Positions 1-64,000 of a stretch of DNA of 64,000 nt are shown here, piece by piece (position 1 is the stretch's first letter; each line of letters opens with the position of its first letter). The position numbers were made by a program, and so were the translations under genes. Source of the DNA: Synechococcus sp. WH 8020 (lineage in GTDB: Bacteria > Cyanobacteriota > Cyanobacteriia > PCC-6307 > Cyanobiaceae); NCBI RefSeq assembly GCF_001040845.1, contig NZ_CP011941.1, positions 304,963 through 368,962 of the forward strand, read 5' to 3'. The notes beneath the pieces are model-generated. The model had not been told where the DNA came from, did not search any database, and was given only the letters and a program-made list of their open reading frames with translations.

Positions 1-483
1 GTGGAGGATGTTCAGCGGCTCGAAACTGCCTGGCTGAATGGTTTCTACGGCGCTCATGACAAGACCAGCTGTGAGCCCCAACAACAAATAGCCAGCAGCT
101 GCACCCATCAGTAATCCAGACGTGACTTTGCGTTCTTGGGACAACCGCTCCACCAAGCGGATCACACTCCAACCCACCAAAACACTCCAGGTGAGCACAA
201 GTGGAACGCCACTCACCACCCAGCGCACAGGCGTGATTTGCCAAAGAAGCAGGGCAATCAGAGCTCCGAGACCTAGGAGCTGGTACAAACGATCTTCAAG
301 CGTGAGCGTCTCTTTGCGGATCATCACTAACTGCGTGAGCAGCAAGGCGATCAAGGCGTAGCCGAGAGGGCCGATCCAGCTCAGGCGAGGAAAAGCAAAG
401 CTCACCAGCACCACCAAGCACAGGCTTAGAAGTAGCTCATAAATTTTTTCTTGATGCCGGCGCTTCGATCGGTCTGATTTCAT
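1..483 (-). CDS. Membrane protein, probable ion-channel-type N-terminal part (cut by window edge)
   Basis: The reverse strand from ATG at 483 stays open to the window edge (161 codons), with an in-frame TGA shortly upstream of the start. It encodes a charged N-terminus (MKSDRSKRRHQEK) followed by at least four hydrophobic segments. The visible end, with VETIQPGSFEPLNI, looks like the lead-in to a pore loop of two-helix potassium-channel-like cyanobacterial proteins; the selectivity filter would lie outside the window. It is divergent from ftsH across about 360 bp. The membrane topology is visible; the channel function is inference. Confidence 0.6.
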   Translation of the reverse strand, partial: MKSDRSKRRHQEKIYELLLSLCLVVLVSFAFPRLSWIGPLGYALIALLLTQLVMIRKETLTLEDRLYQLLGLGALIALLLWQITPVRWVVSGVPLVLTWSVLVGWSVIRLVERLSQERKVTSGLLMGAAAGYLLLGLTAGLVMSAVETIQPGSFEPLNILH

Positions 484-843
484 CTTCAGAGCATTCCGCC
501 AGGCTCAGGATTCCAACAATCGCGAATGCCAGCGACCCCAGCAAGGTGGTCCGCATGGACATTGTGCTGTCGACGTTGAACAACACCGTGCCAAGGCTGT
601 TCGTGTTTCGAGGCGCTTGAGGTGCTTTGGCTGGAGCAAAGCGAGAAGCATTCCCGTCTAACAGAGGACTGACCAAGCCCTCTGTTGATGAGCTTCATGG
701 TTCTCGTCAGGGCGCCAACTGGTCCAAATGCCAAGGGGACTCAGCCTTTGGCTTGTGACCTAGGCGTTCGGTTCTCCTCCCAGCCCGCTCACCCATCAAG
801 GAAATAATCGATTTAGTTTGGTGCGGAATTCGGAATCAGCTTC
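484..843. other. Divergent intergenic region upstream of ftsH
   Basis: These 360 bp separate the leftward membrane protein from ftsH. Short open frames occur on the minus strand but lack protein-like composition. Promoters for both genes presumably lie here; I could not pick a convincing -10/-35 pair. Confidence 0.4.
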
Positions 844-2727
844 ATGGCGATTCGAGAGGACGACAATCGCCCTAATCGGCGCTTCGGAATCATCAATCTG
901 GTTTTGATTGGTTTCGGAGTGTTGTTGCTGCTCAGCAGCTTCATCCCTAACCAAGGCATGCAGCAGGTGCCTCGTGTGCCCTATTCACTCTTTATCGACC
1001 AAGTGAATGATGGAGCGGTTAAGCGCGCCTTCATCACCCAAGATCAAATTCGCTACGAGCTCAGTGAGGTTGAGGAAGGTGCCCCTTCCGTGCTTGCAAC
1101 CACGCCGATCTTCGACATGGATCTGCCTCAGCGTCTTGAGAGCAAGGGTGTTGAGTTTGCTGCAGCCCCGCCGAAGAAACCCAATATTTTCACCACCATC
1201 CTGAGTTGGGTGGTCCCTCCGCTGATCTTCATTCTGGTGCTGCAGTTCTTTGCGCGCCGCTCAATGGGTGGTGGCGGAGCTCAAGGTGCGCTCAGTTTTA
1301 CGAAGAGCAAGGCCAAGGTTTATGTGCCTGATGAGCAATCACGGGTCACGTTTGCCGATGTGGCAGGTGTTGATGAAGCCAAGGATGAGCTCAACGAAAT
1401 TGTTGACTTTCTAAAAACACCTGAGCGCTATACCGACATCGGCGCACGAATCCCCAAAGGGGTTTTGCTGGTTGGTCCTCCAGGTACGGGTAAAACCCTG
1501 CTTTCCAAAGCTGTTGCAGGTGAGGCAGGCGTTCCCTTCTTCATTATTAGTGGTTCTGAATTTGTAGAACTTTTTGTGGGAGCAGGTGCTGCTCGCGTTC
1601 GTGACTTGTTCGAGCAGGCTAAAAAGAACGCTCCTTGCATCATTTTTATTGACGAACTTGATGCGATTGGTAAGAGCCGATCCGGTTCAATGGGTGTGGT
1701 TGGTGGTAACGATGAGCGCGAACAAACGCTTAATCAATTGCTGACCGAAATGGATGGATTTGCATCCAAAGACAAGCCCGTCATTGTGTTGGCTGCGACC
1801 AACCAACCTGAAGTTCTTGATGCAGCATTGCTTCGCCCTGGTCGTTTCGACCGTCAGGTGTTGGTGGATCGTCCAGATCTCTCCGGTCGTAAAACAATTC
1901 TCGACATCTATGCCAAAAAAGTAAAATTGGCCGATGACGTTGATCTGGATAAGATCGCTCAGGCTACTAGTGGTTTCGCAGGCGCTGATCTTGCCAACCT
2001 TGTGAACGAGGCAGCACTATTGGCGGCCCGTAATTATCAGAAAGACGTGTTACAAGGTGATCTCAACGAAGCGATTGAGCGGGTTGTGGCTGGCCTTGAG
2101 AAAAAGAGCAGGGTGATGCAAGACGATGAGAAAAAGGTTGTTGCTTATCACGAGGTTGGTCACGCAATTGTGGGTCACCTCATGCCAGGTGGCAGCAAGG
2201 TGGCCAAAATTTCGATCGTGCCTCGTGGCATGAGTGCCCTCGGCTACACGCTGCAACTTCCTACGGAAGAACGCTTCCTCAATTCTCGCGAAGATCTGGA
2301 AGGTCAAATTGCCACCCTTCTCGGAGGTCGTTCTGCAGAGGAAATTGTTTTCGGCAAAATCACCACGGGAGCTGCCAATGATCTGCAGCGCGCCACGGAT
2401 ATCGCCGAGCAGATGGTTGGCACCTATGGCATGAGCGACACCCTGGGACCTCTTGCCTATGACAAGCAGGGTGGTGGCCGTTTCCTGGGCGGCAATAACA
2501 ATCCTCGCCGTGCAGTGAGCGATGCCACAGCCCAAGCGATCGATCGTGAGGTGCGAGGTTTGGTGGACCGTGCCCACGACCAAGCCCTTTCGATCCTTCG
2601 TCAAAATATGGCATTGCTCGAAACGATCTCTCAAAAAATTCTTGAAAAGGAAGTCATCGAAGGGGATGACCTCAAGGAGATGCTTTCAGCCAGCGTGATG
2701 CCTGATGAGCAATCCGTAGCGGCTTAA
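844..2727 (+). CDS. ftsH: ATP-dependent zinc metalloprotease FtsH
   Basis: This is a 627-residue membrane-anchored AAA+ protease that degrades damaged membrane and soluble proteins; in cyanobacteria FtsH complexes remove photodamaged PSII D1. Two membrane segments lie near residues 18-37 and 114-133. The AAA module has Walker A GPPGTGKT at about 211-218 and Walker [10 protein letters not shown] near 268. The zinc site HEVGH is at about 436-440. The length is normal for the family. A terminator-like hairpin follows the stop. Cyanobacteria carry several FtsH paralogues and I cannot say which one this is. Confidence 0.97.
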
Positions 2728-2779
2728 TCTGCTGCGCTTGGTTCGTAAAAATTACGTTTTAGTTTTCAGTAACTGCATG

Positions 2780-2807
2780 AACTGTCTCCTATGGGGGCAG
2801 TTTTTTT
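2780..2807 (+). terminator. Terminator after ftsH
   Basis: An imperfect inverted repeat (AACTGTCTCC / GGGGCAGTT) is followed by seven T, about 55 nt after the ftsH stop. Confidence 0.6.
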
Positions 2808-2955
2808 GTTGCATTGATCAGCCGCAGCCGCAGCAAACGTTTCAATTCTTGTAACCGTTTGGCGTCAAGAAGAGCAACGGTTCCAGCACTCAGGGGCAAG
2901 AAGGCTTGACGAGCAGCCCTCTCATCCCCGATAACATTCCTTTGAAGCCGCTGGC

Positions 2956-3903
2956 ATGGATAAGGGCGTTGCTGCTGTTCTCAGCTCCTTAAGCGGATGC
3001 GACTACCTGTCGTCAGCAGACATTTCTGCGCAGGAAACCCAAGCTCTGCTCGAACTTGCGCGCCAACTCAAGTCTGGCGACCGTCGCATCGATCTCGGCA
3101 ATCGGGTGTTGGGGTTGATCTTCACCAAAGCGTCCACACGCACCAGGGTGAGCTTTCAAGTGGCGATGGCTCGGCTGGGGGGCCAAACCGTGGATCTCAA
3201 TCCCCAGGTCACCCAGCTCGGTCGTGGTGAACCCTTGGAAGATACGGCCAGGGTCTTGAGTCGTTTTTGTGACGCTCTCGCTGTGCGCACCTTCGCCCAA
3301 CAGGAGCTCGTTGATTACGCCTACTGGGCGTCGATTCCGGTCATCAATGCCCTCACGGATCTCGAACATCCATGTCAGGCCTTGGCTGACTTCCTCACGA
3401 TGCAGGAGGCCTTTGGCGATTTGCAAGGCCAAACCCTGGCTTACGTGGGTGATGGCAATAATGTGGCCCACTCCTTGATGCTCTGCGGTGCTCTTCTTGG
3501 CGTGAATGTGCGCATCGGCTGTCCTGATGGGTTTGAGCCCCTTCCTGGGGTGCTGGATCAAGCCCGTGCTCTTGCCGTGGCTGGAGCTCAGATTGAGGTC
3601 ACCAGCGATCCAGTGGCGGCGGTCCGCGGTGCCCAGGCTCTGTACACGGATGTCTGGGCGTCGATGGGCCAGGAACAGGAACAGGCGGAGCGCGAACAGG
3701 CCTTCAAGGGGTTTTGCTTGGACGAGGCCCTGCTGGCGCAAGCTGACCCCAAAGCGATCGTCCTGCACTGTTTGCCTGCCCATCGCGATGAGGAGATCAG
3801 TGCCGGGGTGATGGAAAGTCCGTCGAGCCGGATCTTTGATCAAGCGGAGAATCGGCTGCATGCCCAGCAGGCGCTCCTTGCCGTTTTGCTTGGTGGTTTG
3901 TGA
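2956..3903 (+). CDS. argF: Ornithine carbamoyltransferase
   Basis: The enzyme makes citrulline from ornithine and carbamoyl phosphate in cytosolic arginine synthesis. The 315 residues carry the carbamoyl-phosphate motif STRTR at about 60-64, an HPCQALAD stretch in the middle (the family's HPxQ) and HCLPAH at about 271-276, all diagnostic for the family. The length is normal. The stop overlaps the GTG of the next gene (GTGA), so the two are probably cotranscribed. Confidence 0.96.
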   Translation: MDKGVAAVLSSLSGCDYLSSADISAQETQALLELARQLKSGDRRIDLGNRVLGLIFTKASTRTRVSFQVAMARLGGQTVDLNPQVTQLGRGEPLEDTARVLSRFCDALAVRTFAQQELVDYAYWASIPVINALTDLEHPCQALADFLTMQEAFGDLQGQTLAYVGDGNNVAHSLMLCGALLGVNVRIGCPDGFEPLPGVLDQARALAVAGAQIEVTSDPVAAVRGAQALYTDVWASMGQEQEQAEREQAFKGFCLDEALLAQADPKAIVLHCLPAHRDEEISAGVMESPSSRIFDQAENRLHAQQALLAVLLGGL

Positions 3904-4640
3904 GCGCATCACCCCAGGCGTTTTCACTGTCTGGGGGGGCAGTGACGGTGGTTCTCATTCATGGATTCACCGGATCGCCCTCTGAGATGCAGCTCCTCGC
4001 CGAGTCCTTGAATGCCGAGGGCTACGGCATAGAAGTTCCCCTGCTCGTCGGCCATGGCACCACCCTCAGCGATTTGATGGAGGTGCACCCACAGCAGTGG
4101 ATCGACCCTCTCGATGCCCTGATCATGCGCCTGTTGTCAGAAGGTCAGAAGGTAGTGGTGGCAGGTTTGTCGCTGGGTTCGATTTTGTGCTTGCAATTGG
4201 CGTTGCGTTATCCCCAAATCAAGGCCCTTTTGCTGTATTCCCCGCCGATTCGCAGCGGAGATCCACGCCGGTTTTTAGCCCCTGTTCTCGTTCGTTTTAC
4301 GCAATCGCTGCCGAAGCCTGCCTCTGATTTCTTTGACCCGATCGCGGAACAGCGGCTTTGGTCTTACGACCGCTATCCAGTGGTAACCAGTGCTCGCGTG
4401 CTTGATCTCATCTCTCGCACGCGCAAGCAGCTCACCAAGATTCAGCAACCGCTTTTGGCGATTGCAAGTCGTCGCGACAAGGTGATTTCAGCCAGTGGCA
4501 TTGAGCTGTTGATGCGCAACGTGCAGTCTTCTCCCCGCGAACTTCACTGGTTAGAGCGCAGTGGTCATGCGATCACGGTGGATGCTGAATGGACAGCGGT
4601 GCGTGATCTCAGTCTCGAATTTCTACGTAAGATTTTTTGA
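3900..4640 (+). CDS. Alpha/beta hydrolase, carboxylesterase-like
   Basis: A 246-residue protein with the HGFTGS oxyanion-region motif near residue 20, the nucleophile elbow GLSLGS in the middle and a C-terminal SGHAIT that should hold the catalytic histidine. This is the layout of small Est30-type carboxylesterases and lipases. It has no signal peptide and is likely cytosolic. GTG is chosen as start because it overlaps the argF stop. The substrate is unknown. Confidence 0.8.
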   Translation: MSASPQAFSLSGGAVTVVLIHGFTGSPSEMQLLAESLNAEGYGIEVPLLVGHGTTLSDLMEVHPQQWIDPLDALIMRLLSEGQKVVVAGLSLGSILCLQLALRYPQIKALLLYSPPIRSGDPRRFLAPVLVRFTQSLPKPASDFFDPIAEQRLWSYDRYPVVTSARVLDLISRTRKQLTKIQQPLLAIASRRDKVISASGIELLMRNVQSSPRELHWLERSGHAITVDAEWTAVRDLSLEFLRKIF

Positions 4641-4655
4641 ACCTTTCCTTGAAGC

Positions 4656-4826
4656 ATGGATCTAGTCGAACGAGACAACTGGAAACGGATTCTCGAAACC
4701 TTAGAAGCGGCAGGTGATCGCAACAGCGGCTTTTATCGCAGGGCTCAAGCGATCTGCAATGGAGAGCCAGACCCCTTGCTGGAGCAGGAGCGAAAGGATC
4801 AGGAGCAGAGGGAGCAGAACGGATGA
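4656..4826 (+). CDS. Small conserved-type hypothetical protein (56 aa)
   Basis: An ATG 15 nt after the hydrolase stop opens a 56-residue frame that ends in a very Glu/Gln-rich tail (LLEQERKDQEQREQ). The stop overlaps the next ATG as ATGA, which supports a real translationally coupled gene. No family is recognised; it is probably a helical soluble protein. Confidence 0.6.
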   Translation: MDLVERDNWKRILETLEAAGDRNSGFYRRAQAICNGEPDPLLEQERKDQEQREQNG

Positions 4827-5068
4827 GCATGAACCCGATTGAGCGAGGCCTGGAACAATCCTTTGAGCTCGAAAAGTGGGGCCGGTTCATCCGAGAGTGC
4901 GATGACATCGAAACCCTGAGAGAAACGGCGCTGTCTCTTGTGCAGCAACTGGCTCAGCTCAAGGCTTCAAGTTCCTGGATGGCGTCTCGCGCCTCCGAAT
5001 CCGAAAATGCCAAGCTTGAAATATTGGCGGAATTGATCAAGCAAAAAAACGTCGACCAGGAGAAGTGA
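4823..5068 (+). CDS. Small helical hypothetical protein (81 aa)
   Basis: An 81-residue acidic, mostly helical sequence with repeated leucines (LVQQLAQLKA) and no membrane segment. It overlaps the genes on both sides by ATGA junctions, so it sits in a tight operon between the hydrolase and the secreted protein at 5065. Function unknown. Confidence 0.65.
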   Translation: MSMNPIERGLEQSFELEKWGRFIRECDDIETLRETALSLVQQLAQLKASSSWMASRASESENAKLEILAELIKQKNVDQEK

Positions 5069-5538
5069 TGAGCGTTTTTTCCATTCTGCGGACGTCCGTT
5101 GGATTGCGAACCATCGTGATCACTGGATCCACTGCGGCTTTTGTATCGGTTGCCTCCGCGTTGCCGAGCTATGCCAGCTGGGAGCCAAAACCTGAGCCCA
5201 AGTTTTGGAGTGAGGTGCGCCGGCAAATGAGTGATCAGGAGAAGGCAACCCAGGCTGATTGGACATTTATTGAGGCGATGCAATCCCCCAAGATTGATGC
5301 CGCTGAATATTTGCGTGATCCTCGCCGTGATGATCAGGCGGTGACGTTTCAGGCCTTGTTGTTGATGCGCAAAGGCGAGGAGAACCCTTGGGGAATGCGG
5401 CAGTTATTGATGCGCGCCCAGTGTGTTGATGGGGTGTTGGAGCGGCAGGATCAGCAGGGGCGCTGGAACCCCTATCCAGGGCGAAAGGGAACGGCTTCCA
5501 AGGTGAAGTGGATCTGCGCTCAAGCTCCTAATCCCTGA
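5065..5538 (+). CDS. Secreted hypothetical protein (157 aa)
   Basis: The N-terminus has a signal-peptide-like hydrophobic stretch ending near ALPSYAS. The mature part is rich in Trp, Arg and Gln and has two cysteines near the C-terminus (RAQCVDG and KWICAQ) that could pair in the periplasm. It is the last gene of the coupled operon before lexA. No known domain is recognised. Confidence 0.65.
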   Translation: MMSVFSILRTSVGLRTIVITGSTAAFVSVASALPSYASWEPKPEPKFWSEVRRQMSDQEKATQADWTFIEAMQSPKIDAAEYLRDPRRDDQAVTFQALLLMRKGEENPWGMRQLLMRAQCVDGVLERQDQQGRWNPYPGRKGTASKVKWICAQAPNP

Positions 5539-5563
5539 GGCCTTGCCAAATCCCCATTGAATA

Positions 5564-5577
5564 GGTACATATGTATT
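5564..5577. promoter_or_regulatory. Candidate LexA box upstream of lexA
   Basis: GGTACATATGTATT matches the cyanobacterial LexA consensus RGTACNNNDGTWCB except for one position (T instead of C in the right half). It lies 21 nt before the lexA GTG, where autoregulation is expected. Confidence 0.6.
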
Positions 5578-5597
5578 GACTGAATTGGATCGTCCTG

Positions 5598-6215
5598 GTG
5601 ACCACTGGATCCCCCGAGCCGCTGACCACTGCTCAGCAGGAGCTGTACGACTGGCTGTCGGACTACATCGGTAGCCATCGTCATAGCCCCTCCATTCGTC
5701 AGATGATGCAGGCAATGGGGCTGCGTTCACCTGCTCCTGTGCAAAGCCGATTGCGCCATTTGCAGCAGAAAGGATGGCTCACTTGGCAGGAGGGGCAAGC
5801 GCGCACCTTGCAATTGTTGGGAGATGTGGCCTCTGGAATACCGGTGCTTGGTGCTGTAGCGGCCGGTGGCTTGGTGGAAACCTTCGATGATGTGCAAGAG
5901 CATCTTGATTTGGCTCCAGTGCTCGAAACCCGTGGCTTGTTTGCGCTCACGGTGAATGGTGACTCGATGGTGGATGCTCACATCGCTGATGGTGATGTGG
6001 TGCTCATGGAGCCCGTCATCGAGCCGGGGCGTTTGCGTCAGGGCACGATTGTGAGTGCTTTGGTTGCAGGGAGTGGCACCACTCTTAAGCATTTCCACCT
6101 TGATGGAAGTGTGGTGCGATTGGAAGCAGCAAATCCTGCTTACGACCCGATTGAGTTGCCAGCGGAGCAGGTGCAGGTTCAAGGCAAATTAATGGCGGTG
6201 TGGCGCCAGGTTTGA
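5598..6215 (+). CDS. lexA: LexA repressor
   Basis: SOS-type transcriptional repressor that self-cleaves after RecA activation; in some cyanobacteria it also controls non-SOS genes. The 205 residues have an N-terminal winged helix (about 5-70; SIRQMMQAMGLRS is the recognition region), the Ala-Gly cleavage site at about 89-90 (AVAAGGLVE), catalytic Ser at about 123 (NGDSMVD) and Lys at about 164 (TLKH). All catalytic parts are present. The start is GTG. A near-consensus LexA box lies just upstream. Confidence 0.95.
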   Translation: MTTGSPEPLTTAQQELYDWLSDYIGSHRHSPSIRQMMQAMGLRSPAPVQSRLRHLQQKGWLTWQEGQARTLQLLGDVASGIPVLGAVAAGGLVETFDDVQEHLDLAPVLETRGLFALTVNGDSMVDAHIADGDVVLMEPVIEPGRLRQGTIVSALVAGSGTTLKHFHLDGSVVRLEAANPAYDPIELPAEQVQVQGKLMAVWRQV

Positions 6216-6279
6216 GTTCCGTGGCGGTGTATGCTTCGCCTCGACAGCGAACAGGCTTGCGGGCTTCGCCGTTGTTGAT

Positions 6280-6352
6280 GGGGCCATAGCTCAGCTGGTA
6301 GAGCACCTGCATGGCATGCAGGGGGTCAGCGGTTCGAATCCGCTTGGCTCCA
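6280..6352 (+). tRNA. tRNA-Ala (GGC)
   Basis: A full 73-nt cloverleaf: acceptor GGGGCCA paired with TGGCTCC, D-arm with AGCTCAGCTGGTAGAGC, anticodon stem CCTGC/GCAGG around loop ATGGCAT (anticodon GGC), and T-arm with GGTTCGAATCC. CCA is not encoded. The accessory island begins right after it. Confidence 0.95.
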
Positions 6353-6771
6353 TTGATTAAATATCCAGTCACTGACAGGGAACTCTGCGGTTTGTCTAAG
6401 CCGCTTTTTAATGCAAAACGGCTAAATATCATTTTTTGTGCGCCAAAGTGTGCGCCAAATAGAGGTAAGTGGATGCCCGATGTATGCCCTGAGCAGCTCT
6501 TAACCGTCGATATTGCTGTCTGCCACCCTTACTCGTTTGCTTCCATGCAGGACGCGATCGCATAACCGCGAGGCCGCCTGCTTGTCGTGCGTGCTGGCCC
6601 GGGGCTTGGACAACCTGGTCTTTTCTTTATAAATTTGAAGTAGTCCTCGCTGTTGTTGCACTCACAATCAATGCCTGAGGTCAAAATTTGCTCACAGTGC
6701 AAACTAGAATTAGATTTATCAGAGTTCAGCAAGCGAGCAAGTGGATATGTATTCGCTCGCCTTGGTTAGTG
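6353..6771. other. Left island border, no intact gene
   Basis: No convincing coding frame was found. Two copies of TGTGCGCCAAA lie 1 nt apart at 6437-6447 and 6449-6459, a layout seen at recombinase arm sites. I found no second copy of the tRNA 3' end within the window. Confidence 0.4.
6437..6459 (+). repeat. Tandem TGTGCGCCAAA repeats by the tRNA-Ala
   Basis: Two perfect 11-bp direct repeats separated by 1 nt, 85 nt after the tRNA end. They could be recombinase binding sites; no function is proven. Confidence 0.5.
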
Positions 6772-7020
6772 ATGACTGAAAAAGCTAACGAAGAAGGTTG
6801 TCTTTGGTTTATTTGGCGGTTGATACTTATTTTCATTGTTGCTCCTGGGATTACCTTGGCTGTTGTTATTCCAATTGCTGAGTATGTAGAAGACAAATGG
6901 GGCCAATGCGTAAATGTTCGAATAGCTGCATGGATGAATAGCGTGACCCCGGCCTGGAGGGGTAGGGATGAGTGGCCAGTTAGCGAGGAATGCAAAAATG
7001 CTGTTATGCCGTGGGAGTAA
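6772..7020 (+). CDS. Small membrane protein (82 aa)
   Basis: The frame starts MTEKANEEG and has one strong membrane segment (FIWRLILIFIVAPGITLAVV), followed by IPIAEYVED and a hydrophilic tail with two Cys. The motif of a membrane helix followed by (V)IPIAE is shared with the protein at 8391, so the two may be related. I chose the internal ATG because the upstream part of the open frame looks non-coding. Confidence 0.5.
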   Translation: MTEKANEEGCLWFIWRLILIFIVAPGITLAVVIPIAEYVEDKWGQCVNVRIAAWMNSVTPAWRGRDEWPVSEECKNAVMPWE

Positions 7021-7307
7021 GACTCTTTCGTGTGAAAGGCAGATTTCGCTTGTGGCTGTCTGCTGTTTTGTTGTATTTATTGAGTGTGCCAATCATTTTT
7101 ATCCTGATTGGATTGTCAGCTTTATTGATTTTAATTGTTGGTGTTTCTGTTGGCCCCGCCACTGCCTATTTGTGGATGTACATAATGGTCTTTTTTGGTA
7201 TCCCTGCTTCACTCTTGTGTTCCCTTTTTGTCCCATCCATTGTTCTGGGATGGCTTCGCAAGAGAAGGCTCGGGAGATTGAAAAGATCAAGGAGGGCAGG
7301 ACTCTAA
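6990..7307 (+). CDS. Membrane protein with three hydrophobic segments
   Basis: About 100 residues with hydrophobic segments from LWLSAVLLYLLS through IFILIGLSALLILIVGVSV to MVFFGIPASLLCSLF, and a very basic C-terminus (RKRRLGRLKRSRR). It overlaps the end of the previous gene; a GTG at 7008 is an alternative start. Function unknown. Confidence 0.5.
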   Translation: MQKCCYAVGVRLFRVKGRFRLWLSAVLLYLLSVPIIFILIGLSALLILIVGVSVGPATAYLWMYIMVFFGIPASLLCSLFVPSIVLGWLRKRRLGRLKRSRRAGL

Positions 7308-7368
7308 GGGCTTGGTAATCCACGGGATATCTCCTCTCTGCATCTTGGCTAGTCATCTTGTTAGTTAG

Positions 7369-7524
7369 ATGAAAGAACGTCTTGGTGAACATCCGGAGGA
7401 TTTTTATTTCGATGAAGCATCTCGGATGTTTATTCGCCGTGGCGACGAGTTATCTGCAATCACGATTGGAAAGAAAAAATCTACTAAAAAATTGAGGTAT
7501 GAAGTCGAGTTAGAAGAAATTTAG
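7369..7524 (+). CDS. Small hypothetical protein (51 aa)
   Basis: ATG-started frame MKERLGEHPEDFYFDEAS with a basic stretch (GKKKSTKK) near the end. It is convergent with the minus-strand gene ending at 7521. No clear ribosome binding site, so it may be spurious. Confidence 0.35.
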   Translation: MKERLGEHPEDFYFDEASRMFIRRGDELSAITIGKKKSTKKLRYEVELEEI

Positions 7525-7751
7525 ACAAGTGTTCCTTTTTTCAATTTCTTGAAAGGGATGCCTTTCTTCTTTGCCCATGCTTCCGCGTACCCTTCGTCCT
7601 CAGGCTTTAGGCCGTCAATTTCTCGTGCGACCACAGGGTCATTAAACCCGCTTGGGGCAGTGAAACGAGAGGATGCTTTGTCTATCATGGCAGGACTATA
7701 GCTCCGTTTTGGCTTTGGGCTAAACGGCATAAGTTTCGTTATGGCAAACAT
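7521..7751 (-). CDS. Small hypothetical protein (about 76 aa)
   Basis: The start is placed at MFAITKLMPF; the open frame continues upstream to 7811. The sequence is basic with a conserved-looking tail (EDEGYAEAWAKKKGIPFKKLKKG). No membrane segment or known domain. Confidence 0.4.
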   Translation of the reverse strand: MFAITKLMPFSPKPKRSYSPAMIDKASSRFTAPSGFNDPVVAREIDGLKPEDEGYAEAWAKKKGIPFKKLKKGTLV

Positions 7752-7847
7752 GTAGAAGCCGAAGTTCTTTGATCTAAAAAAAACAGCCCGGAGGACAAGC
7801 TGAGGCTTCATCGGATTGAGTTCAACTCTCCAGGATTCTGGGAGTTC

Positions 7848-8162
7848 ATGGGAGCACTAAATCCACTTGAGGTGATACGAAAATGGGTTGCAGATCATCA
7901 TGAACGACGTAAGGATAGGAACTATCGAGAATCGCTAGAAGCAGAGAAACTGTATCTGGAGAATGAGAAGTTAAAGACGGAGGTCGTACGCGATAAACTT
8001 GCCCTCCTCCGGGAAAACGGAGTACCAGATGAAAAGATTCGGGAAGCGCTGAGCCAATACATCTTTGAGCCACTAACTCGCCTAGAACGTCATCAAGATG
8101 CCGGCATGATTGGCGGAGCTCGTTTGAGCAGCGTCACTCCTGGAGAGCAAAATGTGCAATGA
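7848..8162 (+). CDS. Coiled-coil hypothetical protein (104 aa)
   Basis: A strongly charged helical sequence (KDRNYRESLEAEKLYLENEK) likely to form a coiled coil over residues 15-80, then a short non-helical tail. No family recognised. Confidence 0.5.
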   Translation: MGALNPLEVIRKWVADHHERRKDRNYRESLEAEKLYLENEKLKTEVVRDKLALLRENGVPDEKIREALSQYIFEPLTRLERHQDAGMIGGARLSSVTPGEQNVQ

Positions 8163-8390
8163 TCACTCAAGCTAACATCCAAATTCAGAAGACGGGACTC
8201 TGATATCTGTTCAGGATGCGTCAGTTCTGGCCCGCTTCTAATTTGGAGCATTGGAAGAAAGTATTACCATACCTTGTGCAAACAAAGGATATCCAACTAC
8301 CGTAGTCGTTGCAGAATATTGAGTATTCACATGAGTGATCTGCATTCTGGCATTTAACCCATAAGATACAAACTTATACCCTTAGATAGA

Positions 8391-8891
8391 ATGAGCGACA
8401 AGCAAAAGACTTTGGCAGATAGATGGGTAGAAAAAGCTAAAAACAATCCAATTATAGCTAGCCTTGTTGTTATTGGAGCTGTAATCGCGATTGCTGTGCC
8501 AATTGCTGAGCAACTCATAGGCATTTGGCAGCATGTAGATCAACGTAGGGATGACGGCGTCTCGGAAGATTGCAAGATTGATGCCAATTTCGAGGCTGAC
8601 GTCTTGTATTCCGATGCGAGAGTTAAGACTATGAAAAATATATCAGCGGCCTTAGGTTCAGTTGGATACAAAGGAAGAGCTGTCAATACTGGCTTTGAAG
8701 AATTTGACAATCCTGGCAAATCTGGGACTGCGTGGGTAATTTATGACAGTTGTATCAAAAAAAATGATCCTAGACTTGACAAGATTTTAACAATCATGAA
8801 TCAAAATGACTATTCGGATTCAGATGGCAATCTTGAATTAATTCCTCACAGCCGTCGTGATTTTTCTGCGATTGAGATCTCTCTCTTCTAG
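8391..8891 (+). CDS. Membrane-anchored hypothetical protein (166 aa)
   Basis: One N-terminal membrane helix (IIASLVVIGAVIAIAVPIAE) is followed by a soluble domain with two Cys (SEDCKID and YDSCIKK). The helix plus IPIAE/VPIAE pattern resembles the small protein at 6772. Likely an inner-membrane protein with a periplasmic domain. Function unknown. Confidence 0.55.
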   Translation: MSDKQKTLADRWVEKAKNNPIIASLVVIGAVIAIAVPIAEQLIGIWQHVDQRRDDGVSEDCKIDANFEADVLYSDARVKTMKNISAALGSVGYKGRAVNTGFEEFDNPGKSGTAWVIYDSCIKKNDPRLDKILTIMNQNDYSDSDGNLELIPHSRRDFSAIEISLF

Positions 8892-8929
8892 TGTGGCGTC
8901 CCTTAAGTCCATGGACTGATTGGGCATCC

Positions 8930-9060
8930 TGTCCTCATGCCTAACAAGGACCGCCCGCTAGTTGATCGCCATGCACCGAAGAACGGTGTCAGTTGGCTGA
9001 TGAACGACCAGGAAGGCAGAGATGCTTGGTTGAGGCCTGCCGCGTTTGCATCACTGGCGA
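8930..9060 (+). pseudogene. Relic of an island repeat family (NKDRPLV type)
   Basis: The frame from 8937 reads MPNKDRPLVDRHAPKNGV and SWLMNDQEGR. A second copy at 32658 reads MSNKDRPLVGCHVQKNGV, so this is a duplicated coding piece. Downstream the two diverge, and here the region runs into the end of the opposite-strand gene at 9061. Confidence 0.45.
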
Positions 9061-9771
9061 TTAGAGCCGAACACCGCTGCGGTTGGCGTTGGCTGGCTTG
9101 CTGGTTGGCACCCCAGGGCTCCAATGCTGCACAGCAAAGCTCTCCTCAGGGCCAGGGATGCCGTTAGCGGTTGGCTTGATCAGACTGCGCCAGCCGCTGG
9201 TCCACTTGATCAGCACGCTGCCGTTGCCTGTCAGCGACCAGGAACCATCAGCCACCTGATCGATGTTGTTGAAGGCCATCCCTGAGGAGATGAGAACTGC
9301 CACAAAGGGCGGCTTTTCTTGCTGCATGGGCTCGAGCTTGTAGGCCCCCACCCAGTCCATTACCGGGCTTTTCAGCTGCACAGCTTTGCCGTGATTGCTG
9401 GGGCCGCCATTCAGTGAAGATCCTGGCTTCCATGACCACTGCACCGCTCCTGCAGGGCCGATCTGGATCGTGTCAGTCCAGCCATCTGAGTAGGTAGAGC
9501 GGATGCCATTACCCCAGGTCTGCCAGTTGCCGTTCTCGAGCAGTTGATTACGTGTCATCCGCTGCGAAGTGCCGACATCGGGATGGCGTTTGCCGGTCAC
9601 CGTCAGAGAGCTGCCATCAGGCCGCAGGATCAAATTGAATGGCACGTTCTCGTTAGTGGTGAGCACCCAGGTGCCCACCATTCGTTTGGCATCCGGCTCA
9701 GGGAAGCCCGCACCCATCAGGGCTGCCCCCAGCAATAGAGCAGCAGAGGGTTTCAACCAAGACAGGCCCAT
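9061..9771 (-). CDS. Secreted hypothetical protein with repeated beta-rich halves (236 aa)
   Basis: Starting at MGLSWLKPS, a hydrophobic signal sequence (AALLLGAALMGAG) precedes a mature part. It begins MVGTWVLTTNENVPFN and later has a second similar block (DWVGAYKLEPMQQEKPPFVA), suggesting two lipocalin- or avidin-like beta modules. A longer start at 9837 is possible but would bury the signal peptide. The C-terminal end overlaps repeat-derived sequence and may be altered. Confidence 0.5.
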   Translation of the reverse strand: MGLSWLKPSAALLLGAALMGAGFPEPDAKRMVGTWVLTTNENVPFNLILRPDGSSLTVTGKRHPDVGTSQRMTRNQLLENGNWQTWGNGIRSTYSDGWTDTIQIGPAGAVQWSWKPGSSLNGGPSNHGKAVQLKSPVMDWVGAYKLEPMQQEKPPFVAVLISSGMAFNNIDQVADGSWSLTGNGSVLIKWTSGWRSLIKPTANGIPGPEESFAVQHWSPGVPTSKPANANRSGVRL

Positions 9772-9880
9772 AGAAGTGCGACTGGTTGTATTGATGTAGC
9801 AGCGATTCGCAGCGGCTGCCTTCGGATCCAGTTCCAAGCTCTACAGCCGCCGCCCTGAAAGCTGAAACCGAAGAAGCCAA

Positions 9881-10165
9881 ATGATCCGCACCACGCTCAC
9901 CGCTATCGCTGCAACCCTGCTTGCAGCACCAGCCATGGCTGAAATCAGCCCATCCAAATGCCGGCTCATCAGGTACGGCGACACCAACACAGTTGAAACC
10001 TTCAACTGCGACTTTCGCCAAGCATTTGGCAACGTCCAGGTCTGGAGTGATCGTTGGAACTTCGAGTTCCCCATCGCCGAGCAAGGCAAAAGCTTCATCC
10101 GCATTAACCGGATACCGCTCACCTTCACCCGTAATGGTCAGTACACGCTTGAGGTATCGCAATGA
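9881..10165 (+). CDS. Small secreted protein, paralogue of 19143
   Basis: A signal peptide (MIRTTLTAIAATLLAAPAMA) is followed by a beta-rich mature chain of about 74 residues with two Cys (PSKCRLI, FNCDFRQ). It shares most residues with the protein at 19143, including EQGK and FTRNGQYTLEV. Its stop overlaps the next ATG (ATGA), forming a three-gene operon. Confidence 0.7.
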   Translation: MIRTTLTAIAATLLAAPAMAEISPSKCRLIRYGDTNTVETFNCDFRQAFGNVQVWSDRWNFEFPIAEQGKSFIRINRIPLTFTRNGQYTLEVSQ

Positions 10166-10356
10166 CCCGCACCATCTGCGCATTCGCCGTCGGTTTCACA
10201 CCGGCCGCCTGGATCGGCTGGGAGGCCAGCCCCAGTTATGTCGAGAAGGACGGCGTCCTGCGTGAACCATTCGCGCTGATTCCTCTCGGTGGAGCGGCGG
10301 CAATGACCACCGCTGCCACCGGTGCTTACCTGCTCATCAAGAAGGCACGCTCATGA
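10162..10356 (+). CDS. Small membrane protein, paralogue of 18952 (64 aa)
   Basis: Hydrophobic N-terminal (ICAFAVGFTPAAWIGWEASP) and C-terminal (AAMTTAATGAYLLIKKARS) segments surround a short loop with PSYVEKDGVLREPFAL. The copy at 18952 is nearly identical. ATGA overlaps on both sides tie it to its secreted neighbours. The fixed pairing of this gene with the secreted family suggests a joint role. Confidence 0.7.
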   Translation: MTRTICAFAVGFTPAAWIGWEASPSYVEKDGVLREPFALIPLGGAAAMTTAATGAYLLIKKARS

Positions 10357-10703
10357 TCCGCACTACCCTCACCGCCATCACGTCTGCTGCAGCACTCTTT
10401 GCAGTGAGCGAGCCGCTTGATCCACCTGTCGCTCAAGCCGACACCGTCAGAGGCGCTCTCTGTGAGCTGTCACGCCATGACGACTCCATCCCGATGGAGG
10501 ACTTCACCTGCTCCTTCACTCAGATGCAGGGCAACGTCTACATCGACAGCAACCGCTGGGCGTTCAAGTTTCCCTCTGCTGAGCAGGGCAAGACCTACGA
10601 GCGCCAGAACACCGAAGACTTCAAGCGTTTCACTCGTGAGGGGCAATACACGCTGACCGTCTACGAGTCAGGCAAGAAGCCATACGAGCCAGGCGGTTAT
10701 TGA
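10353..10703 (+). CDS. Small secreted protein of the same family (116 aa)
   Basis: The signal peptide MIRTTLTAITSAAALFAVSE matches that of 19143 closely. The mature part keeps the family landmarks: two Cys (ALCELS, FTCSFTQ), NRWAFKFPSAEQGK and FTREGQYTLTV. Third gene of the operon; a hairpin followed by T lies about 100 nt downstream. Confidence 0.7.
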   Translation: MIRTTLTAITSAAALFAVSEPLDPPVAQADTVRGALCELSRHDDSIPMEDFTCSFTQMQGNVYIDSNRWAFKFPSAEQGKTYERQNTEDFKRFTREGQYTLTVYESGKKPYEPGGY

Positions 10704-10719
10704 TAGGCAGAACTGACCT

Positions 10720-10920
10720 CTAGGGCAGCCCTTGCATCCATAGGTCCACCGTCATTCGAGCCAACATCTGATGGCTCCATGAGTGCATCTGAGTAAGCAA
10801 CAATCGCATCCCCGCGGCTACGGCTTCGGGGTTTTTGCTGTCCATCACAGATAGATAAACCTCCTCTGCACAATCCAGCTCAAAGATGCCTTGCAAGGCG
10901 ACACGTTCAGCGTGGAGCAT
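10720..10920 (-). CDS. Possible small protein (66 aa), duplicated at 19.5 kb
   Basis: A frame ending in MRLLLTQMHSWSHQMLARM. A diverged copy with matching residues (GMHLLLTHMHSLSHQIL) lies at about 19490-19620 but is frameshifted near its start by one missing base. Protein-level similarity favours a real gene; against it, the plus strand carries a terminator hairpin here. Confidence 0.35.
   Translation of the reverse strand: MLHAERVALQGIFELDCAEEVYLSVMDSKNPEAVAAGMRLLLTQMHSWSHQMLARMTVDLWMQGLP
10810..10836 (+). terminator. Terminator after the three-gene operon
   Basis: CCCCG and CGGGG arms around a GC-rich loop, then TTTTT. The same element is found at 19586-19612 behind the duplicate operon. 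Confidence 0.5.
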
Positions 10921-11009
10921 GTTTGTTGGTGAGTCTTCCCAAGGCTATTCAGAGCTGGCGATCACTTCCGACCAAGGATTTCACTCCACTCCAATGCATC
11001 AGGACCACC

Positions 11010-11034
11010 AGCAAAGCTGAAACTACCCACTGCA
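11010..11034 (+). repeat. Island leader element, isolated short copy
   Basis: AGCAAAGCTGAAAC followed by TACCCACTGCA, the first part of the leader found before the barrel genes, here beside the inverted 240-nt block. Confidence 0.6.
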
Positions 11035-11040
11035 ATAGAC

Positions 11041-11284
11041 AAAAGAAAACCCCGCCAAAGGCAGGGTCTCTCGGCTTCTTTTTGGGCGTGTTGCCTAGTT
11101 TCCACTCCGTGAAGAAGCCCTCCTCACAGATGAATAATGCTTCAGAAATCCTACTGAGCAAGTCCCTTCGTATCAGTTGATTGACTGTTCTGCGGAATTT
11201 CCTCAACATGTGCTCGGCCAACTCCTCACAAGGTTTGGCTCCTCACACCCCCCGAAGAAGGCTTAGTCGCCTTCTTTTTTATGC
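11041..11284 (-). repeat. 240-nt block, inverted copy of 41128-41366
   Basis: This block and the one at 41.1-41.4 kb are highly similar in opposite orientation. Each is bounded by a hairpin-plus-T terminator at both ends, facing outward. The minus strand carries an open frame containing LAEHMLRKF, VNQLIRRDLLS and CEEGFFTEWKLGNTP. The other copy has LAEHILRRF and the same core. Several differences are silent or conservative, which hints at a translated protein. The plus strand carries the RNA candidate listed next. Confidence 0.6.
11217..11280 (+). ncRNA. Candidate Yfr1-like small RNA
   Basis: A 5' hairpin (GCCAA / TTGGC) whose loop contains ACTCCTCACA is followed by an unpaired CTCCTCACACCCCCC and a terminator hairpin AAGAAGGC / GCCTTCTT plus T-run. 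Yfr1 of picocyanobacteria has two stem-loops around an unpaired ACUCCUCACAC motif, so the architecture fits. The genuine yfr1 locus normally lies near trxA/guaB, so this would be an extra copy or a mimic. Confidence 0.4.
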
Positions 11285-11368
11285 CTTGACTCATCCTTTC
11301 GAGTGAATGAATGGGTCTCTACCCGTATGGGGGATGTGATTGCTGGGAGATGCGATTACTTTTTGGAA

Positions 11369-11650
11369 ATGACCAGAACAGACGCACAAAAGGAACTTGA
11401 GCGAATCGAGCAGGAGCTGAATGCCAAAGCTGCTCCACCAGCAGATGAAAGCCGCATTGCAATGGTCAACCGAAAGCAGCCGCATTTGGATGCAGTGCTG
11501 ATTGGCGTTATTGCTCTACTTGCTGCATCGTTCCTTCTTCCAATCATCAAGTCATTGAATAATGAAAATATCGATTCGCTTAGTGCTGGCACTCTCGGTG
11601 GTGCCATTGGGCTGGCAGTCGGCTATGGGATAGGTCGCATTCGAAAATGA
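11369..11650 (+). CDS. Membrane protein with glycine-rich second helix (93 aa)
   Basis: A charged helical N-terminus (TDAQKELERIEQELNAKA) precedes two membrane helices (AVLIGVIALLAASFLLP; LGGAIGLAVGYGIGRIRK). The ATG at 11369 has GGAA just upstream. An upstream in-frame ATG at 11303 is possible but less likely. Function unknown. Confidence 0.55.
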   Translation: MTRTDAQKELERIEQELNAKAAPPADESRIAMVNRKQPHLDAVLIGVIALLAASFLLPIIKSLNNENIDSLSAGTLGGAIGLAVGYGIGRIRK

Positions 11651-11719
11651 CTTCAGATGTAGACGGCGCAAAAGCGGTGGGAACGCCATTCACCCAATCA
11701 GCAATCTCGCCAAATTGCA

Positions 11720-11992
11720 GTGATGTGGCAGCAGCAGCCTGATTACGCCCGATACAAGGAGAAGCTCAACGGTGAGGGCTGGCTGGTCAACAGGCAAGAA
11801 GGGATGCTCTTGCAGATCAAGCCCGACACACCAACGCAACATGCACAGTTCGTTCTGGTGAGCTACTACCACTTGTCAGCTCGCATTGGGAAACCTGTTA
11901 GGCAGCAGCGGATGCTCAGACACCTAGGCATCGAGATGTGGATCAACCTTCAGAAGATTGGTTGGGAACGCTGCTTAGCTCCTCAGAACTGA
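11720..11992 (+). CDS. Island repeat-family protein, W type, least damaged copy (90 aa)
   Basis: Begins MWQQQPDYARYKEKL and continues with GWLVNRQEGMLLQIKP and MLRHLGIEMWINLQK. At least six damaged or partial copies occur in the island (32.8, 33.0, 37.6, 39.8, 45.4 and 52.2 kb). Homology with some copies extends upstream of this ATG to about 11690. No known domain; Trp-, Gln- and Arg-rich. Confidence 0.5.
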   Translation: MMWQQQPDYARYKEKLNGEGWLVNRQEGMLLQIKPDTPTQHAQFVLVSYYHLSARIGKPVRQQRMLRHLGIEMWINLQKIGWERCLAPQN

Positions 11993-12060
11993 CTACCTGT
12001 TTGGCGAACTACTCCATAACTAAAAAAAATGTGTTGAAATTATCTAGCTGCTTTTATGAG

Positions 12061-12339
12061 ATGACCGAAACAACTGTTCTGGACTTCAAGCTCAGCAATA
12101 CATTCGAGGAATTTCGCACGCATATGAATGCGCCTGAGCAGCAGGCAATGTTTGCCCAAATGGGAGTTAAGACTTTTTATATCGGAGTCTCCAAGGACGA
12201 TCCTGGTAGAGCAACAGTGATGTTTCAAGGACCTGAAAATGTCCTCTATGACATCTTTATAAATCCAGAAACCAAACCCGTTGTTGAAGCTTCAGGTCAT
12301 ATTTACGACGGCACGGTTATTACCCGTTGGCTTACTTGA
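12061..12339 (+). CDS. DUF3764-type small protein (92 aa)
   Basis: Starting at MTETTVLDFKLSNTFEEF and containing AEQQAMF-like PEQQAMFAQMGVKTFYIG and GPENVLYDIF, this matches my memory of the cyanobacterial DUF3764 family, a small dimeric alpha-beta-barrel-like fold. No signal peptide. A strong terminator follows 20 nt after the stop. Role unknown. Confidence 0.7.
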   Translation: MTETTVLDFKLSNTFEEFRTHMNAPEQQAMFAQMGVKTFYIGVSKDDPGRATVMFQGPENVLYDIFINPETKPVVEASGHIYDGTVITRWLT

Positions 12340-12358
12340 GATGATTTAGAGATGCTGT

Positions 12359-12380
12359 CCCCGCCACGAGCGGGGTTTTT
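12359..12380 (+). terminator. Terminator after the DUF3764 gene
   Basis: CCCCGC / GCGGGG stem around CACGA followed by TTTTT. Near-identical hairpins recur at 14846, 22991, 38612 and 49898. Confidence 0.85.
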
Positions 12381-12397
12381 ATTGCCTACTGAATATC

Positions 12398-12434
12398 AGC
12401 AAAGCTGAAACTGCCTACTGCATCTGGCATCACC
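12398..12434 (+). repeat. Leader element, class A, before barrel gene 1
   Basis: A 37-nt element starting AGCAAAGCTGAAACTGCC and ending CTGGCATCACC. It ends 42 nt before the barrel ATG; the spacer ends CATCTAATTAACGCCCC. Only barrel genes 1 and 4 have this spacer. Confidence 0.75.
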
Positions 12435-12475
12435 AGCACAAGCGAGGCATCCTTCAGGCATCTAATTAACGCCCC

Positions 12476-13630
12476 ATGCTGCGTCGTCTCTCCCTGGGGC
12501 TTTTGGCTTCTGCCATTTCTGTTGCTTCTCTACCTGCCATTGCGCAAGAGGGCAGTGCTGATGAGCTTGGTGTGATGAGCATCAGCCTTAAGGATGTGGT
12601 CAAGCCCACCTTTGGTTTTCAAGGTGCGTTGCAGGGCGCTGGTACACCAAACCAAGCAGGTATTGGTGGCTTCCTGCCTCTCTCTGTTGGAAACAACAGT
12701 GTTTGGTTTCTTGATGTCCTCGCTAACGCTAATTTCGCTGATTACGAGAACAACAGCAGCATCATCAATACCGATGTCGCTGGGACCACGATCAGCACCT
12801 CATCACGGCTTGGTTATCGCTGGCTCAATGGAGACCGCAGTTGGATGTACGGGTTGAATGCTGGTTATGACAGCCGCCCGATGAATACAGGCGGAACCGA
12901 TACCGGCATCAATGTGAGCGGCACAGAGGAGAGTGCATTCTTCCAGCAGGTGGCAGTCAACGCAGAAGCAGTTTCCAATGATTGGAACCTCAATGCTTAT
13001 GCCTTAATTCCGATTGGTGATACCGAGCAAGATCTCAACTTCTTTTATCAAGGCGGTGCACTCAACACCTACGGGCTTGATGTTGGTTATTTCATCACTC
13101 CTGAGCTGAATGCTTCTGTTGGTTACTACTATCAAAATGGTGATCTTGGATCTGCTGATGGTTCTGGTGTGCTCGGACGAGTTGCCTATGAAGTCAGTAG
13201 TGGCATAACAGCAGGAGTGAATGTCTCCTACGACGAGGCATTCGATACGCGGGTTTCTGCAGACCTTAAAGTACGTTTTGGCGGTGCAAGTACAACAGCA
13301 CAGCGCAAAGAAGTTCAGCAGCTACCTGTCATCAATGCCCTAACATCAACTCCAAGCAATAGAATTGTGCGTGTGCATGACGCGACTAAAAATTCCTGCC
13401 TTGTATTCACCAGTGTCCTCGGAAAAGGAAATATTGAGGCAGATGTTGGCTTAGACGCTATTATTGTTGGAGGCAAATGTCCACCGGAAAGCGAGAGAAC
13501 CGATCCAAACTTAAGATACGATGAAAGACCATTGTCAGCTGCCCAAATCATCAAGCTATGCACAACCAAATTTTCACAACCGGGCGCCAGCCAATATTGC
13601 TCTCTTCCTGATGTGTTTGGAAAATCGTAG
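12476..13630 (+). CDS. Outer-membrane beta-barrel with variable C-terminal tail, copy 1 (384 aa)
   Basis: A signal peptide (MLRRLSLGLLASAISV to AIAQE) precedes a barrel of about 270 residues. The barrel has the short alternating strands and MYGLNAGYDSRPM / SRLGYRW patterns that resemble the inverse-autotransporter (intimin/invasin) translocator, and ends TRVSADLKVRFGG. A linker to VHD (residues 300-302) is conserved in all four copies. The 82-residue tail from ATKNSCLVF on is unique and contains four Cys; the barrel has none. The outer-membrane location is well supported; the autotransporter role and surface display of the tail are inference. It could instead be a plain porin with a C-terminal extension. 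Confidence 0.75.
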   Translation: MLRRLSLGLLASAISVASLPAIAQEGSADELGVMSISLKDVVKPTFGFQGALQGAGTPNQAGIGGFLPLSVGNNSVWFLDVLANANFADYENNSSIINTDVAGTTISTSSRLGYRWLNGDRSWMYGLNAGYDSRPMNTGGTDTGINVSGTEESAFFQQVAVNAEAVSNDWNLNAYALIPIGDTEQDLNFFYQGGALNTYGLDVGYFITPELNASVGYYYQNGDLGSADGSGVLGRVAYEVSSGITAGVNVSYDEAFDTRVSADLKVRFGGASTTAQRKEVQQLPVINALTSTPSNRIVRVHDATKNSCLVFTSVLGKGNIEADVGLDAIIVGGKCPPESERTDPNLRYDERPLSAAQIIKLCTTKFSQPGASQYCSLPDVFGKS

Positions 13631-13851
13631 ATAAACTAAAAACAAGGCACTCAACATTTGTAATAATGGAAGTATGTTAAATGCTGAAGATGAGATCCCA
13701 CTGGCAAGGTGCTAAAAAGTTTTTGCTTCTTTGATCACCTCCTAATCACGCCTAAATGCCAACAGATGCCTGGGTCTAATTAATAATTAGTTCCGCCGAG
13801 AGTTGGGTTTTTATTGCAGCGGGGAATGCTTTAAGTAGTACCTCTCAAACA

Positions 13852-14070
13852 ATGACACTCGACACCAAGATGACGCTGGCTCTGCTGCAAGAGCTGCTGA
13901 TCACGTTGAAAGCTAATGATGTTGATGGCTAGAAGTCTTGGCTAGCACTCGGCATCGAAGAGCTTGGGAGAGATGTAGCTGGTGAGGTTGAGTTGGAATG
14001 GATGGTGCCCCTGTTGATTGAAGAGGAACGGGACAGGCTTACGGCTTGGCAGCTGGGGGTGAGCCTCTAG
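13852..14070 (+). pseudogene. 73-codon island gene family, copy with in-frame amber stop
   Basis: The frame reads MTLDTKMTLALLQELLIT and so on to DVDG, then TAG at 13930-13932, then 45 more sense codons (KSWLALGIEELGRD ... EEERDRLTAWQLGVSL) to the final TAG. The copy at 21376 has TAC (Tyr) at this position, so the TAG is a nonsense mutation. It lies directly upstream of a leader element and a beheaded barrel gene. Confidence 0.65.
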
Positions 14071-14090
14071 TTCTTTTGTGAGAGCAGAAC

Positions 14091-14127
14091 AGCAAAGCTG
14101 AAGCTGGCTACTGCAGCTGGCATCACC
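14091..14127 (+). repeat. Leader element, class B, before the barrel relic
   Basis: A 37-nt leader with the spacer ending CTCACCAAGTTCTCAG, 44 nt before the relic ATG at 14171. It directly follows the 73-codon relic. Confidence 0.7.
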
Positions 14128-14170
14128 GTTAGGAGAAAGTCAACGTGAGCCTCTCACCAAGTTCTCAGGC

Positions 14171-14248
14171 ATGCTGCGTCATCTCTCCCTGGGGCTATTG
14201 GCTTCTGCCAGATCTCATTCTGCACTGCAGGTGCAGTTAACAAGGTAG
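14171..14248 (+). pseudogene. Beheaded barrel gene, only the signal-peptide start remains
   Basis: MLRHLSLGLLASA matches the other barrel genes base for base, then the frame runs into unrelated sequence and stops after 25 codons. The leader upstream is complete, so the gene body was lost by deletion. Confidence 0.75.
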
Positions 14249-14350
14249 GAGAAGTGTTGTGTTCTACGCGCGATGGAGCCAATTGGTAATTCGATAGATT
14301 TTGTGCCTACTTCAAGTGTCTTATATTTATAGAAAATAGATGCTTTATCG

Positions 14351-14821
14351 ATGAAGCTATTACGTGCCCTAAGCTGTTTTCTCATCTTCTCCTCTGCATT
14401 GAGCCTCAGCAGTGTTTCTCGTTCGGTGATGGCTCAGGTCGAACCTATCGAAAAGATTAACGGAAAGGATCTACCCGGTTTGATCAAAGGATTACGTGAC
14501 AAGAAAACTCTTATTGATGATATAAGGCACGATGGGCAAAGGGTTTTGGCTGCTCGCGGCACGCGACTTCCTGGTACGCGTACTCCGATTCATGTTCACG
14601 ATCACTCGGGTCTGACCTGCATTATTTCAGGACAGATAACAGATTTTATTGAAGGTAAGAAAGATCGAATCTATGGAGCTGGAGACTGCTATTTCATGCC
14701 TGCCGGTACACCAATGTCGGCGGCTAATCTTGGTAGTGAGCCAGTGATTCTTGTTGACATTTTCGTGCTTCCCCCAGGTGAGGCGCCAATGAAAGTGATT
14801 GAGTCTGAGCTTTCCAAGTAA
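14351..14821 (+). CDS. Secreted cupin-domain protein (156 aa)
   Basis: A signal peptide (LLRALSCFLIFSSALSLSSV) ending near VMAQ is followed by a single cupin barrel. The metal-site region PIHVHDHSG supplies histidines and the second motif has DCYFMPAGTP. Likely a periplasmic metal-binding cupin of unknown substrate. It sits between a barrel relic and barrel gene 2 and is followed by a strong terminator. Confidence 0.75.
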   Translation: MKLLRALSCFLIFSSALSLSSVSRSVMAQVEPIEKINGKDLPGLIKGLRDKKTLIDDIRHDGQRVLAARGTRLPGTRTPIHVHDHSGLTCIISGQITDFIEGKKDRIYGAGDCYFMPAGTPMSAANLGSEPVILVDIFVLPPGEAPMKVIESELSK

Positions 14822-14845
14822 AATAACAGGATTAATATTCACTTA

Positions 14846-14868
14846 CCCCGCCATGAGCGGGGTTTTTT
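14846..14868 (+). terminator. Terminator after the cupin gene
   Basis: CCCCGC / GCGGGG stem with loop CATGA followed by six T. Confidence 0.85.
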
Positions 14869-14885
14869 ATTGCCTGCTCAATAGC

Positions 14886-14922
14886 AGCAAAGCTGAAACT
14901 GGCTACTGCAGCTGGCATCACC
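14886..14922 (+). repeat. Leader element, class B, before barrel gene 2
   Basis: AGCAAAGCTGAAACTGGC to CTGGCATCACC, 44 nt before the ATG at 14966, with the class B spacer. Confidence 0.75.
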
Positions 14923-14965
14923 GTTAGGAGAAAGTCAACGTGAGCCTGTCACCAAGTTCTCAGAC

Positions 14966-16036
14966 ATGCTCCGTCATCTCTCCCTGGGGATTTTGGCTTC
15001 TGCCATCTCTGTTGCTTCTCTGCCTGCCATTGCTCAAGAGGACGGTGGTGCTGATGACCTTGGTGTGATGAGCATCAGCCTGAAGGATGTGGTCAAGCCC
15101 ACCTTTGGGTTTCAAGGGGCGTTGCAGGGTGCTGGCACGCCTAACCAAGCAGGTATTGGTGGCTTCCTTCCACTGTCTGTCGGCGACAACAGCGTCTGGT
15201 TTCTTGATGTCCTCGCTAACGCTAATTTCGCTGATTACGAGAACAACAGCAGCATCATTAACACCGATGTCGCTGGCACCACCATCTCAACCTCATCAAG
15301 GCTTGGTTACCGCTGGCTGAATGGTGACCGCAGTTGGATGTACGGGCTGAATGCTGGTTATGACAGCCGCCCAATGAATACAGGTGGAACCGATACCGGC
15401 ATTCCGTTGTTTGGAACAGAAAAGAGTGCTTTCTTCCAGCAGGTGGCAGTCAATGCAGAAGCGGTCTCCAATGACTGGAACTTCAATGCTTATGCCTTAA
15501 TGCCTATAGGTGATACCGAGCAAGATCTCAACTTCTTTTACCAAGGAGGTGCACTCAACACCTACGGGCTTGATGTTGGTTATTTCATCACTCCTGAGCT
15601 GAATGCTTCTGTTGGTTACTACTATCAAAATGGTGATCTAGGTACGGCTGATGGATCTGGTGTTCTCGGACGAGTTGCCTATGAAATCAGCGACGGATTA
15701 ACAGCTGGAGTCAACATCTCCTACGACGAAGCATTCGAGACAAGAGTTTCAGCTGATCTTAAAGTTCGATTTGGCGGTGCAGCTACAACAGCACAGCGCA
15801 AACAAGTTCAACAGCTACCTGTCATATCTGCATTAACATCATCGCCAAGCAATAGGAACGTGAGGGTGCATGATGATCTACAGTTTAAATGTTTTGTCGG
15901 TGGTGTATCTGTTGTACAAACTCTTGTCAGAAGTGGTTCAAATTTTGAGCAAGACCTTTCCTCATTCGTAAGAATTTGCAGAGCATGGCGCGGAGTCGTA
16001 AGTATATCGAATGACAAACTACCAGAGGATGCCTGA
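14966..16036 (+). CDS. Outer-membrane beta-barrel with variable C-terminal tail, copy 2 (356 aa)
   Basis: Signal peptide and barrel are nearly identical to copy 1; a visible barrel difference is a loop reading GIPLFGTEKS where copies 1 and 3 read GINVSGTE. After the conserved VHD (residues 301-303) the 53-residue tail, DLQFKCFVGGV onward, is unrelated to the others and has two Cys. A conserved 50-nt sequence follows the stop by 18 nt and reappears behind copies 3 and 4. Confidence 0.75.
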   Translation: MLRHLSLGILASAISVASLPAIAQEDGGADDLGVMSISLKDVVKPTFGFQGALQGAGTPNQAGIGGFLPLSVGDNSVWFLDVLANANFADYENNSSIINTDVAGTTISTSSRLGYRWLNGDRSWMYGLNAGYDSRPMNTGGTDTGIPLFGTEKSAFFQQVAVNAEAVSNDWNFNAYALMPIGDTEQDLNFFYQGGALNTYGLDVGYFITPELNASVGYYYQNGDLGTADGSGVLGRVAYEISDGLTAGVNISYDEAFETRVSADLKVRFGGAATTAQRKQVQQLPVISALTSSPSNRNVRVHDDLQFKCFVGGVSVVQTLVRSGSNFEQDLSSFVRICRAWRGVVSISNDKLPEDA

Positions 16037-16054
16037 TATGATAGATCAAAGAAT

Positions 16055-16104
16055 AGATAAAACGAGATCGCTAAAATAAGGGTGTCAGCTAGAGACATTG
16101 CAGC
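16055..16104 (+). repeat. Conserved 3' border of barrel tail cassette (copy 2)
   Basis: AGATAAAACGAGATC ... GGGTGTCAGCTAG ... ATTGCAGC. It differs from 24446-24495 at about three positions and is recognisable at about 26257-26307. Confidence 0.7.
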
Positions 16105-16108
16105 AGAT

Positions 16109-16140
16109 AATGACATCATCATTTAATGACATCATCATTT
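16109..16140 (+). repeat. Perfect 16-bp tandem duplication
   Basis: AATGACATCATCATTT occurs twice head to tail immediately after the conserved 3' border. Confidence 0.9.
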
Positions 16141-16405
16141 ATTGCCTACCTATCAGCTCATTCCAGCTAATCGCTTCACCAGCCACTAACTGACGACCGC
16201 GAGCGTGCATTGCTTGTAGGTCGGTTTCGCTGTATTTAGACCACCAATCAGGCATCCTGCAGCTTTGCCTCTCGCCTGGATTCGGTAAATCCTCTTCAAC
16301 TACAGGCTTTCGGTTGGCTTTCTCGTTCGCCATCAGCTGTCCATCTTGGAACGCGGGTGTTGGATCGGTCAGTTGGTAGCGAACTTTCTGTTGCCTGATC
16401 GCCAC
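16139..16405 (-). CDS. Hypothetical protein (88 aa)
   Basis: GTG-started frame with hydrophilic composition (VEEDLPNPGERQ, MPDWWSKYSETDLQAM). No membrane part. Its start lies a few bases from a tRNA-like fragment. Possibly phage-derived; function unknown. Confidence 0.4.
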   Translation of the reverse strand: MAIRQQKVRYQLTDPTPAFQDGQLMANEKANRKPVVEEDLPNPGERQSCRMPDWWSKYSETDLQAMHARGRQLVAGEAISWNELIGRQ

Positions 16406-16410
16406 CCAAC

Positions 16411-16440
16411 TTGAACCGGGTTCGAATCTCCTGTGCTCCG
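16411..16440 (+). repeat. tRNA 3'-end-like fragment
   Basis: GGGTTCGAATCTCC then TGTGCTCCG looks like a T-loop followed by an acceptor 3' strand with discriminator G, as in tRNA-Ser. The T-stem pairing is poor, so it is a relic at best. Confidence 0.35.
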
Positions 16441-16530
16441 AGCGACTCAGAAGAGAGCCATTGCTGTGACAGTTGCCGACAGTTCATGTCCAGAACCAGT
16501 TCACACTTCTAATAAGTGCTCATCAACACT

Positions 16531-16585
16531 GGGATGTCCAAGGCTTGAACACCTGCTTCGAAAGCAGGTACGTGGGACCATTGCG
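16531..16585 (+). pseudogene. tRNA-Ser(CGA)-like 5' and anticodon relic
   Basis: A perfect anticodon arm CCTGC - TTCGAAA - GCAGG (16552-16568) with anticodon CGA, a decayed D-arm region before it and the start of a long variable arm (ACGTGGGACC) after it. T-arm and acceptor are missing here; a candidate 3' end lies about 120 nt upstream, in permuted order. Confidence 0.45.
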
Positions 16586-16679
16586 CCTGCGTAGGAAAGT
16601 AAGCGAACCGCTAGGTATCGTCGTCACCGACATCAATTAAGTAAATTTTAAATGGTTGATGTAGGCGGGTCTGAGTTAT

Positions 16680-17480
16680 TTATTTAATAAAGTATCTAAC
16701 ATTTGGCATTAGAAAGCCACGTGAGAAAGAACCGTAAGACATGTCACTGAGCTGATCACCAATGCTTGGTCCAATATCCCAACCCTTTTCAATTATCTGT
16801 TGGCGAATTTGATATTTCCATGCTGATGCTGTCCCTATGTATGCTTGTGGCTTGAAATGAGCCTCATCCCACTCACCCATCCCAAAGCTTTCGAGGCAAT
16901 CCATAGTTACTTTTTTCTGTTTTTCAGAACGACCAGTAATGACAATAGTGGCAACACCCCAAGATCGAAATGCCTTATAAGCTTTTCTGACGGGTTCAAT
17001 AACTGGTGTACTGCAGGACTCAACAGCTCTATCTGAAGTTACGCTGTCATGGGTAAAAGAAGTTGGTGAAATCTTGTCACTATTGTATGAGCTTAAAATC
17101 GTATCATCAACATCAAATACTGCGGCTAGTTTGCATTGTGTGTTTTCTTTCGGTCTTGGTGTGTTGCATTTGGTTTGAACCCATTGATTGGTCCACTCAA
17201 TAGCCGCACCGGCAATGCTTGCTTGATCGCGTGATGCCTGATGATTGTGATAACTCACAATTTCATCTTGGGGATAATCGCCGATTGCCCATATTCCCGT
17301 TGAGGATAGAGCAGGTAGGTTCTGCCCGGTTACTATTAGTGTATAAACATTATTCGATTTGCTTGTAATTTGCATTTCATATGTCTTCGCCAATGAAGAA
17401 AATGGAATCATCGCAATCATCATTGACTTCAGGGCTACAGTCTTTACTAAAAGTGAAAGGCAACGACTTAAAGTATTCAT
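16680..17480 (-). CDS. Secreted HAD-family (class B-like) acid phosphatase
   Basis: 266 residues with an N-terminal hydrophobic signal, then motif I VFDVDDTILS (catalytic Asp near 123 and 125), motif II VITGRSEKQ and a C-terminal SIGDQLSDM that supplies the last acidic motif. This is the HAD IIIB layout of periplasmic acid phosphatases. It probably releases phosphate from organic esters outside the cytoplasm; the substrate is unknown. No phosphate-regulon box was identified. Confidence 0.8.
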   Translation of the reverse strand: MNTLSRCLSLLVKTVALKSMMIAMIPFSSLAKTYEMQITSKSNNVYTLIVTGQNLPALSSTGIWAIGDYPQDEIVSYHNHQASRDQASIAGAAIEWTNQWVQTKCNTPRPKENTQCKLAAVFDVDDTILSSYNSDKISPTSFTHDSVTSDRAVESCSTPVIEPVRKAYKAFRSWGVATIVITGRSEKQKKVTMDCLESFGMGEWDEAHFKPQAYIGTASAWKYQIRQQIIEKGWDIGPSIGDQLSDMSYGSFSRGFLMPNVRYFIK

Positions 17481-17863
17481 GAAATCTGAGGATATTTTCG
17501 ATACTAGAGATAATTGTCTGCTCTTTCGGCCAATGTTTTATAATTTAATAATCAAGAAGATTTCTGTAGCATTTGGTTTCAATGCCTTGGTTTATTGAGG
17601 AAAAGAAAAGGCAATATTTCGTGCCAATGAATATTTCTTTTCAATCTTAAAGCTGTCTTTGCGACCATAGATATCCCTGAGGCAATTTGTCGGAAGCTTG
17701 GACCTAGGTGGTTTTGGCCCCGTGGATAACTGACAAGTCATCAAAACAGTATGAAGGTATTAGACACTAGAGATGAACGCCACGCAGCCCCACTCGTTAA
17801 GTTGAAACTGACGATTGTTCGGTGTAAGCTTTTTAGAATTATTAAAATAAGGAAAGATCAAAA
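17481..17863. other. Divergent intergenic region
   Basis: A stretch of 383 bp between the divergent phosphatase and transporter genes. AT-rich with only short frames; nothing convincing found apart from the expected promoters. Confidence 0.4.
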
Positions 17864-18757
17864 TTGTCTGCAAGCAACCCGAGTCAAAACATCCAAATTG
17901 GTTTATGGTCGGCGTTTATTTCTAGTATTTATTTACTTCTTGCAGATTATTTGCTCAACTATTTTTCCTCGTCGTGGCTGATGCTAACGGCTCTAATGGT
18001 TCTGCCCTTGTCAGTCCGGACGGTATGGGTAAGTAGAAAAAGGTATGCAACATGGAGTAAAACTGCCTGGATAGCATTTGCCCTGGTTGGTATTCTCAGC
18101 GGCGCTTACAATTTATCTTTTTTATTAAGTGCTGATCAACTACCTATCTCGGTAGCCTCAATGTTTCTATCTATAGCCTCAGTGATGGTGCTGCCTTTGT
18201 CATGCATAATGTCAACTCGATGGCCGCAAAAACTTGAAATAGCATCAATTGTTATGGTTTTGACTGGAGTGGCGCTCATACTTCAATTCCAGCCTGGAAA
18301 ATTTTCGTGGATTGGATTGATATTTGGCTTTACTGCTACTTTTTTATCAGCCAATGCAACCATTTTCTCTGGGAAGTCAAGACAAATACTATTGGCTAGT
18401 GAAGCAATGATTTCAAAGCAGATAGGAAAACTATTTTTTGCTGTTGTGGGATTAACGATTTTTGTGCAACAGGATAATGATTCTCCTGGCTTAAATATCT
18501 ATCTTTGGGCTTTACTTGGGCTATATGGTGTCATAAAAATATACGATACATTTATCGCGTCTCGGGCACAATTTGCTTTGCCTCCACTTATATTCCAAAC
18601 CCTAAGTCTTTTAAGCCTCCCTTTTGTTTGTTTGGCCGAAGTAATCGTTTTCAAAGGAACTTTCACGTTATTGCAGTGGTTAGGTGTTGTCGCAATTGTT
18701 TTTGCTGGATTTTTGGCATCACGCTCGAAGCAAAATCAACTTAAACCTATTAAATAA
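17864..18757 (+). CDS. DMT/EamA-family transporter
   Basis: 297 residues with about ten hydrophobic helices in two halves, the pattern of the drug/metabolite transporter superfamily (EamA repeats). The start is TTG with AAGGAAAG 9-16 nt upstream. It is intact, unlike the frameshifted DMT gene at 30 kb. The substrate cannot be told from sequence. Confidence 0.7.
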   Translation: MSASNPSQNIQIGLWSAFISSIYLLLADYLLNYFSSSWLMLTALMVLPLSVRTVWVSRKRYATWSKTAWIAFALVGILSGAYNLSFLLSADQLPISVASMFLSIASVMVLPLSCIMSTRWPQKLEIASIVMVLTGVALILQFQPGKFSWIGLIFGFTATFLSANATIFSGKSRQILLASEAMISKQIGKLFFAVVGLTIFVQQDNDSPGLNIYLWALLGLYGVIKIYDTFIASRAQFALPPLIFQTLSLLSLPFVCLAEVIVFKGTFTLLQWLGVVAIVFAGFLASRSKQNQLKPIK

Positions 18758-18798
18758 ATCGATCTCTGAGTATTATTTATGTTGTTATAGATTGATTG

Positions 18799-18955
18799 AT
18801 GGACAAACCAACCAAAAACACAGGCTCTCTGACTGTCATTGCTGTCGCAGTCTGTTCGCATCCCTCAAAGCGTTGACGATTACCTGAGAAGCCTTGAAGA
18901 CCGTTCAGACTTCATCCGGGAGGCAGTCGCTAAAGCAATCAAGGAAGACCAATGA
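18799..18955 (+). pseudogene. Fusion of two gene fragments
   Basis: The first 20 codons (MDKPTKNTGSLTVIAVA) equal the start of the small protein at 21019-21234. They then join a frame reading SVDDYLRSLEDRSDFIREAV, which looks like the end of a ribbon-helix-helix DNA-binding antitoxin-type protein. The junction is out of frame. The RHH stop overlaps the next ATG (ATGA). Confidence 0.5.
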
Positions 18956-19146
18956 TCAAAACCATCTGCGCGTTTGCTGCTGGATTTACCCTTGCCGCAT
19001 GGATCGGTTGGGAGGCCAGCCCTAGTTATGTCGACAAGGACGGCATCATGCGCGAACCTTTTGCCCTTGTTCCTCTCGGTGCTGCGAGCACCGCCGTCGC
19101 CGTCGGCACCGGCGCTTTTCTAATCATCAAACGAGTACGCCATTGA
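18952..19146 (+). CDS. Small membrane protein, paralogue of 10162 (64 aa)
   Basis: MIKTICAFAAGFTLAAWIGW and PSYVDKDGIMREPFALVPLG align almost fully with the protein at 10162. It overlaps the following TTG-started secreted-protein gene, preserving the gene pair order of the first operon. Confidence 0.7.
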   Translation: MIKTICAFAAGFTLAAWIGWEASPSYVDKDGIMREPFALVPLGAASTAVAVGTGAFLIIKRVRH

Positions 19147-19454
19147 TCCGAACCACACTCACCGCCCTCGCTTCAGTCGCTGCACTCTTCGCAGTCAGTG
19201 AGCCAATCGATCCGCCTGTTGCCATGGCCGAGATCAGCCCATCTCAATGCAAGCTGATTCGATATGGGGCGACCACAACTGTCGAAACGTTCCCCTGTGA
19301 CTTCCGCCAGGCCTTTGGCTCGGTGCAGGTCTGGAGCAAGAACTGGAACTTTGAGTTCCCTTACAAGGAACAGGGCAAGACCTTTATCCGAATCAATCGC
19401 ATCCCGCTCACTTTCACTCGAACGGGTCAATACACCCTCGAGGTCACACAGTAA
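19143..19454 (+). CDS. Small secreted protein, paralogue of 9881 and 10353 (103 aa)
   Basis: Its signal peptide resembles that of 10353 (ALFAVSEPIDPPVA) while the mature chain resembles that of 9881 (AEISPSQCKLIRYG ... FTRTGQYTLEV). This is a chimeric pattern, as if the two genes of the first operon had recombined with loss of the middle. Start TTG overlaps the upstream stop. Confidence 0.7.
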   Translation: MIRTTLTALASVAALFAVSEPIDPPVAMAEISPSQCKLIRYGATTTVETFPCDFRQAFGSVQVWSKNWNFEFPYKEQGKTFIRINRIPLTFTRTGQYTLEVTQ

Positions 19455-19585
19455 AGGGCGAGGCCCGGCGGTTATTGATAGGCAGAACTGACCTCCGGGG
19501 CAGTTTCAGCATCCATGCGATCAGCAGTCATGGCAACCAATATCTGATGGCTCAAAGAGTGCATGTGAGTAAGCAATAAATGCAT

Positions 19586-19612
19586 CCCCGCAGCTACGGC
19601 TTCGGGGTTTTT
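19586..19612 (+). terminator. Terminator after the second operon copy
   Basis: CCCCG / CGGGG arms and a T-run, the counterpart of 10810-10836. Confidence 0.5.
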
Positions 19613-19843
19613 CTGTCCATCACGCCGAGATCAATTCGCTCGGCTTTTTATGCCCTGGCTCACCCTATCTCTGGTGCCCAGCCTGCTGTGCTTTGCCAGG
19701 TGGGTGCCCAGAGCTTGCAGGTCTTGGTGAGAAGTTGACCCTGCTGCAGTTCGGCTGCGTCGTGGATTGCTTGGCTGCCACATGGGGTTCTTGTCTGGAT
19801 GGAGCATAGACGCTTCATTGCACAAAGCATTAGTGTTGATTTT

Positions 19844-20575
19844 TCAAGAAGAAAGAGTTTCCCACCGATGTATTTCATCCTGAAAAGGAGAGTTCTCCAG
19901 TAAAGAGGTAAGGCCCAGCTCATACCGCCATTCAGCTAAAGGTCGCTCCCATCCCTGTTCCCAACGGCACCCTTCTAGGAAGACTCCAGCGAGACCAACT
20001 TGAGTGCCAAAGCTAATAGCCTCCCAGATCATTCGATGCTTCTCAGGTTCGAATAAGCCATGGGTCATTAAAGCGGAGAGACCTAAAAGCACAGCAGGCT
20101 GACGCTGTGAAACAGCCATGTAGGCTTGAATGGCAGCTTCCCCAGGTACCGAAGTATCAACACCAAGAACTAAATGGAAAATGTCATGAAATTTTCTTAG
20201 CCTTTGGGATAAATACTCTTCTTTTTCATTGGTCTCGACAACTTTTCTAAGGTTTTTATTTACTGGTGGTAACGGATCAATTCCGAGTTGGCTAAACATT
20301 TGCTGAGCGCAGAATCCCAGGCTTCCAACTGGCATCGCACGCATAGCATCAAATGATGGCCATGGCACGTCAAACTGCTCATCGACAAGAGGCTGAAGTT
20401 GGGGATGAGTTAAAAACTTCTTGAGCCATTCTTTTTGAAGGTCCCATTTAAAAATTGGTGAAAAATGCTTACTGTGTTTAATCCCATGGTCAGGATCCTT
20501 GGCCACTTCAAGAATCCCTAACGCCAAATCGAAAGCATCCTCTTTTAATTCAGAACGAGAAACCATGTCGTTCAT
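19844..20575 (-). CDS. Coq4-like protein, copy 1 (243 aa)
   Basis: The motif HDIFH (130-134) followed 11 residues later by Glu 146 (PGEAAIQA) fits the Coq4 metal-site pattern HDxxH-x11-E. Coq4 in other organisms is needed for ubiquinone assembly. Cyanobacteria make plastoquinone instead, so the role here is open; lipid or quinone binding is a guess. A second, divergent copy lies at 48949. Confidence 0.75.
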   Translation of the reverse strand: MNDMVSRSELKEDAFDLALGILEVAKDPDHGIKHSKHFSPIFKWDLQKEWLKKFLTHPQLQPLVDEQFDVPWPSFDAMRAMPVGSLGFCAQQMFSQLGIDPLPPVNKNLRKVVETNEKEEYLSQRLRKFHDIFHLVLGVDTSVPGEAAIQAYMAVSQRQPAVLLGLSALMTHGLFEPEKHRMIWEAISFGTQVGLAGVFLEGCRWEQGWERPLAEWRYELGLTSLLENSPFQDEIHRWETLSS

Positions 20576-20747
20576 TTCCGAGGCTTTTTTGGTTTAGACC
20601 TGCCAAGCATCCAAGTCACTACTCAAAACCGAACAAATAAGGTCGGTTTATCAGGCAAAGCCCTAGATGTGAAATGCGTTTCCCTGAAGCAGATTTGAGC
20701 GTCTCCCCAGACGACTCACCCAGCACCGTTCGAAGGAGGATTGCCTA

Positions 20748-20924
20748 ATGACTGAACCAACCGCGAAGGAATTAGCTGACCTATTCCCGGCAACGCTCCA
20801 TACGCGATGGGGCAGGTCAGCATTCATGGGTGACCCCAAGACGGTCATCTCTGAGGATTACGTCTGCATGTGTGACTACTGCTATTCCGTTCGCCTTAAG
20901 CGGTGGTGGAAGGACCAGGGCTGA
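20748..20924 (+). CDS. Small Cys-rich protein (58 aa)
   Basis: An excellent ribosome binding site (AAGGAGGA) lies 9 nt before the ATG. The C-terminal half contains VCMCDYCYSVRLKRWW, three closely spaced cysteines that could hold a metal. Function unknown. Confidence 0.6.
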   Translation: MTEPTAKELADLFPATLHTRWGRSAFMGDPKTVISEDYVCMCDYCYSVRLKRWWKDQG

Positions 20925-21018
20925 TTGCTTACGCCTGACCAACAGAAACACTCTTCCGTAAACCTGAATCACTCAGTTGAGTAGAACGCTGCAGCCCGTG
21001 AGCGATACCGGCAGCTCC

Positions 21019-21234
21019 TCACCGACGCAGACGGCTTTGCGCATCGATTCCTCGCTGTGCGGGGTACAGCAAACGGCATTGATCGCGACTGAGATCCCCC
21101 TTCGCGATGCAGTCTTTGTATTGCTGCGAGTGGCTGTAGGTCTCGAAAGCGAATGCAGCGGCAAAGACCAGTACGAACAGACTGGCGACAGCAATGACAG
21201 TCAGAGAGCCTGTGTTTTTGGTTGGTTTGTCCAT
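21019..21234 (-). CDS. Small single-pass membrane protein (71 aa)
   Basis: MDKPTKNTGSLTVIAVASLF leads into a membrane helix (VLVFAAAFAF). The periplasmic part carries two Cys (DCIAKGD, DQCRLLYP). The first 20 codons are duplicated at 18799. Confidence 0.5.
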   Translation of the reverse strand: MDKPTKNTGSLTVIAVASLFVLVFAAAFAFETYSHSQQYKDCIAKGDLSRDQCRLLYPAQRGIDAQSRLRR

Positions 21235-21375
21235 CAATCAATTCCTTCCATCACATCCTCACCCCGATTGATCGGGGTTACATCACCCATTCGAGTGAAA
21301 ATCACCACCTAGGCAGGCACCACGCAAGTGACTTTGGCCCGTTTGGGGGATGCGCCTTCATCACCCTTTCGGCGA

Positions 21376-21519
21376 TGGCTACAAGTCTTGGCTGGTACTG
21401 GGAATTGAATAACTTGGACGTGATAGAGCTGGTGTGGTCAAGTCCGACTAGATGAAGCCTTTTGGGTTGAAGAAGAGGGGGACAGGCTTAGGGCTTGGCA
21501 GCTGGGAGTGAGTCTCTAA
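21376..21519 (+). pseudogene. 73-codon island gene family, decayed C-terminal copy
   Basis: YKSWLVLGIE then TAA, LGRDRAG, a frameshift, then EEEGDRLRAWQLGVSL and stop. It matches residues 27-73 of the copy at 13852 and shows Tyr where that copy has TAG. Confidence 0.6.
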
Positions 21520-21654
21520 CATTCTTGTGGGATTGCGCAGCACAGATGATTTTTCGATTCGGGGATGAGGAATAATGGTTCTGCGACATTAGGAAGAGAG
21601 ATCAGTAGTCATTACTGGTACAAAAGCAATGGGAGTAAATAGAGTCAATTACTT

Positions 21655-21840
21655 TCTAAACTGTCACGAAGCTTTCGATTCTTCTCATGAAACTTCCTCC
21701 ACCAAAGCACTTCAGGAGATGCAGTAGCGAGAGCGCAGTCATTACAGATAGTTGAATTGGCTCTGCCTGCATACTTGCCAGCAAAACTCAAAGCTCATCT
21801 CAACATCTTTACCGCATTCAGCGCATTTAACAATTTTCAT
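21655..21840 (-). pseudogene. Zinc-finger-like small protein, frameshifted
   Basis: MKIVKCAECGKDVEMSFEF is followed, in a second frame, by KYAGRANSTICNDCALATA and WWRKFHEKNRKLRDSL. Together these give a CxxC...CxxC protein resembling the intact one at 22161. A one-base change separates the halves. The ATG overlaps the stop of the upstream minus-strand gene. Confidence 0.5.
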
Positions 21841-22055
21841 CTCCATGGATAGTAAGGAGAAGTGATCGGCCTATGGCTTGATTTAAAGGAATGCCCATCT
21901 TTGTGTAGTGTTCCACTAGTCCGGCCGATAATGAAAATCAATCCGCTCCCGACAATCAGAATCACTAAGTCAGTTGCAAACGTTGCTTTGTAGTCCCCAC
22001 ATTTATTCTCTCTAATTGATGTAACAATTATAGCGCAAGAGGAAATATTGATCAA
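21837..22055 (-). CDS. Small membrane protein (72 aa)
   Basis: A single membrane helix (LVILIVGSGLIFIIG) in a short basic protein. Its stop overlaps the ATG of the frameshifted zinc-finger gene, suggesting a former two-gene operon. Confidence 0.4.
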   Translation of the reverse strand: MINISSCAIIVTSIRENKCGDYKATFATDLVILIVGSGLIFIIGRTSGTLHKDGHSFKSSHRPITSPYYPWR

Positions 22056-22160
22056 TAATTATTTATTAGAAGAAACTCATCAAAACCTCATTTGGGGAAT
22101 AGAGACTGCGATCACAATGATTGCATCCAGGAGGGATAGCCTTCTGATTGCATCAAAAGA

Positions 22161-22403
22161 ATGAAATCCATTAACAAATCACCCTGTCCCAACCATCTCC
22201 CCTGCAACATATGCGGAGAGTTGATCGAAATTGATAAGCGCTACAGAGGCCGCACAAAAACAGCTACTCATGCTAATTGCCAAGAGAAAGCTGATGGTGT
22301 CGAGCCTTTGAAATTCCTCAAGTATCTCAGAGAGAATCAAGAGAAAATCCATGAAATGTGGGAATCCGTTAGATCAGCAGAAAGAACAAATGCGAGTCAA
22401 TAA
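22161..22403 (+). CDS. Small zinc-finger-like protein (80 aa)
   Basis: Cysteines in CPNHLPCNICGELIEI and THANCQEKA form a plausible zinc site, followed by a charged helical tail (KYLRENQEKIHEMWESV). Similar in plan to the pseudogene at 21655. No close family recognised. Confidence 0.5.
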   Translation: MKSINKSPCPNHLPCNICGELIEIDKRYRGRTKTATHANCQEKADGVEPLKFLKYLRENQEKIHEMWESVRSAERTNASQ

Positions 22404-22575
22404 ATGTATCTATCACCGTTAATGGGGCTAGTGGAGTTAAGGCTTGATGATGGCTAGTCAATTTGGGGGATGGAAGAGCCGTAAAGACCACTCGGATGGG
22501 GGATTCGGATTCGTTAAGTTTCAACGATGGTGAAGAGGTCCAGGAGTGGCGACCTCTACTACCTAAATCAATCAA

Positions 22576-22890
22576 ATGAAACTCTTATCTTCCATCGCTG
22601 CCGCCTCTATCATCGGCGCCTCAATGTTTGTTACTCCACCTGCTGCAGAGGCAAAGGAGCATCATCACCACCATGGTCACCACCATAAACTTCATGAGCT
22701 AAGAAGAAGTCGTCGAGAGTTCCGCCATGATGTTCGCGCATTTAATCATTACGAAAGAGCATATGACCGTGATTGGCGTCATGCTCGCAGGGTGTACAAC
22801 CGCGAGGTGTATGGCTATCCCCCAGTGATTCCTGTCTACGGATATAACCACTATCGTAATCCTGGATTCGGAATACAGCTTAGGTTCTGA
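22576..22890 (+). CDS. Secreted His-rich basic protein (104 aa)
   Basis: A signal peptide ending near PPAAEA is followed by KEHHHHHGHHHKLHELRRS, then an Arg/Tyr/His-rich chain ending NPGFGIQLRF. The histidine run suggests periplasmic metal binding (Ni, Cu, Zn or Co); the aromatic C-terminus could be membrane-associated. A strong terminator lies 100 nt downstream. Confidence 0.65.
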   Translation: MKLLSSIAAASIIGASMFVTPPAAEAKEHHHHHGHHHKLHELRRSRREFRHDVRAFNHYERAYDRDWRHARRVYNREVYGYPPVIPVYGYNHYRNPGFGIQLRF

Positions 22891-22990
22891 TTTGAATTGT
22901 TCTGTCGGGAAGCCTGATAAACCTGCCTTTATGAGAGGTCATAGGGCGTTGAGTAGTCGCTATCCATTTTCCGACTGAATATTCATTTAT

Positions 22991-23012
22991 CCCGCCACGA
23001 GCGGGGTTTTTT
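22991..23012 (+). terminator. Terminator upstream of barrel gene 3
   Basis: CCCGC / GCGGG stem with CACGA loop, then six T. Confidence 0.85.
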
Positions 23013-23030
23013 ATGACTGCCTGACCTACC

Positions 23031-23067
23031 AGCAAAGCCGAAACTGCACACTGCAGCTGGCATCACC
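23031..23067 (+). repeat. Leader element, class B, before barrel gene 3
   Basis: AGCAAAGCCGAAACTGC to CTGGCATCACC, 44 nt before the ATG at 23111, with the class B spacer. Confidence 0.75.
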
Positions 23068-23110
23068 GTTAGGAGTCAGTCAACGTGAGCCTCTCACCAA
23101 GTTCTCAGTC

Positions 23111-24262
23111 ATGCTGCGTCATCTCTCCCTGGGGATTTTGGCTTCTGTCATCTCCATTGCTTCTCTGCCTGCCATTGCTCAAGAGGGCAGTGGTGCTGAT
23201 GACCTTGGTGTGATGAGCATCAGCCTGAAAGATGTGGTCAAGCCAACTCTTGGCTTTCAAGGAGCACTGCAAGGAGCAGGCACACCGAATCAAGCCGGTA
23301 TTGGTGGGTTCTTGCCCCTCTCTGTTGGAGACAACAGCGTCTGGTTTCTTGATGTCCTCGCTAACGCTAATTTCGCTGATTACGAAAACAACAGCAGCAT
23401 CATCAATACCGATGTGGCTGGTACAACCATCAGCACCTCATCACGGCTTGGCTATCGCTGGCTGAATGGTGACCGCTCTTGGATGTACGGGCTGAATGCT
23501 GGTTATGACAGCAGGCCGATGAATACAGGTGGAACCGATACAGGCATCAATGTGAGCGGCACAGAGAAGAGTGCGTTCTTCCAGCAGGTGGCTGTCAATG
23601 CAGAAGCGGTCTCCAATGACTGGAACTTCAATGCTTATGCCTTGATGCCTGTTGGTGATACCGAGCAAGATCTCAACTTCTTTTACGAAGGCGGTGCACT
23701 TAACACCTACGGGCTTGATGTTGGTTATTTCATCACCCCAAAGCTGAATGCTTCTGTTGGTTACTACTACCAAAGCGGTGATCTGGGATCTGCTGATGGT
23801 TCTGGTGTACTCGGGCGGGTTGCTTATGAGATCAGCAGTGGCTTAACAGCAGGAGTGAATATCTCTTACGACGAGGCATTTGATACAAGAGTTTCAGCAG
23901 ACCTTAAAGTGCGATTTGGTGGTGCAAGCACAACAGCGCAACGCAAAGAAGTTCAACAACTACCTGTAATCAATGCCTTAACATCAACACCAAGCAACCG
24001 AGATATCAGAGTGCACGATGAGTGCAAAAGATCACTAGATGTCAAAAAAGATTGTAGAGAAGTTTGCATTGGGGGTTTCTTTTTCCTTGGCTTGGAAAGT
24101 GCTTGCACGGGACGAACCGAAGAACAAAGACCGACTTGTACTGGCTCTGGTGCTGACACGGCGTGCGGTTTCACGAACAAAGAAAATCTGGAAGCAGCTG
24201 GACAGCGCGGTTTCGAGTGCGGTGCTTTTGACTCGGCGTGCCGAGCGCGGAATGACGAGTGA
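23111..24262 (+). CDS. Outer-membrane beta-barrel with variable C-terminal tail, copy 3 (383 aa)
   Basis: Signal peptide and barrel match copies 1 and 2 closely through VHD (301-303). The 80-residue tail, starting ECKRSLDVKKDCREVC, is unrelated and holds eight Cys, mostly in small spaced pairs (FECGAFDSAC), like a small disulfide-rich domain. The end of the tail is bordered by short duplicated DNA segments, so its exact terminus may have shifted recently. Confidence 0.75.
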   Translation: MLRHLSLGILASVISIASLPAIAQEGSGADDLGVMSISLKDVVKPTLGFQGALQGAGTPNQAGIGGFLPLSVGDNSVWFLDVLANANFADYENNSSIINTDVAGTTISTSSRLGYRWLNGDRSWMYGLNAGYDSRPMNTGGTDTGINVSGTEKSAFFQQVAVNAEAVSNDWNFNAYALMPVGDTEQDLNFFYEGGALNTYGLDVGYFITPKLNASVGYYYQSGDLGSADGSGVLGRVAYEISSGLTAGVNISYDEAFDTRVSADLKVRFGGASTTAQRKEVQQLPVINALTSTPSNRDIRVHDECKRSLDVKKDCREVCIGGFFFLGLESACTGRTEEQRPTCTGSGADTACGFTNKENLEAAGQRGFECGAFDSACRARNDE

Positions 24263-24316
24263 TCCCAAGCCGAGTTGATCTTGAAATGGACAGCGCGGTT
24301 TCGAGTGATCCCAAGC
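24200..24316 (+). repeat. Short duplications at the end of tail 3
   Basis: A 20-nt segment, GGACAGCGCGG plus TTTCGAGTG, occurs at 24200-24219 and 24288-24307. GAGTGATCCCAAGC occurs at 24257-24270 and 24303-24316. The repeats straddle the stop codon. Confidence 0.9.
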
Positions 24317-24445
24317 AGCACGACTAACTATTTTTAGCGTGTCTTACGTCAATACCCCTGCCACCACCAGGGGTATTCTTTTGTCTTCACACACTCTAAA
24401 CCCTTCAAAACACGCTCCGATACCTGGCACGATTTAGCAGAAATT

Positions 24446-24495
24446 AGATAAAACGAGATCACTAAAATAAGGGTGTCAGCTAGGGGCATTGCAGC
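24446..24495 (+). repeat. Conserved 3' border of barrel tail cassette (copy 3)
   Basis: AGATAAAACGAGATC ... GGGTGTCAGCTAG ... ATTGCAGC, nearly identical to 16055-16104 although the preceding tails are unrelated. Confidence 0.7.
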
Positions 24496-24551
24496 CTTAC
24501 GTGACCATGGCTTTCTGAAGGGGGAATGCTTCAAGTAGTCACTTCTCACTA

Positions 24552-24654
24552 ATGACCCTCGACACTCAGATGACGCCGGCTCTGCTGCAAGAGCTATTGA
24601 TGGCACTCAGGGCTAATGACGCTGATGGCTCGGCAGCTGGGCGTGAGCCTCTAG
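24552..24654 (+). pseudogene. 73-codon island gene family, internally deleted copy
   Basis: MTLDTQMTPALLQELLMALR and ANDADG are intact, then the middle is missing and the DNA joins to the gene's last 20 bases in another frame. The open frame therefore runs on into non-homologous sequence. The copy at 34795 has the same deletion junction. Confidence 0.6.
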
Positions 24655-24673
24655 TCCTTTCGGGGCTAAAAGC

Positions 24674-24712
24674 AGCAAAGCTGCAGATGCCCACTGCAGC
24701 GGGCATCTGCAG
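24674..24712 (+). repeat. Leader relic turned into a 12-bp perfect hairpin
   Basis: CTGCAGATGCCC (24681-24692) and GGGCATCTGCAG (24701-24712) are exact reverse complements around ACTGCAGC. The position and outer bases match the leader element. Confidence 0.7.
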
Positions 24713-24750
24713 TTCAAGAAATGCACCCTTAGTTGAAGTTATAACGTCCC

Positions 24751-24780
24751 ATGCTGCGACTCTTTATCTACCCACTTTAA
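24751..24780 (+). pseudogene. Second beheaded barrel gene start
   Basis: AACGTCCCATGCTGCGACTC resembles the class A barrel start; the frame MLRLFIYPL stops after nine codons. It lies downstream of a 73-codon relic and a leader relic in the expected order. Confidence 0.4.
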
Positions 24781-25120
24781 CTAATACTGTTTTACCGACT
24801 CGAACCGATGCTTCACAATCACCACTTCCTACATCTTCGATAACCCACAAGTGCGTGGCGTATGACTGAATATTGGTGTATCCGCCTGGTTGTATCACTT
24901 CCCATTCTTCTCGACCACCTTGGAAATTAATCCATGAAAGGCGCACTGGAGAATCACCAACATTTCCAACTTGAATATTTGCCACTTGCTTTGAGCTTAA
25001 AGATGATCCTTGAACAACACATCCTTCTGCTTTGAGTTCAGCTGGAATGAATGCCGCTAACAAGCACAAGCCCGATAGAGCACCAATGGACGTCATTAAA
25101 CCTTTGAAATTGTTATGCAT
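24764..25120 (-). CDS. Secreted VHL-beta-domain-like protein (118 aa)
   Basis: A signal peptide (LMTSIGALSGLCLLAAFIPA) precedes a beta domain with the landmarks of the von Hippel-Lindau beta domain: LSWINFQGG (61-69), IQPGGY (76-81), QSYATHLWVIED (85-96). In animal VHL this domain binds hydroxyproline. In bacteria such domains are secreted and uncharacterised. Two Cys (34, 102) could form a disulfide. It lies between barrel genes 3 and 4. Confidence 0.75.
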   Translation of the reverse strand: MHNNFKGLMTSIGALSGLCLLAAFIPAELKAEGCVVQGSSLSSKQVANIQVGNVGDSPVRLSWINFQGGREEWEVIQPGGYTNIQSYATHLWVIEDVGSGDCEASVRVGKTVLVKVGR

Positions 25121-25196
25121 TGGTTGAGGGGTGGATTTTCAAGTGTTATAGCAACATTGCAGCAAAGTGGGTTTTTTTATGACTGCCTGACCTACC

Positions 25197-25233
25197 AACA
25201 AAGTTGAAACTGCCTACTGCATCTGGCATCAGC
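25197..25233 (+). repeat. Leader element, class A, before barrel gene 4
   Basis: ACAAAGTTGAAACTGCC to CTGGCATCAGC, 42 nt before the ATG at 25275, with spacer ending CATCTAATTAACGCCCC as in copy 1. Confidence 0.75.
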
Positions 25234-25274
25234 AGCTCAAGCAAGGCATCATCACAGCATCTAATTAACGCCCC

Positions 25275-26213
25275 ATGTTGCGTCGTCTCTCCCTGGGGCT
25301 TTTGGCTTCTGCCATCCCTCTTGTTTCTCTACCTGCCATTGCTCAAGAAGAAGGAGGTGCTGATGAACTTGGCGTGATGAGTATCAGCCTGAAGGATGTC
25401 GTCAAGCCAACCTTTGGGTTTCAAGGAGCATTGCAAGGCGCTGGTACACCGAATCAGGCAGGCATTGGTGGCTTCCTGCCTCTCTCTGTTGGCGAGAACA
25501 GCGTCTTCTTCTTTGATGCATTGGCGAACGTCAACTTCGCTGATTCCGGCAATGACAGCAGCATCATCAATACAAAAGTTGCTGGCACCACGATCAGCAC
25601 CTCATCACGGCTTGGTTATCGCTGGCTGAATATTGATAGATCCTGGATGTATGGGCTGAATGCTGGTTATGACAGCAGGCCTATGAATACAGGTGATGCT
25701 GATGTAGGAGTCAACGTCAGCAATGAGCGCAGTGTGTTCTACCAGCAGTTTGCCTTCAACGCGGAAGCAGTCTCTGACAGCTTGAACTTCAATGCTTATG
25801 TCTTGTTTCCTATTGGCGATAGCGAGCAGCAGCTTAACAATGTCTTTGATGGGGGCTCACTTGATACTTACGGGCTTGATGTTGGTTATTTCATCACTCC
25901 AGCGGTGAATGCTTCTGTTGGTTATTACTACCAAAAGGGTGATTTAGGAAGTGCTGATGGTTCTGGTGTGCTCGGGCGGGTTGCTTATGAGATCAGCAAT
26001 GGCTTAACGGCTGGAGTTAATATCTCCTACGATGAAGCATTCGAGACCAGAGTTTCAGCTGATTTAAAAGTACGCTTTGGCGGTGCTAGTACAACATCGC
26101 AGCGCAAACAAGTTGAACAACAACCTGTGATCAATGCCTTGAAATCAACACCAAACAATCGGGACGTACGGGTGCACGATTGCTGCTGGGATGATGATGC
26201 AGAAGATGATTAA
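25275..26213 (+). CDS. Outer-membrane beta-barrel with very short tail, copy 4 (312 aa)
   Basis: The most divergent barrel of the four, with changes clustered in probable loops (GDADVGVNVSNERS, NNVFDGGS), but the same strands and the same end (VRFGGASTT ... RVHD, 300-302). The tail is only ten residues, CCWDDDAEDD, with two Cys and a very acidic end. The conserved 3' border follows about 45 nt after the stop. Confidence 0.75.
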   Translation: MLRRLSLGLLASAIPLVSLPAIAQEEGGADELGVMSISLKDVVKPTFGFQGALQGAGTPNQAGIGGFLPLSVGENSVFFFDALANVNFADSGNDSSIINTKVAGTTISTSSRLGYRWLNIDRSWMYGLNAGYDSRPMNTGDADVGVNVSNERSVFYQQFAFNAEAVSDSLNFNAYVLFPIGDSEQQLNNVFDGGSLDTYGLDVGYFITPAVNASVGYYYQKGDLGSADGSGVLGRVAYEISNGLTAGVNISYDEAFETRVSADLKVRFGGASTTSQRKQVEQQPVINALKSTPNNRDVRVHDCCWDDDAEDD

Positions 26214-26256
26214 GTCGATTGAACTGATGAGCTTAATAGTACGATTGAGCAAAAAA

Positions 26257-26307
26257 TAAATCAAAATTAGATCGTCAAATTAAGAGCGTCAGCTAGGAGC
26301 GTCGCAG
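26257..26307 (+). repeat. Conserved 3' border of barrel tail cassette (copy 4, diverged)
   Basis: AAATTAGATCGTCAAATTAAG, shown here in shortened alignment with AGCGTCAGCTAGGAGC and GTCGCAGC, matches the borders behind copies 2 and 3 at most positions. Confidence 0.5.
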
Positions 26308-26341
26308 CAAAGTAATATGTAGTTGTTCAATTCATAAATAT

Positions 26342-26623
26342 CTAAATGATTGCGATTTTTTGATCTATTGTCTTTGTATTAAGCCTTGCGTTGGCGGCAC
26401 CAAAGGCGGCATCAAGTCCTGCTTCATCAGTCCACTGGCCGTAGTACTTCATGTGAGTGCTCACGTCATGGCCCATTGATGCAGCGAGTTGTCTGAGGGG
26501 AATCCCAGCCAATGCACCTCTGTAGGCGTAGCCATGGCGAAGGCTATATGGTGATATTCCGGGGCTGGCTTTCACCAATGCAGCCCAGTAGGGATGACCT
26601 CCACCTCCACCACGAGATCACCG
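26342..26623 (-). pseudogene. Tyrosine recombinase (integrase), C-terminal fragment
   Basis: The fragment reads HPYWAALVKASPG, SPYSLRHGYAYRGA, IPLRQLAASMGHDV and HMKYYGQWTDE. These are boxes of the catalytic domain, with the Arg region, GH and the nucleophile Tyr. The N-terminal domain and first catalytic Arg are missing, and an in-frame TGA lies just upstream. It is a phage-type integrase relic. Confidence 0.75.
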
Positions 26624-26688
26624 AAAGAGAAAAGGAATTCCAAGGCACAAGACACATTAGGCATCTAAGACGATCGCAATCGTCAGGC

Positions 26689-27672
26689 TTATGCGGTTCG
26701 TGATTTCGACTTTTGATCACCACTAAAAAAAGCCGCAGTCTGTTGTTGCCTATTCACTTGAAGATTGAAAATATCTGGGCGATTGTAGTGACCAGCTATA
26801 TCGAGGCTTCTTCGAGAGTTTCGCACCTCAGCAAGATCAATATCAGCATAAAGGATACCAACTTCTGATTCCAAGGGGCCAGCAATGATGGTTCCACCCG
26901 GAGCGATGATCGAGCTTTTGCCGGAATTGATCTGCTCGTCATCAGTAAAGATTTGCTTGCAGCCTGGAAAATCTGCAGGAACGTCAGAACCACGCATGGA
27001 GGTGCAGCAATTAATCACATAGCACCGGCCTTCGCGCGCAATATGTTGCATGCTTCCTTGCCAGCCATCACTGCTGTCCCATGTCGGTGCAACATAAATT
27101 TCAATGCCTTGTGAGTACAGAGCCATGCGAGCGAGCGGCATGTAGTTCTCCCAGCAAATAAGTGCACCAACACGTCCCACAGGTGTGTCATTGACACGCA
27201 GGCCTTGCCCATCCCCAAACCCCCAAACCATTCTTTCAGGGTTAGTAGGCATTAGCTTGCGATGAACATTTGCATAAGCACCATCACAATTGATATGTAC
27301 GTAGGAGTTAAAAAGTGTCGTACGACTCTGGGAATTGTCGATCTCATTGATACCGATCAGGATGTCAACTTAATGATGCTTCGCAATGGATTTCAGCGGA
27401 TTTAGGTGTTGCCCCTCGAGATTTACTGCATTCTTAAGCATCAATGCATGAATCTCAGAAGATAGTCCCATATCCCCACCAGGCCTTAGGCGCCATATGT
27501 AGGTTGGATACCCGGGAATAAAAGCCTCAGGCAAAACAATTAATTTTGCACCCGCTTGCGCAGCGGTATTGATGAGAGAAATCGCCTTCTCTATTGTTGC
27601 AGCACGATTGCCAAGTACGGGCGGGTGTTGAATCACCGCAACTTTTGAGAGCATTGGATGACTTTTATTCAA
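26689..27672 (-). pseudogene. Nitrilase (carbon-nitrogen hydrolase) with one in-frame stop
   Basis: Reading from 27672, the frame gives AVIQHPPVLGNR, catalytic Glu in LPEAFIPGYPTY, a single TAA at 27372-27370 after SIAKHH, then continues in the same frame. It resumes VDILIGINEID, catalytic Lys in NVHRKLMPT, catalytic Cys in ALICWENYMP, to the natural end. Apart from the stop the gene is full length (about 327 codons), so the damage is recent, or the stop is a sequencing error. Confidence 0.85.
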
Positions 27673-27993
27673 TACCTATAAATTGGTGCCTTTTCAAGCA
27701 TTTCCCATGAAGCTGTTCTTGTCGATCGATGAGAGTTTCTTTTCCTTCTCCTGAGACACAGCTGAGTCCTGCCGCCGCCTCCAACTTGTCGCACAGGCGG
27801 TTGATGTGAAGACCAATGGTCGAGGCAACCTTTGTTTAGTTCGGAATCAGAGCCTGCATCCAGCATGGTTGATACCAGCCGACGTCGCGCTTTATTTCTG
27901 CAGCCACAGCTTGATCAGATCGGAACCACCATCGGTCAGATCGCACCATTGGTATAAGGGCAAACTCGTTGTCCGCATACCAATGGTGCTTAT
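27673..27993. other. Gap with a 12-bp inverted repeat
   Basis: No convincing gene. GCACCATTGGTA (27943-27954) and TACCAATGGTGC (27978-27989) form a perfect 12-bp inverted repeat with a 23-nt spacer just beyond the deformylase pseudogene. Confidence 0.5.
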
Positions 27994-28526
27994 TCAAGGA
28001 ATAAGCCCATGAGCCTGAAGCTCATCAATAAAGCCAAAGGCTACTGTGCTGGTTAAGCGGTCAGTGAAAAATACTCCATCTAAGTGATCAACTTCATGCT
28101 GAATAGCTCGTGCATGAAACCCCTCCAATTCTTCCTGATGGGAAGCCCCGTCTTGGTCTTGATACTGCAGGTGAATGTATTTGGATCTTTTTACCTCACC
28201 ACGCAATCCAGGAAACTTAGACACCCCTCCCAGAAAGTCGTCGATTCTTCGCCAATTGCTTTGAATACAGGATTGATCACTACTCGCTCAGGCAATGGAG
28301 GAGCCTCGGGATAACGAGGGTTGTGCTTCATTCCGAGCACAAAAACCCTCCACGGCTCACCGATCTGAGGTGCCGCTATTCCTGCACCAGAGCATGCTGA
28401 CTTGGTATCGAATAAGTCGTCTATCAGCGTCTGCAAGCGTTGACTGCCGAACCAATCATCAGGGATTTCCGTCGAGCGCCCGCGTAAAGACGGGTGACCA
28501 ATTCGCAGGACACTTCGAATACTCAT
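27994..28526 (-). pseudogene. def: Peptide deformylase, frameshifted
   Basis: The first frame runs MSIRSVLRIGHPSLRGRS to GAGIAAPQIGEPWRVFVLG and EGCLSF. The second frame supplies FPGLRGEVKRSKY and the metal motif QHEVDHLDG. The normal motif EGCLSVPG is broken exactly at the frame change by a missing base (near 28205-28215). All deformylase motifs are present but split. A functional def is presumably elsewhere. Confidence 0.85.
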
Positions 28527-28693
28527 CTGCCAATCATGTCATCTAGCGGTCTGCTCTGCCTTCTCGTCTTCCAATGCACTCTTCTCTCGAACAGTGGAAT
28601 CAAGCATCTTTGGTTGAAGAGGAGAGGGGCAGGCTGATATTGAATCAATTAGATTGGTTTTAGAAGTTGTTTGAGGCCTTGCCTTGTGCCGAT

Positions 28694-29161
28694 ATGATGA
28701 AGAATTCATGCATTCTATTTTTTCTTTTGATTGGAGTTGATGCAGCGATGATTGCTCACGCCAATGCGGAAGGAACTGGTTTTCCGGGTTTTGCTATGCC
28801 ATCGCTAACGACTACTTGGAACGGAGAAAAGGAAAATAACATTGCATGCGTTTATTACAATAATAGATTGCTCTGCGATGTTCACGATCATGCTTGGAAA
28901 GATTGGGGCATGGGCCAGCAGTGGGGTTCGATTGGGACTCGATTTATGCTTCCAGTGCAAGGGCTTGCGCAAGCGATCAGAAGTTCTGACTCGATTACTG
29001 GGGGTAATGTTTTGAATTATGGAGACAGTATCAAGTTTGGTCCTATTGCCTGCAAGTCTGAGAAAATTGGTCTTACTTGTACAAATCAATCTGGCGGAAT
29101 GATGCATTTAAATCGTGATTTTTACATGCTAAATAAGCCAGTGAATTCGATACCTAAATAA
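28694..29161 (+). CDS. Secreted hypothetical protein, DUF6636-like
   Basis: A signal peptide (SCILFFLLIGVDAAMIAHAN) is followed by a domain with NNIACVYYNNRLLCDV, VLNYGDSIKFGPIACKSE and IGLTCTNQSGGMMHLNRDFY. The four-Cys layout and the GxxC-N-SGG-F/LxR ending resemble DUF6636 proteins known mainly from actinobacteria. Extracytoplasmic; function unknown. Confidence 0.6.
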   Translation: MMKNSCILFFLLIGVDAAMIAHANAEGTGFPGFAMPSLTTTWNGEKENNIACVYYNNRLLCDVHDHAWKDWGMGQQWGSIGTRFMLPVQGLAQAIRSSDSITGGNVLNYGDSIKFGPIACKSEKIGLTCTNQSGGMMHLNRDFYMLNKPVNSIPK

Positions 29162-29348
29162 GCGCTTGCTTTAGTGAGCTTGTTCGTCATCCTGCTTTGT
29201 CTGGCAGCGAAGGTCGTAATCCCAGTTCCCCGCCTAGGTGATTGTCTTAGGCATTTTGTACTAACCCCATTCCTCATTCACGGGCTCAAACTAGCAAGAC
29301 TTGATATAAAACTTTCTATATAACAGCGGTTTCCTCCATGAGCAAATT
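29162..29348. other. Gap downstream of the DUF6636-like gene
   Basis: No structure was recognised beyond short frames. Confidence 0.3.
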
Positions 29349-29480
29349 ATGACAAGAAAGCAAAAAAAAATTCCCAACAGCAAAGTTGCCAGTCAGCAAC
29401 TTAGAAATTTCAGTAGAGCCAATCCGAATCGAACTGCTGAACATCTGCATGCCATACAGGTGCTTCTTGACTCAAACTAA
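29349..29480 (+). CDS. Possible small basic protein (43 aa)
   Basis: MTRKQKKIPNSKVASQQL and so on, rich in Lys, Asn and Gln. No strong ribosome binding site. It may be a genuine small protein or chance. Confidence 0.3.
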   Translation: MTRKQKKIPNSKVASQQLRNFSRANPNRTAEHLHAIQVLLDSN

Positions 29481-29995
29481 CTGCCACAACTAATCTACTA
29501 AGAAGTAATTATTTATTTATAGTAGTTTTTAGAGCAAGGCTGTCGGTATGGAGATGGGCATGGCTGTTCCTTCAGGCATCTCAGTGCGAGCTGACTATTC
29601 TCATGACCTGGTTGTTCTGCCCTCTCTGAAGTCGATCTGGATGGCTTCACAGTTCTGCTTAGGGCTATGTGAATCGGCTCATACCCAGCATCGATGAGCC
29701 TGGACGAGAAGTAGCTGCTGGTTACTTTGTGGATCTGTTTGCTTTGGCGATATGCCTGGCTGGTTGGGTGATGAATGCCTAGAAAGAAAAGGTCTGCAAC
29801 TTCAGCAATGACATGATCTCGAATTATCTTGGCCAGTCTTGGTAAGAAGACTATCGACGTATTTTAATCGATTCCAGGGCAAAGTTGCTCAGGCTTTATT
29901 CCTTTCAAAGAGGCTAAAAGGTAGAGTTGTTGTCATTATTTGAGTGATTAATCTTGCCTTTGCTTCAATTGCAGAGAACTCAGTTGATTTATTAT
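29481..29995. other. Gene-poor stretch
   Basis: About 515 bp with only short frames (a 49-codon frame at 29548-29697 is the longest forward). Looks like decayed coding DNA; nothing identifiable. Confidence 0.35.
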
Positions 29996-30873
29996 TTAAC
30001 CTAATAAGATTATAATTGCTCCGCTGAATGCCCAGAAGCCTAGAGGTTCACCCAGTAGCAAATTGGCGCCCAGGAGAGCGACTATCAGTGTTAAAGAGCT
30101 CCATAAACTAATTTGTGCCACTCCAAGAGATTGATAACTCAGCATCAAAGTCCATTGACTCCCAAGACTAATTGTAATGCCATAAAGGCCAATAACACTT
30201 AGTACCCACCACTCCTGAAGAGTGATGAAATGCTGAGGCCCGTAAAACAGCAATGCTAAAACTGCGAAAACTAAAGCAGATGAAGTACTGCCTACACCAA
30301 CAGTAAGCCCAACTCCCATCCCTCTGGAACTGCAAATACTGTTTAAAATTCCACCTATCGCAAATGAAAAAATTGCAATTGCTGCCCAGATAAGACCTTC
30401 CAATTTTTGTCCTGAAGCGAGCATAGTCATTGCACCACCTGCACTTTTACTGCCCAAGAAAATACCCAGACAAATCAGAATCAAGGCAAGAGGAAACTGC
30501 TTTGGCAGTTTTTCATGAAGGAATACTCTCGCAGCAAGTGTTGAAAGAGGAATTGTGAGACTAAAAAGTAGAGTCTGAGCGACAACACTTAGATGCTCAA
30601 GGGCCAGGAAAAAAACCGACAGGCCCGAGGAAATATCCCAAAAATCCTTGCCAAAAAAGAAGTTTTTGGTCTCGCTGTGATAATTGTCGAATCTGCGTCT
30701 TTACATGCACATGGTCAATTGTCAACATTGCTAGACCTGTGATCAGGCTCGAAAAAAAAGAAGACATTGCAAAAACTGATATGATCACCACCTGTCTGTT
30801 GAAGTAATTTCAATACATTTCCTTCCGAACCGCGGAGTAGGATGAAAAGTGCAAGGATTAATGCAGCATTCAT
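29996..30873 (-). pseudogene. DMT-family transporter with two frameshifts
   Basis: Three overlapping frames together give one multi-helix transporter: MNAALILALFILLRGSEG; then FAMSSFFSSLITGLAM to WQGFLGYFLG; then LSVFFLALEHLSVVAQTLLF and the long frame 29996-30484. The frame changes near 30790 and near 30615. The second lies beside a run of seven T. Same superfamily as the intact gene at 17864. Confidence 0.65.
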
Positions 30874-31160
30874 TTTATTGATTCAAAGTTGCAATGGCAG
30901 ATCCATGGCTGAATGTAGCGAAGGGTTGCTATCTTAAGGATCATGACCTTGGAACGCCCACTGCTTCGCCACCGATTCCAGTCGGGACAATTTGGTTGAT
31001 GACATCACGTTCCTGGTTGCCCTTGGGGTCTAAGGCTTTTGTTTTTTGGCCGGAGTAGGCCATAGCCGTTCTTGGAGGTGAGCTTTCTATGCATCATTTT
31101 CAGGCATAACGCCATATCAGAAAATGTTGTTAAAATGCTCTTAGACTACTTCTATCGTAT

Positions 31161-31781
31161 ATGCATGCAATTTGGCCAGTTGTGGGTGAGACGCTATTTG
31201 CTGAAAAGTTCCAGAAGAAGAGGACGCAATCTCTATTGTTTATTGTTGCTGGAATCGCTGCATCGGCTATTTTATTTCAAAGTGTTGGTAGGGCCATTCC
31301 TGGTAACAGTTTGATTGTAGTGATTATTCGGCACGGAGAGAAAGCATCAAGTAACCACAACCTGTCCTGTAAGGGGCTGAATCGCGCCCTGCAGCTCCCG
31401 GCCGTGCTTGACAAGAGATTTCCAAAAATTAACCATGCTTTTGTTCCTGCCTTGGGGCGCGATAAATCTACAAGTCACGCAAGAATGTTTCAGACAATCA
31501 CCCCCTTTGCGATCAAGAATAAATTGCTAATCAATAGTAAGTTTGGCGAAAAAAATCATGATGGTATTGCCAAACATATACTGACAAAAGACGGCACTGT
31601 CCTACTGGTTTGGAATCACAGTCAGATTCAAAATATCGCTCGAGACCTTGGGGTGAAAAATCCACCAAAATGGAGTGGTAAAGATTTCGATAGTATTTGG
31701 GCCATCTCTTTCAAACACGGCAAAGCTTCATTGCATATCAGCAAACAAGGGATAACTCCGTCGCCCGACTGCAACTATTAG
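31161..31781 (+). CDS. Histidine phosphatase superfamily protein, membrane-anchored
   Basis: An N-terminal membrane helix (SLLFIVAGIAASAILF) is followed by the catalytic VVIIRHGEKASS (His 58) and, later, VLLVWNHSQIQNIA, which supplies the second His. A fairly short branch-2-like member, probably facing the periplasm. The substrate is unknown. It joins two other phosphoester-acting candidates in the island (16680, 38732). Confidence 0.65.
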   Translation: MHAIWPVVGETLFAEKFQKKRTQSLLFIVAGIAASAILFQSVGRAIPGNSLIVVIIRHGEKASSNHNLSCKGLNRALQLPAVLDKRFPKINHAFVPALGRDKSTSHARMFQTITPFAIKNKLLINSKFGEKNHDGIAKHILTKDGTVLLVWNHSQIQNIARDLGVKNPPKWSGKDFDSIWAISFKHGKASLHISKQGITPSPDCNY

Positions 31782-31834
31782 TTTTTGCCTAACAATCTCC
31801 TCACTCACTGACTCAATGCTGAGGCTGATTAACC

Positions 31835-32149
31835 ATGGCACGACCAACAGCAGTTGAGAACTCCGACCGCGTCGAACCCCTCCAGGCAACCATCCTTGCT
31901 GGTATTCCCCATACGGAATGTCTTGCTTTTGTCAGAACGGAGTGGCGGATTAGCAGGGATTGTGGGTATGAACTGCTAAAGCGTGCCTGGACTCAAATCA
32001 AAGCTGATGTTGATGAGCCCGGAACTGATAGACAGGAGCTATTGGCATGGTCCATTCAATCCTGGAGCGGTCGTGACCTGCGTGCGTCAGTGGGTTGGAT
32101 GACTGGCTTTGGCGTCAGCTCAACGGTTGGAGATCGCACTAGGTGCTGA
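31835..32149 (+). CDS. Hypothetical protein (104 aa), possibly phage-derived
   Basis: MARPTAVENSDRVEPLQATI and ISRDCGYELLKRAWTQIKAD suggest a helical DNA-binding-type small protein, comparable in style to small terminase or HTH proteins. This is a weak impression, not a family match. Confidence 0.4.
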   Translation: MARPTAVENSDRVEPLQATILAGIPHTECLAFVRTEWRISRDCGYELLKRAWTQIKADVDEPGTDRQELLAWSIQSWSGRDLRASVGWMTGFGVSSTVGDRTRC

Positions 32150-32305
32150 CGTTACTGGGCTTACGTCATTAGCCGCACCTGCTGTTTCGTCATGTTGTCT
32201 GCATGCCGAAGTAGAACCACCCACAGGTTGATCTCCAGCAGGACGTCGGTTCGAGGGCAACTGGTTAGCTGACAATCGACTGACTGATCAGGCAATCCCG
32301 AAGAC

Positions 32306-32584
32306 ATGAAGGTGTACGCCCTACTCCTGCTGGCTCTCGCCGGCAGCTGTCACGTCAACGCTGAACCTTCTCCGGGGCCTTCCCCGGAGTCGATTCCTGA
32401 TTTGGAAGCCCGTCAACAGGCCCTGAAACTTCTCTGCCCTATCGCACAGGAAGCTGGAGGCGGCTGGGGAGACGACAACATCAACAGAGGCATCGCCTCT
32501 ATTCAGTACGGCGAAGAGTGGCCACCAAACCGGGCTCAGGTCTCGGCTTACAAGCTCTGTTTGTATGAGGGCTCCTTGAATTGA
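32306..32584 (+). CDS. Small secreted protein (92 aa)
   Basis: A clear signal peptide (VYALLLLALAGSCHVNA) is followed by a short mature chain with two Cys (LKLLCPIAQE, AYKLCLYE). No known family. Confidence 0.5.
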   Translation: MKVYALLLLALAGSCHVNAEPSPGPSPESIPDLEARQQALKLLCPIAQEAGGGWGDDNINRGIASIQYGEEWPPNRAQVSAYKLCLYEGSLN

Positions 32585-32657
32585 CCGACTGCATAACCCC
32601 AGTGGTTGGTTGAGGAATGATTCCTGACGTGATCTCCTGTTTCACCATCGTGTCGGC

Positions 32658-32921
32658 ATGTCAAACAAGGACCGTCCACTGGTTGGTTGTCATGTACAGA
32701 AGAACGGTGTCTGCTGGTTGATGAACGATAGGGAGGGGAGGTCTGCAGCTTCAGCAACGCCAATCCAACGGCGTACCCGACGTGGGTTGTTGTGGAGACC
32801 AGGCCCGATACACGGCAGTGGTCAGCTGGTGGTCACGCGCATGTTGCACCATTACGCCATTGAAGCCTGGGAAACCATGCAGAAGTCAGGCGGGTGGAAG
32901 CGTTGCCCGCCTAAGTGGTGA
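32658..32921 (+). pseudogene. Island repeat families, joined relics
   Basis: MSNKDRPLVGCHVQKNGV repeats the sequence at 8937. The downstream part, HHYAIEAWETMQKSGGWKR, resembles the end of the W-type family at 11720. The two pieces are in one open frame but probably came together by deletion. Confidence 0.4.
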
Positions 32922-33050
32922 CGGATCAATCATTCCTGACTGAGCCACTGAGGCAAACGCCGATGTCCCTGTCCACGGTTATTCATTCGGGATCAATATC
33001 AGGAACTTGGCAAGCAAGTTGCATAGGGGCAATCTCGCCCAACTGCACTG

Positions 33051-34154
33051 ATGTGGCAGCACCAGCCTGACTTCTACTTGTATTGGAAGGATGCCGCTAA
33101 AGACAGCCAATGCGATGTGGCTGACCAGTACAAATCAGGGCATAATTCAGAAGATTCATGGAAAGACGTGGAAAACACAACAATTGAACGATTTCAAGCA
33201 ACAAGGATTAAGACCAATGAATTCAAACTCCTATTGTTGGTTTTATTACCAGTTGTTGTCTATATACTAGGCCAAATACTATTTGATATTATTGGAGTCT
33301 CATTTGCTGATTATGCAATGCAATTGCTTTCTAGCAGTGCCAATATCGATTTTGCTGAGTCGTCTATTGCTGCTGCTCAGTTATGGGGATCGGCTTCATT
33401 GATTTACTTGGTTGTGTCCATTGGTTTAATCGGCTATGTTTTTCGCTTTCTTGGTAAGAATGTTAAAGGCAAAGCCTTGTATCCTTTTTGGGGAATTGCG
33501 TCTTTTCTGATTGTAATAGGCGTTTCTCACTTGTTATGGGTAGACGAATCACGACGCCCACTCAGCATGATTTTCTATCTGACTTTTGAAAGCCTCAAGG
33601 CAAGCAGCCTAATGCAATCGAATAGCTTGGATAGTATAGATAAGCTTCTTGATGTGATCAACGTCCTCAGCGTCGTTATCCCCTCGCTGTTTTGTGCATT
33701 TATGCCATCAGTGCTTATCACCCCCCGTGGAGGATGGACGGACGACATGTTGGTTAGTAGAATTAAATCAGGGAGGAAATTTTGTGCATGTTCGTCTGTC
33801 TTTTTAGTGGTCGGGATATTGCATATGTTCGCGTGGATGAGGTTGTCATTCCTAGTTCTAGGTAGGCCGGAGTTAAGTCAACTGGCATCCGGGATTGTAT
33901 TTTATTGGGCCTTTGTGTTTAGCACCATGATTGCAACTCTATATGCATGTATCATGTTAACCCTTGATGGACATCGTGAATCACTGGAGGCCTCTAGGAG
34001 ATCCTCCTCTGCTACCGGCCCACACTTATTGAGTGAGTTGGGAATCGCATTTGACGGAAAGGCACTGGTCAAGCAAGTGGTGATCGTATTTGCGCCAGTG
34101 ATTTCTGCATTAGCTGTAACTACAACTGAAGTCCTACTTGAAAGTGGAATTTAA
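33051..34154 (+). CDS. Multi-pass membrane protein with repeat-derived N-terminus (367 aa)
   Basis: The first 15 residues, MWQHQPDFYLYW, and the DNA before them match the W-type repeat family. From about residue 60 it becomes an eight-or-so-helix membrane protein (LLLLVLLPVVVYILGQ, LWGSASLIYLVVSIGLIGYV and more). No ATG occurs between the repeat part and the first helix, so it may now use the repeat's start. Function unknown. Confidence 0.55.
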   Translation: MWQHQPDFYLYWKDAAKDSQCDVADQYKSGHNSEDSWKDVENTTIERFQATRIKTNEFKLLLLVLLPVVVYILGQILFDIIGVSFADYAMQLLSSSANIDFAESSIAAAQLWGSASLIYLVVSIGLIGYVFRFLGKNVKGKALYPFWGIASFLIVIGVSHLLWVDESRRPLSMIFYLTFESLKASSLMQSNSLDSIDKLLDVINVLSVVIPSLFCAFMPSVLITPRGGWTDDMLVSRIKSGRKFCACSSVFLVVGILHMFAWMRLSFLVLGRPELSQLASGIVFYWAFVFSTMIATLYACIMLTLDGHRESLEASRRSSSATGPHLLSELGIAFDGKALVKQVVIVFAPVISALAVTTTEVLLESGI

Positions 34155-34324
34155 ATCAATTGATTGACGTTGAATCCTTTTCTAGTGCTTTTAGGGTGAG
34201 CAATAAGCCGTTGAGCTAAAACAGCCAAAATGACAGAACAATGAGAACAAGAGCCCGGTGAAGCGGATTGGCACCCGCTTCATTGACCGAAAAGGGCCTG
34301 CGATAACTGAACCCTCTCCGCTAG

Positions 34325-34618
34325 ATGGCGAAAGCTCCTCGGGTTTGTTGTGCCCTGTGCCTGCCCGTTAACAAAGGCATGTCCCAGAACATTCAATGGA
34401 ACAAAGACAAGCTCCGACGCATTCAAACGATCCTTTGCTTGAAGCAGATAAGGCCATCAAAAGAAACACAACTGTTCCGGAAACTAAAACAACTGACCAA
34501 AGTTAAGCATCAGGATTCATTGATTCCAGTTCTCACCTTTTTTGGATCTTCCGTTGCGTACTCGTTAGTCCAGTTTACGATCTTCATTGATGGATCTCAG
34601 GCATGCCTACGGAACTAG
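34325..34618 (+). CDS. Possible hypothetical protein (97 aa)
   Basis: A basic frame (WNKDKLRRIQTILCLKQIRP) with a weak hydrophobic end. An ATG at 34379 is an alternative start. Nothing supports it beyond the open frame. Confidence 0.25.
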   Translation: MAKAPRVCCALCLPVNKGMSQNIQWNKDKLRRIQTILCLKQIRPSKETQLFRKLKQLTKVKHQDSLIPVLTFFGSSVAYSLVQFTIFIDGSQACLRN

Positions 34619-34794
34619 CTCACCAGTTGAGATCTACCCCCATGCCCTTACGATCATGAATGGTCACCTCACCGACTAATCCCGGATCTCGTTCAGATCA
34701 AACCAAAGCAATAGATGTCAGAAGATTTATTCAACCGTTTGGAGCGGGGTTTTTATTGCAGCCTGGGAATGCTTCAAGCCGTTGCCACCTGCTG

Positions 34795-34897
34795 ATGTCC
34801 CTCGACACTCAGTTGACACTGGATCTGCTTTAAGAGCTGTTGATGGCGCTAAGGGCTAGTGACGATGATGGCTTGGCAGCTGGGAGTGAGCTTTTAG
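34795..34897 (+). pseudogene. 73-codon island gene family, stop plus internal deletion
   Basis: MSLDTQLTLDLL then TAA, ELLMALRASDDDG, then the same deletion junction as at 24552. Preceded by half a terminator hairpin and the conserved TTTTTATTGCAGC block, followed by a degraded leader element. Confidence 0.6.
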
Positions 34898-35000
34898 TCC
34901 TTTTGTGAGTTAGGGCAGAAAAGTTGAAGCTGCCTATCGCTTCACAACTATTAAGACGATATCTGCTTAGCAGCAACTGTTAGGAGAGCAGTCTCATTAA

Positions 35001-35339
35001 TCAGTTGGATGTAAATAATTCGACTCCTGGGTGATGGTGAAGTGGAGAATTGCGATCATGGTCTATAGCGAAAGCCCCGTCATCGTTAACCACGACTCTT
35101 GGGCTTGAAAGATTTCCGACTATTGAATCAAATTCAATCCCCGCGTCATGCAATTTCTGAATTGTAAGGTCCAGCTGAAGGGAAGGAATATTATTATTCG
35201 AGCTTTTTCGAGCTGTAGTGAAAACGATGCTGTGACCTTCTGCTTTGATCTTTTTCAAGTAATTTAGAGCACCTTCATTGAATTCCATTGTTGAGTGCTT
35301 GAAAATTACACCATCAAGATCAAGTAGAAAAGTTGCCAT
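35001..35339 (-). CDS. Small HAD-like hydrolase (112 aa)
   Basis: Starting at MATFLLDLDGVIFKHS it has HAD motif I (DLDGV) and motif II (SIVFTTARKSS), then VVVNDDGAFAIDHD as a possible acidic motif. It lacks a cap domain. An upstream ATG at 35390 is less likely. Probable phosphatase or nucleotidase with unknown substrate. Confidence 0.6.
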   Translation of the reverse strand: MATFLLDLDGVIFKHSTMEFNEGALNYLKKIKAEGHSIVFTTARKSSNNNIPSLQLDLTIQKLHDAGIEFDSIVGNLSSPRVVVNDDGAFAIDHDRNSPLHHHPGVELFTSN

Positions 35340-35431
35340 TTGGCCAGCGTTATTGCATATAAGTTTCGCATCTTTTCCTCGTGATGTCACGCTTCAGTCC
35401 GCAGCACCGTGGTCACGATCAATCAACCATC

Positions 35432-35468
35432 AGCAAAGCTGAAACCGGCTAATGCAGTTGGCATCACC
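35432..35468 (+). repeat. Leader element, class A relic without gene
   Basis: AGCAAAGCTGAAACCGGC to TTGGCATCACC followed by a class A-like spacer (CATCTAAATTCG); the barrel gene is gone. Confidence 0.65.
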
Positions 35469-35552
35469 AGTACACGCTATGCATCGTTGTCTCATCTAAA
35501 TTCGAGTGGTCTTCACTGCAGACCGATCCACCAGAAGACCTAGTGGTTCTGT

Positions 35553-36062
35553 TTACTGCGTAAGCCACTCAGACTTGACCTGAAATGTCAAAACCCCCAC
35601 GTCGTCTCCCTCATCTCCCTCTGTGATGGCGACACAAGCCAAACAACCATCTTCAAAAGCTTTCTTCGACTTACTGGCGAACTTCGCAGCATCGTCATGG
35701 GACCAACAAGCCAGTCCTCTCTCGTCTCTTTCTTTTACGTAGGACTCCCACACCTCAGCGAACTCCTCACCGTCAGGACCGTTGATGAGCTCAGTGACTG
35801 CTTGCCCCGCTCCTACCTCCTTGTGTCTCGCCATAAACGCCCTCATCAAAGGATGGTCGATGACATATGAAGTGGTGATCACTCCCGTCACTCCACGAAT
35901 AGTCGTAGCAATCACTCTCTTGGGGTCTTGACGAGTGTCGATAACCATCACTGGACAACCCAAGTCCCAGCCATCTCTCATCTTCAGCTCTCTCGCTGAC
36001 AGAGCCAGCTGACCTTTCAGCTCATTGATGAGGTTGCTGACGAGAGTGGTCGGGTCTGTCAT
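35553..36062 (-). CDS. Hypothetical protein (169 aa)
   Basis: A soluble, acidic protein (VTELINGPDGEEFAEVWESY, KAFEDGCLACVAITEGDEGD) without membrane part. Well-formed composition suggests a real gene. No family recognised. Confidence 0.5.
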   Translation of the reverse strand: MTDPTTLVSNLINELKGQLALSARELKMRDGWDLGCPVMVIDTRQDPKRVIATTIRGVTGVITTSYVIDHPLMRAFMARHKEVGAGQAVTELINGPDGEEFAEVWESYVKERDERGLACWSHDDAAKFASKSKKAFEDGCLACVAITEGDEGDDVGVLTFQVKSEWLTQ

Positions 36063-36166
36063 CTGACGAGGCTACCGACGCAAGGCGCAAAGACGCCCTG
36101 CAACTTCAACTTGAAGTGCTTCCAACTGTTGGCGAAGATCTTTCCACTGAGCAGAGACGATGGAAA

Positions 36167-36361
36167 TCACTCCTGAAGTAATGATTTTGAATCGTGTTCG
36201 AGCTTTTGACTCTCAGCGGTTCTGGATCGATAAAGGCCTAACAGATATTCCGACATTCGAATGGTTATGACTTCTCCAGTGTGTGCCGTAAACCTGATGC
36301 AGACCCCACCTTCAGATTCCAGAACGCATTGGGCAGGCAATGGCATTATTAAAAGCACCAT
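36167..36361 (-). CDS. Possible small secreted protein (64 aa)
   Basis: A short hydrophobic start (MVLLIMPLPAQC) could be a signal or lipoprotein sequence. The remainder is hydrophilic. The upstream strand continues open, so the start is uncertain. Confidence 0.3.
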   Translation of the reverse strand: MVLLIMPLPAQCVLESEGGVCIRFTAHTGEVITIRMSEYLLGLYRSRTAESQKLEHDSKSLLQE

Positions 36362-36394
36362 TGCAGCAAGTAGCTTCCTTGCTGAGGAGGACTA

Positions 36395-36784
36395 ATGATT
36401 CGCACCACTCTCACCGCAGCACTGGCTCTCGGCGCCATAGCCGTTCCGGCCATGGCATCAGACAACTCTGGGGTTTGTAGTCAAGATCCAGTGGTCATGG
36501 TGGTTGATGGGGTAACCAATGATCGCGAGCAGATGGCAATTTACGGACAAGCACTAAAGGAATCTGGACTCCACCAACACGCTGGCTCTTATTACTTAAA
36601 TGACCCACGTCCTCTACGTATTCTTGAAGGAAACCGAGACCAAAACCATGTGACGTTGTTGATTAATTTCCCTTCAGAGTGTGCAGCAATTGACTTCTGG
36701 AGCTCTCCCATTTATCGGCAGAAAATCAAGCCCCTCAGGAACAATGCAGGCGATTACACCATTGAGCTTTACCGGCTCCTTTGA
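36395..36784 (+). CDS. Secreted DUF1330-like protein (129 aa)
   Basis: The signal peptide MIRTTLTAALALGAIAVPAMA resembles those of the small secreted family at 9881. The mature part has MAIYGQALKESG and LLINFPSECAAIDFWSSPIY, typical of the DUF1330 ferredoxin-like fold, normally a cytosolic dimer. Export is unusual, as if a DUF1330 domain had acquired the family's signal peptide. Confidence 0.7.
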   Translation: MIRTTLTAALALGAIAVPAMASDNSGVCSQDPVVMVVDGVTNDREQMAIYGQALKESGLHQHAGSYYLNDPRPLRILEGNRDQNHVTLLINFPSECAAIDFWSSPIYRQKIKPLRNNAGDYTIELYRLL

Positions 36785-36785
36785 C

Positions 36786-37117
36786 GTGATCCGCATCACT
36801 CTCGCCGCAGCTGCACTCGCCCTCAGCTCCTTAGTCGTGCCAACCATGGCTGATAGCACCAAGGCTTACTGCACCCTGGCTTGGCGTGAAGAGACCCTCA
36901 AAAGACTGGACATAGCTGTGCCATTGATCGAAAGTCCATGCACCACCAATCAATAGTCGGCAATTTTTCGTTGACGACTTCAACTACTATAAGTTTGTCT
37001 TCCAGCAGCTGAACAGGGAAAGGCCTATCAGCACGATAACAAAACAGGGAGCATTTCCTTTACACGGGGTATTAACCCTGAATCTGTTCTGGCAGAAGCT
37101 CGCCCATGATCATGGGG
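36786..37117 (+). pseudogene. Small secreted family, broken copy
   Basis: The intact start MIRITLAAAALALSSLVVP and 56 codons end at TAG 36954. Downstream, in shifted frames, come DDFNYYKFVF and AAEQGKAYQHDNKTG plus ISFTRG, matching FKFPSAEQGKTYERQN and RFTREG of the protein at 10353. At least two frameshifts separate the pieces. Confidence 0.6.
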
Positions 37118-37163
37118 GATATTGAGATGGTGTGGAGAATCTTGGCTTACTGCTCATGCCAAC

Positions 37164-37523
37164 TTATTTTGTGAAATAATCTGGACATTTTAGCGTAGGG
37201 TTCGCTTCATCTACTCTTTCTTTTATACCATTGATTGTATTTATCAGGTTAGAAAGGATATTGCGGTTTGAGGTTAAGGATTCTCGCCATAGTCTATGAG
37301 AGCTGAAATCGCAATCTTCCATAAGTTCGTCAAGATTTTTGGCTAATCTTTCAGTTGCCTCATAAGCAACGATTAAGTCAATTGAGATTTTCTGTTTAGT
37401 TGATTTGGATAATGGAGTAGAGGTCGTAGCAGTGGTTGGTGAGTAGAATTTTTCGTAGTCTTTTACACCACTTCGTCGTAGTGGGCGATGTAGTCTTCTT
37501 GATCCTTTCATTAAACTGGCCAT
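37164..37523 (-). CDS. Hypothetical helical protein (119 aa)
   Basis: A basic N-terminus then a helical, soluble region (IVAYEATERLAKNLDELMED, NILSNLINTINGIKERVDEA). No known family. Confidence 0.45.
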   Translation of the reverse strand: MASLMKGSRRLHRPLRRSGVKDYEKFYSPTTATTSTPLSKSTKQKISIDLIVAYEATERLAKNLDELMEDCDFSSHRLWRESLTSNRNILSNLINTINGIKERVDEANPTLKCPDYFTK

Positions 37524-37972
37524 TTAGTTTGTAAACTTTAACGGGGCACCTCTGCTTTCTGCGAGCTGCTTTCACGACAAGTCGACCCATCCTTTCAAGT
37601 CAGTGGGGCTCAACCCAATTAGCAAACTTGCCAAGCTGCGCTGATCTATCCGCGGCAGCCCGATTACGCCCGATCCACCAACGCAGCATGCATAATTCGT
37701 TTTGGTGAGTAACTACCGCTTGTCAGCACGTCTGAACAACCCGGTAGGCAGCAGCGGAGCTCAGGTACAACGTCGTCGAAGCCTGGGAGATCACGTAGAA
37801 GACAGGCGGATGGGAGCGCTGTCAATGGCAACAGTCAACCGCAAGTAGACCCATCAATGAGCTTAGATCCACAATTATGATTCCATGGAAACAATCGGTT
37901 GACAAGTAAAACGGGCGTAAATTCTAATAGAATAGATTTGGTTTTTCCTCATCCATCCCTATCCAAAAAGAT
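37524..37972. pseudogene. W-type repeat relic (about 37600-37830) in a gene-free stretch
   Basis: DNA similar to 11690-11960 with an internal deletion joining GCCCGAT to CACCAACGCAGC. Frame is lost throughout. The rest of the stretch holds nothing recognisable besides the promoter region of the next gene. Confidence 0.45.
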
Positions 37973-38338
37973 GTGAAATTACTCATCCTGATCCTTGTAT
38001 CAATATACGGTCTTCCTTCTAATGGCTTTGGCGGAAATTTTATGGATGACACTAGAACAGATAAAGAAGCATTCAATACAGCAACAAGCTATCCTGTGTT
38101 TCACGCTAAATGCATGGAGAAAGAAATGGTCATGTGGGGGGAAGTTGCAGAGCTGATGGTTGATCTATCAACGTCTCATTGCTACTGCAAATATACTGAA
38201 TTGCAAAATAGAGAAAGCTATAGCTTGGAAAGTCAAGATATTGCTGCATCAAGTTGCTATCGCCAAGCAACAATGGACAAAAAGGCCGAATTCATTTGGT
38301 GGGCTCTGCCTTTGCACAGACAGAAAATGAAAGAATAA
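37973..38338 (+). CDS. Secreted hypothetical protein (121 aa)
   Basis: GTG start and signal peptide (LLILILVSIYGLPSNG); the mature chain has four Cys (FHAKCMEKE, TSHCYCKYTE, ASSCYRQA). Probably periplasmic with disulfides. No family recognised. Confidence 0.5.
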   Translation: MKLLILILVSIYGLPSNGFGGNFMDDTRTDKEAFNTATSYPVFHAKCMEKEMVMWGEVAELMVDLSTSHCYCKYTELQNRESYSLESQDIAASSCYRQATMDKKAEFIWWALPLHRQKMKE

Positions 38339-38611
38339 AGATTGGATTATACCTTTTGCGCGAGTGCAATATTTTCATTCAGAAGATTGCCTTAACTCCA
38401 TTTATAGAAGTCCCTTGCAGGCCTTTTCAAAGAGCAGCTCAAGAGGGTTTATCGGCATGCTTCGAGCATGGTGAGTTTGGTTGATCAGTTCTGCACACCT
38501 TTAATCAATCAGCTTGATAAGCAACCATGTGTTGTGGCTCTGACTGGTGATGAACCTTGATGAAGGCTGGATGTTAGTTCTAAATAGTGCTGAAGACAAC
38601 AAAGACCAATG

Positions 38612-38633
38612 CCCCGCCACGAGCGGGGTTTTT
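38612..38633 (+). terminator. Terminator of the island type
   Basis: CCCCGC / GCGGGG stem with CACGA loop, then TTTTT, followed by the TTTTGCAGCGGGGATGC block that precedes 73-codon relics. Confidence 0.8.
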
Positions 38634-38673
38634 ATTTTGCAGCGGGGATGCTTGATGCAGTTTGCATTAACGA

Positions 38674-38735
38674 ATGGACCTAGCACTCCTGCAAGAGCTA
38701 TTGATGGCTCTCAGAGCTAATGAAGCGGATGTCAA
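38674..38735 (+). pseudogene. 73-codon island gene family, N-terminal relic
   Basis: MDLALLQELLMALRANEAD then NKSCLSL; the start has lost several codons and the remainder is replaced by the end of the opposite-strand gene. Confidence 0.55.
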
Positions 38736-39421
38736 CAAGTCTTGTCTTTCACTAAGCCTTTCCCGGGAAATGATCGGTCATTGTGGCCAGATACTCTGAC
38801 TACAACCTTGCAGGCTTTCCACTTGATACCTCCCAAAAACTTTCTAATCGCTTTTTGGTTTTCGTTTGAATACGATAAAGGATTGTCAAAGCTGACATGA
38901 AGCTTTGTTGGGTTTTCAACAAAACCAACAAATTTGCTGTTGAGTTGTAATGCCGATCTCAACAAGGAAAAGCAATTGTTAGACTTGCAAAGTAGTGGAT
39001 ATTCTACATAGCTGGGATAGCCTTTGCTAAGTCGAGGTTTGCCCCAATTTGAGTACCCTATGTGATAAGGCTTTTTGATTTTATTGTTGAAATTTCTTAC
39101 GCCTATCGTCATGGCCTCATTGTGTTTTTTGCACTCTGGGCCTATTTCTGCTTTTGAATTTGATGGCAGTGCAAATCCCGTTAGCGTCATATGTGCAGGC
39201 ACAGGGCTTGGTGCTCCCCAGTATTGATTTTGCACTAAATGAGCTATTTTGCTTGGCGGTTTCCAGTTGACTGGAACTAAGTACATTGCGATGACCAGTT
39301 CTGTTCTGGGCTTGCATTTTCTGACTGGATTCTCTGCAAAAGCGGCAGGACCACTTAATAGAGAGAAAAGAGTTGTTGAACAGCAACAAAAGAAAACTAA
39401 TTTTGCTTTTTTCAAAGACAT
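38732..39421 (-). CDS. Secreted 2H-phosphoesterase-like protein
   Basis: After a signal peptide (LVFFCCCSTTLFSLLSGPAA) the chain carries the two H-x-T/S motifs of the 2H superfamily, PAHMTLTGFAL and KLHVSFDNP, about 98 residues apart. 2H enzymes cleave cyclic phosphodiesters or 2'-5' linkages. A secreted version may act on extracellular RNA breakdown products. An alternative start lies at 39454. Confidence 0.6.
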   Translation of the reverse strand: MSLKKAKLVFFCCCSTTLFSLLSGPAAFAENPVRKCKPRTELVIAMYLVPVNWKPPSKIAHLVQNQYWGAPSPVPAHMTLTGFALPSNSKAEIGPECKKHNEAMTIGVRNFNNKIKKPYHIGYSNWGKPRLSKGYPSYVEYPLLCKSNNCFSLLRSALQLNSKFVGFVENPTKLHVSFDNPLSYSNENQKAIRKFLGGIKWKACKVVVRVSGHNDRSFPGKGLVKDKTC

Positions 39422-39553
39422 GGATTTAACTAAATTGTAGATTTTATATAACATGACCAGGTCAATGCCTTCTATTAATTTTTAAAAAGACCGTTTGAAC
39501 CGCTCAGCCTTCGCAAAAAAGCTTGACCTTTCATCCCTTGATTACGTCTGTAG

Positions 39554-39790
39554 TCACCAACCGCGTTCAGGTGCGCTCTTGACTCCTGGCAAAAGAATGG
39601 TCCTTTCACGGCGAACGATGGCCGGTGTGACCCCAAGCTCCGTGGCGATTCTGGTGATCAGTCCCCGTGGCCAAACATCGGGATGCTGTTCGGCGGCCTC
39701 ATAGATGGCCTCATCTAAATCAATTTTGACGAGGTGTGCAAGGCGGCTTTGTTCTGAAGTGAGATCGGGTTGAAGAACTGTTTTAGTCAT
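39554..39790 (-). CDS. Small HTH-type protein beside parA
   Basis: MTKTVLQPDLTSEQSRLAHL and ITRIATELGVTPAIVRRERT look like a helix-turn-helix (ATELGVTPAIVRRE). It lies on the same strand as, and downstream of, the ParA gene. It could be its DNA-binding partner, but a W-type relic lies between them. Confidence 0.45.
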   Translation of the reverse strand: MTKTVLQPDLTSEQSRLAHLVKIDLDEAIYEAAEQHPDVWPRGLITRIATELGVTPAIVRRERTILLPGVKSAPERGW

Positions 39791-39829
39791 GAGTACCACC
39801 AAGTGGAATCTCTTCGGTCTATGACCGCT

Positions 39830-40190
39830 AGATGGTTCTCTAAAGCCGTAACCGCCGCCCTGGAAGGTTCGGTTTCAGGAACTTGGCAAGCAAGGTTTCG
39901 AGTGAGTCGTTGTCCAGCCAATTGGCAAACTTGCCAAACTGCTCTGATCTGGCAGTGGTGGCCTGATGACTCCCGTACATCGAGAAGCTCAACGCTGAAG
40001 GCTGGCTGGTCAACAGGCAAGAAGGGATGCTTGTCCAGATCAAGCCAGAAGCACAAACCCAACTGCTCAGTTCAATGTGGTGAGTGACTACCGCTTATCA
40101 GCACGCATTGGGCAACCAGAACAATGCAGCGGACGATCAGGCGCCTAGGCATTGAGATGTGGAGCAACCTGCAGAAGATCCGTTGAGCCG
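39830..40190 (+). pseudogene. W-type repeat relic, frameshifted
   Basis: Pieces such as NWQTCQTALIWQ, EKLNAEGWLVNRQEGMLVQI and IGQPEQCSG in different frames match the protein at 11720; at least two frame changes. Confidence 0.5.
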
Positions 40191-40291
40191 CGGCTATTCC
40201 TAATCAACATCCAGCAAACGTCTACGTTGAGAACCACTTAGCAGCAATCCAACTGATAGCTGCAATCACAAAAGCAGACCCACGGCAAGAC

Positions 40292-40987
40292 TTAAGCGAC
40301 TTGGCGCTTCTCCAATGGCGTGGTATCCCAGCCGATGGGGTGAATCGGAATCACCTGACCACGTTTGGGGGCAAGCTCGGCAATCTCCTCACAAGCCTTG
40401 GTGTAGGCATGCCAACCGATCATGCGGCGAGGATCAGATTTGCCCGCCGCAGAAACCGCTTGATCCACGGTGACGCCAGCATTCTCTGCTTTTTCAAAAG
40501 CAGAGAGCAGGGGGATTTGCGCACGCAGAACTGAAATCCCTGCGGCATCAAGCGCCTGACGAATCTCCCGCGCAGCCTTGGCCTTGCGCGAGTCCACCTT
40601 CACAAGCAAGACAGCAAAAGGAACATTGAATTGCTTGAGATGTTCGGCCATCTCCAAAGTCAATTCCAACGAGCGTGTCTGGGCAGCAGTGGGAAGAATA
40701 ATTACATCAGCGCCATCCACCAGATTTTTAATTTCCTCTTGGCTGCTGCTGGCTTGGCCATCGGTGACCACCACCTCGGCATAACGCGTGGCCTTGGCCG
40801 CCGCCTCGATCGGGGCCACCTCAAAGTTCAATAACCCGCGGGCCCCATAGGCACTGGCCGAACGATTGCGGTCGGCATCAACCAACACCACTGATTGGTA
40901 TTGAGTCGACCAAATCGCCGCCAAATGAACACTGGTGCAGGTTTTGGCGACACCACCTTTTTGACCGAAAACTGTTACGAACATCAC
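40292..40987 (-). CDS. ParA-family partition ATPase
   Basis: 231 residues with deviant Walker A KGGVAKTCTSVH (10-21), VVLVDADRNRSAS and a Walker B-like VIILPTAAQ. This is the small orphan ParA/MinD-like class that acts in plasmid or element segregation or in protein positioning. No parB-like gene is adjacent; a small HTH gene lies nearby. Suggests plasmid or integrative-element ancestry. Confidence 0.8.
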   Translation of the reverse strand: MMFVTVFGQKGGVAKTCTSVHLAAIWSTQYQSVVLVDADRNRSASAYGARGLLNFEVAPIEAAAKATRYAEVVVTDGQASSSQEEIKNLVDGADVIILPTAAQTRSLELTLEMAEHLKQFNVPFAVLLVKVDSRKAKAAREIRQALDAAGISVLRAQIPLLSAFEKAENAGVTVDQAVSAAGKSDPRRMIGWHAYTKACEEIAELAPKRGQVIPIHPIGWDTTPLEKRQVA

Positions 40988-41127
40988 ATCGTGTCAATGG
41001 GCGCTTTATACCGCTGATTGCGCATCGGGCAAGCCTGAAACATCAGGCCTTCATGTTCTTCAACTCAACTCTTGCTTGTGAAAGTACCGCAGGCTGGGCT
41101 CTTGAAATGGGGCGAGCCATGGCATAA

Positions 41128-41366
41128 AAAAAGAAGGCGACTCAGCCTTCTTTGGGGGGTGTAAGGAGCCAAACTTGTGAGGAGTTGGCAGAGCACATCC
41201 TGAGAAGATTCCACAGATCAGTCAATCAACTGATACGAAGGGACTTGCTCAGCGGGTTTTCTGAGGCATTATTGACTTGTGAGGAGGGCTTCTTCACGGA
41301 GTGGAAACTAGGAAACACGCCCAACGAGAAGCCGAGAAACCCTGCCTTTGGCGGGGTTTTCTTTTG
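41128..41366 (+). repeat. 240-nt block, inverted copy of 11041-11284
   Basis: Bounded on the left by a hairpin with A-run (a terminator for leftward transcripts) and on the right by CCTGCC...GGCGGGG with T-run. The plus strand has an open frame (41152-41415) with LAEHILRRFHRSVNQLIRRD and CEEGFFTEWKLGNTP. The match to the other copy ends at both terminators. Confidence 0.6.
41131..41189 (-). ncRNA. Candidate Yfr1-like small RNA, second copy
   Basis: On the minus strand: GCCAA / TTGGC hairpin, then CTCCTTACACCCCCC and terminator AAGAAGGC / GCCTTCTT with seven T. The unpaired motif carries one change (CTCCTTACAC) compared with copy 1. Confidence 0.35.
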
Positions 41367-41390
41367 CCTAATCGCATCCATCAAAGCTGA

Positions 41391-41414
41391 AACTCATGAC
41401 TGCATAGTCAGCTG
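41391..41414 (+). repeat. Truncated leader element before the nuclease gene
   Basis: TCAAAGCTGAAACT ... GACTGCATAGTCAGCTG, directly joined to the nuclease ATG. Confidence 0.5.
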
Positions 41415-41753
41415 ATGCTCCTAGCTGCCATTGCCTCTGTCTTCATCGCCTCCTGCTACGACGGTGATACTTGCCTTACAAGTAGAGGAGAAAAGATCAG
41501 GCTTGCCTGCATTGACACTCCAGAACTGAGAGGCAAACGTGCTGATCCAGTCCCTGCAAAAGCAGCCAGGGACTATCTACGGAACTTGGTGGTTGGGCGC
41601 AATGTCGTCATCCGGCGCATCAGCACTGGCCGGTATGGCCGCACGGTGGCCGAGCTATTCGTGAATGGCTCAAACGTGCAACAGCAACTGGTGGCTGCTG
41701 CCCATGCAGAGATTGATTGGAAGTACGCCCACCAATGTCCTTGGGCGCGATAA
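41415..41753 (+). CDS. Thermonuclease-like (SNase) protein (112 aa)
   Basis: Short hydrophobic start (LLAAIASVFIASC), then SNase landmarks: CYDGDTC (calcium Asp), IRLACIDTPELRGK (catalytic Arg and Asp) and RYGRTVAELFVNG (second Arg). Compact but with all key residues. Likely secreted or a lipoprotein; degrades DNA or RNA. Confidence 0.8.
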   Translation: MLLAAIASVFIASCYDGDTCLTSRGEKIRLACIDTPELRGKRADPVPAKAARDYLRNLVVGRNVVIRRISTGRYGRTVAELFVNGSNVQQQLVAAAHAEIDWKYAHQCPWAR

Positions 41754-42352
41754 GGATTAATTGCTCATTCACCCCCGAAAGGGAGACACAAAACTCGGCA
41801 ATCATTACCCAAATGGGGGAAAGTTCAAATCAAATAAGTCAGACGCCTTCGACTTCCATACGTTGTTGTTCGAAGTGGTCACGAAAAGCCACGGCTTCTT
41901 GTCGGGAGTTAACTGTTTTAGGTATTACTTTTTTACCCAGAGTTGTTGCTGATCTTCAATTTGTACGAGCCGTGACGAGAGATAGGCATAAGTGCATGGG
42001 ATTATCCCGAGCAACGCCTGCTGGGTAAGACAGATGTCCAACATGAGTGAGCCGACTGAGCCCTCAACCACGCGTTAAGCGTCTCGTCAGCGTCATTCGA
42101 TGGAGGCCTAGACGTGCAGCCATTTGCTTGAGAGTGAACAGCCCTTCCTATTGAGCTACTACTTGTGGGTACTGCGTCTGTTGTTGGCTTGCCCTCCGTA
42201 GGTGCACAAGGACACCAAGAAAAAGGGCCTCCGTAAGGAGGCGTGAGCTCAGGAAGCCATGAGAGGGATGGAGTCGCTGATCAGCCCGCCCGGACAGAGA
42301 GCTCTTTACATCTCGTTACAAAGGGTGTAACATTTTGTCATCCGATTCGAGC
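41754..42352. other. Gene-free stretch with recombinase relic
   Basis: On the minus strand a 28-codon end (42064-42145) reads LFTLKQMAARLGLHRMTLTR, like the HTH end of a resolvase/invertase. A second minus-strand piece, SRQEAVAFRDHFEQQRMEVE, lies at about 41850-41915 without a start. A GCCTCC / GGAGGC hairpin lies near 42226-42242. Confidence 0.4.
42064..42145 (-). pseudogene. Resolvase/invertase-type HTH relic
   Basis: LKQMAARLGLHRMTLTRRL forms a plausible C-terminal helix-turn-helix; the catalytic domain is absent. Confidence 0.35.
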
Positions 42353-42553
42353 ATGATGACGTCTTCGACCTCAACCGACAGTTGGTTTCAGGAAGCCGCT
42401 GCTGCGCAAATCCGTTCTGAGCGCTTTCAAAAGGCGGAGCTTCTGAATGGTCGTGCTGCGATGCTCGGCTTTGTCATCGGGGTTATGACAGAAGCCATTA
42501 CGGGCCATGGAATCGTTAGCCAGATCACCTTCGGAATATTCGGTGCCAGCTGA
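42353..42553 (+). CDS. hli: High-light-inducible protein
   Basis: A 66-residue protein with the Hli/chlorophyll a/b-binding signature ERFQKAELLNGRAAMLGFVI, including the conserved Glu, Asn, Arg and Met, and one membrane helix. Hli proteins bind chlorophyll and carotenoid near PSII under stress. A TTG at 42335 could add six residues. Location in the island fits the mobility of hli genes. Confidence 0.9.
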   Translation: MMTSSTSTDSWFQEAAAAQIRSERFQKAELLNGRAAMLGFVIGVMTEAITGHGIVSQITFGIFGAS

Positions 42554-42563
42554 GGACTGAAAC

Positions 42564-42764
42564 ATGTCAATCGACAGCCGTTGTAAGGAGCAGCTTCGCG
42601 TCTCTGATCAGATGTTTATGGATTTCAAGTACACGAGTCCTGGTTCAAAGGAGCAGGTTCGTGCATTGAATACCCTGAGCTTCTTAGTTGGTATGTGGGC
42701 TGATTTCCTCTTAAGAGAAGAAAAGCGGATGAATGCTGCTTTGTCCCTCAGCTCAAGCAGCTGA
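42564..42764 (+). CDS. Small hypothetical protein next to hli (66 aa)
   Basis: Starts ten nt after hli, so probably cotranscribed. Helical with one weakly hydrophobic segment (LNTLSFLVGMWADFLL). No family recognised. Confidence 0.5.
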   Translation: MSIDSRCKEQLRVSDQMFMDFKYTSPGSKEQVRALNTLSFLVGMWADFLLREEKRMNAALSLSSSS

Positions 42765-42968
42765 ATCAAGAGGTCATACGCTTTCCAGAGAGAGTTGTCC
42801 TCGTATCAATTTTAAATCGGTAAGCAAGGGCTTTCGTCTTTTATCACTATTAATCAACCCTGAACTGCAAGTTAGTGAGATACGGAGAGATGGCTTGGAG
42901 CTATCCCGATACCTCATAAGCATTCACAATGAAACGCGTAGACCTTGCCTACTTGTACGTTTACGCGT

Positions 42969-43112
42969 TTATTTTTTCTCCTCTGACCTCTTGGAACTGG
43001 AAGATTCAGGTCGTTCAACGACTCCTCCAGTGTCTTCACTCAGTTGAGTATTCACAATCTGAACGCCTACGGCGAGCACTGCAAGGCAGCCAACTAGAAA
43101 GAGAGCCCACAT
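42969..43112 (-). CDS. Small single-pass membrane protein (47 aa)
   Basis: MWALFLVGCLAVLAVGVQIV forms one helix, then a short hydrophilic tail (QLSEDTGGVVERPES, KRSEEKK). Composition is typical of a real small membrane protein. Confidence 0.4.
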   Translation of the reverse strand: MWALFLVGCLAVLAVGVQIVNTQLSEDTGGVVERPESSSSKRSEEKK

Positions 43113-43358
43113 GTTGATTCAGTGTGTATGAGAGTTTGTGAATAGTCAAGCATTGTTAGTCTTTCACCCACAAAGGGACAGATAGAACTTGTTACCTAGT
43201 TTTTAATAGCTACTTCGCTAACACTAGCAATAGTCTAAAACCCTGTGAGTAAAATCACTTGAGTTCTTGATTTGTATTACAACAGCTCAAGAGTCAATCA
43301 TTGATAGTTATTGGGAAGAGCCTAATCGCTCATTCAGTCTCACTCACACCTCAAAACA
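43113..43358. other. Intergenic, nothing recognised
   Basis: AT-rich; presumably contains promoters for the flanking divergent genes. Confidence 0.3.
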
Positions 43359-43610
43359 ATGACTTCAAAACTCTTCAGTACAACTCTTCTTGTTGCCGCT
43401 TCCAGCCTAATTGCTTCGAGTGCTGTCGTGATCAATCAACCAAACGCCTTCGCTAAACGACCAGCGCACGATAGTTGTCAAGCTAAGTATGGTCAATATG
43501 GGGCAGGTCCTTGTGATCCAAACGAGAATTTTCAAATGACCAGTCCTCACGTAAGTTGGTGCGATATTTTTCAAAAATTTGCTCCAAGTGCAAACATAGA
43601 TTGCTTTTAG
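43359..43610 (+). CDS. Small secreted Cys-containing protein (83 aa)
   Basis: Signal peptide (LFSTTLLVAASSLIASSAVV) and a short mature chain with four Cys (DSCQAKYG, GPCDPNEN, SWCDIFQ, NIDCF). A strong terminator follows 24 nt after the stop. Confidence 0.6.
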   Translation: MTSKLFSTTLLVAASSLIASSAVVINQPNAFAKRPAHDSCQAKYGQYGAGPCDPNENFQMTSPHVSWCDIFQKFAPSANIDCF

Positions 43611-43634
43611 TTGATTAGCCAGATTGAGCTGGTT

Positions 43635-43655
43635 CCCGCCCGGTGGGCGGGTTTT
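43635..43655 (+). terminator. Terminator
   Basis: CCCGCC / GGCGGG stem with short loop, then TTTT. Confidence 0.8.
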
Positions 43656-44229
43656 CACTTCTCAATTGATCAGCAGAACAAGTTGCGAAGTTTGCTTGAG
43701 CAGCTGATCAGATTCGGAGCTTGTCCTGGTGTCCTGTTTATGGGTCATGTCACCCATAGTTTGGAACTAACTGGTATGCGTTATTGGTGACAGCTAGCAC
43801 TTCGATATATTCACTCGCAGCGAAAGTAGGGATCCGTATTGAAAACTTTATGAGAGATTGAAGGAACACCTTCTGAGTTGTTGGTTTATTTCCGCCCAAT
43901 TCACAGTACCCATAAGATTGCATCCAGTTGCCAAGCCATCACCCTGTGTTTCTCTTCTTCAGTCAATAAAGGCGCTATCCATTCCGATTCCACCTCAGCG
44001 GCTAAATCCCTTCCCCGCTATCCACATCCAGCATCTTGTTCAAAAGGGAAGAAAGAGAATGCTGAGTAGAGTGCTCTCATCGCTTCACAACCAGTACTAC
44101 TCTTGGATCCGGAGTGTTGGGACGTCTGACAAGCTGGCAGAGATCACTTTTTTATTTTGAACACTCTTGAAGATGCCGATGCACCATCGCTTTAACTAGC
44201 TTAGATAGAAGTTGTCCTTATCGATTGCG
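43656..44229. other. Stretch containing only a relic
   Basis: The only recognisable content is the minus-strand 73-codon relic at 43901-44008. A forward 100-codon frame over it is a shadow. Confidence 0.4.
43901..44008 (-). pseudogene. 73-codon island gene family, C-terminal relic in opposite orientation
   Basis: DLAAEVESEWIAPLLTEEEK and HRVMAWQLDAILWVL align with VAGEVELEWMVPLLIEEERD and RLTAWQLGVSL of the copy at 13852. The N-terminal half is lost. Confidence 0.55.
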
Positions 44230-44457
44230 ATGAAAGCCTGTCTCGGATTAATTGCTGGATTATGTCTCTTTGGAGTGCAAGCTCAAGCCAATACTCGCTC
44301 GCTTACAAGGAGTGGAGTGAGTGAGGAGATCACGCTTAACCTCTTAAAGTCAAAGGTTCCGCAAGGCGCTACAGTTATAGATACGTCATGTAAGGAAATA
44401 CAAACTGCCGGTTTTAATTATTCATACCGTTGCACGATTACTTGGGAAGAGGATTAG
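44230..44457 (+). CDS. Small secreted protein (75 aa)
   Basis: A signal peptide (CLGLIAGLCLFGVQAQA) and mature chain with two Cys (IDTSCKEIQ, YRCTITWEED). Probably periplasmic. Family unknown. Confidence 0.55.
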   Translation: MKACLGLIAGLCLFGVQAQANTRSLTRSGVSEEITLNLLKSKVPQGATVIDTSCKEIQTAGFNYSYRCTITWEED

Positions 44458-44827
44458 AGGTTTGTCTTTTGAGTCCTGTAGACTGCTCATGTCTCGCTGT
44501 ACTGCATTAATCATCTTTTGCATTGGATAATCAATTGCTTCAAAGTCGCCTTTAATGCTGAACCCATGGAACATTGAGCAGGGACTCTGCCACTGAATCC
44601 CCTTGCTTTTGAGCGATGTTCTGGTGCCTTCATAGGCAGAGCTTCGATTTCTACAGTCAAAAGGTCGTCGACTTCTTCTGACGACCTTTTGACTCTTGGA
44701 TTCCTGCAGCGATCGTTGATCAGAATGCAATTGCGAGTCGCTCTTGATTCATGCTTGCAATGACTCAATTATTGATAACAAAGACAGTGGTGGGGATTGA
44801 TGATTGAGTTAGTCTTCAATCGTCGAT
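44458..44827. other. Stretch with a long perfect hairpin
   Basis: Apart from the hairpin at 44655-44694 no gene is convincing; the minus-strand frames lack protein-like composition. Confidence 0.4.
44655..44694. repeat. Perfect 15-bp inverted repeat
   Basis: AGTCAAAAGGTCGTC and GACGACCTTTTGACT around a 10-nt loop. No T-run follows on either strand, so it is not a standard terminator. Confidence 0.85.
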
Positions 44828-45268
44828 TTATAAGAACTCAGTAGAGGTTGATAATGATGACTCAACGGCTACAGGAGTGATGCTTCCGCTGAGACCATAC
44901 GCGTCTGCTGTTGTACTTCCGAAGCTGTCTTCAGGAGCGAGTGTTACAACAGCGCTGTACATCCATAGACGATCGTCGTCAATGAGAGGTGCAGGCTCTG
45001 ACGGATATGGATTGCTGCTATCTGGAACATCTGGATTCTGAGGATTTTCATCACCCGGAACTGGATCAAGGGAACCGCCTCCAGGGGGTTGGTACAGAGT
45101 GAGATCCCCATGGCCACCTGGATGGAATGGTCTCCCTGGCGAAGTGGAACCGCCATCGTCGGGGCTGGAGGTGGATATGCCCGTTAGCAGATCAAGATCA
45201 AAGGGATTGTCGGTACGACGATTCATCGTCACAGATGCGGTGGAAGCTCTCGCCTCCGGTGAACTCAC
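44828..45268 (-). CDS. Pro/Gly-rich acidic hypothetical protein (146 aa)
   Basis: Low-complexity Pro/Gly/Asp-rich sequence (SPDDGGSTSPGRPFHPGGHG, QNPDVPDSSNPYPSEPAP), then a more ordered end (DDRLWMYSAVVTLAPEDSFG). No signal peptide. A start at MNRRTDN (45226) is as likely. Composition resembles parts of the protein at 47608. Confidence 0.45.
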   Translation of the reverse strand: MSSPEARASTASVTMNRRTDNPFDLDLLTGISTSSPDDGGSTSPGRPFHPGGHGDLTLYQPPGGGSLDPVPGDENPQNPDVPDSSNPYPSEPAPLIDDDRLWMYSAVVTLAPEDSFGSTTADAYGLSGSITPVAVESSLSTSTEFL

Positions 45269-45372
45269 CCTCTCTGGATTCAGCAGATCATTCGATGTCC
45301 TTGATCAGAAGCTGTTGTGAGTTTGCTCACAGGGTCTCAGAGAGCCTGTTGAAGTGGGCCGTTTCATCCCTG

Positions 45373-45555
45373 CTAACCGATCTTCAGCATGGTTGATCCA
45401 TGTCTCGATGCCCAAAAGGTCGAAGCATTCGAAGTTGCCGTACAGGCCTCGCAAGGCGAGCTGGCAAGCGGTAGTTGCTCGTCAAAACGGAATTGAGCAT
45501 GTTGTGGTGGTGCATCGGTCTGATGCCACATCAATGCAGTTTGACGAGATTTCAA
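45373..45555 (-). pseudogene. W-type repeat relic, minus strand
   Basis: MKSRQTALMWHQTDAPPQHA aligns with the W-type start and, after an internal deletion, with TPTQHAQFVLVS of the protein at 11720. Confidence 0.45.
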
Positions 45556-45671
45556 GTTGATTGGGTGACAGGCACCGCAGTCACAGACAGTGGCTTGGAG
45601 GCGTTAGGACGTTCACCTGAATGGTCAGAGAAGAACCATGCGCTTTCAGTTGAGCTGGTTATTAACAAATG

Positions 45672-45794
45672 ATGGTTGGGTTTTCGAGCCTGTTTGGTGG
45701 GAGCAATGAAGCAGGAAAAACCAAAGCCAGCTATGTATGCCCTGCTTGTTGGCATACGTTGCTGATGGAGCTTGATTGTCCGTCTTACAGATGA
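45672..45794 (+). CDS. Small zinc-ribbon-like protein (40 aa)
   Basis: MVGFSSLFGGSNEAGKTKAS, then YVCPACWHTLL with a CPAC knuckle and one more Cys (LDCPSYR). Its ATG overlaps the stop of an upstream open frame (TGATG). Short but composed like a metal-binding peptide. Confidence 0.35.
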   Translation: MVGFSSLFGGSNEAGKTKASYVCPACWHTLLMELDCPSYR

Positions 45795-45898
45795 ACTGAT
45801 AGAAGCTTCAATCCTTGTTCCTAGCACTTGAGAGTTGCGAGTAAAATCTTCTGCTAAGCTGAATTTCTCAACAGCAATTTAAGATGTTGCAAGAAATC

Positions 45899-46186
45899 AT
45901 GAGACGACTACTCGCAACATCAATTGGATCATTAACTCTGCTGAGCATCGGCATCCCTGTACATTCTGAAGATAAACTTGATAATTTTAGTTTTTGGTAT
46001 GGCTTTGTCTCTGGATCTGGAGCATCAATTTGCTCTCTGCTGAAAGAAGGAATCATATCTAAGTCAACAGCTGAGCAATTTAGCGAGGGTTTTATGAAGG
46101 GAGGTAAGGATGATATGCCAAGATTGGCAGTAGAGGATGCAGTTAAAGTTGTTCAAGCGCGATTCAAAGGGTGCCCCTTTAAATAA
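45899..46186 (+). CDS. Small secreted protein (95 aa)
   Basis: From MRRLLATSIGSLTLLSIG a signal peptide is clear. The mature part is helical with two Cys (SICSLLKEG, FKGCPFK). An upstream ATG at 45884 is possible. Function unknown. Confidence 0.55.
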   Translation: MRRLLATSIGSLTLLSIGIPVHSEDKLDNFSFWYGFVSGSGASICSLLKEGIISKSTAEQFSEGFMKGGKDDMPRLAVEDAVKVVQARFKGCPFK

Positions 46187-46319
46187 TGCATATAGTCTAT
46201 TAAAGGTGTCTCCGTACACAGCCGATAACCCAGCAAATGGGTAGCATTTGTTACTACCACAATGACACGGTTTGACTGCATTGATGCCTGTAATTAGCAT
46301 TAGGCTTTAAGGTTACCAG

Positions 46320-46532
46320 ATGATTACGAGATCCATCGCATTATTGATAGTAAGCAGCCTAATGGGTGCTAGCACTGCACTTGCGGACCATTCAATCCCG
46401 CCTGAAGTTCTTAGTAATATTCAACAGGAATGTAATGCATCTTTTGCTCAGAATACTTACCGTGATATGTCAGCTGAGAACTGTATCGGTCTAGCTGTTG
46501 AGAAATATAAGAGGGCTAATCCATCGAAGTGA
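46320..46532 (+). CDS. Small secreted protein (70 aa)
   Basis: Signal peptide (SIALLIVSSLMGASTALA) and a short mature chain with two Cys (QQECNASF, ENCIGLAV). No family recognised. Confidence 0.55.
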   Translation: MITRSIALLIVSSLMGASTALADHSIPPEVLSNIQQECNASFAQNTYRDMSAENCIGLAVEKYKRANPSK

Positions 46533-46639
46533 TTTGCCAACTTCATAAGCTTAGTATCATCGTTTTTGTTGAATATTATCGAGAAGTTGTAGTGTCTACG
46601 TTTCTTTGGTCTGAATGTGGCTCCATCAGGACTGATTCA

Positions 46640-46880
46640 ATAAAGGCAATTGCAGCCTAAAGATGCTGCCTTCGCCGACTGTTGAGCGAACACTAACCGA
46701 TCAGCCCATTGTTTCCATCAGCGTCTTCACGATTGAAAGCCCAAGGCCCGTGCTGCTTTCGCCACTAGACAAGACAACCCCCTTGGCGTGGGTGAAGCGT
46801 TCATATTGTTGTCGAGTTGATCTGTGGGTATCCCCTGGCCACGATCGCTCACTCTGACCGTGACCTTTGAATCATCAGAA
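46640..46880 (-). pseudogene. Sensor histidine kinase, C-terminal relic
   Basis: The minus strand reads FTHAKGVVLSSGESSTGLGL, SIVKTLMETMG, TGA, then SVSVRSTVGEGSIFRLQLP. This is the G1/G2 part of a histidine kinase ATPase domain, with a stop in place of a Gly codon. The upstream part is lost. Confidence 0.65.
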
Positions 46881-46890
46881 CTAACGTGTA

Positions 46891-47397
46891 GATGATGAAA
46901 TAGATGATCGTATTGCCGCGCTGGAGACCGGTGCCGATGACTTCATCTCCAAGCCTTTTAACGTACGCGAGGTGTTGGCCAGGGTAAAAGCTCTGATTCG
47001 CCGAGCCACCTTTGGCAAGAGCACCTGCTCTAACAAATTCAGTTCGGATTTGCTTGAAGTCTGCAAATTAGCTTTGAATAGGGCCGAATGCACATGCACC
47101 ATTAATGGCACTGCACTAAGACTCACCGTTCGGGAGTTCGATCTGCTCGATTGCTTCATGCGTCACCCTCGGCAGGCGTTCTCCAGAGGGCAGTTGATTC
47201 AGTATGTCTGGGGTCACGACTACTTCGTAGACGAAAATGTAGTGGATGTAGTGGTGCGAGATTTGCGCAAGAAGCTTGAGGAAGGAGGCTCGTAACGGGC
47301 GATTCAAACGCTGAGGGGAGTGGGCTTCGAACTTCGCATGAACGACTCACAATCTAAAATTGTTCATCAGACACTTACTCTTTTAGGCTGTTCTTGA
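46891..47397 (+). pseudogene. OmpR-type response regulator relic
   Basis: The frame opens in mid-receiver (AALETGADDFISKPFNVREV) and continues into a winged-helix domain (LTVREFDLLDCFMRHPRQAF, DVVVRDLRKKLEEGG). It then hits TAA at 47293 and resumes RAIQTLRGVGFELRM. The phosphorylated Asp and first half of the receiver are missing. It lies next to the kinase relic, so a two-component pair decayed together. Confidence 0.7.
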
Positions 47398-47445
47398 TGC
47401 GCACTCGTTTGACTCCATCGATGCAAAATCTTGAGGTCTCATTAG

Positions 47446-47466
47446 AAAACCCGCTCGTGGCGGGAT
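47446..47466 (-). terminator. Terminator for the leftward gene at 47608
   Basis: On the minus strand CCCGC / GCGGG with loop CACGA, followed by TTTT; same sequence class as the forward terminators in the island. Confidence 0.75.
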
Positions 47467-47607
47467 TGAATAGTCAAATCCACCTGAGATCTTGTTGGTT
47501 AAACCATCGGATAAACTCCGATTGTTAAAAAGGACACCCAGCTAAGGGTTTGAGTCGGTTAAAGACATGCCCCTATGTATTAACAATTGGTGGCGTCTTC
47601 GTGTAAT

Positions 47608-48735
47608 CTATACTCCATCGGGAATAGGGTTGATAACAGGATCAATCGTGAATCCGCGGCTTTCACCTTTTTGATTACTTGCATCTCTTTCAGATGGTTG
47701 ACCAGTGATATCTAGAAGAGTTGGGCGATCACTTTCATATGAATGCCATGGAACAGTGAATTCAGGGCCGAATGAACCATCTTCAGGGTTGCCTTGGCCC
47801 AGATCACCTTGGCTCAAATCGATTGGATTGGTTCGTGGTCCTGTGTAGATGCCGCTTTCATCATCCGGATCGGTTGGGCAACCAGCGTGATCTTGTGCTG
47901 CTCTTCTTTGTTCATCGCGGACACGCTCTAACTCTTCATCAGTTGTGGTGCATGCTGCGTCAACCCAAACAACACCAGCTGCAGCTGCAGCGCACCCCGC
48001 ACTCAAAGTACCTCCGCATAATAGTGTGCCAGCTGCAGCCGCAAACATTGTGATGACATCACATGAGTCGACTGACCCAGTAGGGCTTGTGTTGTGTTGA
48101 TCGGCAATTGAACCTTCAATTCTTCCCCAAAGATCTGATTCGGAAGATCCTTGATGATTGCCGATTCCAGTCACTGAATCACTCCCGGAAAGACTCACAC
48201 CAGAAAAACCTGATGATTCTTTGGTTCCTGAACCTTGAATTTGACCAGAAGGAGATCGATTCAGAAAGTCAAAAATATCTTGTTCACTTTTAAGCAATGA
48301 TTGGACATTGTCGGGCCCATGCTCGGTAGCATTTGAAAATCCAGGGATCTGGTCAAGTGCTTCTGACCCATGCAGCCCATCAAAAAAATCGCCGACCTGA
48401 GTATGGAACCCAGCAAAGTCTTCGCGGTCCCGAAGATGTTCAAACACTTTGACCTGCAATTGATCGATTGAATCCTTCTTGAGGTTTTCTGTGTAGCTTC
48501 CCAGAGGTTGATCAAGCAGTGAGGACCCTAAACTTGGAGATTGGACACAAGAACAATCTGCTTCCAATCCGTAAGCAGTGAAAAGTAAATCTGTGTCTTG
48601 AATGTCTTTCGCTGATTGCCTTGCATGGGCAAAACCCAGATCGGCAGACGTTTCGGTGTCAATCATGATTGGAAGGTTGGGTGGTTTGTGTCTTTGGGTG
48701 TTTCCCTCTGACGAACACACCATCTCCTGAATCAA
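47608..48735 (-). CDS. Large hypothetical protein with Ala/Gly/Cys-rich hydrophobic segment (375 aa)
   Basis: No N-terminal signal. The first half is Ser/Gln/Asp-rich. The centre holds SCDVITMFAAAAGTLLCGGT and LSAGCAAAAAGVVWVDAACT, a hydrophobic stretch with four Cys reminiscent of membrane-active peptides. A charged helix (EELERVRDEQRRAAQDHAGC) and a Pro/Asp-rich end follow. One start lies at 48735; an ATG at the internal MIDTETSADLG is an alternative. No family recognised; toxin or surface protein is speculation. Confidence 0.55.
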   Translation of the reverse strand: MIQEMVCSSEGNTQRHKPPNLPIMIDTETSADLGFAHARQSAKDIQDTDLLFTAYGLEADCSCVQSPSLGSSLLDQPLGSYTENLKKDSIDQLQVKVFEHLRDREDFAGFHTQVGDFFDGLHGSEALDQIPGFSNATEHGPDNVQSLLKSEQDIFDFLNRSPSGQIQGSGTKESSGFSGVSLSGSDSVTGIGNHQGSSESDLWGRIEGSIADQHNTSPTGSVDSCDVITMFAAAAGTLLCGGTLSAGCAAAAAGVVWVDAACTTTDEELERVRDEQRRAAQDHAGCPTDPDDESGIYTGPRTNPIDLSQGDLGQGNPEDGSFGPEFTVPWHSYESDRPTLLDITGQPSERDASNQKGESRGFTIDPVINPIPDGV

Positions 48736-48948
48736 TGGCTGAAGCGATGACCGACGTCAAATGTTGCTGTGACCTTGCTCACAACGTCAATTAGGCAATG
48801 AATATCCCGCCATGAGTTTGTGGTTGTTATTTCTTTGTACCCCCACGTCCCCCAAAAGAGGGATAGAAGTTGGTAATGAGCCCCCCTCTAGATGGAGGTG
48901 GATCCAGGATCTTACGCCTAATCTTTACGTAGAAGTCTTCATGGCCTG

Positions 48949-49674
48949 ATGTCAGAACAACAGCACTACGTGCGGTCATCATTTTCTAAAGGTGCTACAA
49001 AGTTAGGAGTTTCTATTATGCAGACAGCAAAGCAACCTGAAAAAGTATTCCAACACGGTCGATATTTTGGTATTCCAGGAAATACTAAACTACAGCAAGA
49101 GTGTATGCAAAGGATTCTGGCTACTCCAAAGGTTCAGATTTTGCTTGCCAATCGACCTTCATCATTATGGCCAGATCTTGACCAAATGTCCGCCATGCCG
49201 AAAGGGAGCCTTGGATGGTGCGTACAACGGCGATTGCAGAAGCTTGGACTTTCTTTTTTAGTGAATCAATCTCAAGTACCAGAATCTCAGGAGGATCTGG
49301 ATTTCGTGATTAGTAGATCCGCACGTTTGCATGAAATTCACCATACGATTCTTGGTCTGCCGATCACAGTTGCAGGTGAAGCTGCTGCAACGGCGTTTTA
49401 TGCGAGTACTGGGTCGATGCCTTATGACATTGGAATTCTGTCTTCATGGATGCTGCGTGGTGCCTATGCACCCAGTGAACGTCGATTGATTTGGGATGGT
49501 ATCGGTTTTGGTATCGCTGTTGGTCAGAAGTTGCCTGAACTTTTCTCGCCTCGTTGGGAAGATGGCTGGGAAAGATCGATCATCGATTGGCACAATGAAC
49601 TGGGCATCACGAAGCTGCTGAAAACTTCTCCGTTTCAAGATGACTTTGTTAATATCTATGGATTAAGTCTCTGA
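48949..49674 (+). CDS. Coq4-like protein, copy 2 (241 aa)
   Basis: Aligns along its length with the protein at 19844 (LWPDLDQMSAMPKGSLGWCV versus PWPSFDAMRAMPVGSLGFCA). The metal motif reads HEIHH (128-132) then Glu 144, so the usual Asp is Glu. C-terminal ends match (SPFQDD versus SPFQDE). Clearly an old duplication, not recent. Confidence 0.75.
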   Translation: MSEQQHYVRSSFSKGATKLGVSIMQTAKQPEKVFQHGRYFGIPGNTKLQQECMQRILATPKVQILLANRPSSLWPDLDQMSAMPKGSLGWCVQRRLQKLGLSFLVNQSQVPESQEDLDFVISRSARLHEIHHTILGLPITVAGEAAATAFYASTGSMPYDIGILSSWMLRGAYAPSERRLIWDGIGFGIAVGQKLPELFSPRWEDGWERSIIDWHNELGITKLLKTSPFQDDFVNIYGLSL

Positions 49675-49897
49675 TTACGTCATTTCAATGATGAAGAAGG
49701 TTTGGATAAAACTCAAGAATTGTTGGAAATCAAATCCCGAACAAATTGGACCAGCCTTGGCAAGAACAGCGTCGACTTTTTTCCAATGATTCCTGGGAGG
49801 ACTAGACTGTTCAGAAGGTACTCACGCATGAACCAGTAGTGCAGGTCCTGGTGGTGACGATGTCAGAGTCAGAGTCAAGCAACGAATGACATTACAG

Positions 49898-49919
49898 CCC
49901 CGCTACGAGCGGGGTTTTT
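49898..49919 (+). terminator. Terminator of the island type
   Basis: CCCCGC / GCGGGG-like stem (loop TACGA) plus TTTTT, about 220 nt after the Coq4-like gene. Confidence 0.75.
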
Positions 49920-49987
49920 CTTGCAGCGGTGAATGTATTCATCACAGGATCTTTTAAATGGCTAGGGCCAAGCCCAACAAAGCGTCG

Positions 49988-50059
49988 TCAACTGATTCGA
50001 CGTGGTGGGTCCTTTGCCCTCCGTGACACCAGTAGCTCTTGAAGCAGCGCCAGGGTCAT
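49988..50059 (-). pseudogene. 73-codon island gene family, N-terminal relic in opposite orientation
   Basis: LESQ then MTLALLQELLVSRRAK, matching LDTKMTLALLQELLITLKAN; the remainder is lost. Confidence 0.55.
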
Positions 50060-50458
50060 CTGACTCTCAAGGGTTGTTAGTGGGTGGCCACTGTTTTAAG
50101 CATTCCTCGCCGCATTAAAACAATCTCTTGGCGGGGATCGAAACTCTTGAGTCACCCGATCTAACGCCATTTGTCGATCACCTTGAAAGCAAAACGGCTC
50201 AAACGCCAAAAGGAACAAGGAGCGAGCTGGCGAAGTCGAGAAGGTTAAGGACCGCTGCTGCTCCTGCTTTGGTGGGCCTGGGAGCGAGTCAAGGCTTACT
50301 AACCTCCCCGGGAACTCTCCTGTGTCTTGAAAAAGTCGAGGATCAGCGTCTTACTTGCTACTGCTCACTTGAACTCTTTGGTAAGACCCCTCTTCTAATG
50401 CGGCTGTTGCAGAAGAGGAGTTCCTGAGCAAGGCCAGCTGAAGTGCTTCTCAGTTTGG

Positions 50459-50785
50459 TCAGTCTGTCGATGCAGCGGCTTGAACTCCAGGCCACATGGC
50501 CGCGAACTCAGCGTCAGAAACAACCGGCGTTACTTCGAACTCGAGGCCAAAGCCCTTGATCCAAGGAGCGAGATGGGTCCATACCTTGCCGATGTCGCTT
50601 GCAATCGCAATCGCCATTCCTGTTCCACCGATGGGCTCACAGACTCGATATTTGAGTTCAAAACCCTCGAAGCAATCTCCAGGGCCGCCAGCGTTGATGT
50701 ATTCAGCAAATGGAGTGCAGGCATCCCAGGACCCTTCAACTGTTGGGAAATTCCAGATGATCAAGTAGTGCTGCATTGAGTTCAA
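50459..50785 (-). CDS. DUF3303-like protein (108 aa)
   Basis: HYLIIWNFPTVEGSWDACTP, CFEGFELKYRVCEPIGGTGM and MAIAIASDIGKVWTHLAPWI fit the DUF3303 ferredoxin-like fold. The start at MNSMQHY or MQHY is equally possible. Cytosolic; function unknown. Confidence 0.65.
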   Translation of the reverse strand: MNSMQHYLIIWNFPTVEGSWDACTPFAEYINAGGPGDCFEGFELKYRVCEPIGGTGMAIAIASDIGKVWTHLAPWIKGFGLEFEVTPVVSDAEFAAMWPGVQAAASTD

Positions 50786-50917
50786 CTAAAAATTTCTTAT
50801 ACCAGCGGCTCAAAGTAGTGAGTGTTACCGATCAGACAGAACTGATTCCTGCCCGAGCCCGCGCCAGCTGAAAAAGAATTGCCGAGTAGTATTTTGTGTA
50901 GTTAAGGTGTAACGCTA

Positions 50918-51166
50918 ATGATGCCAACCCATATCTGCCTTTCAATGACCGCTTTTTGTGCATTGATAGGAGTGATGACTTCCTCTCCTGTTATTGCAAA
51001 CGACTTGGGATCAAATACGAAAGCAGAGGCACTAACGAAAGCCGCAAAACTTGGTTGTGTAGGTGCCTATGAATGGGAGGGGGTTTGGATGCCTTGTGAA
51101 GAGGACAATGAAGGGCCTGATGACGACCATAGCGGTCATGATCACAGTCACGGCCACCATCACTAA
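50918..51166 (+). CDS. Secreted DUF3721-like protein with His/Asp-rich tail (82 aa)
   Basis: A signal peptide is followed by KAAKLGCVGAYEWEGVWMPC, the DUF3721 signature, then an acidic and His-rich end (DDDHSGHDHSHGHHH). The tail suggests metal binding in the periplasm. The second island protein with a His-rich region (see 22576). Confidence 0.7.
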   Translation: MMPTHICLSMTAFCALIGVMTSSPVIANDLGSNTKAEALTKAAKLGCVGAYEWEGVWMPCEEDNEGPDDDHSGHDHSHGHHH

Positions 51167-51352
51167 TCATGCTCATCATGATTGCAGATGCTGAGAATGT
51201 CTAACCGCTGGTGTTGCCATGGGCCTAGACGGTGACATCTGCACTGACCTCTTCAACCCTTGGCGCACAATCGCAATTGATCGGCTTGAAAGGCAAGTGG
51301 TCAATCCCTAATAAAAGCTCTAACTGATTCTGGATGACGGAGATTGCAAAGG

Positions 51353-51793
51353 TTATTTGGCTTTTTGCCTGGCGGCATTAAACGCCGACTCGTCTATTGA
51401 ATAGCAGTCGCCACTCATTTCTATTTCGGTGGCGATAGCCCATGCAATAAAGTTAATCTTTGATGCTAGTTTCCCTACTGGATCGATTTCTATTTCTAGG
51501 TTGCCATTTACCGATAAACCATTTTCGTCTTTGTTGATGGTAGCTTTTAGCTTCTTATCCTTAATTTCCATCTCATCCCATTGACTGTCTTTGTGGGTGG
51601 TGAATTTCTTATTGCTAAGGTCGATCTTCAAAGTTAATGTCTCATCTTTGGTTCTCTCTTTGATGATTTTCTGGGTTTTTATTTCAGTGAAAATCGCTCT
51701 CGTGGTGTTTTCACACTCTAAATAAATAAAGTCATCGGCTCTAGCAGGAGACACCGCAAGGACCAGAGTGAAGAGAGTGGAAAGATATTTCAT
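51353..51793 (-). CDS. Secreted hypothetical protein (146 aa)
   Basis: Signal peptide (YLSTLFTLVLAVSPARA), then a beta-rich mature chain (LTLKIDLSNKKFTTHKDSQW, DENGLSVNGNLEIEIDPVGK) ending in a Lys-rich tail. Two Cys. Possibly lipocalin-like; uncertain. Confidence 0.55.
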   Translation of the reverse strand: MKYLSTLFTLVLAVSPARADDFIYLECENTTRAIFTEIKTQKIIKERTKDETLTLKIDLSNKKFTTHKDSQWDEMEIKDKKLKATINKDENGLSVNGNLEIEIDPVGKLASKINFIAWAIATEIEMSGDCYSIDESAFNAARQKAK

Positions 51794-52477
51794 TGGTAGA
51801 GATGAGTCGTCAATTCAAGGCTGAGAGTCATGCAAAGGTTTTGAGGGAAGGGCTAGGGGCGCTGTTGGCGCTGTTCACTTGATATCTTTGAGGCAACGGA
51901 TTCAATGTAGCGAGAAGCCCCAATGGTGTTGATCAATCAGTTTCTATCCTCTCTATATTGACGATCATGAATTGATGTCACCGACTACCAGGATCGCCCC
52001 AAAAGTGTCAGTCCTCAGTGAAAAGAAATGGGGCTGGTACAAGCTAATGATGTGTTCTTTTAGCCTGCACAAGTTGTCTTAGCAACGACTTGGTTTTGGC
52101 CCCCTAATCGCATTCGCAACATTAGGTTTCAGCTGAAAAAGTGAGGTGTCGTTTCAGAAGCCACAGGCGACTGCTCATGCGTTGTGGGTTTGAGTCGAAC
52201 TGTGGTCACTGTCAGGCAATGGTCAGCGCCTCGGCAGATGGATGCTTCATCGCAACGCCATTGAACCCTGGGAGAGAATGCAGAAATAGGCGTACGGAAG
52301 CGTTGTTCACCCAAGTGTTGAGGCTGCATCTGTGCAGTGGCCGGATGGTGGCCGGTGCTTGGCTGACATTCGCCAGTATTACGGTTATGGGTGATGCTCC
52401 AAACAGCTCGACATCATGCGCGCACTCAATGCCGGTTGGGTCATTGACCACAATGACTTGGATGTCTTGCCCCCTGA
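51794..52477. other. Gene-free stretch with W-type C-terminal relic
   Basis: Between about 52190 and 52330 the DNA resembles 32820-32921 (GTCAG...GGATGCTTCATCGCAACGCC), coding remnants such as IEPWERMQK in a lost frame. Nothing else recognised. Confidence 0.4.
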
Positions 52478-52957
52478 ATGACCTTCCACTTGCAGCGCGA
52501 ATTTGTGGATGCTCTTACCGAACACCAAAAGGTTGAGTTGTTCAGCATTGTTTGCGGATACTTGGAGGACAGTGGTGATTGCCTTGATCACTTCAATAGC
52601 GAAGCTCGATGGAGTAAAGAAATAGTCCTCGAGTACATCAATACCCAGTTTTGGAAGGACTTCTCGGCTGCTGCTACCGCTGACATCAAGAGTGGTGGAG
52701 ATAGGGAACGCCTCTTTCAATTCGTTGTCCTGCCCCAATGTCGTCACTTGCTTCCCGACTCAGCAGATCAACCGCACATGGAAGAGACAGGGCAGGTCAC
52801 TCGGCATACTGGTCACCTTGTAACTTGTCTTCTTGTACCAAAGTTCTGGAGCCTTGCCATCCCAGAAGAGTGGAAGAAGGAATGGTTTTTGTCGTTCTAT
52901 GAGATCGAGGAGGAATGGATCGTCGGTGGGTTTTCAGGCGTTGGCGTGGATGGTTAG
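52478..52957 (+). CDS. Hypothetical protein (159 aa)
   Basis: Soluble, Trp- and Glu-rich (WKKEWFLSFYEIEEEWIVGG), no signal peptide. No known family. The last sizeable gene of the island. Confidence 0.45.
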   Translation: MTFHLQREFVDALTEHQKVELFSIVCGYLEDSGDCLDHFNSEARWSKEIVLEYINTQFWKDFSAAATADIKSGGDRERLFQFVVLPQCRHLLPDSADQPHMEETGQVTRHTGHLVTCLLVPKFWSLAIPEEWKKEWFLSFYEIEEEWIVGGFSGVGVDG

Positions 52958-52998
52958 GTGTATCTGTTGCTATCTGAATTGATCTAAAAAGGTAGTGA

Positions 52999-53145
52999 GT
53001 GATCGAAGTTGAGAGAATCTCTGCGAAAATACTTTATGCAAAGAATCAAAGTACAGTTGCTTTGCTTTCTCAAGGACTTGAAGAAGGGAAACTATTTAAA
53101 ACCAGTGATGGACTCTCTGAGGCTAAATCTTATTTCTTGAACTGA
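52999..53145 (+). CDS. Possible small protein (48 aa)
   Basis: GTG-started MIEVERISAKILYAKNQSTV with an AAAAAGG sequence upstream. Composition is protein-like; no other support. Confidence 0.3.
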   Translation: MIEVERISAKILYAKNQSTVALLSQGLEEGKLFKTSDGLSEAKSYFLN

Positions 53146-53209
53146 GAGATCACCCAAACCACCAGCCCTGGCTGGGTGACGATCAGCAAATTCGACGGTT
53201 CTCGATTCG

Positions 53210-54070
53210 ATGACCACCATTGCATTGCTCGGGACCGGTTTGCTCGGTGAGGCGATCGGTTGCCGCTTGCTTCACCGGGGGGTGACCTTGAGGGTCTGGA
53301 ACCGCAGCGCAGAGAAATGTGAGCCGCTCTTAAAGCAGGGGGCTGCGTTGATTGAAAACCTCGCTGGGGCAGCGAAGGGCTGTCAAGCGGTGATCACTGT
53401 GCTGCGCGATGGGCCTGTGAGTGCAGAGGTGATTGCTCAGCTGGGTGATCTCGATGCCGTCTGCTGCCTACCAATGGGCACGATGGGTATCAGCGAATCG
53501 AGGCAGCTGGAGCTGCAGGTGCAAGCGCAGCAGGGTGTCTATCTGGAAGCTCCAGTTTTGGGCAGCAAACCAGAGGCACTGAAAGGCACGTTGTTGGTGA
53601 TGGCAGGAGGTAGCGCTGAAGTGTTACAACAGCAGTTGCCCTTGCTCCGCCTGCTGTCTGAGGCCCCGAAGTGGATGGGGGCCACAGGAAGTGCAGCCGC
53701 CAGCAAGCTGGCGCTGAACCAGCTCATTGCCAGCCTCACCCACGGCTATTCCCTGGCGTTGCGATTGGTTCAGGCCTCTGGTTTAGAGGTTGAGAGTTTT
53801 ATGGAGGTGCTTCGGCCTTCTGCTCTCTACGCGCCCACCGTCGATAAGAAGCTCGAGCGGATGCTGACTCATGATTTCACCAATCCCAATTTCAGTACGG
53901 CGCTGATGCGCAAAGATTTGCAGCTGTTTGTGCGTGAGGCGGGCCTGGCTGGCCTGAATGCTGAGGCCCTCGCGGGCTTGGTGGAGCTCTTAACTCGCGC
54001 GGAAGGCACTCCTTTGGATGCAGCTGATTATTCAGCGCTGCATGCTTTGACGGCAGGGTCATTGCTTTGA
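53210..54070 (+). CDS. NAD(P)-dependent dehydrogenase of the 6PGDH/beta-hydroxyacid family
   Basis: 286 residues: Rossmann motif GTGLLGEAIG (8-17), a middle GVYLEAPVLGSKPEALKGTL (the substrate-loop G-x-P-x-A-x-x-G type), and the catalytic Lys helix SAAASKLALNQL, then an all-helical C-terminal half. It reduces or oxidises small hydroxy acids or aldehydes (GHBDH/GLYR-like). High-GC codon use marks the return to the core genome. Confidence 0.85.
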   Translation: MTTIALLGTGLLGEAIGCRLLHRGVTLRVWNRSAEKCEPLLKQGAALIENLAGAAKGCQAVITVLRDGPVSAEVIAQLGDLDAVCCLPMGTMGISESRQLELQVQAQQGVYLEAPVLGSKPEALKGTLLVMAGGSAEVLQQQLPLLRLLSEAPKWMGATGSAAASKLALNQLIASLTHGYSLALRLVQASGLEVESFMEVLRPSALYAPTVDKKLERMLTHDFTNPNFSTALMRKDLQLFVREAGLAGLNAEALAGLVELLTRAEGTPLDAADYSALHALTAGSLL

Positions 54071-54123
54071 TGCTTAGTGATCAATGCCAGCTGCCTCTTG
54101 GATTAACGAATGAGTCAACAGCA

Positions 54124-54471
54124 TTAGCCGTGATCAAATGGCCTAAGCATCGTCGAGTCAATTTCAGCTTCTGGATTGAGTTTTAAAACCATCCATAAAA
54201 GCATTGCTGAACATGCCTTGTCATCAGCGCCATAGTCGTATTTCCAGTCTTTAACCATGCTGACCAGCTCATGCTGAGCATTGGTGATGAACTCGTCAGT
54301 CCATTCCTGCATGGCGAAATTATTCAAGTAATGCATAGTTTCACAGACACCCTTCAGACTTGAGACAAATTTGTCATCATCATTCAAAGCGAGGCTATGG
54401 AGAACAGCGGCGTTTGATGGTCTCAGCCAATCCAATAACTTAATTCGTCTTGGGGGTAATTCTTCAGGCAA
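54124..54471 (-). CDS. Hypothetical protein (115 aa)
   Basis: Soluble helical protein (IKLLDWLRPSNAAVLHSLAL, FITNAQHELVSMVKDWKYDY). No family recognised. Confidence 0.5.
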   Translation of the reverse strand: MPEELPPRRIKLLDWLRPSNAAVLHSLALNDDDKFVSSLKGVCETMHYLNNFAMQEWTDEFITNAQHELVSMVKDWKYDYGADDKACSAMLLWMVLKLNPEAEIDSTMLRPFDHG

Positions 54472-54709
54472 AAGGTGGGTGCCTGATTGTCATCTTGGTG
54501 CGCCGTTAAGTGTGGAACGAGCTGAAGAGACGAATCCGACTGCTTTGAGCTGTGATTAGGTCAGTCAATGTATTGATACACATCTTGCTAAGTGGTTCTA
54601 GATTTGGAAATGCATACGTCTTTGAATGGACAATATTAAGCTTCTTGGTTATGTTTAATGTATTCTGATTGTGTGCAAGTGGATTGAATGCAAGATTGAA
54701 GATTCATCC

Positions 54710-54895
54710 CTAATCCTCTTCTTCCGCTTCTGGTGTCTCTGCTGCCCATGCTCGCTCGAGTGCATTCACGTTTGCACTCCTTTCGGGTGTCTCAATGATC
54801 ACGTTGACGTTGCGTTTGGCAAGAATCAAGCGCACGAGAGAAACCAAAAACCAATACGCGGTCGCAAACAGCACACTGAAGTAGACGAAACGCAT
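54710..54895 (-). CDS. Small membrane protein with acidic tail (61 aa)
   Basis: One helix (FVYFSVLFATAYWFLVSLVRL), then NVNVIIETPER and a Glu-rich end (ETPEAEEED). Well-formed small membrane protein; function unknown. Confidence 0.55.
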   Translation of the reverse strand: MRFVYFSVLFATAYWFLVSLVRLILAKRNVNVIIETPERSANVNALERAWAAETPEAEEED

Positions 54896-54978
54896 TCTCT
54901 CTCCATCAATACGGGCTTGATGCTAATTGCACTGGGTGGAGCCTTGCGGCCTTGACCAACGTCCTGGTGACGAGTTTG

Positions 54979-55317
54979 ATGGAACACTTTGTGATGGCCG
55001 CGATGCAGGACGATGCTCTTAAAGCGTTGATCTCTGATTTGGGAGAGGGAATCGTGATTGATCCAGAGCTGTTGGAGGGCTGCTCGGTGGCCGCCCATGA
55101 TCTTGACGATATGGATACTGTTCAAGCTGCTGAGGTGGCAGCACACGTGTTTTTCACATTGTTTGAAGCCAAGGTATCGGAGCAGTCGGGAGAGAGTGCA
55201 GAGCCTGAAGAAGGGGAGTGGTCTGGCTTCGTGAATGGGTTTCGCTTTGTCATTGAACGCGATGGAGATGGTGACCTTGTGGTCAATTTCAGTGAAGACT
55301 CATCGGCAAGTCGTTGA
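54979..55317 (+). CDS. Acidic hypothetical protein (112 aa)
   Basis: From MEHFVMAAMQDDALKALISD a helical start reminiscent of the Nif11 N-terminal helix, then an acidic region and GFVNGFRFVIERDGDGDLVV. GTG at 54967 or TTG at 54952 are possible starts. No assigned family. Confidence 0.5.
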   Translation: MEHFVMAAMQDDALKALISDLGEGIVIDPELLEGCSVAAHDLDDMDTVQAAEVAAHVFFTLFEAKVSEQSGESAEPEEGEWSGFVNGFRFVIERDGDGDLVVNFSEDSSASR

Positions 55318-55344
55318 TGACAGCTCAAATATCAAGGTCGTTGC

Positions 55345-55497
55345 ATGCGTATTGAGAAAGTTGAGCAGGTTGCTGCCTTGATCATTACGGCTGGTCTTGT
55401 GCTGGGAAATTTTGTGATGTTCACTCCCTGGAGAAATGACCAGGATCCTCGCAACCGCCAAGTTCCTTCCCCTCAGTCGCAGCCAGTCCGACCTTGA
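55345..55497 (+). CDS. Small single-pass membrane protein (50 aa)
   Basis: MRIEKVEQVAALIITAGLVL leads a single helix (ALIITAGLVLGNFVMF), then a Pro/Gln/Arg tail. About 30 nt after the previous gene, so possibly an operon. Confidence 0.5.
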   Translation: MRIEKVEQVAALIITAGLVLGNFVMFTPWRNDQDPRNRQVPSPQSQPVRP

Positions 55498-55591
55498 TCC
55501 CCATGGGCGTTTGGCCTTGACCCTTGAGAGGTTCTAGGCGTTGTGATCACGCGTAAGACCCTTTATGCTCTGACCCCACGGGCATTCAATT

Positions 55592-55723
55592 TTGGGAGAT
55601 TACACAGTCGCTATTCTTGCGACCATTGGCCTCGTGATTGTTTTGACAATTCCTGTGGTCTGGCAGTTTTTACAACCTAACGATGATGATTTTGGCGATA
55701 TTAGTAAAAAGCCAAGGCAGTAA
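55592..55723 (+). CDS. Small single-pass membrane protein (43 aa)
   Basis: TTG start, helix YTVAILATIGLVIVLTIPVV, WQFLQ, then an acidic and basic tail. The composition resembles small photosynthetic membrane subunits, but no specific match. Confidence 0.45.
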   Translation: MGDYTVAILATIGLVIVLTIPVVWQFLQPNDDDFGDISKKPRQ

Positions 55724-55818
55724 TGATGTTGATCCTCGGTTGATTTTGACAGCATTAGATTGCAAGGCTAAAGCTTAAGCTATTGCGTGTATTTTATTGC
55801 CCTTTGTATTTTTAGGGT

Positions 55819-56007
55819 TTAGTCTTTGCAGTCGTTCGATATCCTCTCCTCTGGGGTTAGATACTCTTTGATGATTGGAGATTCTTCACCTGCTTCGAGG
55901 GCTTTTATATCTCGTTCGATATTTTCGACGAACAGCTTGTTGCCATTGGCTTTGGCGATGTTCAGTACTTTTTTTAATCCCTCAAGGAGTTGCTCGTGGT
56001 CATTCAT
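55819..56007 (-). CDS. Small helical protein (62 aa)
   Basis: MNDHEQLLEGLKKVLNIAKA and VENIERDIKALEAGEESPI; soluble amphipathic helices. Function unknown. Confidence 0.5.
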   Translation of the reverse strand: MNDHEQLLEGLKKVLNIAKANGNKLFVENIERDIKALEAGEESPIIKEYLTPEERISNDCKD

Positions 56008-56324
56008 GGATTCTTGCGGAGATTGCTGACGGGTGTTGATCGGTTGGCATCAGAACCACCGCTATCACAGGTTTCAACCTTGGATGGTTTTGCTGATTTG
56101 GCAATGAGCTATTACACCGATGCCAGTGGGTAGTGATTGACACAAACTATAGGAAGTCAGATCGGAGGCGCTTCGAAAGACGACACTCCACCTGAGTCTT
56201 CAGTCAAGCCATCTGACGTTATGTCCCTGTCAACAGGCACATAACTGGTATCAACGGGTGAGTCTGGCGGTCGTTTCCACTAGGCGTGCTGCCTGCCTGC
56301 ATCTTCGAAATTTGGAGAATCTTC
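56008..56324. other. Intergenic, nothing recognised
   Basis: 317 bp without a convincing frame or hairpin. Confidence 0.3.
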
Positions 56325-56624
56325 ATGACCAAAGCTGCGATTTCCGGTTCTCAGACTCAGTCTTTACTGATGTCCGTTGGTGCTGCCTCTGAATGTCGTT
56401 CGCGAAATGACCGTCAGACCTATTTCTCAATCACCAGGAGCCTGGTCCAAGCGCAGTTCAAGTTGGATGATCGGGAGTTATCTCGACGACTCTGGCAGGA
56501 GGTTGCAGACCGTGATCTTGACGTCAGTCGGATCATCAATCTGATGTATGGATGCTGGTTCCATCAAGATGAGGAGGAAATGATTGAAGTTGATGATCGC
56601 CATCTTTCGTTATTCGTTGACTAG
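56325..56624 (+). CDS. Hypothetical protein (99 aa)
   Basis: From MTKAAISGSQTQSLLMSVGA; soluble, charged C-terminal half (DDRELSRRLWQEVADRDLDV, FHQDEEEMIEVDDRHLSLF). The open frame extends upstream, but this ATG gives the better protein. Confidence 0.5.
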   Translation: MTKAAISGSQTQSLLMSVGAASECRSRNDRQTYFSITRSLVQAQFKLDDRELSRRLWQEVADRDLDVSRIINLMYGCWFHQDEEEMIEVDDRHLSLFVD

Positions 56625-56736
56625 CTTGATGGTGTGAACAATCTCCGCGATTCAAGTCGTTTCTGGTGATACTCATCTCCTTGACTTCCCCATCAAGTCT
56701 CCCTTGACGCGTTAGCGTGATATGAATTCTTAATGC

Positions 56737-56982
56737 ATGATGGCTTCACAGCATGCCGCTTTGTTGTCACCGCTTAGAAGCTTTCTGATTAAGATCGCGA
56801 TCTATTGGTTTGCAGAGTTAGTGATTTGTCAAATTGACGGATCAAGACTTATCTGTCAATTGATTGGGAAGGGATTTCTGCCTTGTCTCGTTAGCTTTGC
56901 GATCATGGATTTCATTGTTGTGCCATGGTTACGCAAAGCCTTGAAGCGTAGGCGACACAGGCTTGGTCCAATCGATGATTGA
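56737..56982 (+). CDS. Small membrane protein (81 aa)
   Basis: Two hydrophobic stretches (FLIKIAIYWFAELVICQI; FLPCLVSFAIMDFIVVPWL) and a basic C-terminus (RKALKRRRHRLG). Function unknown. Confidence 0.5.
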   Translation: MMASQHAALLSPLRSFLIKIAIYWFAELVICQIDGSRLICQLIGKGFLPCLVSFAIMDFIVVPWLRKALKRRRHRLGPIDD

Positions 56983-57104
56983 TGAAAGAAGACGTTGGAA
57001 AGCTTTCGAGGTCAATGTAAGTCTTTCTCTTGCTCACAACTGCTCTTTGACGATTCTATGTATATAGCCTTCAATAATTGGTCTTTGTCAATCATGCGAA
57101 TAGC

Positions 57105-57269
57105 GTGACTGTTTTCTATTCTTCTAAGCCCACTTATGGTGATGATGAGATTGTGTGGCTGCATAGCGCCGTCCAGCGATATGGGCTTCGCTCACGGACC
57201 GGAAGTTACCAACGTGATCGTAATGAACCCCATTGGTCGTTGCGGAAACTGAATAGAGACTGGATGTAA
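57105..57269 (+). CDS. Small hypothetical protein (54 aa)
   Basis: GTG-started TVFYSSKPTYGDDEIVWLHS with a basic aromatic end (RDRNEPHWSLRKLNRDWM). Protein-like composition, no known family. Confidence 0.4.
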   Translation: MTVFYSSKPTYGDDEIVWLHSAVQRYGLRSRTGSYQRDRNEPHWSLRKLNRDWM

Positions 57270-57521
57270 CCTTCTGCACGCACCAATGCATGAAACAAGA
57301 CGGTGCATTGTCGAGAGAATTCATGTCCAACGCATCTTTGAATGTGTTGAAAGTAAGATACTATTTCAATAGGGGCACCTTTCCTTCATGAAAATCAATT
57401 CGGCTTAATTTTTTCTTTAGTATTGGGTCTTGTTGGTGTTGTCGCTCTTCGGCCTGTCACTGACTTGCCTTTTTATCATTTTTCCATGGCGTGCTCGCCT
57501 GGCGTAATAAGGTTTTCCCCT

Positions 57522-57737
57522 ATGGCTCTTGATCAACTCAGGGCATTTCTCGTCAAGATGCAAGACGATGAGGCCTTGAAATCCACGGTTCTTTCGGCTT
57601 CGACAGCTGACGATGTGGCGAAAATTGCTGCCAATTTAGGTTATGAGTTTTCCGGAGATGAGTTGCTACGACAATCGGGAAAAAAAGTTGGACGCGTTAC
57701 AGTTTCTAAGCAAGAAACGCCTGGTGAATACAACTAA
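57522..57737 (+). CDS. Nif11-type leader-like protein (71 aa)
   Basis: MALDQLRAFLVKMQDDEALK, VLSASTADDVAKIAANLGYE and FSGDELLRQSGKK are the Nif11 domain pattern. In marine picocyanobacteria such proteins are often leaders of prochlorosin (lanthipeptide) precursors. This one ends KVGRVTVSKQETPGEYN without a GG cleavage site or a Cys-rich core, so it looks like a stand-alone Nif11 protein. Confidence 0.75.
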   Translation: MALDQLRAFLVKMQDDEALKSTVLSASTADDVAKIAANLGYEFSGDELLRQSGKKVGRVTVSKQETPGEYN

Positions 57738-57839
57738 TTCGCAATTGATAGTTGGTCTATAGGCTTTATGTATCCACTGTCTTTGGCTTTGGATGATTCT
57801 TGAGTGCAACAAGAGGCAGGTTTTTATTGAATTCTCCGC

Positions 57840-58091
57840 CTATTCTATTGATTCTCCGTCAATACTAATCTCGAATTCAATTCCGAAACGATGTGCTGTG
57901 GCTCTAAAGCGTTTGGCTAGTTCTATGAATAGTTTTTTGACCAATTCGTCGTCAAATTCGTAAATTTCTAAATTTGCAGTCTTTGCCATTGCTTGGAGAT
58001 CCTCAATCAGCTTTTCTACTCTTGTTGAAAAGACTTTTCCAAACCGAGCTCTTTTTTCTGTAGACGAATTGAAATCAGGGATATCTGTCAT
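57840..58091 (-). CDS. Small hypothetical protein (83 aa)
   Basis: Helical and charged (FSTRVEKLIEDLQAMAKTAN, ELVKKLFIELAKRFRATAHR), ending in a beta-like FGIEFEISIDGE. No family recognised. Confidence 0.5.
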   Translation of the reverse strand: MTDIPDFNSSTEKRARFGKVFSTRVEKLIEDLQAMAKTANLEIYEFDDELVKKLFIELAKRFRATAHRFGIEFEISIDGESIE

Positions 58092-58414
58092 GGTTTGTTC
58101 TCCATACCCATTGGTGATCTAGAGCTAGTTTTGCATGTTTTTTATGGAATGTGTGCTCATTGACTCTCCATTCGCTCTTCAAGCATCTCTCCTGAAACTC
58201 TGAGTGGGTACGATTGTAAATAAAGTTGATTTAGGCTGTCAAGCTTCAACTTAATTGTTTCACCACTTCTCTCTTCTTATTGGAGTTATGAGTGCTTAGA
58301 GGCTGCTTTGTATTCTCTGTTCGATGATATGTTTTCTAATGTGTTTGCTCTTTCCAGTCTGATAGAAAGTGAGACTTGGGTCGACGGGAATGATTCTTGT
58401 TGACTGATGCGTCG
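58092..58414. other. Intergenic, nothing recognised
   Basis: 323 bp between the end of gap and the start of the leftward small gene; no convincing frame. Confidence 0.3.
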
Positions 58415-59443
<1,029 letters not shown>

Positions 59444-59551
59444 CTAGTTATAGTGCTTTTGCATGCTTCTGCATCTCCGTATTGGAAGATGCTCACATGT
59501 GATTGAGTATTATCACTCAGCATCATTGTTTTGGCTCAATGGATGTTGCTC

Positions 59552-60208
59552 CTAGCTGATGCATGGCTTGTTTGACGTTACGAGTACTTCATCTCCTAGA
59601 TTGACAGTCTTGATGAGTTGATTGATATCTCTGTTGTTCATATTGATGCATCCACCTGTTATGCGTTGACCGATGCGTGTTTCGTCATTAGTTCCATGAA
59701 TCGCAAAGCTATACCAGCGGTAAGTTCCATCATATTCGTTAAAATTAAATGGTTGAGGTGATGAGGGCACTGGGGTGAGGCTGATATAGCCAGATCCATA
59801 CTCACCTGTTTCTCCATCACCTTTAAAGTCTATTGAATTCATGTTGTTGAATAAATTTTTAGCCAGATAGTCTTTCGTTCTCCCTGATTTTTTGATCAGT
59901 CCTTCATCCATTTCGAATCTATCTTTGCTCATAATTGCATTGACTTTAAATGTTCCGAGTGGTGTAATGCCCTCCTCAAAGGTGCTGCCTATACAGCCAA
60001 CTCCATTTTTTCCATAGCCCACCTCGAATACCATCTCTTTGCCATCGCTTTTGGCTTTGCCTTTGCTTTGTTGTGGGAACACTTGATTGAGCTCGATTTC
60101 GATGGAGCCCTCTGCTTGTGATGAGGCTTTTGTTGTTTGCTGTTGGTGCATGCATCCTGAAAGCATGAGTGCTGATGTTGTGACCATCAGCATCTGTGCT
60201 AAGCGCAT
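59552..60208 (-). CDS. L,D-transpeptidase (YkuD-like) lipoprotein
   Basis: Lipobox LMLSGC (Cys 19) marks a lipoprotein. The catalytic end reads RWYSFAIHGTNDETRIGQ and TGGCINMNNRDINQLIKTV, the HGT...GC-x-M/L motif of YkuD domains. It cross-links or trims peptidoglycan, or attaches lipoproteins, in the periplasm. The length (218) is typical. Confidence 0.85.
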   Translation of the reverse strand: MRLAQMLMVTTSALMLSGCMHQQQTTKASSQAEGSIEIELNQVFPQQSKGKAKSDGKEMVFEVGYGKNGVGCIGSTFEEGITPLGTFKVNAIMSKDRFEMDEGLIKKSGRTKDYLAKNLFNNMNSIDFKGDGETGEYGSGYISLTPVPSSPQPFNFNEYDGTYRWYSFAIHGTNDETRIGQRITGGCINMNNRDINQLIKTVNLGDEVLVTSNKPCIS

Positions 60209-60234
60209 GATCTTTTTTGATGATTTTCCTCATC

Positions 60235-60384
60235 ATGGCGAGGTTTGTTTCCTCCGCCTGCAAAGATGAGCATGTTCTGAATGTTTTGGATTTGAAGCTT
60301 CTGATTGCGGCAGCTTTTTTGCTCGGTCTGTTGGCCCTCACCCAGTCTCTTGTTCGGCGTGGAATGTCGAGTGGCGATGACTAG
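60235..60384 (+). CDS. Possible small membrane protein (49 aa)
   Basis: MARFVSSACKDEHVLNVLDL then LLIAAAFLLGLLALTQSL and VRRGMSSGDD. A TTG just before the helix is an alternative start. Just upstream of psaK on the same strand. Confidence 0.4.
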   Translation: MARFVSSACKDEHVLNVLDLKLLIAAAFLLGLLALTQSLVRRGMSSGDD

Positions 60385-60479
60385 AGGCACTGTTTGCACA
60401 TCGTCTATTTGAAGCCTTTTTACGAAATTGTTTCAAATGATGCAATTGGCCTGATGATGAGCCATCTTCATTTTCAACC

Positions 60480-60737
60480 ATGACTTCTCACCTTTTCGCG
60501 GTTGCTTCTCCTGAAACCTTCAGTTGGTCACCCAAGGTGGGTCTCTTGATGGTGGTATGCAATATTATTGCTATCTTTATTGGTACAAAAATCTTTCAGG
60601 CTGGGGAGGGCACTCAACTTCCTAATCCTAAATACTTCGGTGGTTTGGGTTTAGAGGCTTTACTCGCTACCACTAGTCTTGGTCATGTCATTGGATTTGG
60701 TGTCATTCTCGGGGTTGGCGCTTCAGGTTTGCTTTAA
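60480..60737 (+). CDS. psaK: Photosystem I reaction centre subunit PsaK
   Basis: 85 residues with two membrane helices (VGLLMVVCNIIAIFIGTKIF and ALLATTSLGHVIGFGVILG) and the inter-helix PNPKYFGGLG loop typical of PsaK. It sits at the edge of PSI and binds chlorophyll and carotenoid. Supports the cyanobacterial origin of the window. Confidence 0.93.
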   Translation: MTSHLFAVASPETFSWSPKVGLLMVVCNIIAIFIGTKIFQAGEGTQLPNPKYFGGLGLEALLATTSLGHVIGFGVILGVGASGLL

Positions 60738-60884
60738 TTCGTTACTTTTTTGATTTCTGTTAGATCAGAGCCAGTCCAGAAGATGTGCTTTATTCATTGA
60801 TGTTCTCCGTTGATGAAGTTTTCTGGCCTGGTTGTTTTTTCCCTGATCCATGGTGGATCTAGGGGTACTCTACTCCACTGATTC

Positions 60885-61535
60885 TTACGGCTCTTTAGAG
60901 CCTTTTTTTTGATATTTTTTTACCATTCCAGCAATAATTGCCAGTGCGAAGACGCCTAGAGAAGCGATAATAAGCATTAATTTACCACCGTTAAAGACCC
61001 CAGCTCCTAGAGCTACGATTGGTAGGTCACTTAGGGTGACGCTGACAACAAGTGCTGTAGTAAATACCTTCCATTTTGTTCCGCTAAGGCCAGCTGCATA
61101 GCTCACAAAATCAAACAAACCAGTCATCAATAGTCCCGTTAGGAAAAAGGGATTTCCTTCGAGTTGTGATTGATTAAAGTTCTGAATTCGTTGGCTTGCT
61201 TTTTCGCCTACGAGTTTTTTGACTGGCTCCTGCCCGTACCGTTTTGCGACAAGAAATGCGATCTGGCAAAACACTAAATCAGTTATATAGATGGTGATGA
61301 GGCCTGTTTCAAACCCTAGGAGTGCCCCGGCAAGCAGTGAATACACCGAACTCGGCAAGGCTGGAAGGAGAATGCTGATTCCCCTAAGTGCAACGATTCC
61401 AAGTGGTGCCCATACACCCATGCTCTCAACCTGCGCGCGCAGGGGTTCAAGGGCATGGGTGTGTGCGAGATGGAGAAGAACAATGGCAAGGGCAACAACA
61501 GTGCTGATCCCAATGATTTTGCGTAGTCGCTGCAC
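60885..61535 (-). CDS. TVP38/TMEM64 (DedA-like VTT) membrane protein
   Basis: 216 residues with several helices and the VTT-domain features: re-entrant GISILLPALPSSVYSLLAGA, FETGLITIYITDLVFCQIAF, and a basic loop AKRYGQEPVKKLVG. Family members affect lipid scrambling or membrane homeostasis; exact role unknown. Confidence 0.75.
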   Translation of the reverse strand: MQRLRKIIGISTVVALAIVLLHLAHTHALEPLRAQVESMGVWAPLGIVALRGISILLPALPSSVYSLLAGALLGFETGLITIYITDLVFCQIAFLVAKRYGQEPVKKLVGEKASQRIQNFNQSQLEGNPFFLTGLLMTGLFDFVSYAAGLSGTKWKVFTTALVVSVTLSDLPIVALGAGVFNGGKLMLIIASLGVFALAIIAGMVKKYQKKGSKEP

Positions 61536-61901
61536 GTAATACTGATTGAATTTGTTCGTTCTTCACCTTTGCATTGTTCTCTCGCTGTTGTCAATTTTCC
61601 GCTCGATGTGGAATAAGTTGATGCAGCTTCTTGTGGGTGTTTGCTTTTTTGTTTGTGATTTTTAAGTGATGAATGCTTTTTATATGATTGCGATCCGCTT
61701 GTTTAGCGCCTGATGTATGCGTCCTGGGACCTCCTGACACAGGGCTACGTTCCTGTTGTTCGTTCTCAGCCATGTCATCTCCAATCCGCTGTTTGTCCGT
61801 GCTTTGACATGTCGCTCGCTCTGATCCACAGCTTTTCTTTGGGATTGCTTTGATTTTGATTGCTTTTTCAGCGTTACCTTTCCGGCAACTGCGCTGTCCC
61901 T
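61536..61901. other. Intergenic, weak small frame only
   Basis: A minus-strand 60-codon frame from 61773 (MAENEQQERSPVSGGPRTHT) has GGAG upstream of its ATG but low-complexity composition; not called as a gene. Confidence 0.3.
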
Positions 61902-62081
61902 ATGGATTCGACTGATCTCGAAGTGGTCAATGTTCTGGTCTTCCAGCAGCTTCTGGAATCTGTCGAAAGCGAATCTTGGGCTGAGGCCGCCATGGCTCTT
62001 TACAAGCTGTATGACATCGAGGCAGGTCAGGATTTTCTCGATCTTGACGAGGTTGAGGACCAACAACTCTTGGCAGCCTGA
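61902..62081 (+). CDS. Small acidic protein (59 aa)
   Basis: MDSTDLEVVNVLVFQQLLES and YKLYDIEAGQDFLDLDEVED; strongly acidic, soluble. Protein-like and probably conserved among relatives. Function unknown. Confidence 0.5.
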   Translation: MDSTDLEVVNVLVFQQLLESVESESWAEAAMALYKLYDIEAGQDFLDLDEVEDQQLLAA

Positions 62082-62113
62082 GCATTGGCCCGTGCTGTCC
62101 AGCTTGACCCCTC

Positions 62114-63487
62114 TCAGGTCGGTTGAGTTTGAGCTTGTTTCAGTAAGGGCTTGAAGGCTGTCTCTCGCGTGAAGAAGGCAGCCGTCACAAACGTGCAAAG
62201 TCCACTGAGGCCCACCCAGATCCCTAAATAAATTGGATTGCCGCTGGCCCAAGCAACCAGCACAGCGGCAATCAATGGTGTTGTTCCACCAAACCAACCC
62301 TCAGCAAGGTTGTAAGCCAAGGCTGTTCCCGTACAGCGCACTTCCGCTGGCATCAGTTCCACGTTGGCTGGGCCTTTGCCACCATCCACGAGGGCAATCG
62401 CCAGCGTGAATCCCAGTTCTCCACGAACGATCAATTGCGGGTCTTGGCTGTGAATCAGTTGCAGGAATGGAATCGCTCCAACACAGAGCAGGGCTGCACC
62501 ACTCATTAATAACGCTCTCCTGCCGATCCGGTCTGAGAGCCATGCTGTGATTGGGTATAGCAGCAGCAACACAGCCATCACGTCCGTATTCAGGCTCAAA
62601 GCCACGCTGTCTGCTATGCCATCCACCACTTCGACGTAGGTCACTAAGTAGACATAGACCGCATAAAAACCAACGCTGCTGGCAATGTTTAGCGCTAAGA
62701 CTCTGAGGAAGGATCGTCGGTGAACTCCCAACGTTGATGTCAGCGGGGTCTTTGTTGTTGCGGAGGCACCGTCTTCCCCGACGCCCTGGCGAATAATGAC
62801 TCCCGTTAGGGCAACTAAGGAGCCCAGGGCAAAGGCCACCCGCCAACCCCAAGCATCGAGTTGTGGTTGTGTGAGGGTTCTCGTGAGCAGATCACCAAAC
62901 GCCGAACCCATCAACATTCCCAAGACTGATCCCCAGAGCCCCCAAATGCTGTAGAAGCCCCGTTGCCGATCTGGAGCTGCCTCAGCAAGAAAAATAATCG
63001 AGGTTGTGTACTCACCTCCTGCTGAAATTCCCTGAAGCAGGCGTAAAAGCACCACTGCAATCGGCGCTGCAATGCCGATCTGGGCATGGGTGGGTAAAAA
63101 AGCCATCGCCACGGTTGGGATCGCCATTGCCATCACCGACAGGCTTAGGGCTCGTCGTCGTCCGACCAAGTCGCCGATGCGTCCATACACAACCCCACCA
63201 AGTGGACGGACGATGAATCCGGCAGCAAAGGCCCCGAAGGCTCCAATCAATGACGCCGTTGGGTTGTTTGATGGAAAGAATTGTTGGCCAATCACCGTAG
63301 CGAAATAGCCATAGAGGGCAAAGTCGTACCACTCCATCACGTTTCCGATCAGGCCGGCGATTAAGACCCTCGCTCTCGACGGCGGTCTCGATCCATTCCC
63401 ATGTTGTGTCTGCATCAACTCAGCTGCCCCGAATCTCCACATTGGACGATCGGGCAAGTTTGAACTCCCTTTGCTAAGAGAGGTCAA
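62114..63487 (-). CDS. MFS transporter, metabolite:H+ symporter (MHS) family
   Basis: 457 residues with 12 helices. Signature segments are GNVMEWYDFALYGYFATVIG, RPLGGVVYGRIGDLVGRRRA and LLRLLQGISAGGEYTTSIIF, typical of ProP/citrate/alpha-ketoglutarate symporters. It imports an organic acid or osmolyte with protons; the substrate is undetermined. The N-terminal 25 residues may be untranslated (alternative start at MQTQHGNG). Confidence 0.88.
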   Translation of the reverse strand: MTSLSKGSSNLPDRPMWRFGAAELMQTQHGNGSRPPSRARVLIAGLIGNVMEWYDFALYGYFATVIGQQFFPSNNPTASLIGAFGAFAAGFIVRPLGGVVYGRIGDLVGRRRALSLSVMAMAIPTVAMAFLPTHAQIGIAAPIAVVLLRLLQGISAGGEYTTSIIFLAEAAPDRQRGFYSIWGLWGSVLGMLMGSAFGDLLTRTLTQPQLDAWGWRVAFALGSLVALTGVIIRQGVGEDGASATTKTPLTSTLGVHRRSFLRVLALNIASSVGFYAVYVYLVTYVEVVDGIADSVALSLNTDVMAVLLLLYPITAWLSDRIGRRALLMSGAALLCVGAIPFLQLIHSQDPQLIVRGELGFTLAIALVDGGKGPANVELMPAEVRCTGTALAYNLAEGWFGGTTPLIAAVLVAWASGNPIYLGIWVGLSGLCTFVTAAFFTRETAFKPLLKQAQTQPT

Positions 63488-63502
63488 AACTTCCTCACGC
63501 TG

Positions 63503-63790
63503 ATGTGTCTCCTGGCTGCTCTGGGCCTATTCGTTCCCAGGTTGATACTGATTCTGCTGTGGTTTGTGAATGCGCCCTTTGTTCTCGGCCCTTTCAGTGA
63601 CTTACCTCTTCCGGATTTTGTTGCACCCTTGATTGGTTTGGTGATGTTGCCCACCACCACCTTGGGGTACTGCTGGGCGAGTGCTTCCTATGGCGGAATC
63701 AGTTCATTTAGTGGACTCTTAATAGTAGGGATTGGTTTGTTAATTGATTTTGGTTTGATTGGCGGTGGGCGAGGAATTGCCCGTCGTTAA
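63503..63790 (+). CDS. Small membrane protein (95 aa)
   Basis: Three hydrophobic segments (LFVPRLILILLWFVNAPFVL; FVAPLIGLVMLPTTTLGYCW; GLLIVGIGLLIDFGLIG) and a GGGRGIARR end. It diverges from the MFS gene with only 15 nt between starts, so either start may lie further in. Confidence 0.6.
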   Translation: MCLLAALGLFVPRLILILLWFVNAPFVLGPFSDLPLPDFVAPLIGLVMLPTTTLGYCWASASYGGISSFSGLLIVGIGLLIDFGLIGGGRGIARR

Positions 63791-63809
63791 TCACGAACCT
63801 GCAAGCTGA

Positions 63810-63989
63810 TTAGGGCAAGGCCACTCCTTCAATACAAAGGGTGCTGGCTTTGGGCTGCCATGCCTTAATCAATGCGGCGTTAGCTTCGCACTGATCTCTT
63901 GAAACTTGGGGAACTTTTTCTAAGGCTGCAGTGGTGCGATGGGCTCCATAGGTGGCCCAGGTGATGATCAGCCAAGTGATCGGTTCCAT
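63810..63989 (-). CDS. Small secreted or membrane protein (59 aa)
   Basis: MEPITWLIITWATYGAHRTT forms an N-terminal hydrophobic segment; the remainder has two Cys (SRDQCEANAAL, STLCIEG). Ends just after the convergent gene at 63790. Confidence 0.5.
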   Translation of the reverse strand: MEPITWLIITWATYGAHRTTAALEKVPQVSRDQCEANAALIKAWQPKASTLCIEGVALP

Positions 63990-64000
63990 GTTTGATCAAA

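Follow-up and report, generated by a model that had tools for sequence, protein, structure and literature searches.

The 64,000-nucleotide stretch of Synechococcus sp. WH 8020 DNA analyzed here, referred to below as the window, carries in duplicate a block of about 250 bp that is probably a head-to-head pair of small-RNA genes, one for a Yfr2-family RNA and the other for a Yfr10-type RNA of about 68 nt which displays the Yfr1 pairing motif twice and whose main role would be to titrate Yfr2. The two copies of the block, A and B, are homologous and 90% identical, and the outer edges of two terminators form their borders. The features of the window referred to in the text are the following.

11041–11069, minus strand: terminator hairpin and U run of the Yfr2 gene of copy A (Yfr2-A), from fold and sequence
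11069–11133, minus strand: Yfr2-family sRNA of copy A (Rfam RF01701, Cyano-1), 56.1 bits against a gathering score of 41
11120–11128, minus strand: 5' anti-motif UGUGAGGAG of Yfr2-A, from sequence
11174–11187, plus strand: dyad CAGTTGATTGACTG over the putative −35 element of the bivalent RNA, copy A, from genome-wide exact matches
11213–11281, plus strand: bivalent Yfr1-motif RNA, copy A, putative ends; 95.7 bits at 11215–11282 with model R1, whose training set includes this copy
11217–11240, plus strand: stem-loop 1 of the bivalent RNA, with the loop motif CUCCUCACA at 11222–11230, from fold and alignment
11239–11248, plus strand: linker motif CUCCUCACAC, from sequence, with 25 of 27 aligned relatives having it exactly
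11254–11281, plus strand: terminator of the bivalent RNA, from fold and alignment
11720–11992, plus strand: DUF1651 ORF (Pfam PF07864, E = 3.7e-6)
12476–13630, 14966–16036, 23111–24262, and 25275–26213, plus strand: barrel-like secreted paralogues, from sequence
41124–41193, minus strand: bivalent RNA, copy B, putative ends, from fold; 88.6 bits at 41124–41191 with R1, of whose training set it is likewise a member
41219–41232, minus strand: dyad CAGTTGATTGACTG, copy B, from genome-wide exact matches
41273–41337, plus strand: Yfr2-family sRNA of copy B (Cyano-1), 54.2 bits against a gathering score of 41
41337–41365, plus strand: terminator of the Yfr2 gene of copy B (Yfr2-B), from fold

An earlier, sequence-only reading had described two stem-loops around a near-Yfr1 motif, the last of them a terminator, and a second copy on the opposite strand with one base of the motif changed. 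Sequence and fold confirmed both descriptions. CTCCTCACACCCCCC lies between two stem-loops at 11217–11281 (+), the second of which is an intrinsic-terminator hairpin with a U run, and the inverted copy B, at about 41124–41193 (−), has CTCCTTACAC in its linker, one base different from copy A. The minimum free energy (MFE) of the fold was −22.2 kcal/mol for copy A (z, −3.66) and −19.5 for copy B (41129–41198; z, −2.96), and in each case 1 of 200 shuffles was equally good. The pattern CTCCTCACA-N(3-15)-CTCCTYACAC occurred twice in the window and in none of 100 dinucleotide shuffles. In both copies, the rest of the block turned out to be occupied by an RNA of the Yfr2 family, encoded on the other strand at a distance of about 82 bp and directed outward. 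Its membership in the family is clear, as both arms exceed the gathering score of Cyano-1, which we take to be Rfam's name for Yfr2, and both carry the conserved 5' motif UGUGAGGAG and a conserved central loop (GGAAACUAGGCAAC in A, GGAAACUAGGAAAC in B). Since the second terminator of the block belongs to this opposite-strand RNA, the two sRNA genes of each block are arranged head to head.

The Yfr2 strand also has an open frame of 87 to 90 aa in both copies (10949–11221, −; 41152–41415, +), which the sequence-only reading had weighed as the possible real gene. It is stop-free over 55 codons in 9 of 24 distinct blocks. A stop falls within those 55 codons in the other 15, a frameshifting indel lies inside the frame in 11 of the 24, the TTG starts differ in place between A and B, no Pfam match was obtained for the frame, and the Cyano-1 match sits within it. 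A real protein gene on this strand, judged from the sequence, therefore appears unlikely; the wider proposal, that a small protein is what the block encodes and that the RNA features are coincidental, we consider most improbable.

The Yfr1 pairing motif occurs twice in the RNA of the other arm, in the loop of stem-loop 1 and in the linker preceding the terminator. In copy A the linker, lying between stem-loop 1 and the terminator hairpin, carries CUCCUCACACCCCCC; copy B has an intact loop motif (41176–41184) and the linker motif CUCCUUACAC (41159–41168). The loop motif is partly covered by three pairs in the MFE fold of A and is mostly open in that of B. Conservation was assessed in an alignment, A3, of 27 rows (25 distinct) sharing the stem sequence of the window copies, which we call type I. 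The linker motif was exact in 25 of these rows, the loop motif in 18, and both in 17, so that the exact loop motif is lost in 9 rows and the exact pair is missing in 10, copy B included; part of the rows came from motif searches, and the counts therefore favor the motif. One pair of stem 1 is changed from C-G to U-A in 7 of the 25 distinct rows. The resulting seven cells changed on both sides were not reached in any of 500 shuffles, but the covariation is limited to one pair, and 481 of the 500 shuffles also gave one pair. The same layout is found in the genus on other stems (GTTGG/CCAAC, GATCAAC/GTTGATC, and GGAAAGC/GCTTTTC), so four different stem sequences (types I to IV) share the bivalent layout, which does not imply common descent.

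A3 and the covariation count were restricted to type I because a joint alignment of 35 rows (A2) had misplaced the stems of types II to IV. A3 leaves out the degraded loci L011 and L016, six rows of other stem types, and later copies (e.g., L106 and L135–L142); L067/L096, cut by a contig end, is in neither alignment, and L077 equals L072 over the stretch used. In three loci (L044, 1253–1563; L048, 1124–1561; L050, 1238–1561), two RNAs of the bivalent type form a tandem whose first member has an altered loop motif (CUCCUGACA) and differs in its upstream region.

Upstream of the bivalent RNA lies a dyad that overlaps TTGACT, a candidate −35. The sequence CAGTTNNTTGACTG has three exact occurrences in the genome, upstream of copies A, B, and D, the three copies scoring above 85 bits with R1, while a reversed control of the dyad had no occurrence in the genome. 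Of 33 distinct loci picked by a motif-like expression, 23 had the shorter form CAGT-N6-ACTG at 43 to 44 nt before stem-loop 1. The dyad and its fixed spacing are, at the sequence level, the best evidence here that the bivalent RNA is a gene.

The pair of about 250 bp is not only duplicated within the window but also dispersed across the genome. In copy D (1026934) the dyad and the two motifs are retained, while the neighboring Yfr2 scores only 36 bits; copy C (551281) lacks both the U run and the loop motif; copy E (670995) has a changed linker and lies 633 bp from its Yfr2; copy F (1671510) has lost both motifs; and at G (1689479), H (1942597), and a site at 1024131 there is a Yfr2 without a clear partner. 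With intact, damaged, and Yfr2-only copies coexisting, both gain and decay of the unit are visible in one genome. All copies might then be decaying duplicates, i.e., functionless pseudogenes of a once-useful pair left in islands, and C, E, and F, which are plainly broken, would fit this, as would the changed linker motif of B and the low score of the Yfr2 beside D. Such a reading has to contend with copy A, whose two motifs, terminators, and dyad are all present and whose Yfr2 exceeds the gathering score, with the two motifs and the dyad of D, with the change in B, which still allows a G-U pair with Yfr2, and with the recurrence of linker, stem, and dyad across genomes, and we regard it as rather unlikely.

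The distribution of the pair was determined in 31 genomes of the genus with R1, a model built from A3, at E ≤ 0.01. The search returned 68 matches in 22 of the 31 genomes, from 0 to 7 per genome, a count that includes weak matches near 28 bits, some of which are probably chance or decayed. Within 700 bp, a Yfr2 stood head to head with the match in 37 of the 68 cases, and in 33 of these the two were 79 to 87 bp apart; of the remaining matches, 6 were tail to tail, none was in the same direction, 18 lay beyond 700 bp, and 7 were on contigs lacking Yfr2. The same genomes had 103 Yfr2 matches, 40 with and 63 without an R1 neighbor within 700 bp. The numbers of R1 and Yfr2 matches per genome were correlated (Spearman 0.78 for n = 31 and 0.75 for the 24 genomes at least 90% complete, kinship being ignored). 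Six of the 24 well-assembled genomes had no R1 match, and each of these had two Yfr2. The MED4 counterparts are described in part of PMC2518516 as co-directional with their Yfr2-family neighbors, against the head-to-head layout found here, so that the linkage may predate the orientation.

The double motif is largely confined to the genus. The pattern CTCCTCAC-N(3-17)-CTCCTCACAC was present in 18 of 24 genus genomes versus 1 of 275 others of the order, the sole match outside the genus being a tandem repeat of CTCCTCAC, and of 201 genomes of the family, the 8 that had a longer pattern with a 9-nt first motif all belong to the genus. Carriage by phages found no support, as the double-motif pattern had no match in viral contigs. 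An exact scan of named genomes, from which records near the window's genome may be left out, gave 25 stretches: 7 in marine Synechococcus, 3 on contigs filed as other marine bacteria, 8 in Fischerella arrays, and 7 scattered. Fifteen of the 25 (L053, L056, L057, L060–L065, L068–L070, and L074–L076) were judged to be simple repeats, chance, or non-marine and did not enter the alignment. Three MAG contigs labelled Phycisphaerae, Gammaproteobacteria, and Crocinitomicaceae (L058, L059, and L066) bear the picocyanobacterial sRNA block and are probably mis-binned. The Fischerella stretches (L060, L061, L063–L065, L068, L069, and L076) consist of CTCCTCACAC-like units repeated in short tandem arrays. 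These could be simple repeats or, in the event of their transcription, could act by titrating Yfr2. The window's own genome had 13 phycobilisome-domain matches, in keeping with a Synechococcus-type genome and not with Prochlorococcus.

The class to which the sequence-only reading had assigned the RNA did not hold up, while the motif-bearing RNA gene and its duplicated, inverted block did. The Yfr1 covariance model (RF01116) gave no match up to E = 10 around copy A or B, and of five matches in a Yfr1 search of the own genome none fell at the window copies, where the RF01116 cut-off was not reached. The only Yfr1 over the cut-off in this genome is at C1:447098–447154 (67.7 bits), and exactly one Yfr1 was present in each of the 31 genus genomes. 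The published Yfr1 descriptor, as given in part of PMC2190773, requires an exact ACUCCUCACAC in the linker; our re-implementation accepted the true Yfr1 and rejected both A (GCUCCUCACAC, first motif base G) and B (GCUCCUUACAC, with one further change against ACUCCUCACAC). By covariance model and strict descriptor together, Yfr1 membership of the window copies is ruled out. Among 35 relatives of the window RNAs, 8 nevertheless passed the strict descriptor, which, when relaxed to a 10-mer, accepted copy A and 30 of the 35 rows, though not copy B, which counts against a sharp Yfr1 border.

These passes, and the Yfr1 architecture of the window RNAs (a 5' stem-loop, a single-stranded motif in the linker, and a 3' terminator hairpin), speak for a further explanation, namely, that the gene is an extra Yfr1-like repressor of mRNAs that duplicates Yfr1 function and has Yfr2 as an incidental neighbor. 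The missing covariance match, the absence of the exact 11-mer from both copies, the 43 of 68 R1 matches that have a Yfr2 in opposed orientation within 700 bp, and the single copy of Yfr1 proper in all 31 genomes speak against it, and we hold it to be improbable. According to passages in PMC6778093, Yfr1 displays its motif in the linker and Yfr10 in a hairpin loop. The window RNA agrees with the Yfr10 type in having the motif in a hairpin loop and a gene that adjoins a Yfr2-family gene, and it departs from that type in orientation, none of the 68 R1 matches being co-directional with a Yfr2 within 700 bp. As far as its sequence allows a placement, the bivalent RNA appears closer to the Yfr10 class than to Yfr1.

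The 5' tail of Yfr2 is complementary to both motif sites, each of which, in copy A, is predicted to pair with Yfr2-A over 9 nt. The predicted net energy with Yfr2-A after opening was −8.4 kcal/mol for the loop and −8.5 for the linker versus −12.4 for Yfr1. Relative to the free RNAs, the predicted complexes of copy A gained 10.3 kcal/mol at 1:1 and 20.6 at 2:1, values calculated without non-cognate controls. The changed linker base of copy B could still form a G-U pair with Yfr2. In copy B (41124–41337), 12 nt of the loop region are complementary to the Yfr2 of the same copy, versus 9 in A, and this is the strongest among the seven loop pairs listed, the linker motif being weakened to G-U. No pair-specific coevolution was found: among 25 of 43 pairs, with near-duplicates removed by eye and copy A outside the set, permuted partners did at least as well as the own partner in 507 of 5,000 permutations for the loop and in 3,371 of 5,000 for the linker.

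The sequence-only reading, which states that Yfr1 represses porins in Prochlorococcus, had singled out the position of copy A beside outer-membrane barrel genes as potentially significant. Among the Yfr1 targets, PMM1119 and PMM1121 are named in the part of the literature consulted. The proximity is real, as downstream of copy A come an ORF that includes hydrophobic stretches (11303–11650), the DUF1651 ORF, and then four barrel-like proteins; the regulatory link is not borne out. Pairing of the linker motif, the only one that the null covered, with the four barrel leaders scored −9.1, −9.6, −13.3, and −9.1, no better than 1,000 random windows (mean, −11.7; standard deviation, 3.7). The best leader match, −21.3, lies just downstream of A and reaches the 1% point of the null, but 28 leaders were tested and the start used (11362) is out of frame with the ORF at 11303–11650, and we do not count it. 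Elsewhere, a barrel gene was found near the bivalent block of genome G075 (L080) and the Yfr2-only site of genome G207 (L083), mostly within flanks of about 1.5 kb, in which only two bivalent-RNA loci stand beside barrel genes. Repression of adjacent barrel genes as the main role is accordingly very improbable.

Several further observations concern these flanks. The four barrel-like paralogues share an N-terminal part of about 305 aa (81 to 93% identical) and have, by eye, unrelated C-terminal tails, which looks like tail diversification; in the two that were scanned, an inverse autotransporter barrel (IAT_beta) was found below the cut-off only. A DUF1651 ORF follows the bivalent RNA by no more than about 35 nt in four loci from other genomes (L059, L079, L080, and L093). 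The ORF at 11303–11650 (+) is related (82.5% over 80 aa) to a sequence at L005 (1853–1614), which lies on the opposite strand beside a Yfr2-only copy of the same genome, as if the flank of copy A had been rearranged. Beside copy B, an SNase-like nuclease ORF (41415–41753, +) has relatives beside other Yfr2 copies (L006, L097, and L005) of the window's genome and of one other genome, and a small protein to the left of A (10353–10703, +), secreted-looking by eye, has relatives near other units (L005, L093, L095, and L100).

In the mechanism that we favor, one arm of the block would make a Yfr2-family RNA and the other the Yfr10-type RNA of about 68 nt, each motif of which would pair with the 5' UGUGAGGAG tail of Yfr2, over 9 nt in the case of the window's own Yfr2s. 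As each motif can pair with that tail, one molecule could hold two Yfr2s. The bivalent RNA would titrate Yfr2 and in turn be titrated by it, and the titration of Yfr2 would free or replace Yfr1 on mRNAs bearing the complement, the targets being common with Yfr1. The dyad, unique in the genome to copies of the bivalent RNA, would set its dose separately. This role is transferred by analogy from MED4 work on relatives, in which, as described in part of PMC6778093, Yfr2 binds Yfr1 and Yfr10 and counteracts both; the same source calls Yfr1 and Yfr2 almost universal in cyanobacteria. The two-site titration is favored by the Yfr2 scores, the head-to-head layout, the copy-number correlation, the motif conservation, the four stem types, the predicted complexes, the dyad at three of three sites, and the broken opposite frame. 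It is opposed by the single-site pairing, weaker than that of Yfr1, by the lack of coevolution, the motif losses, and the thin covariation, and by the 6 of 24 genomes with Yfr2 but no R1 match and the 63 of 103 Yfr2 that are unpaired. More tentatively, the whole might be a genus-specific antagonist module, in which a two-site anti-Yfr2 RNA and Yfr2 share one divergent promoter region in a cassette of about 250 bp that is copied through islands, its ratio evolving by copy number and the dyad operator while Yfr1 stays single copy. An RNA with both motif displays beside its likely partner, at 0 to 7 matches per genome, would offer a natural dosage series for mutual titration, and its features may explain why searches with a Yfr1 model miss such RNAs.

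Among known systems, the pair looks like a genus-specific, copied variant of the Yfr1/Yfr2/Yfr10 regulatory RNA network, amplified in one genus. A Yfr10 with two motifs was not found in the literature searched, though one may still be published. The opposite arm of the block is a Yfr2 family member, with the 5' motif and loop as described for Yfr2, whereas the bivalent RNA is not a member and has Yfr2 as its likely binding partner. With Yfr1 (RF01116) it shares a similar length and the single-stranded linker motif, flanked by a 5' stem-loop and a terminator; it differs in its G, not A, at the first motif position, its second motif in the loop, its lack of a model match, its multiple copies, and its place beside Yfr2. 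The Yfr10, Yfr12, and Yfr18 RNAs of MED4 carry the Yfr1 motif (mutated in Yfr12) and their genes directly adjoin Yfr2-family genes, Yfr10 binding Yfr2, according to passages in PMC2518516 and PMC6778093. The window RNA resembles them in bearing the motif outside Yfr1 and beside the Yfr2 family, with a hairpin-loop display as in Yfr10. As far as these passages describe them, the MED4 RNAs have one motif each, co-directional genes, and a Yfr10-Yfr2 precursor that can be common, unlike the bivalent RNA with its two motifs, head-to-head genes, and several dispersed copies per genome. Yfr104 of Prochlorococcus MIT9313, named in part of PMC6778093 as a further sRNA with the Yfr1 motif, is alike in that respect by its description, the level at which the two were compared. 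Set against both Yfr1 and Yfr10, the window RNA combines their two displays of the motif, in the linker and in the hairpin loop, in one molecule.
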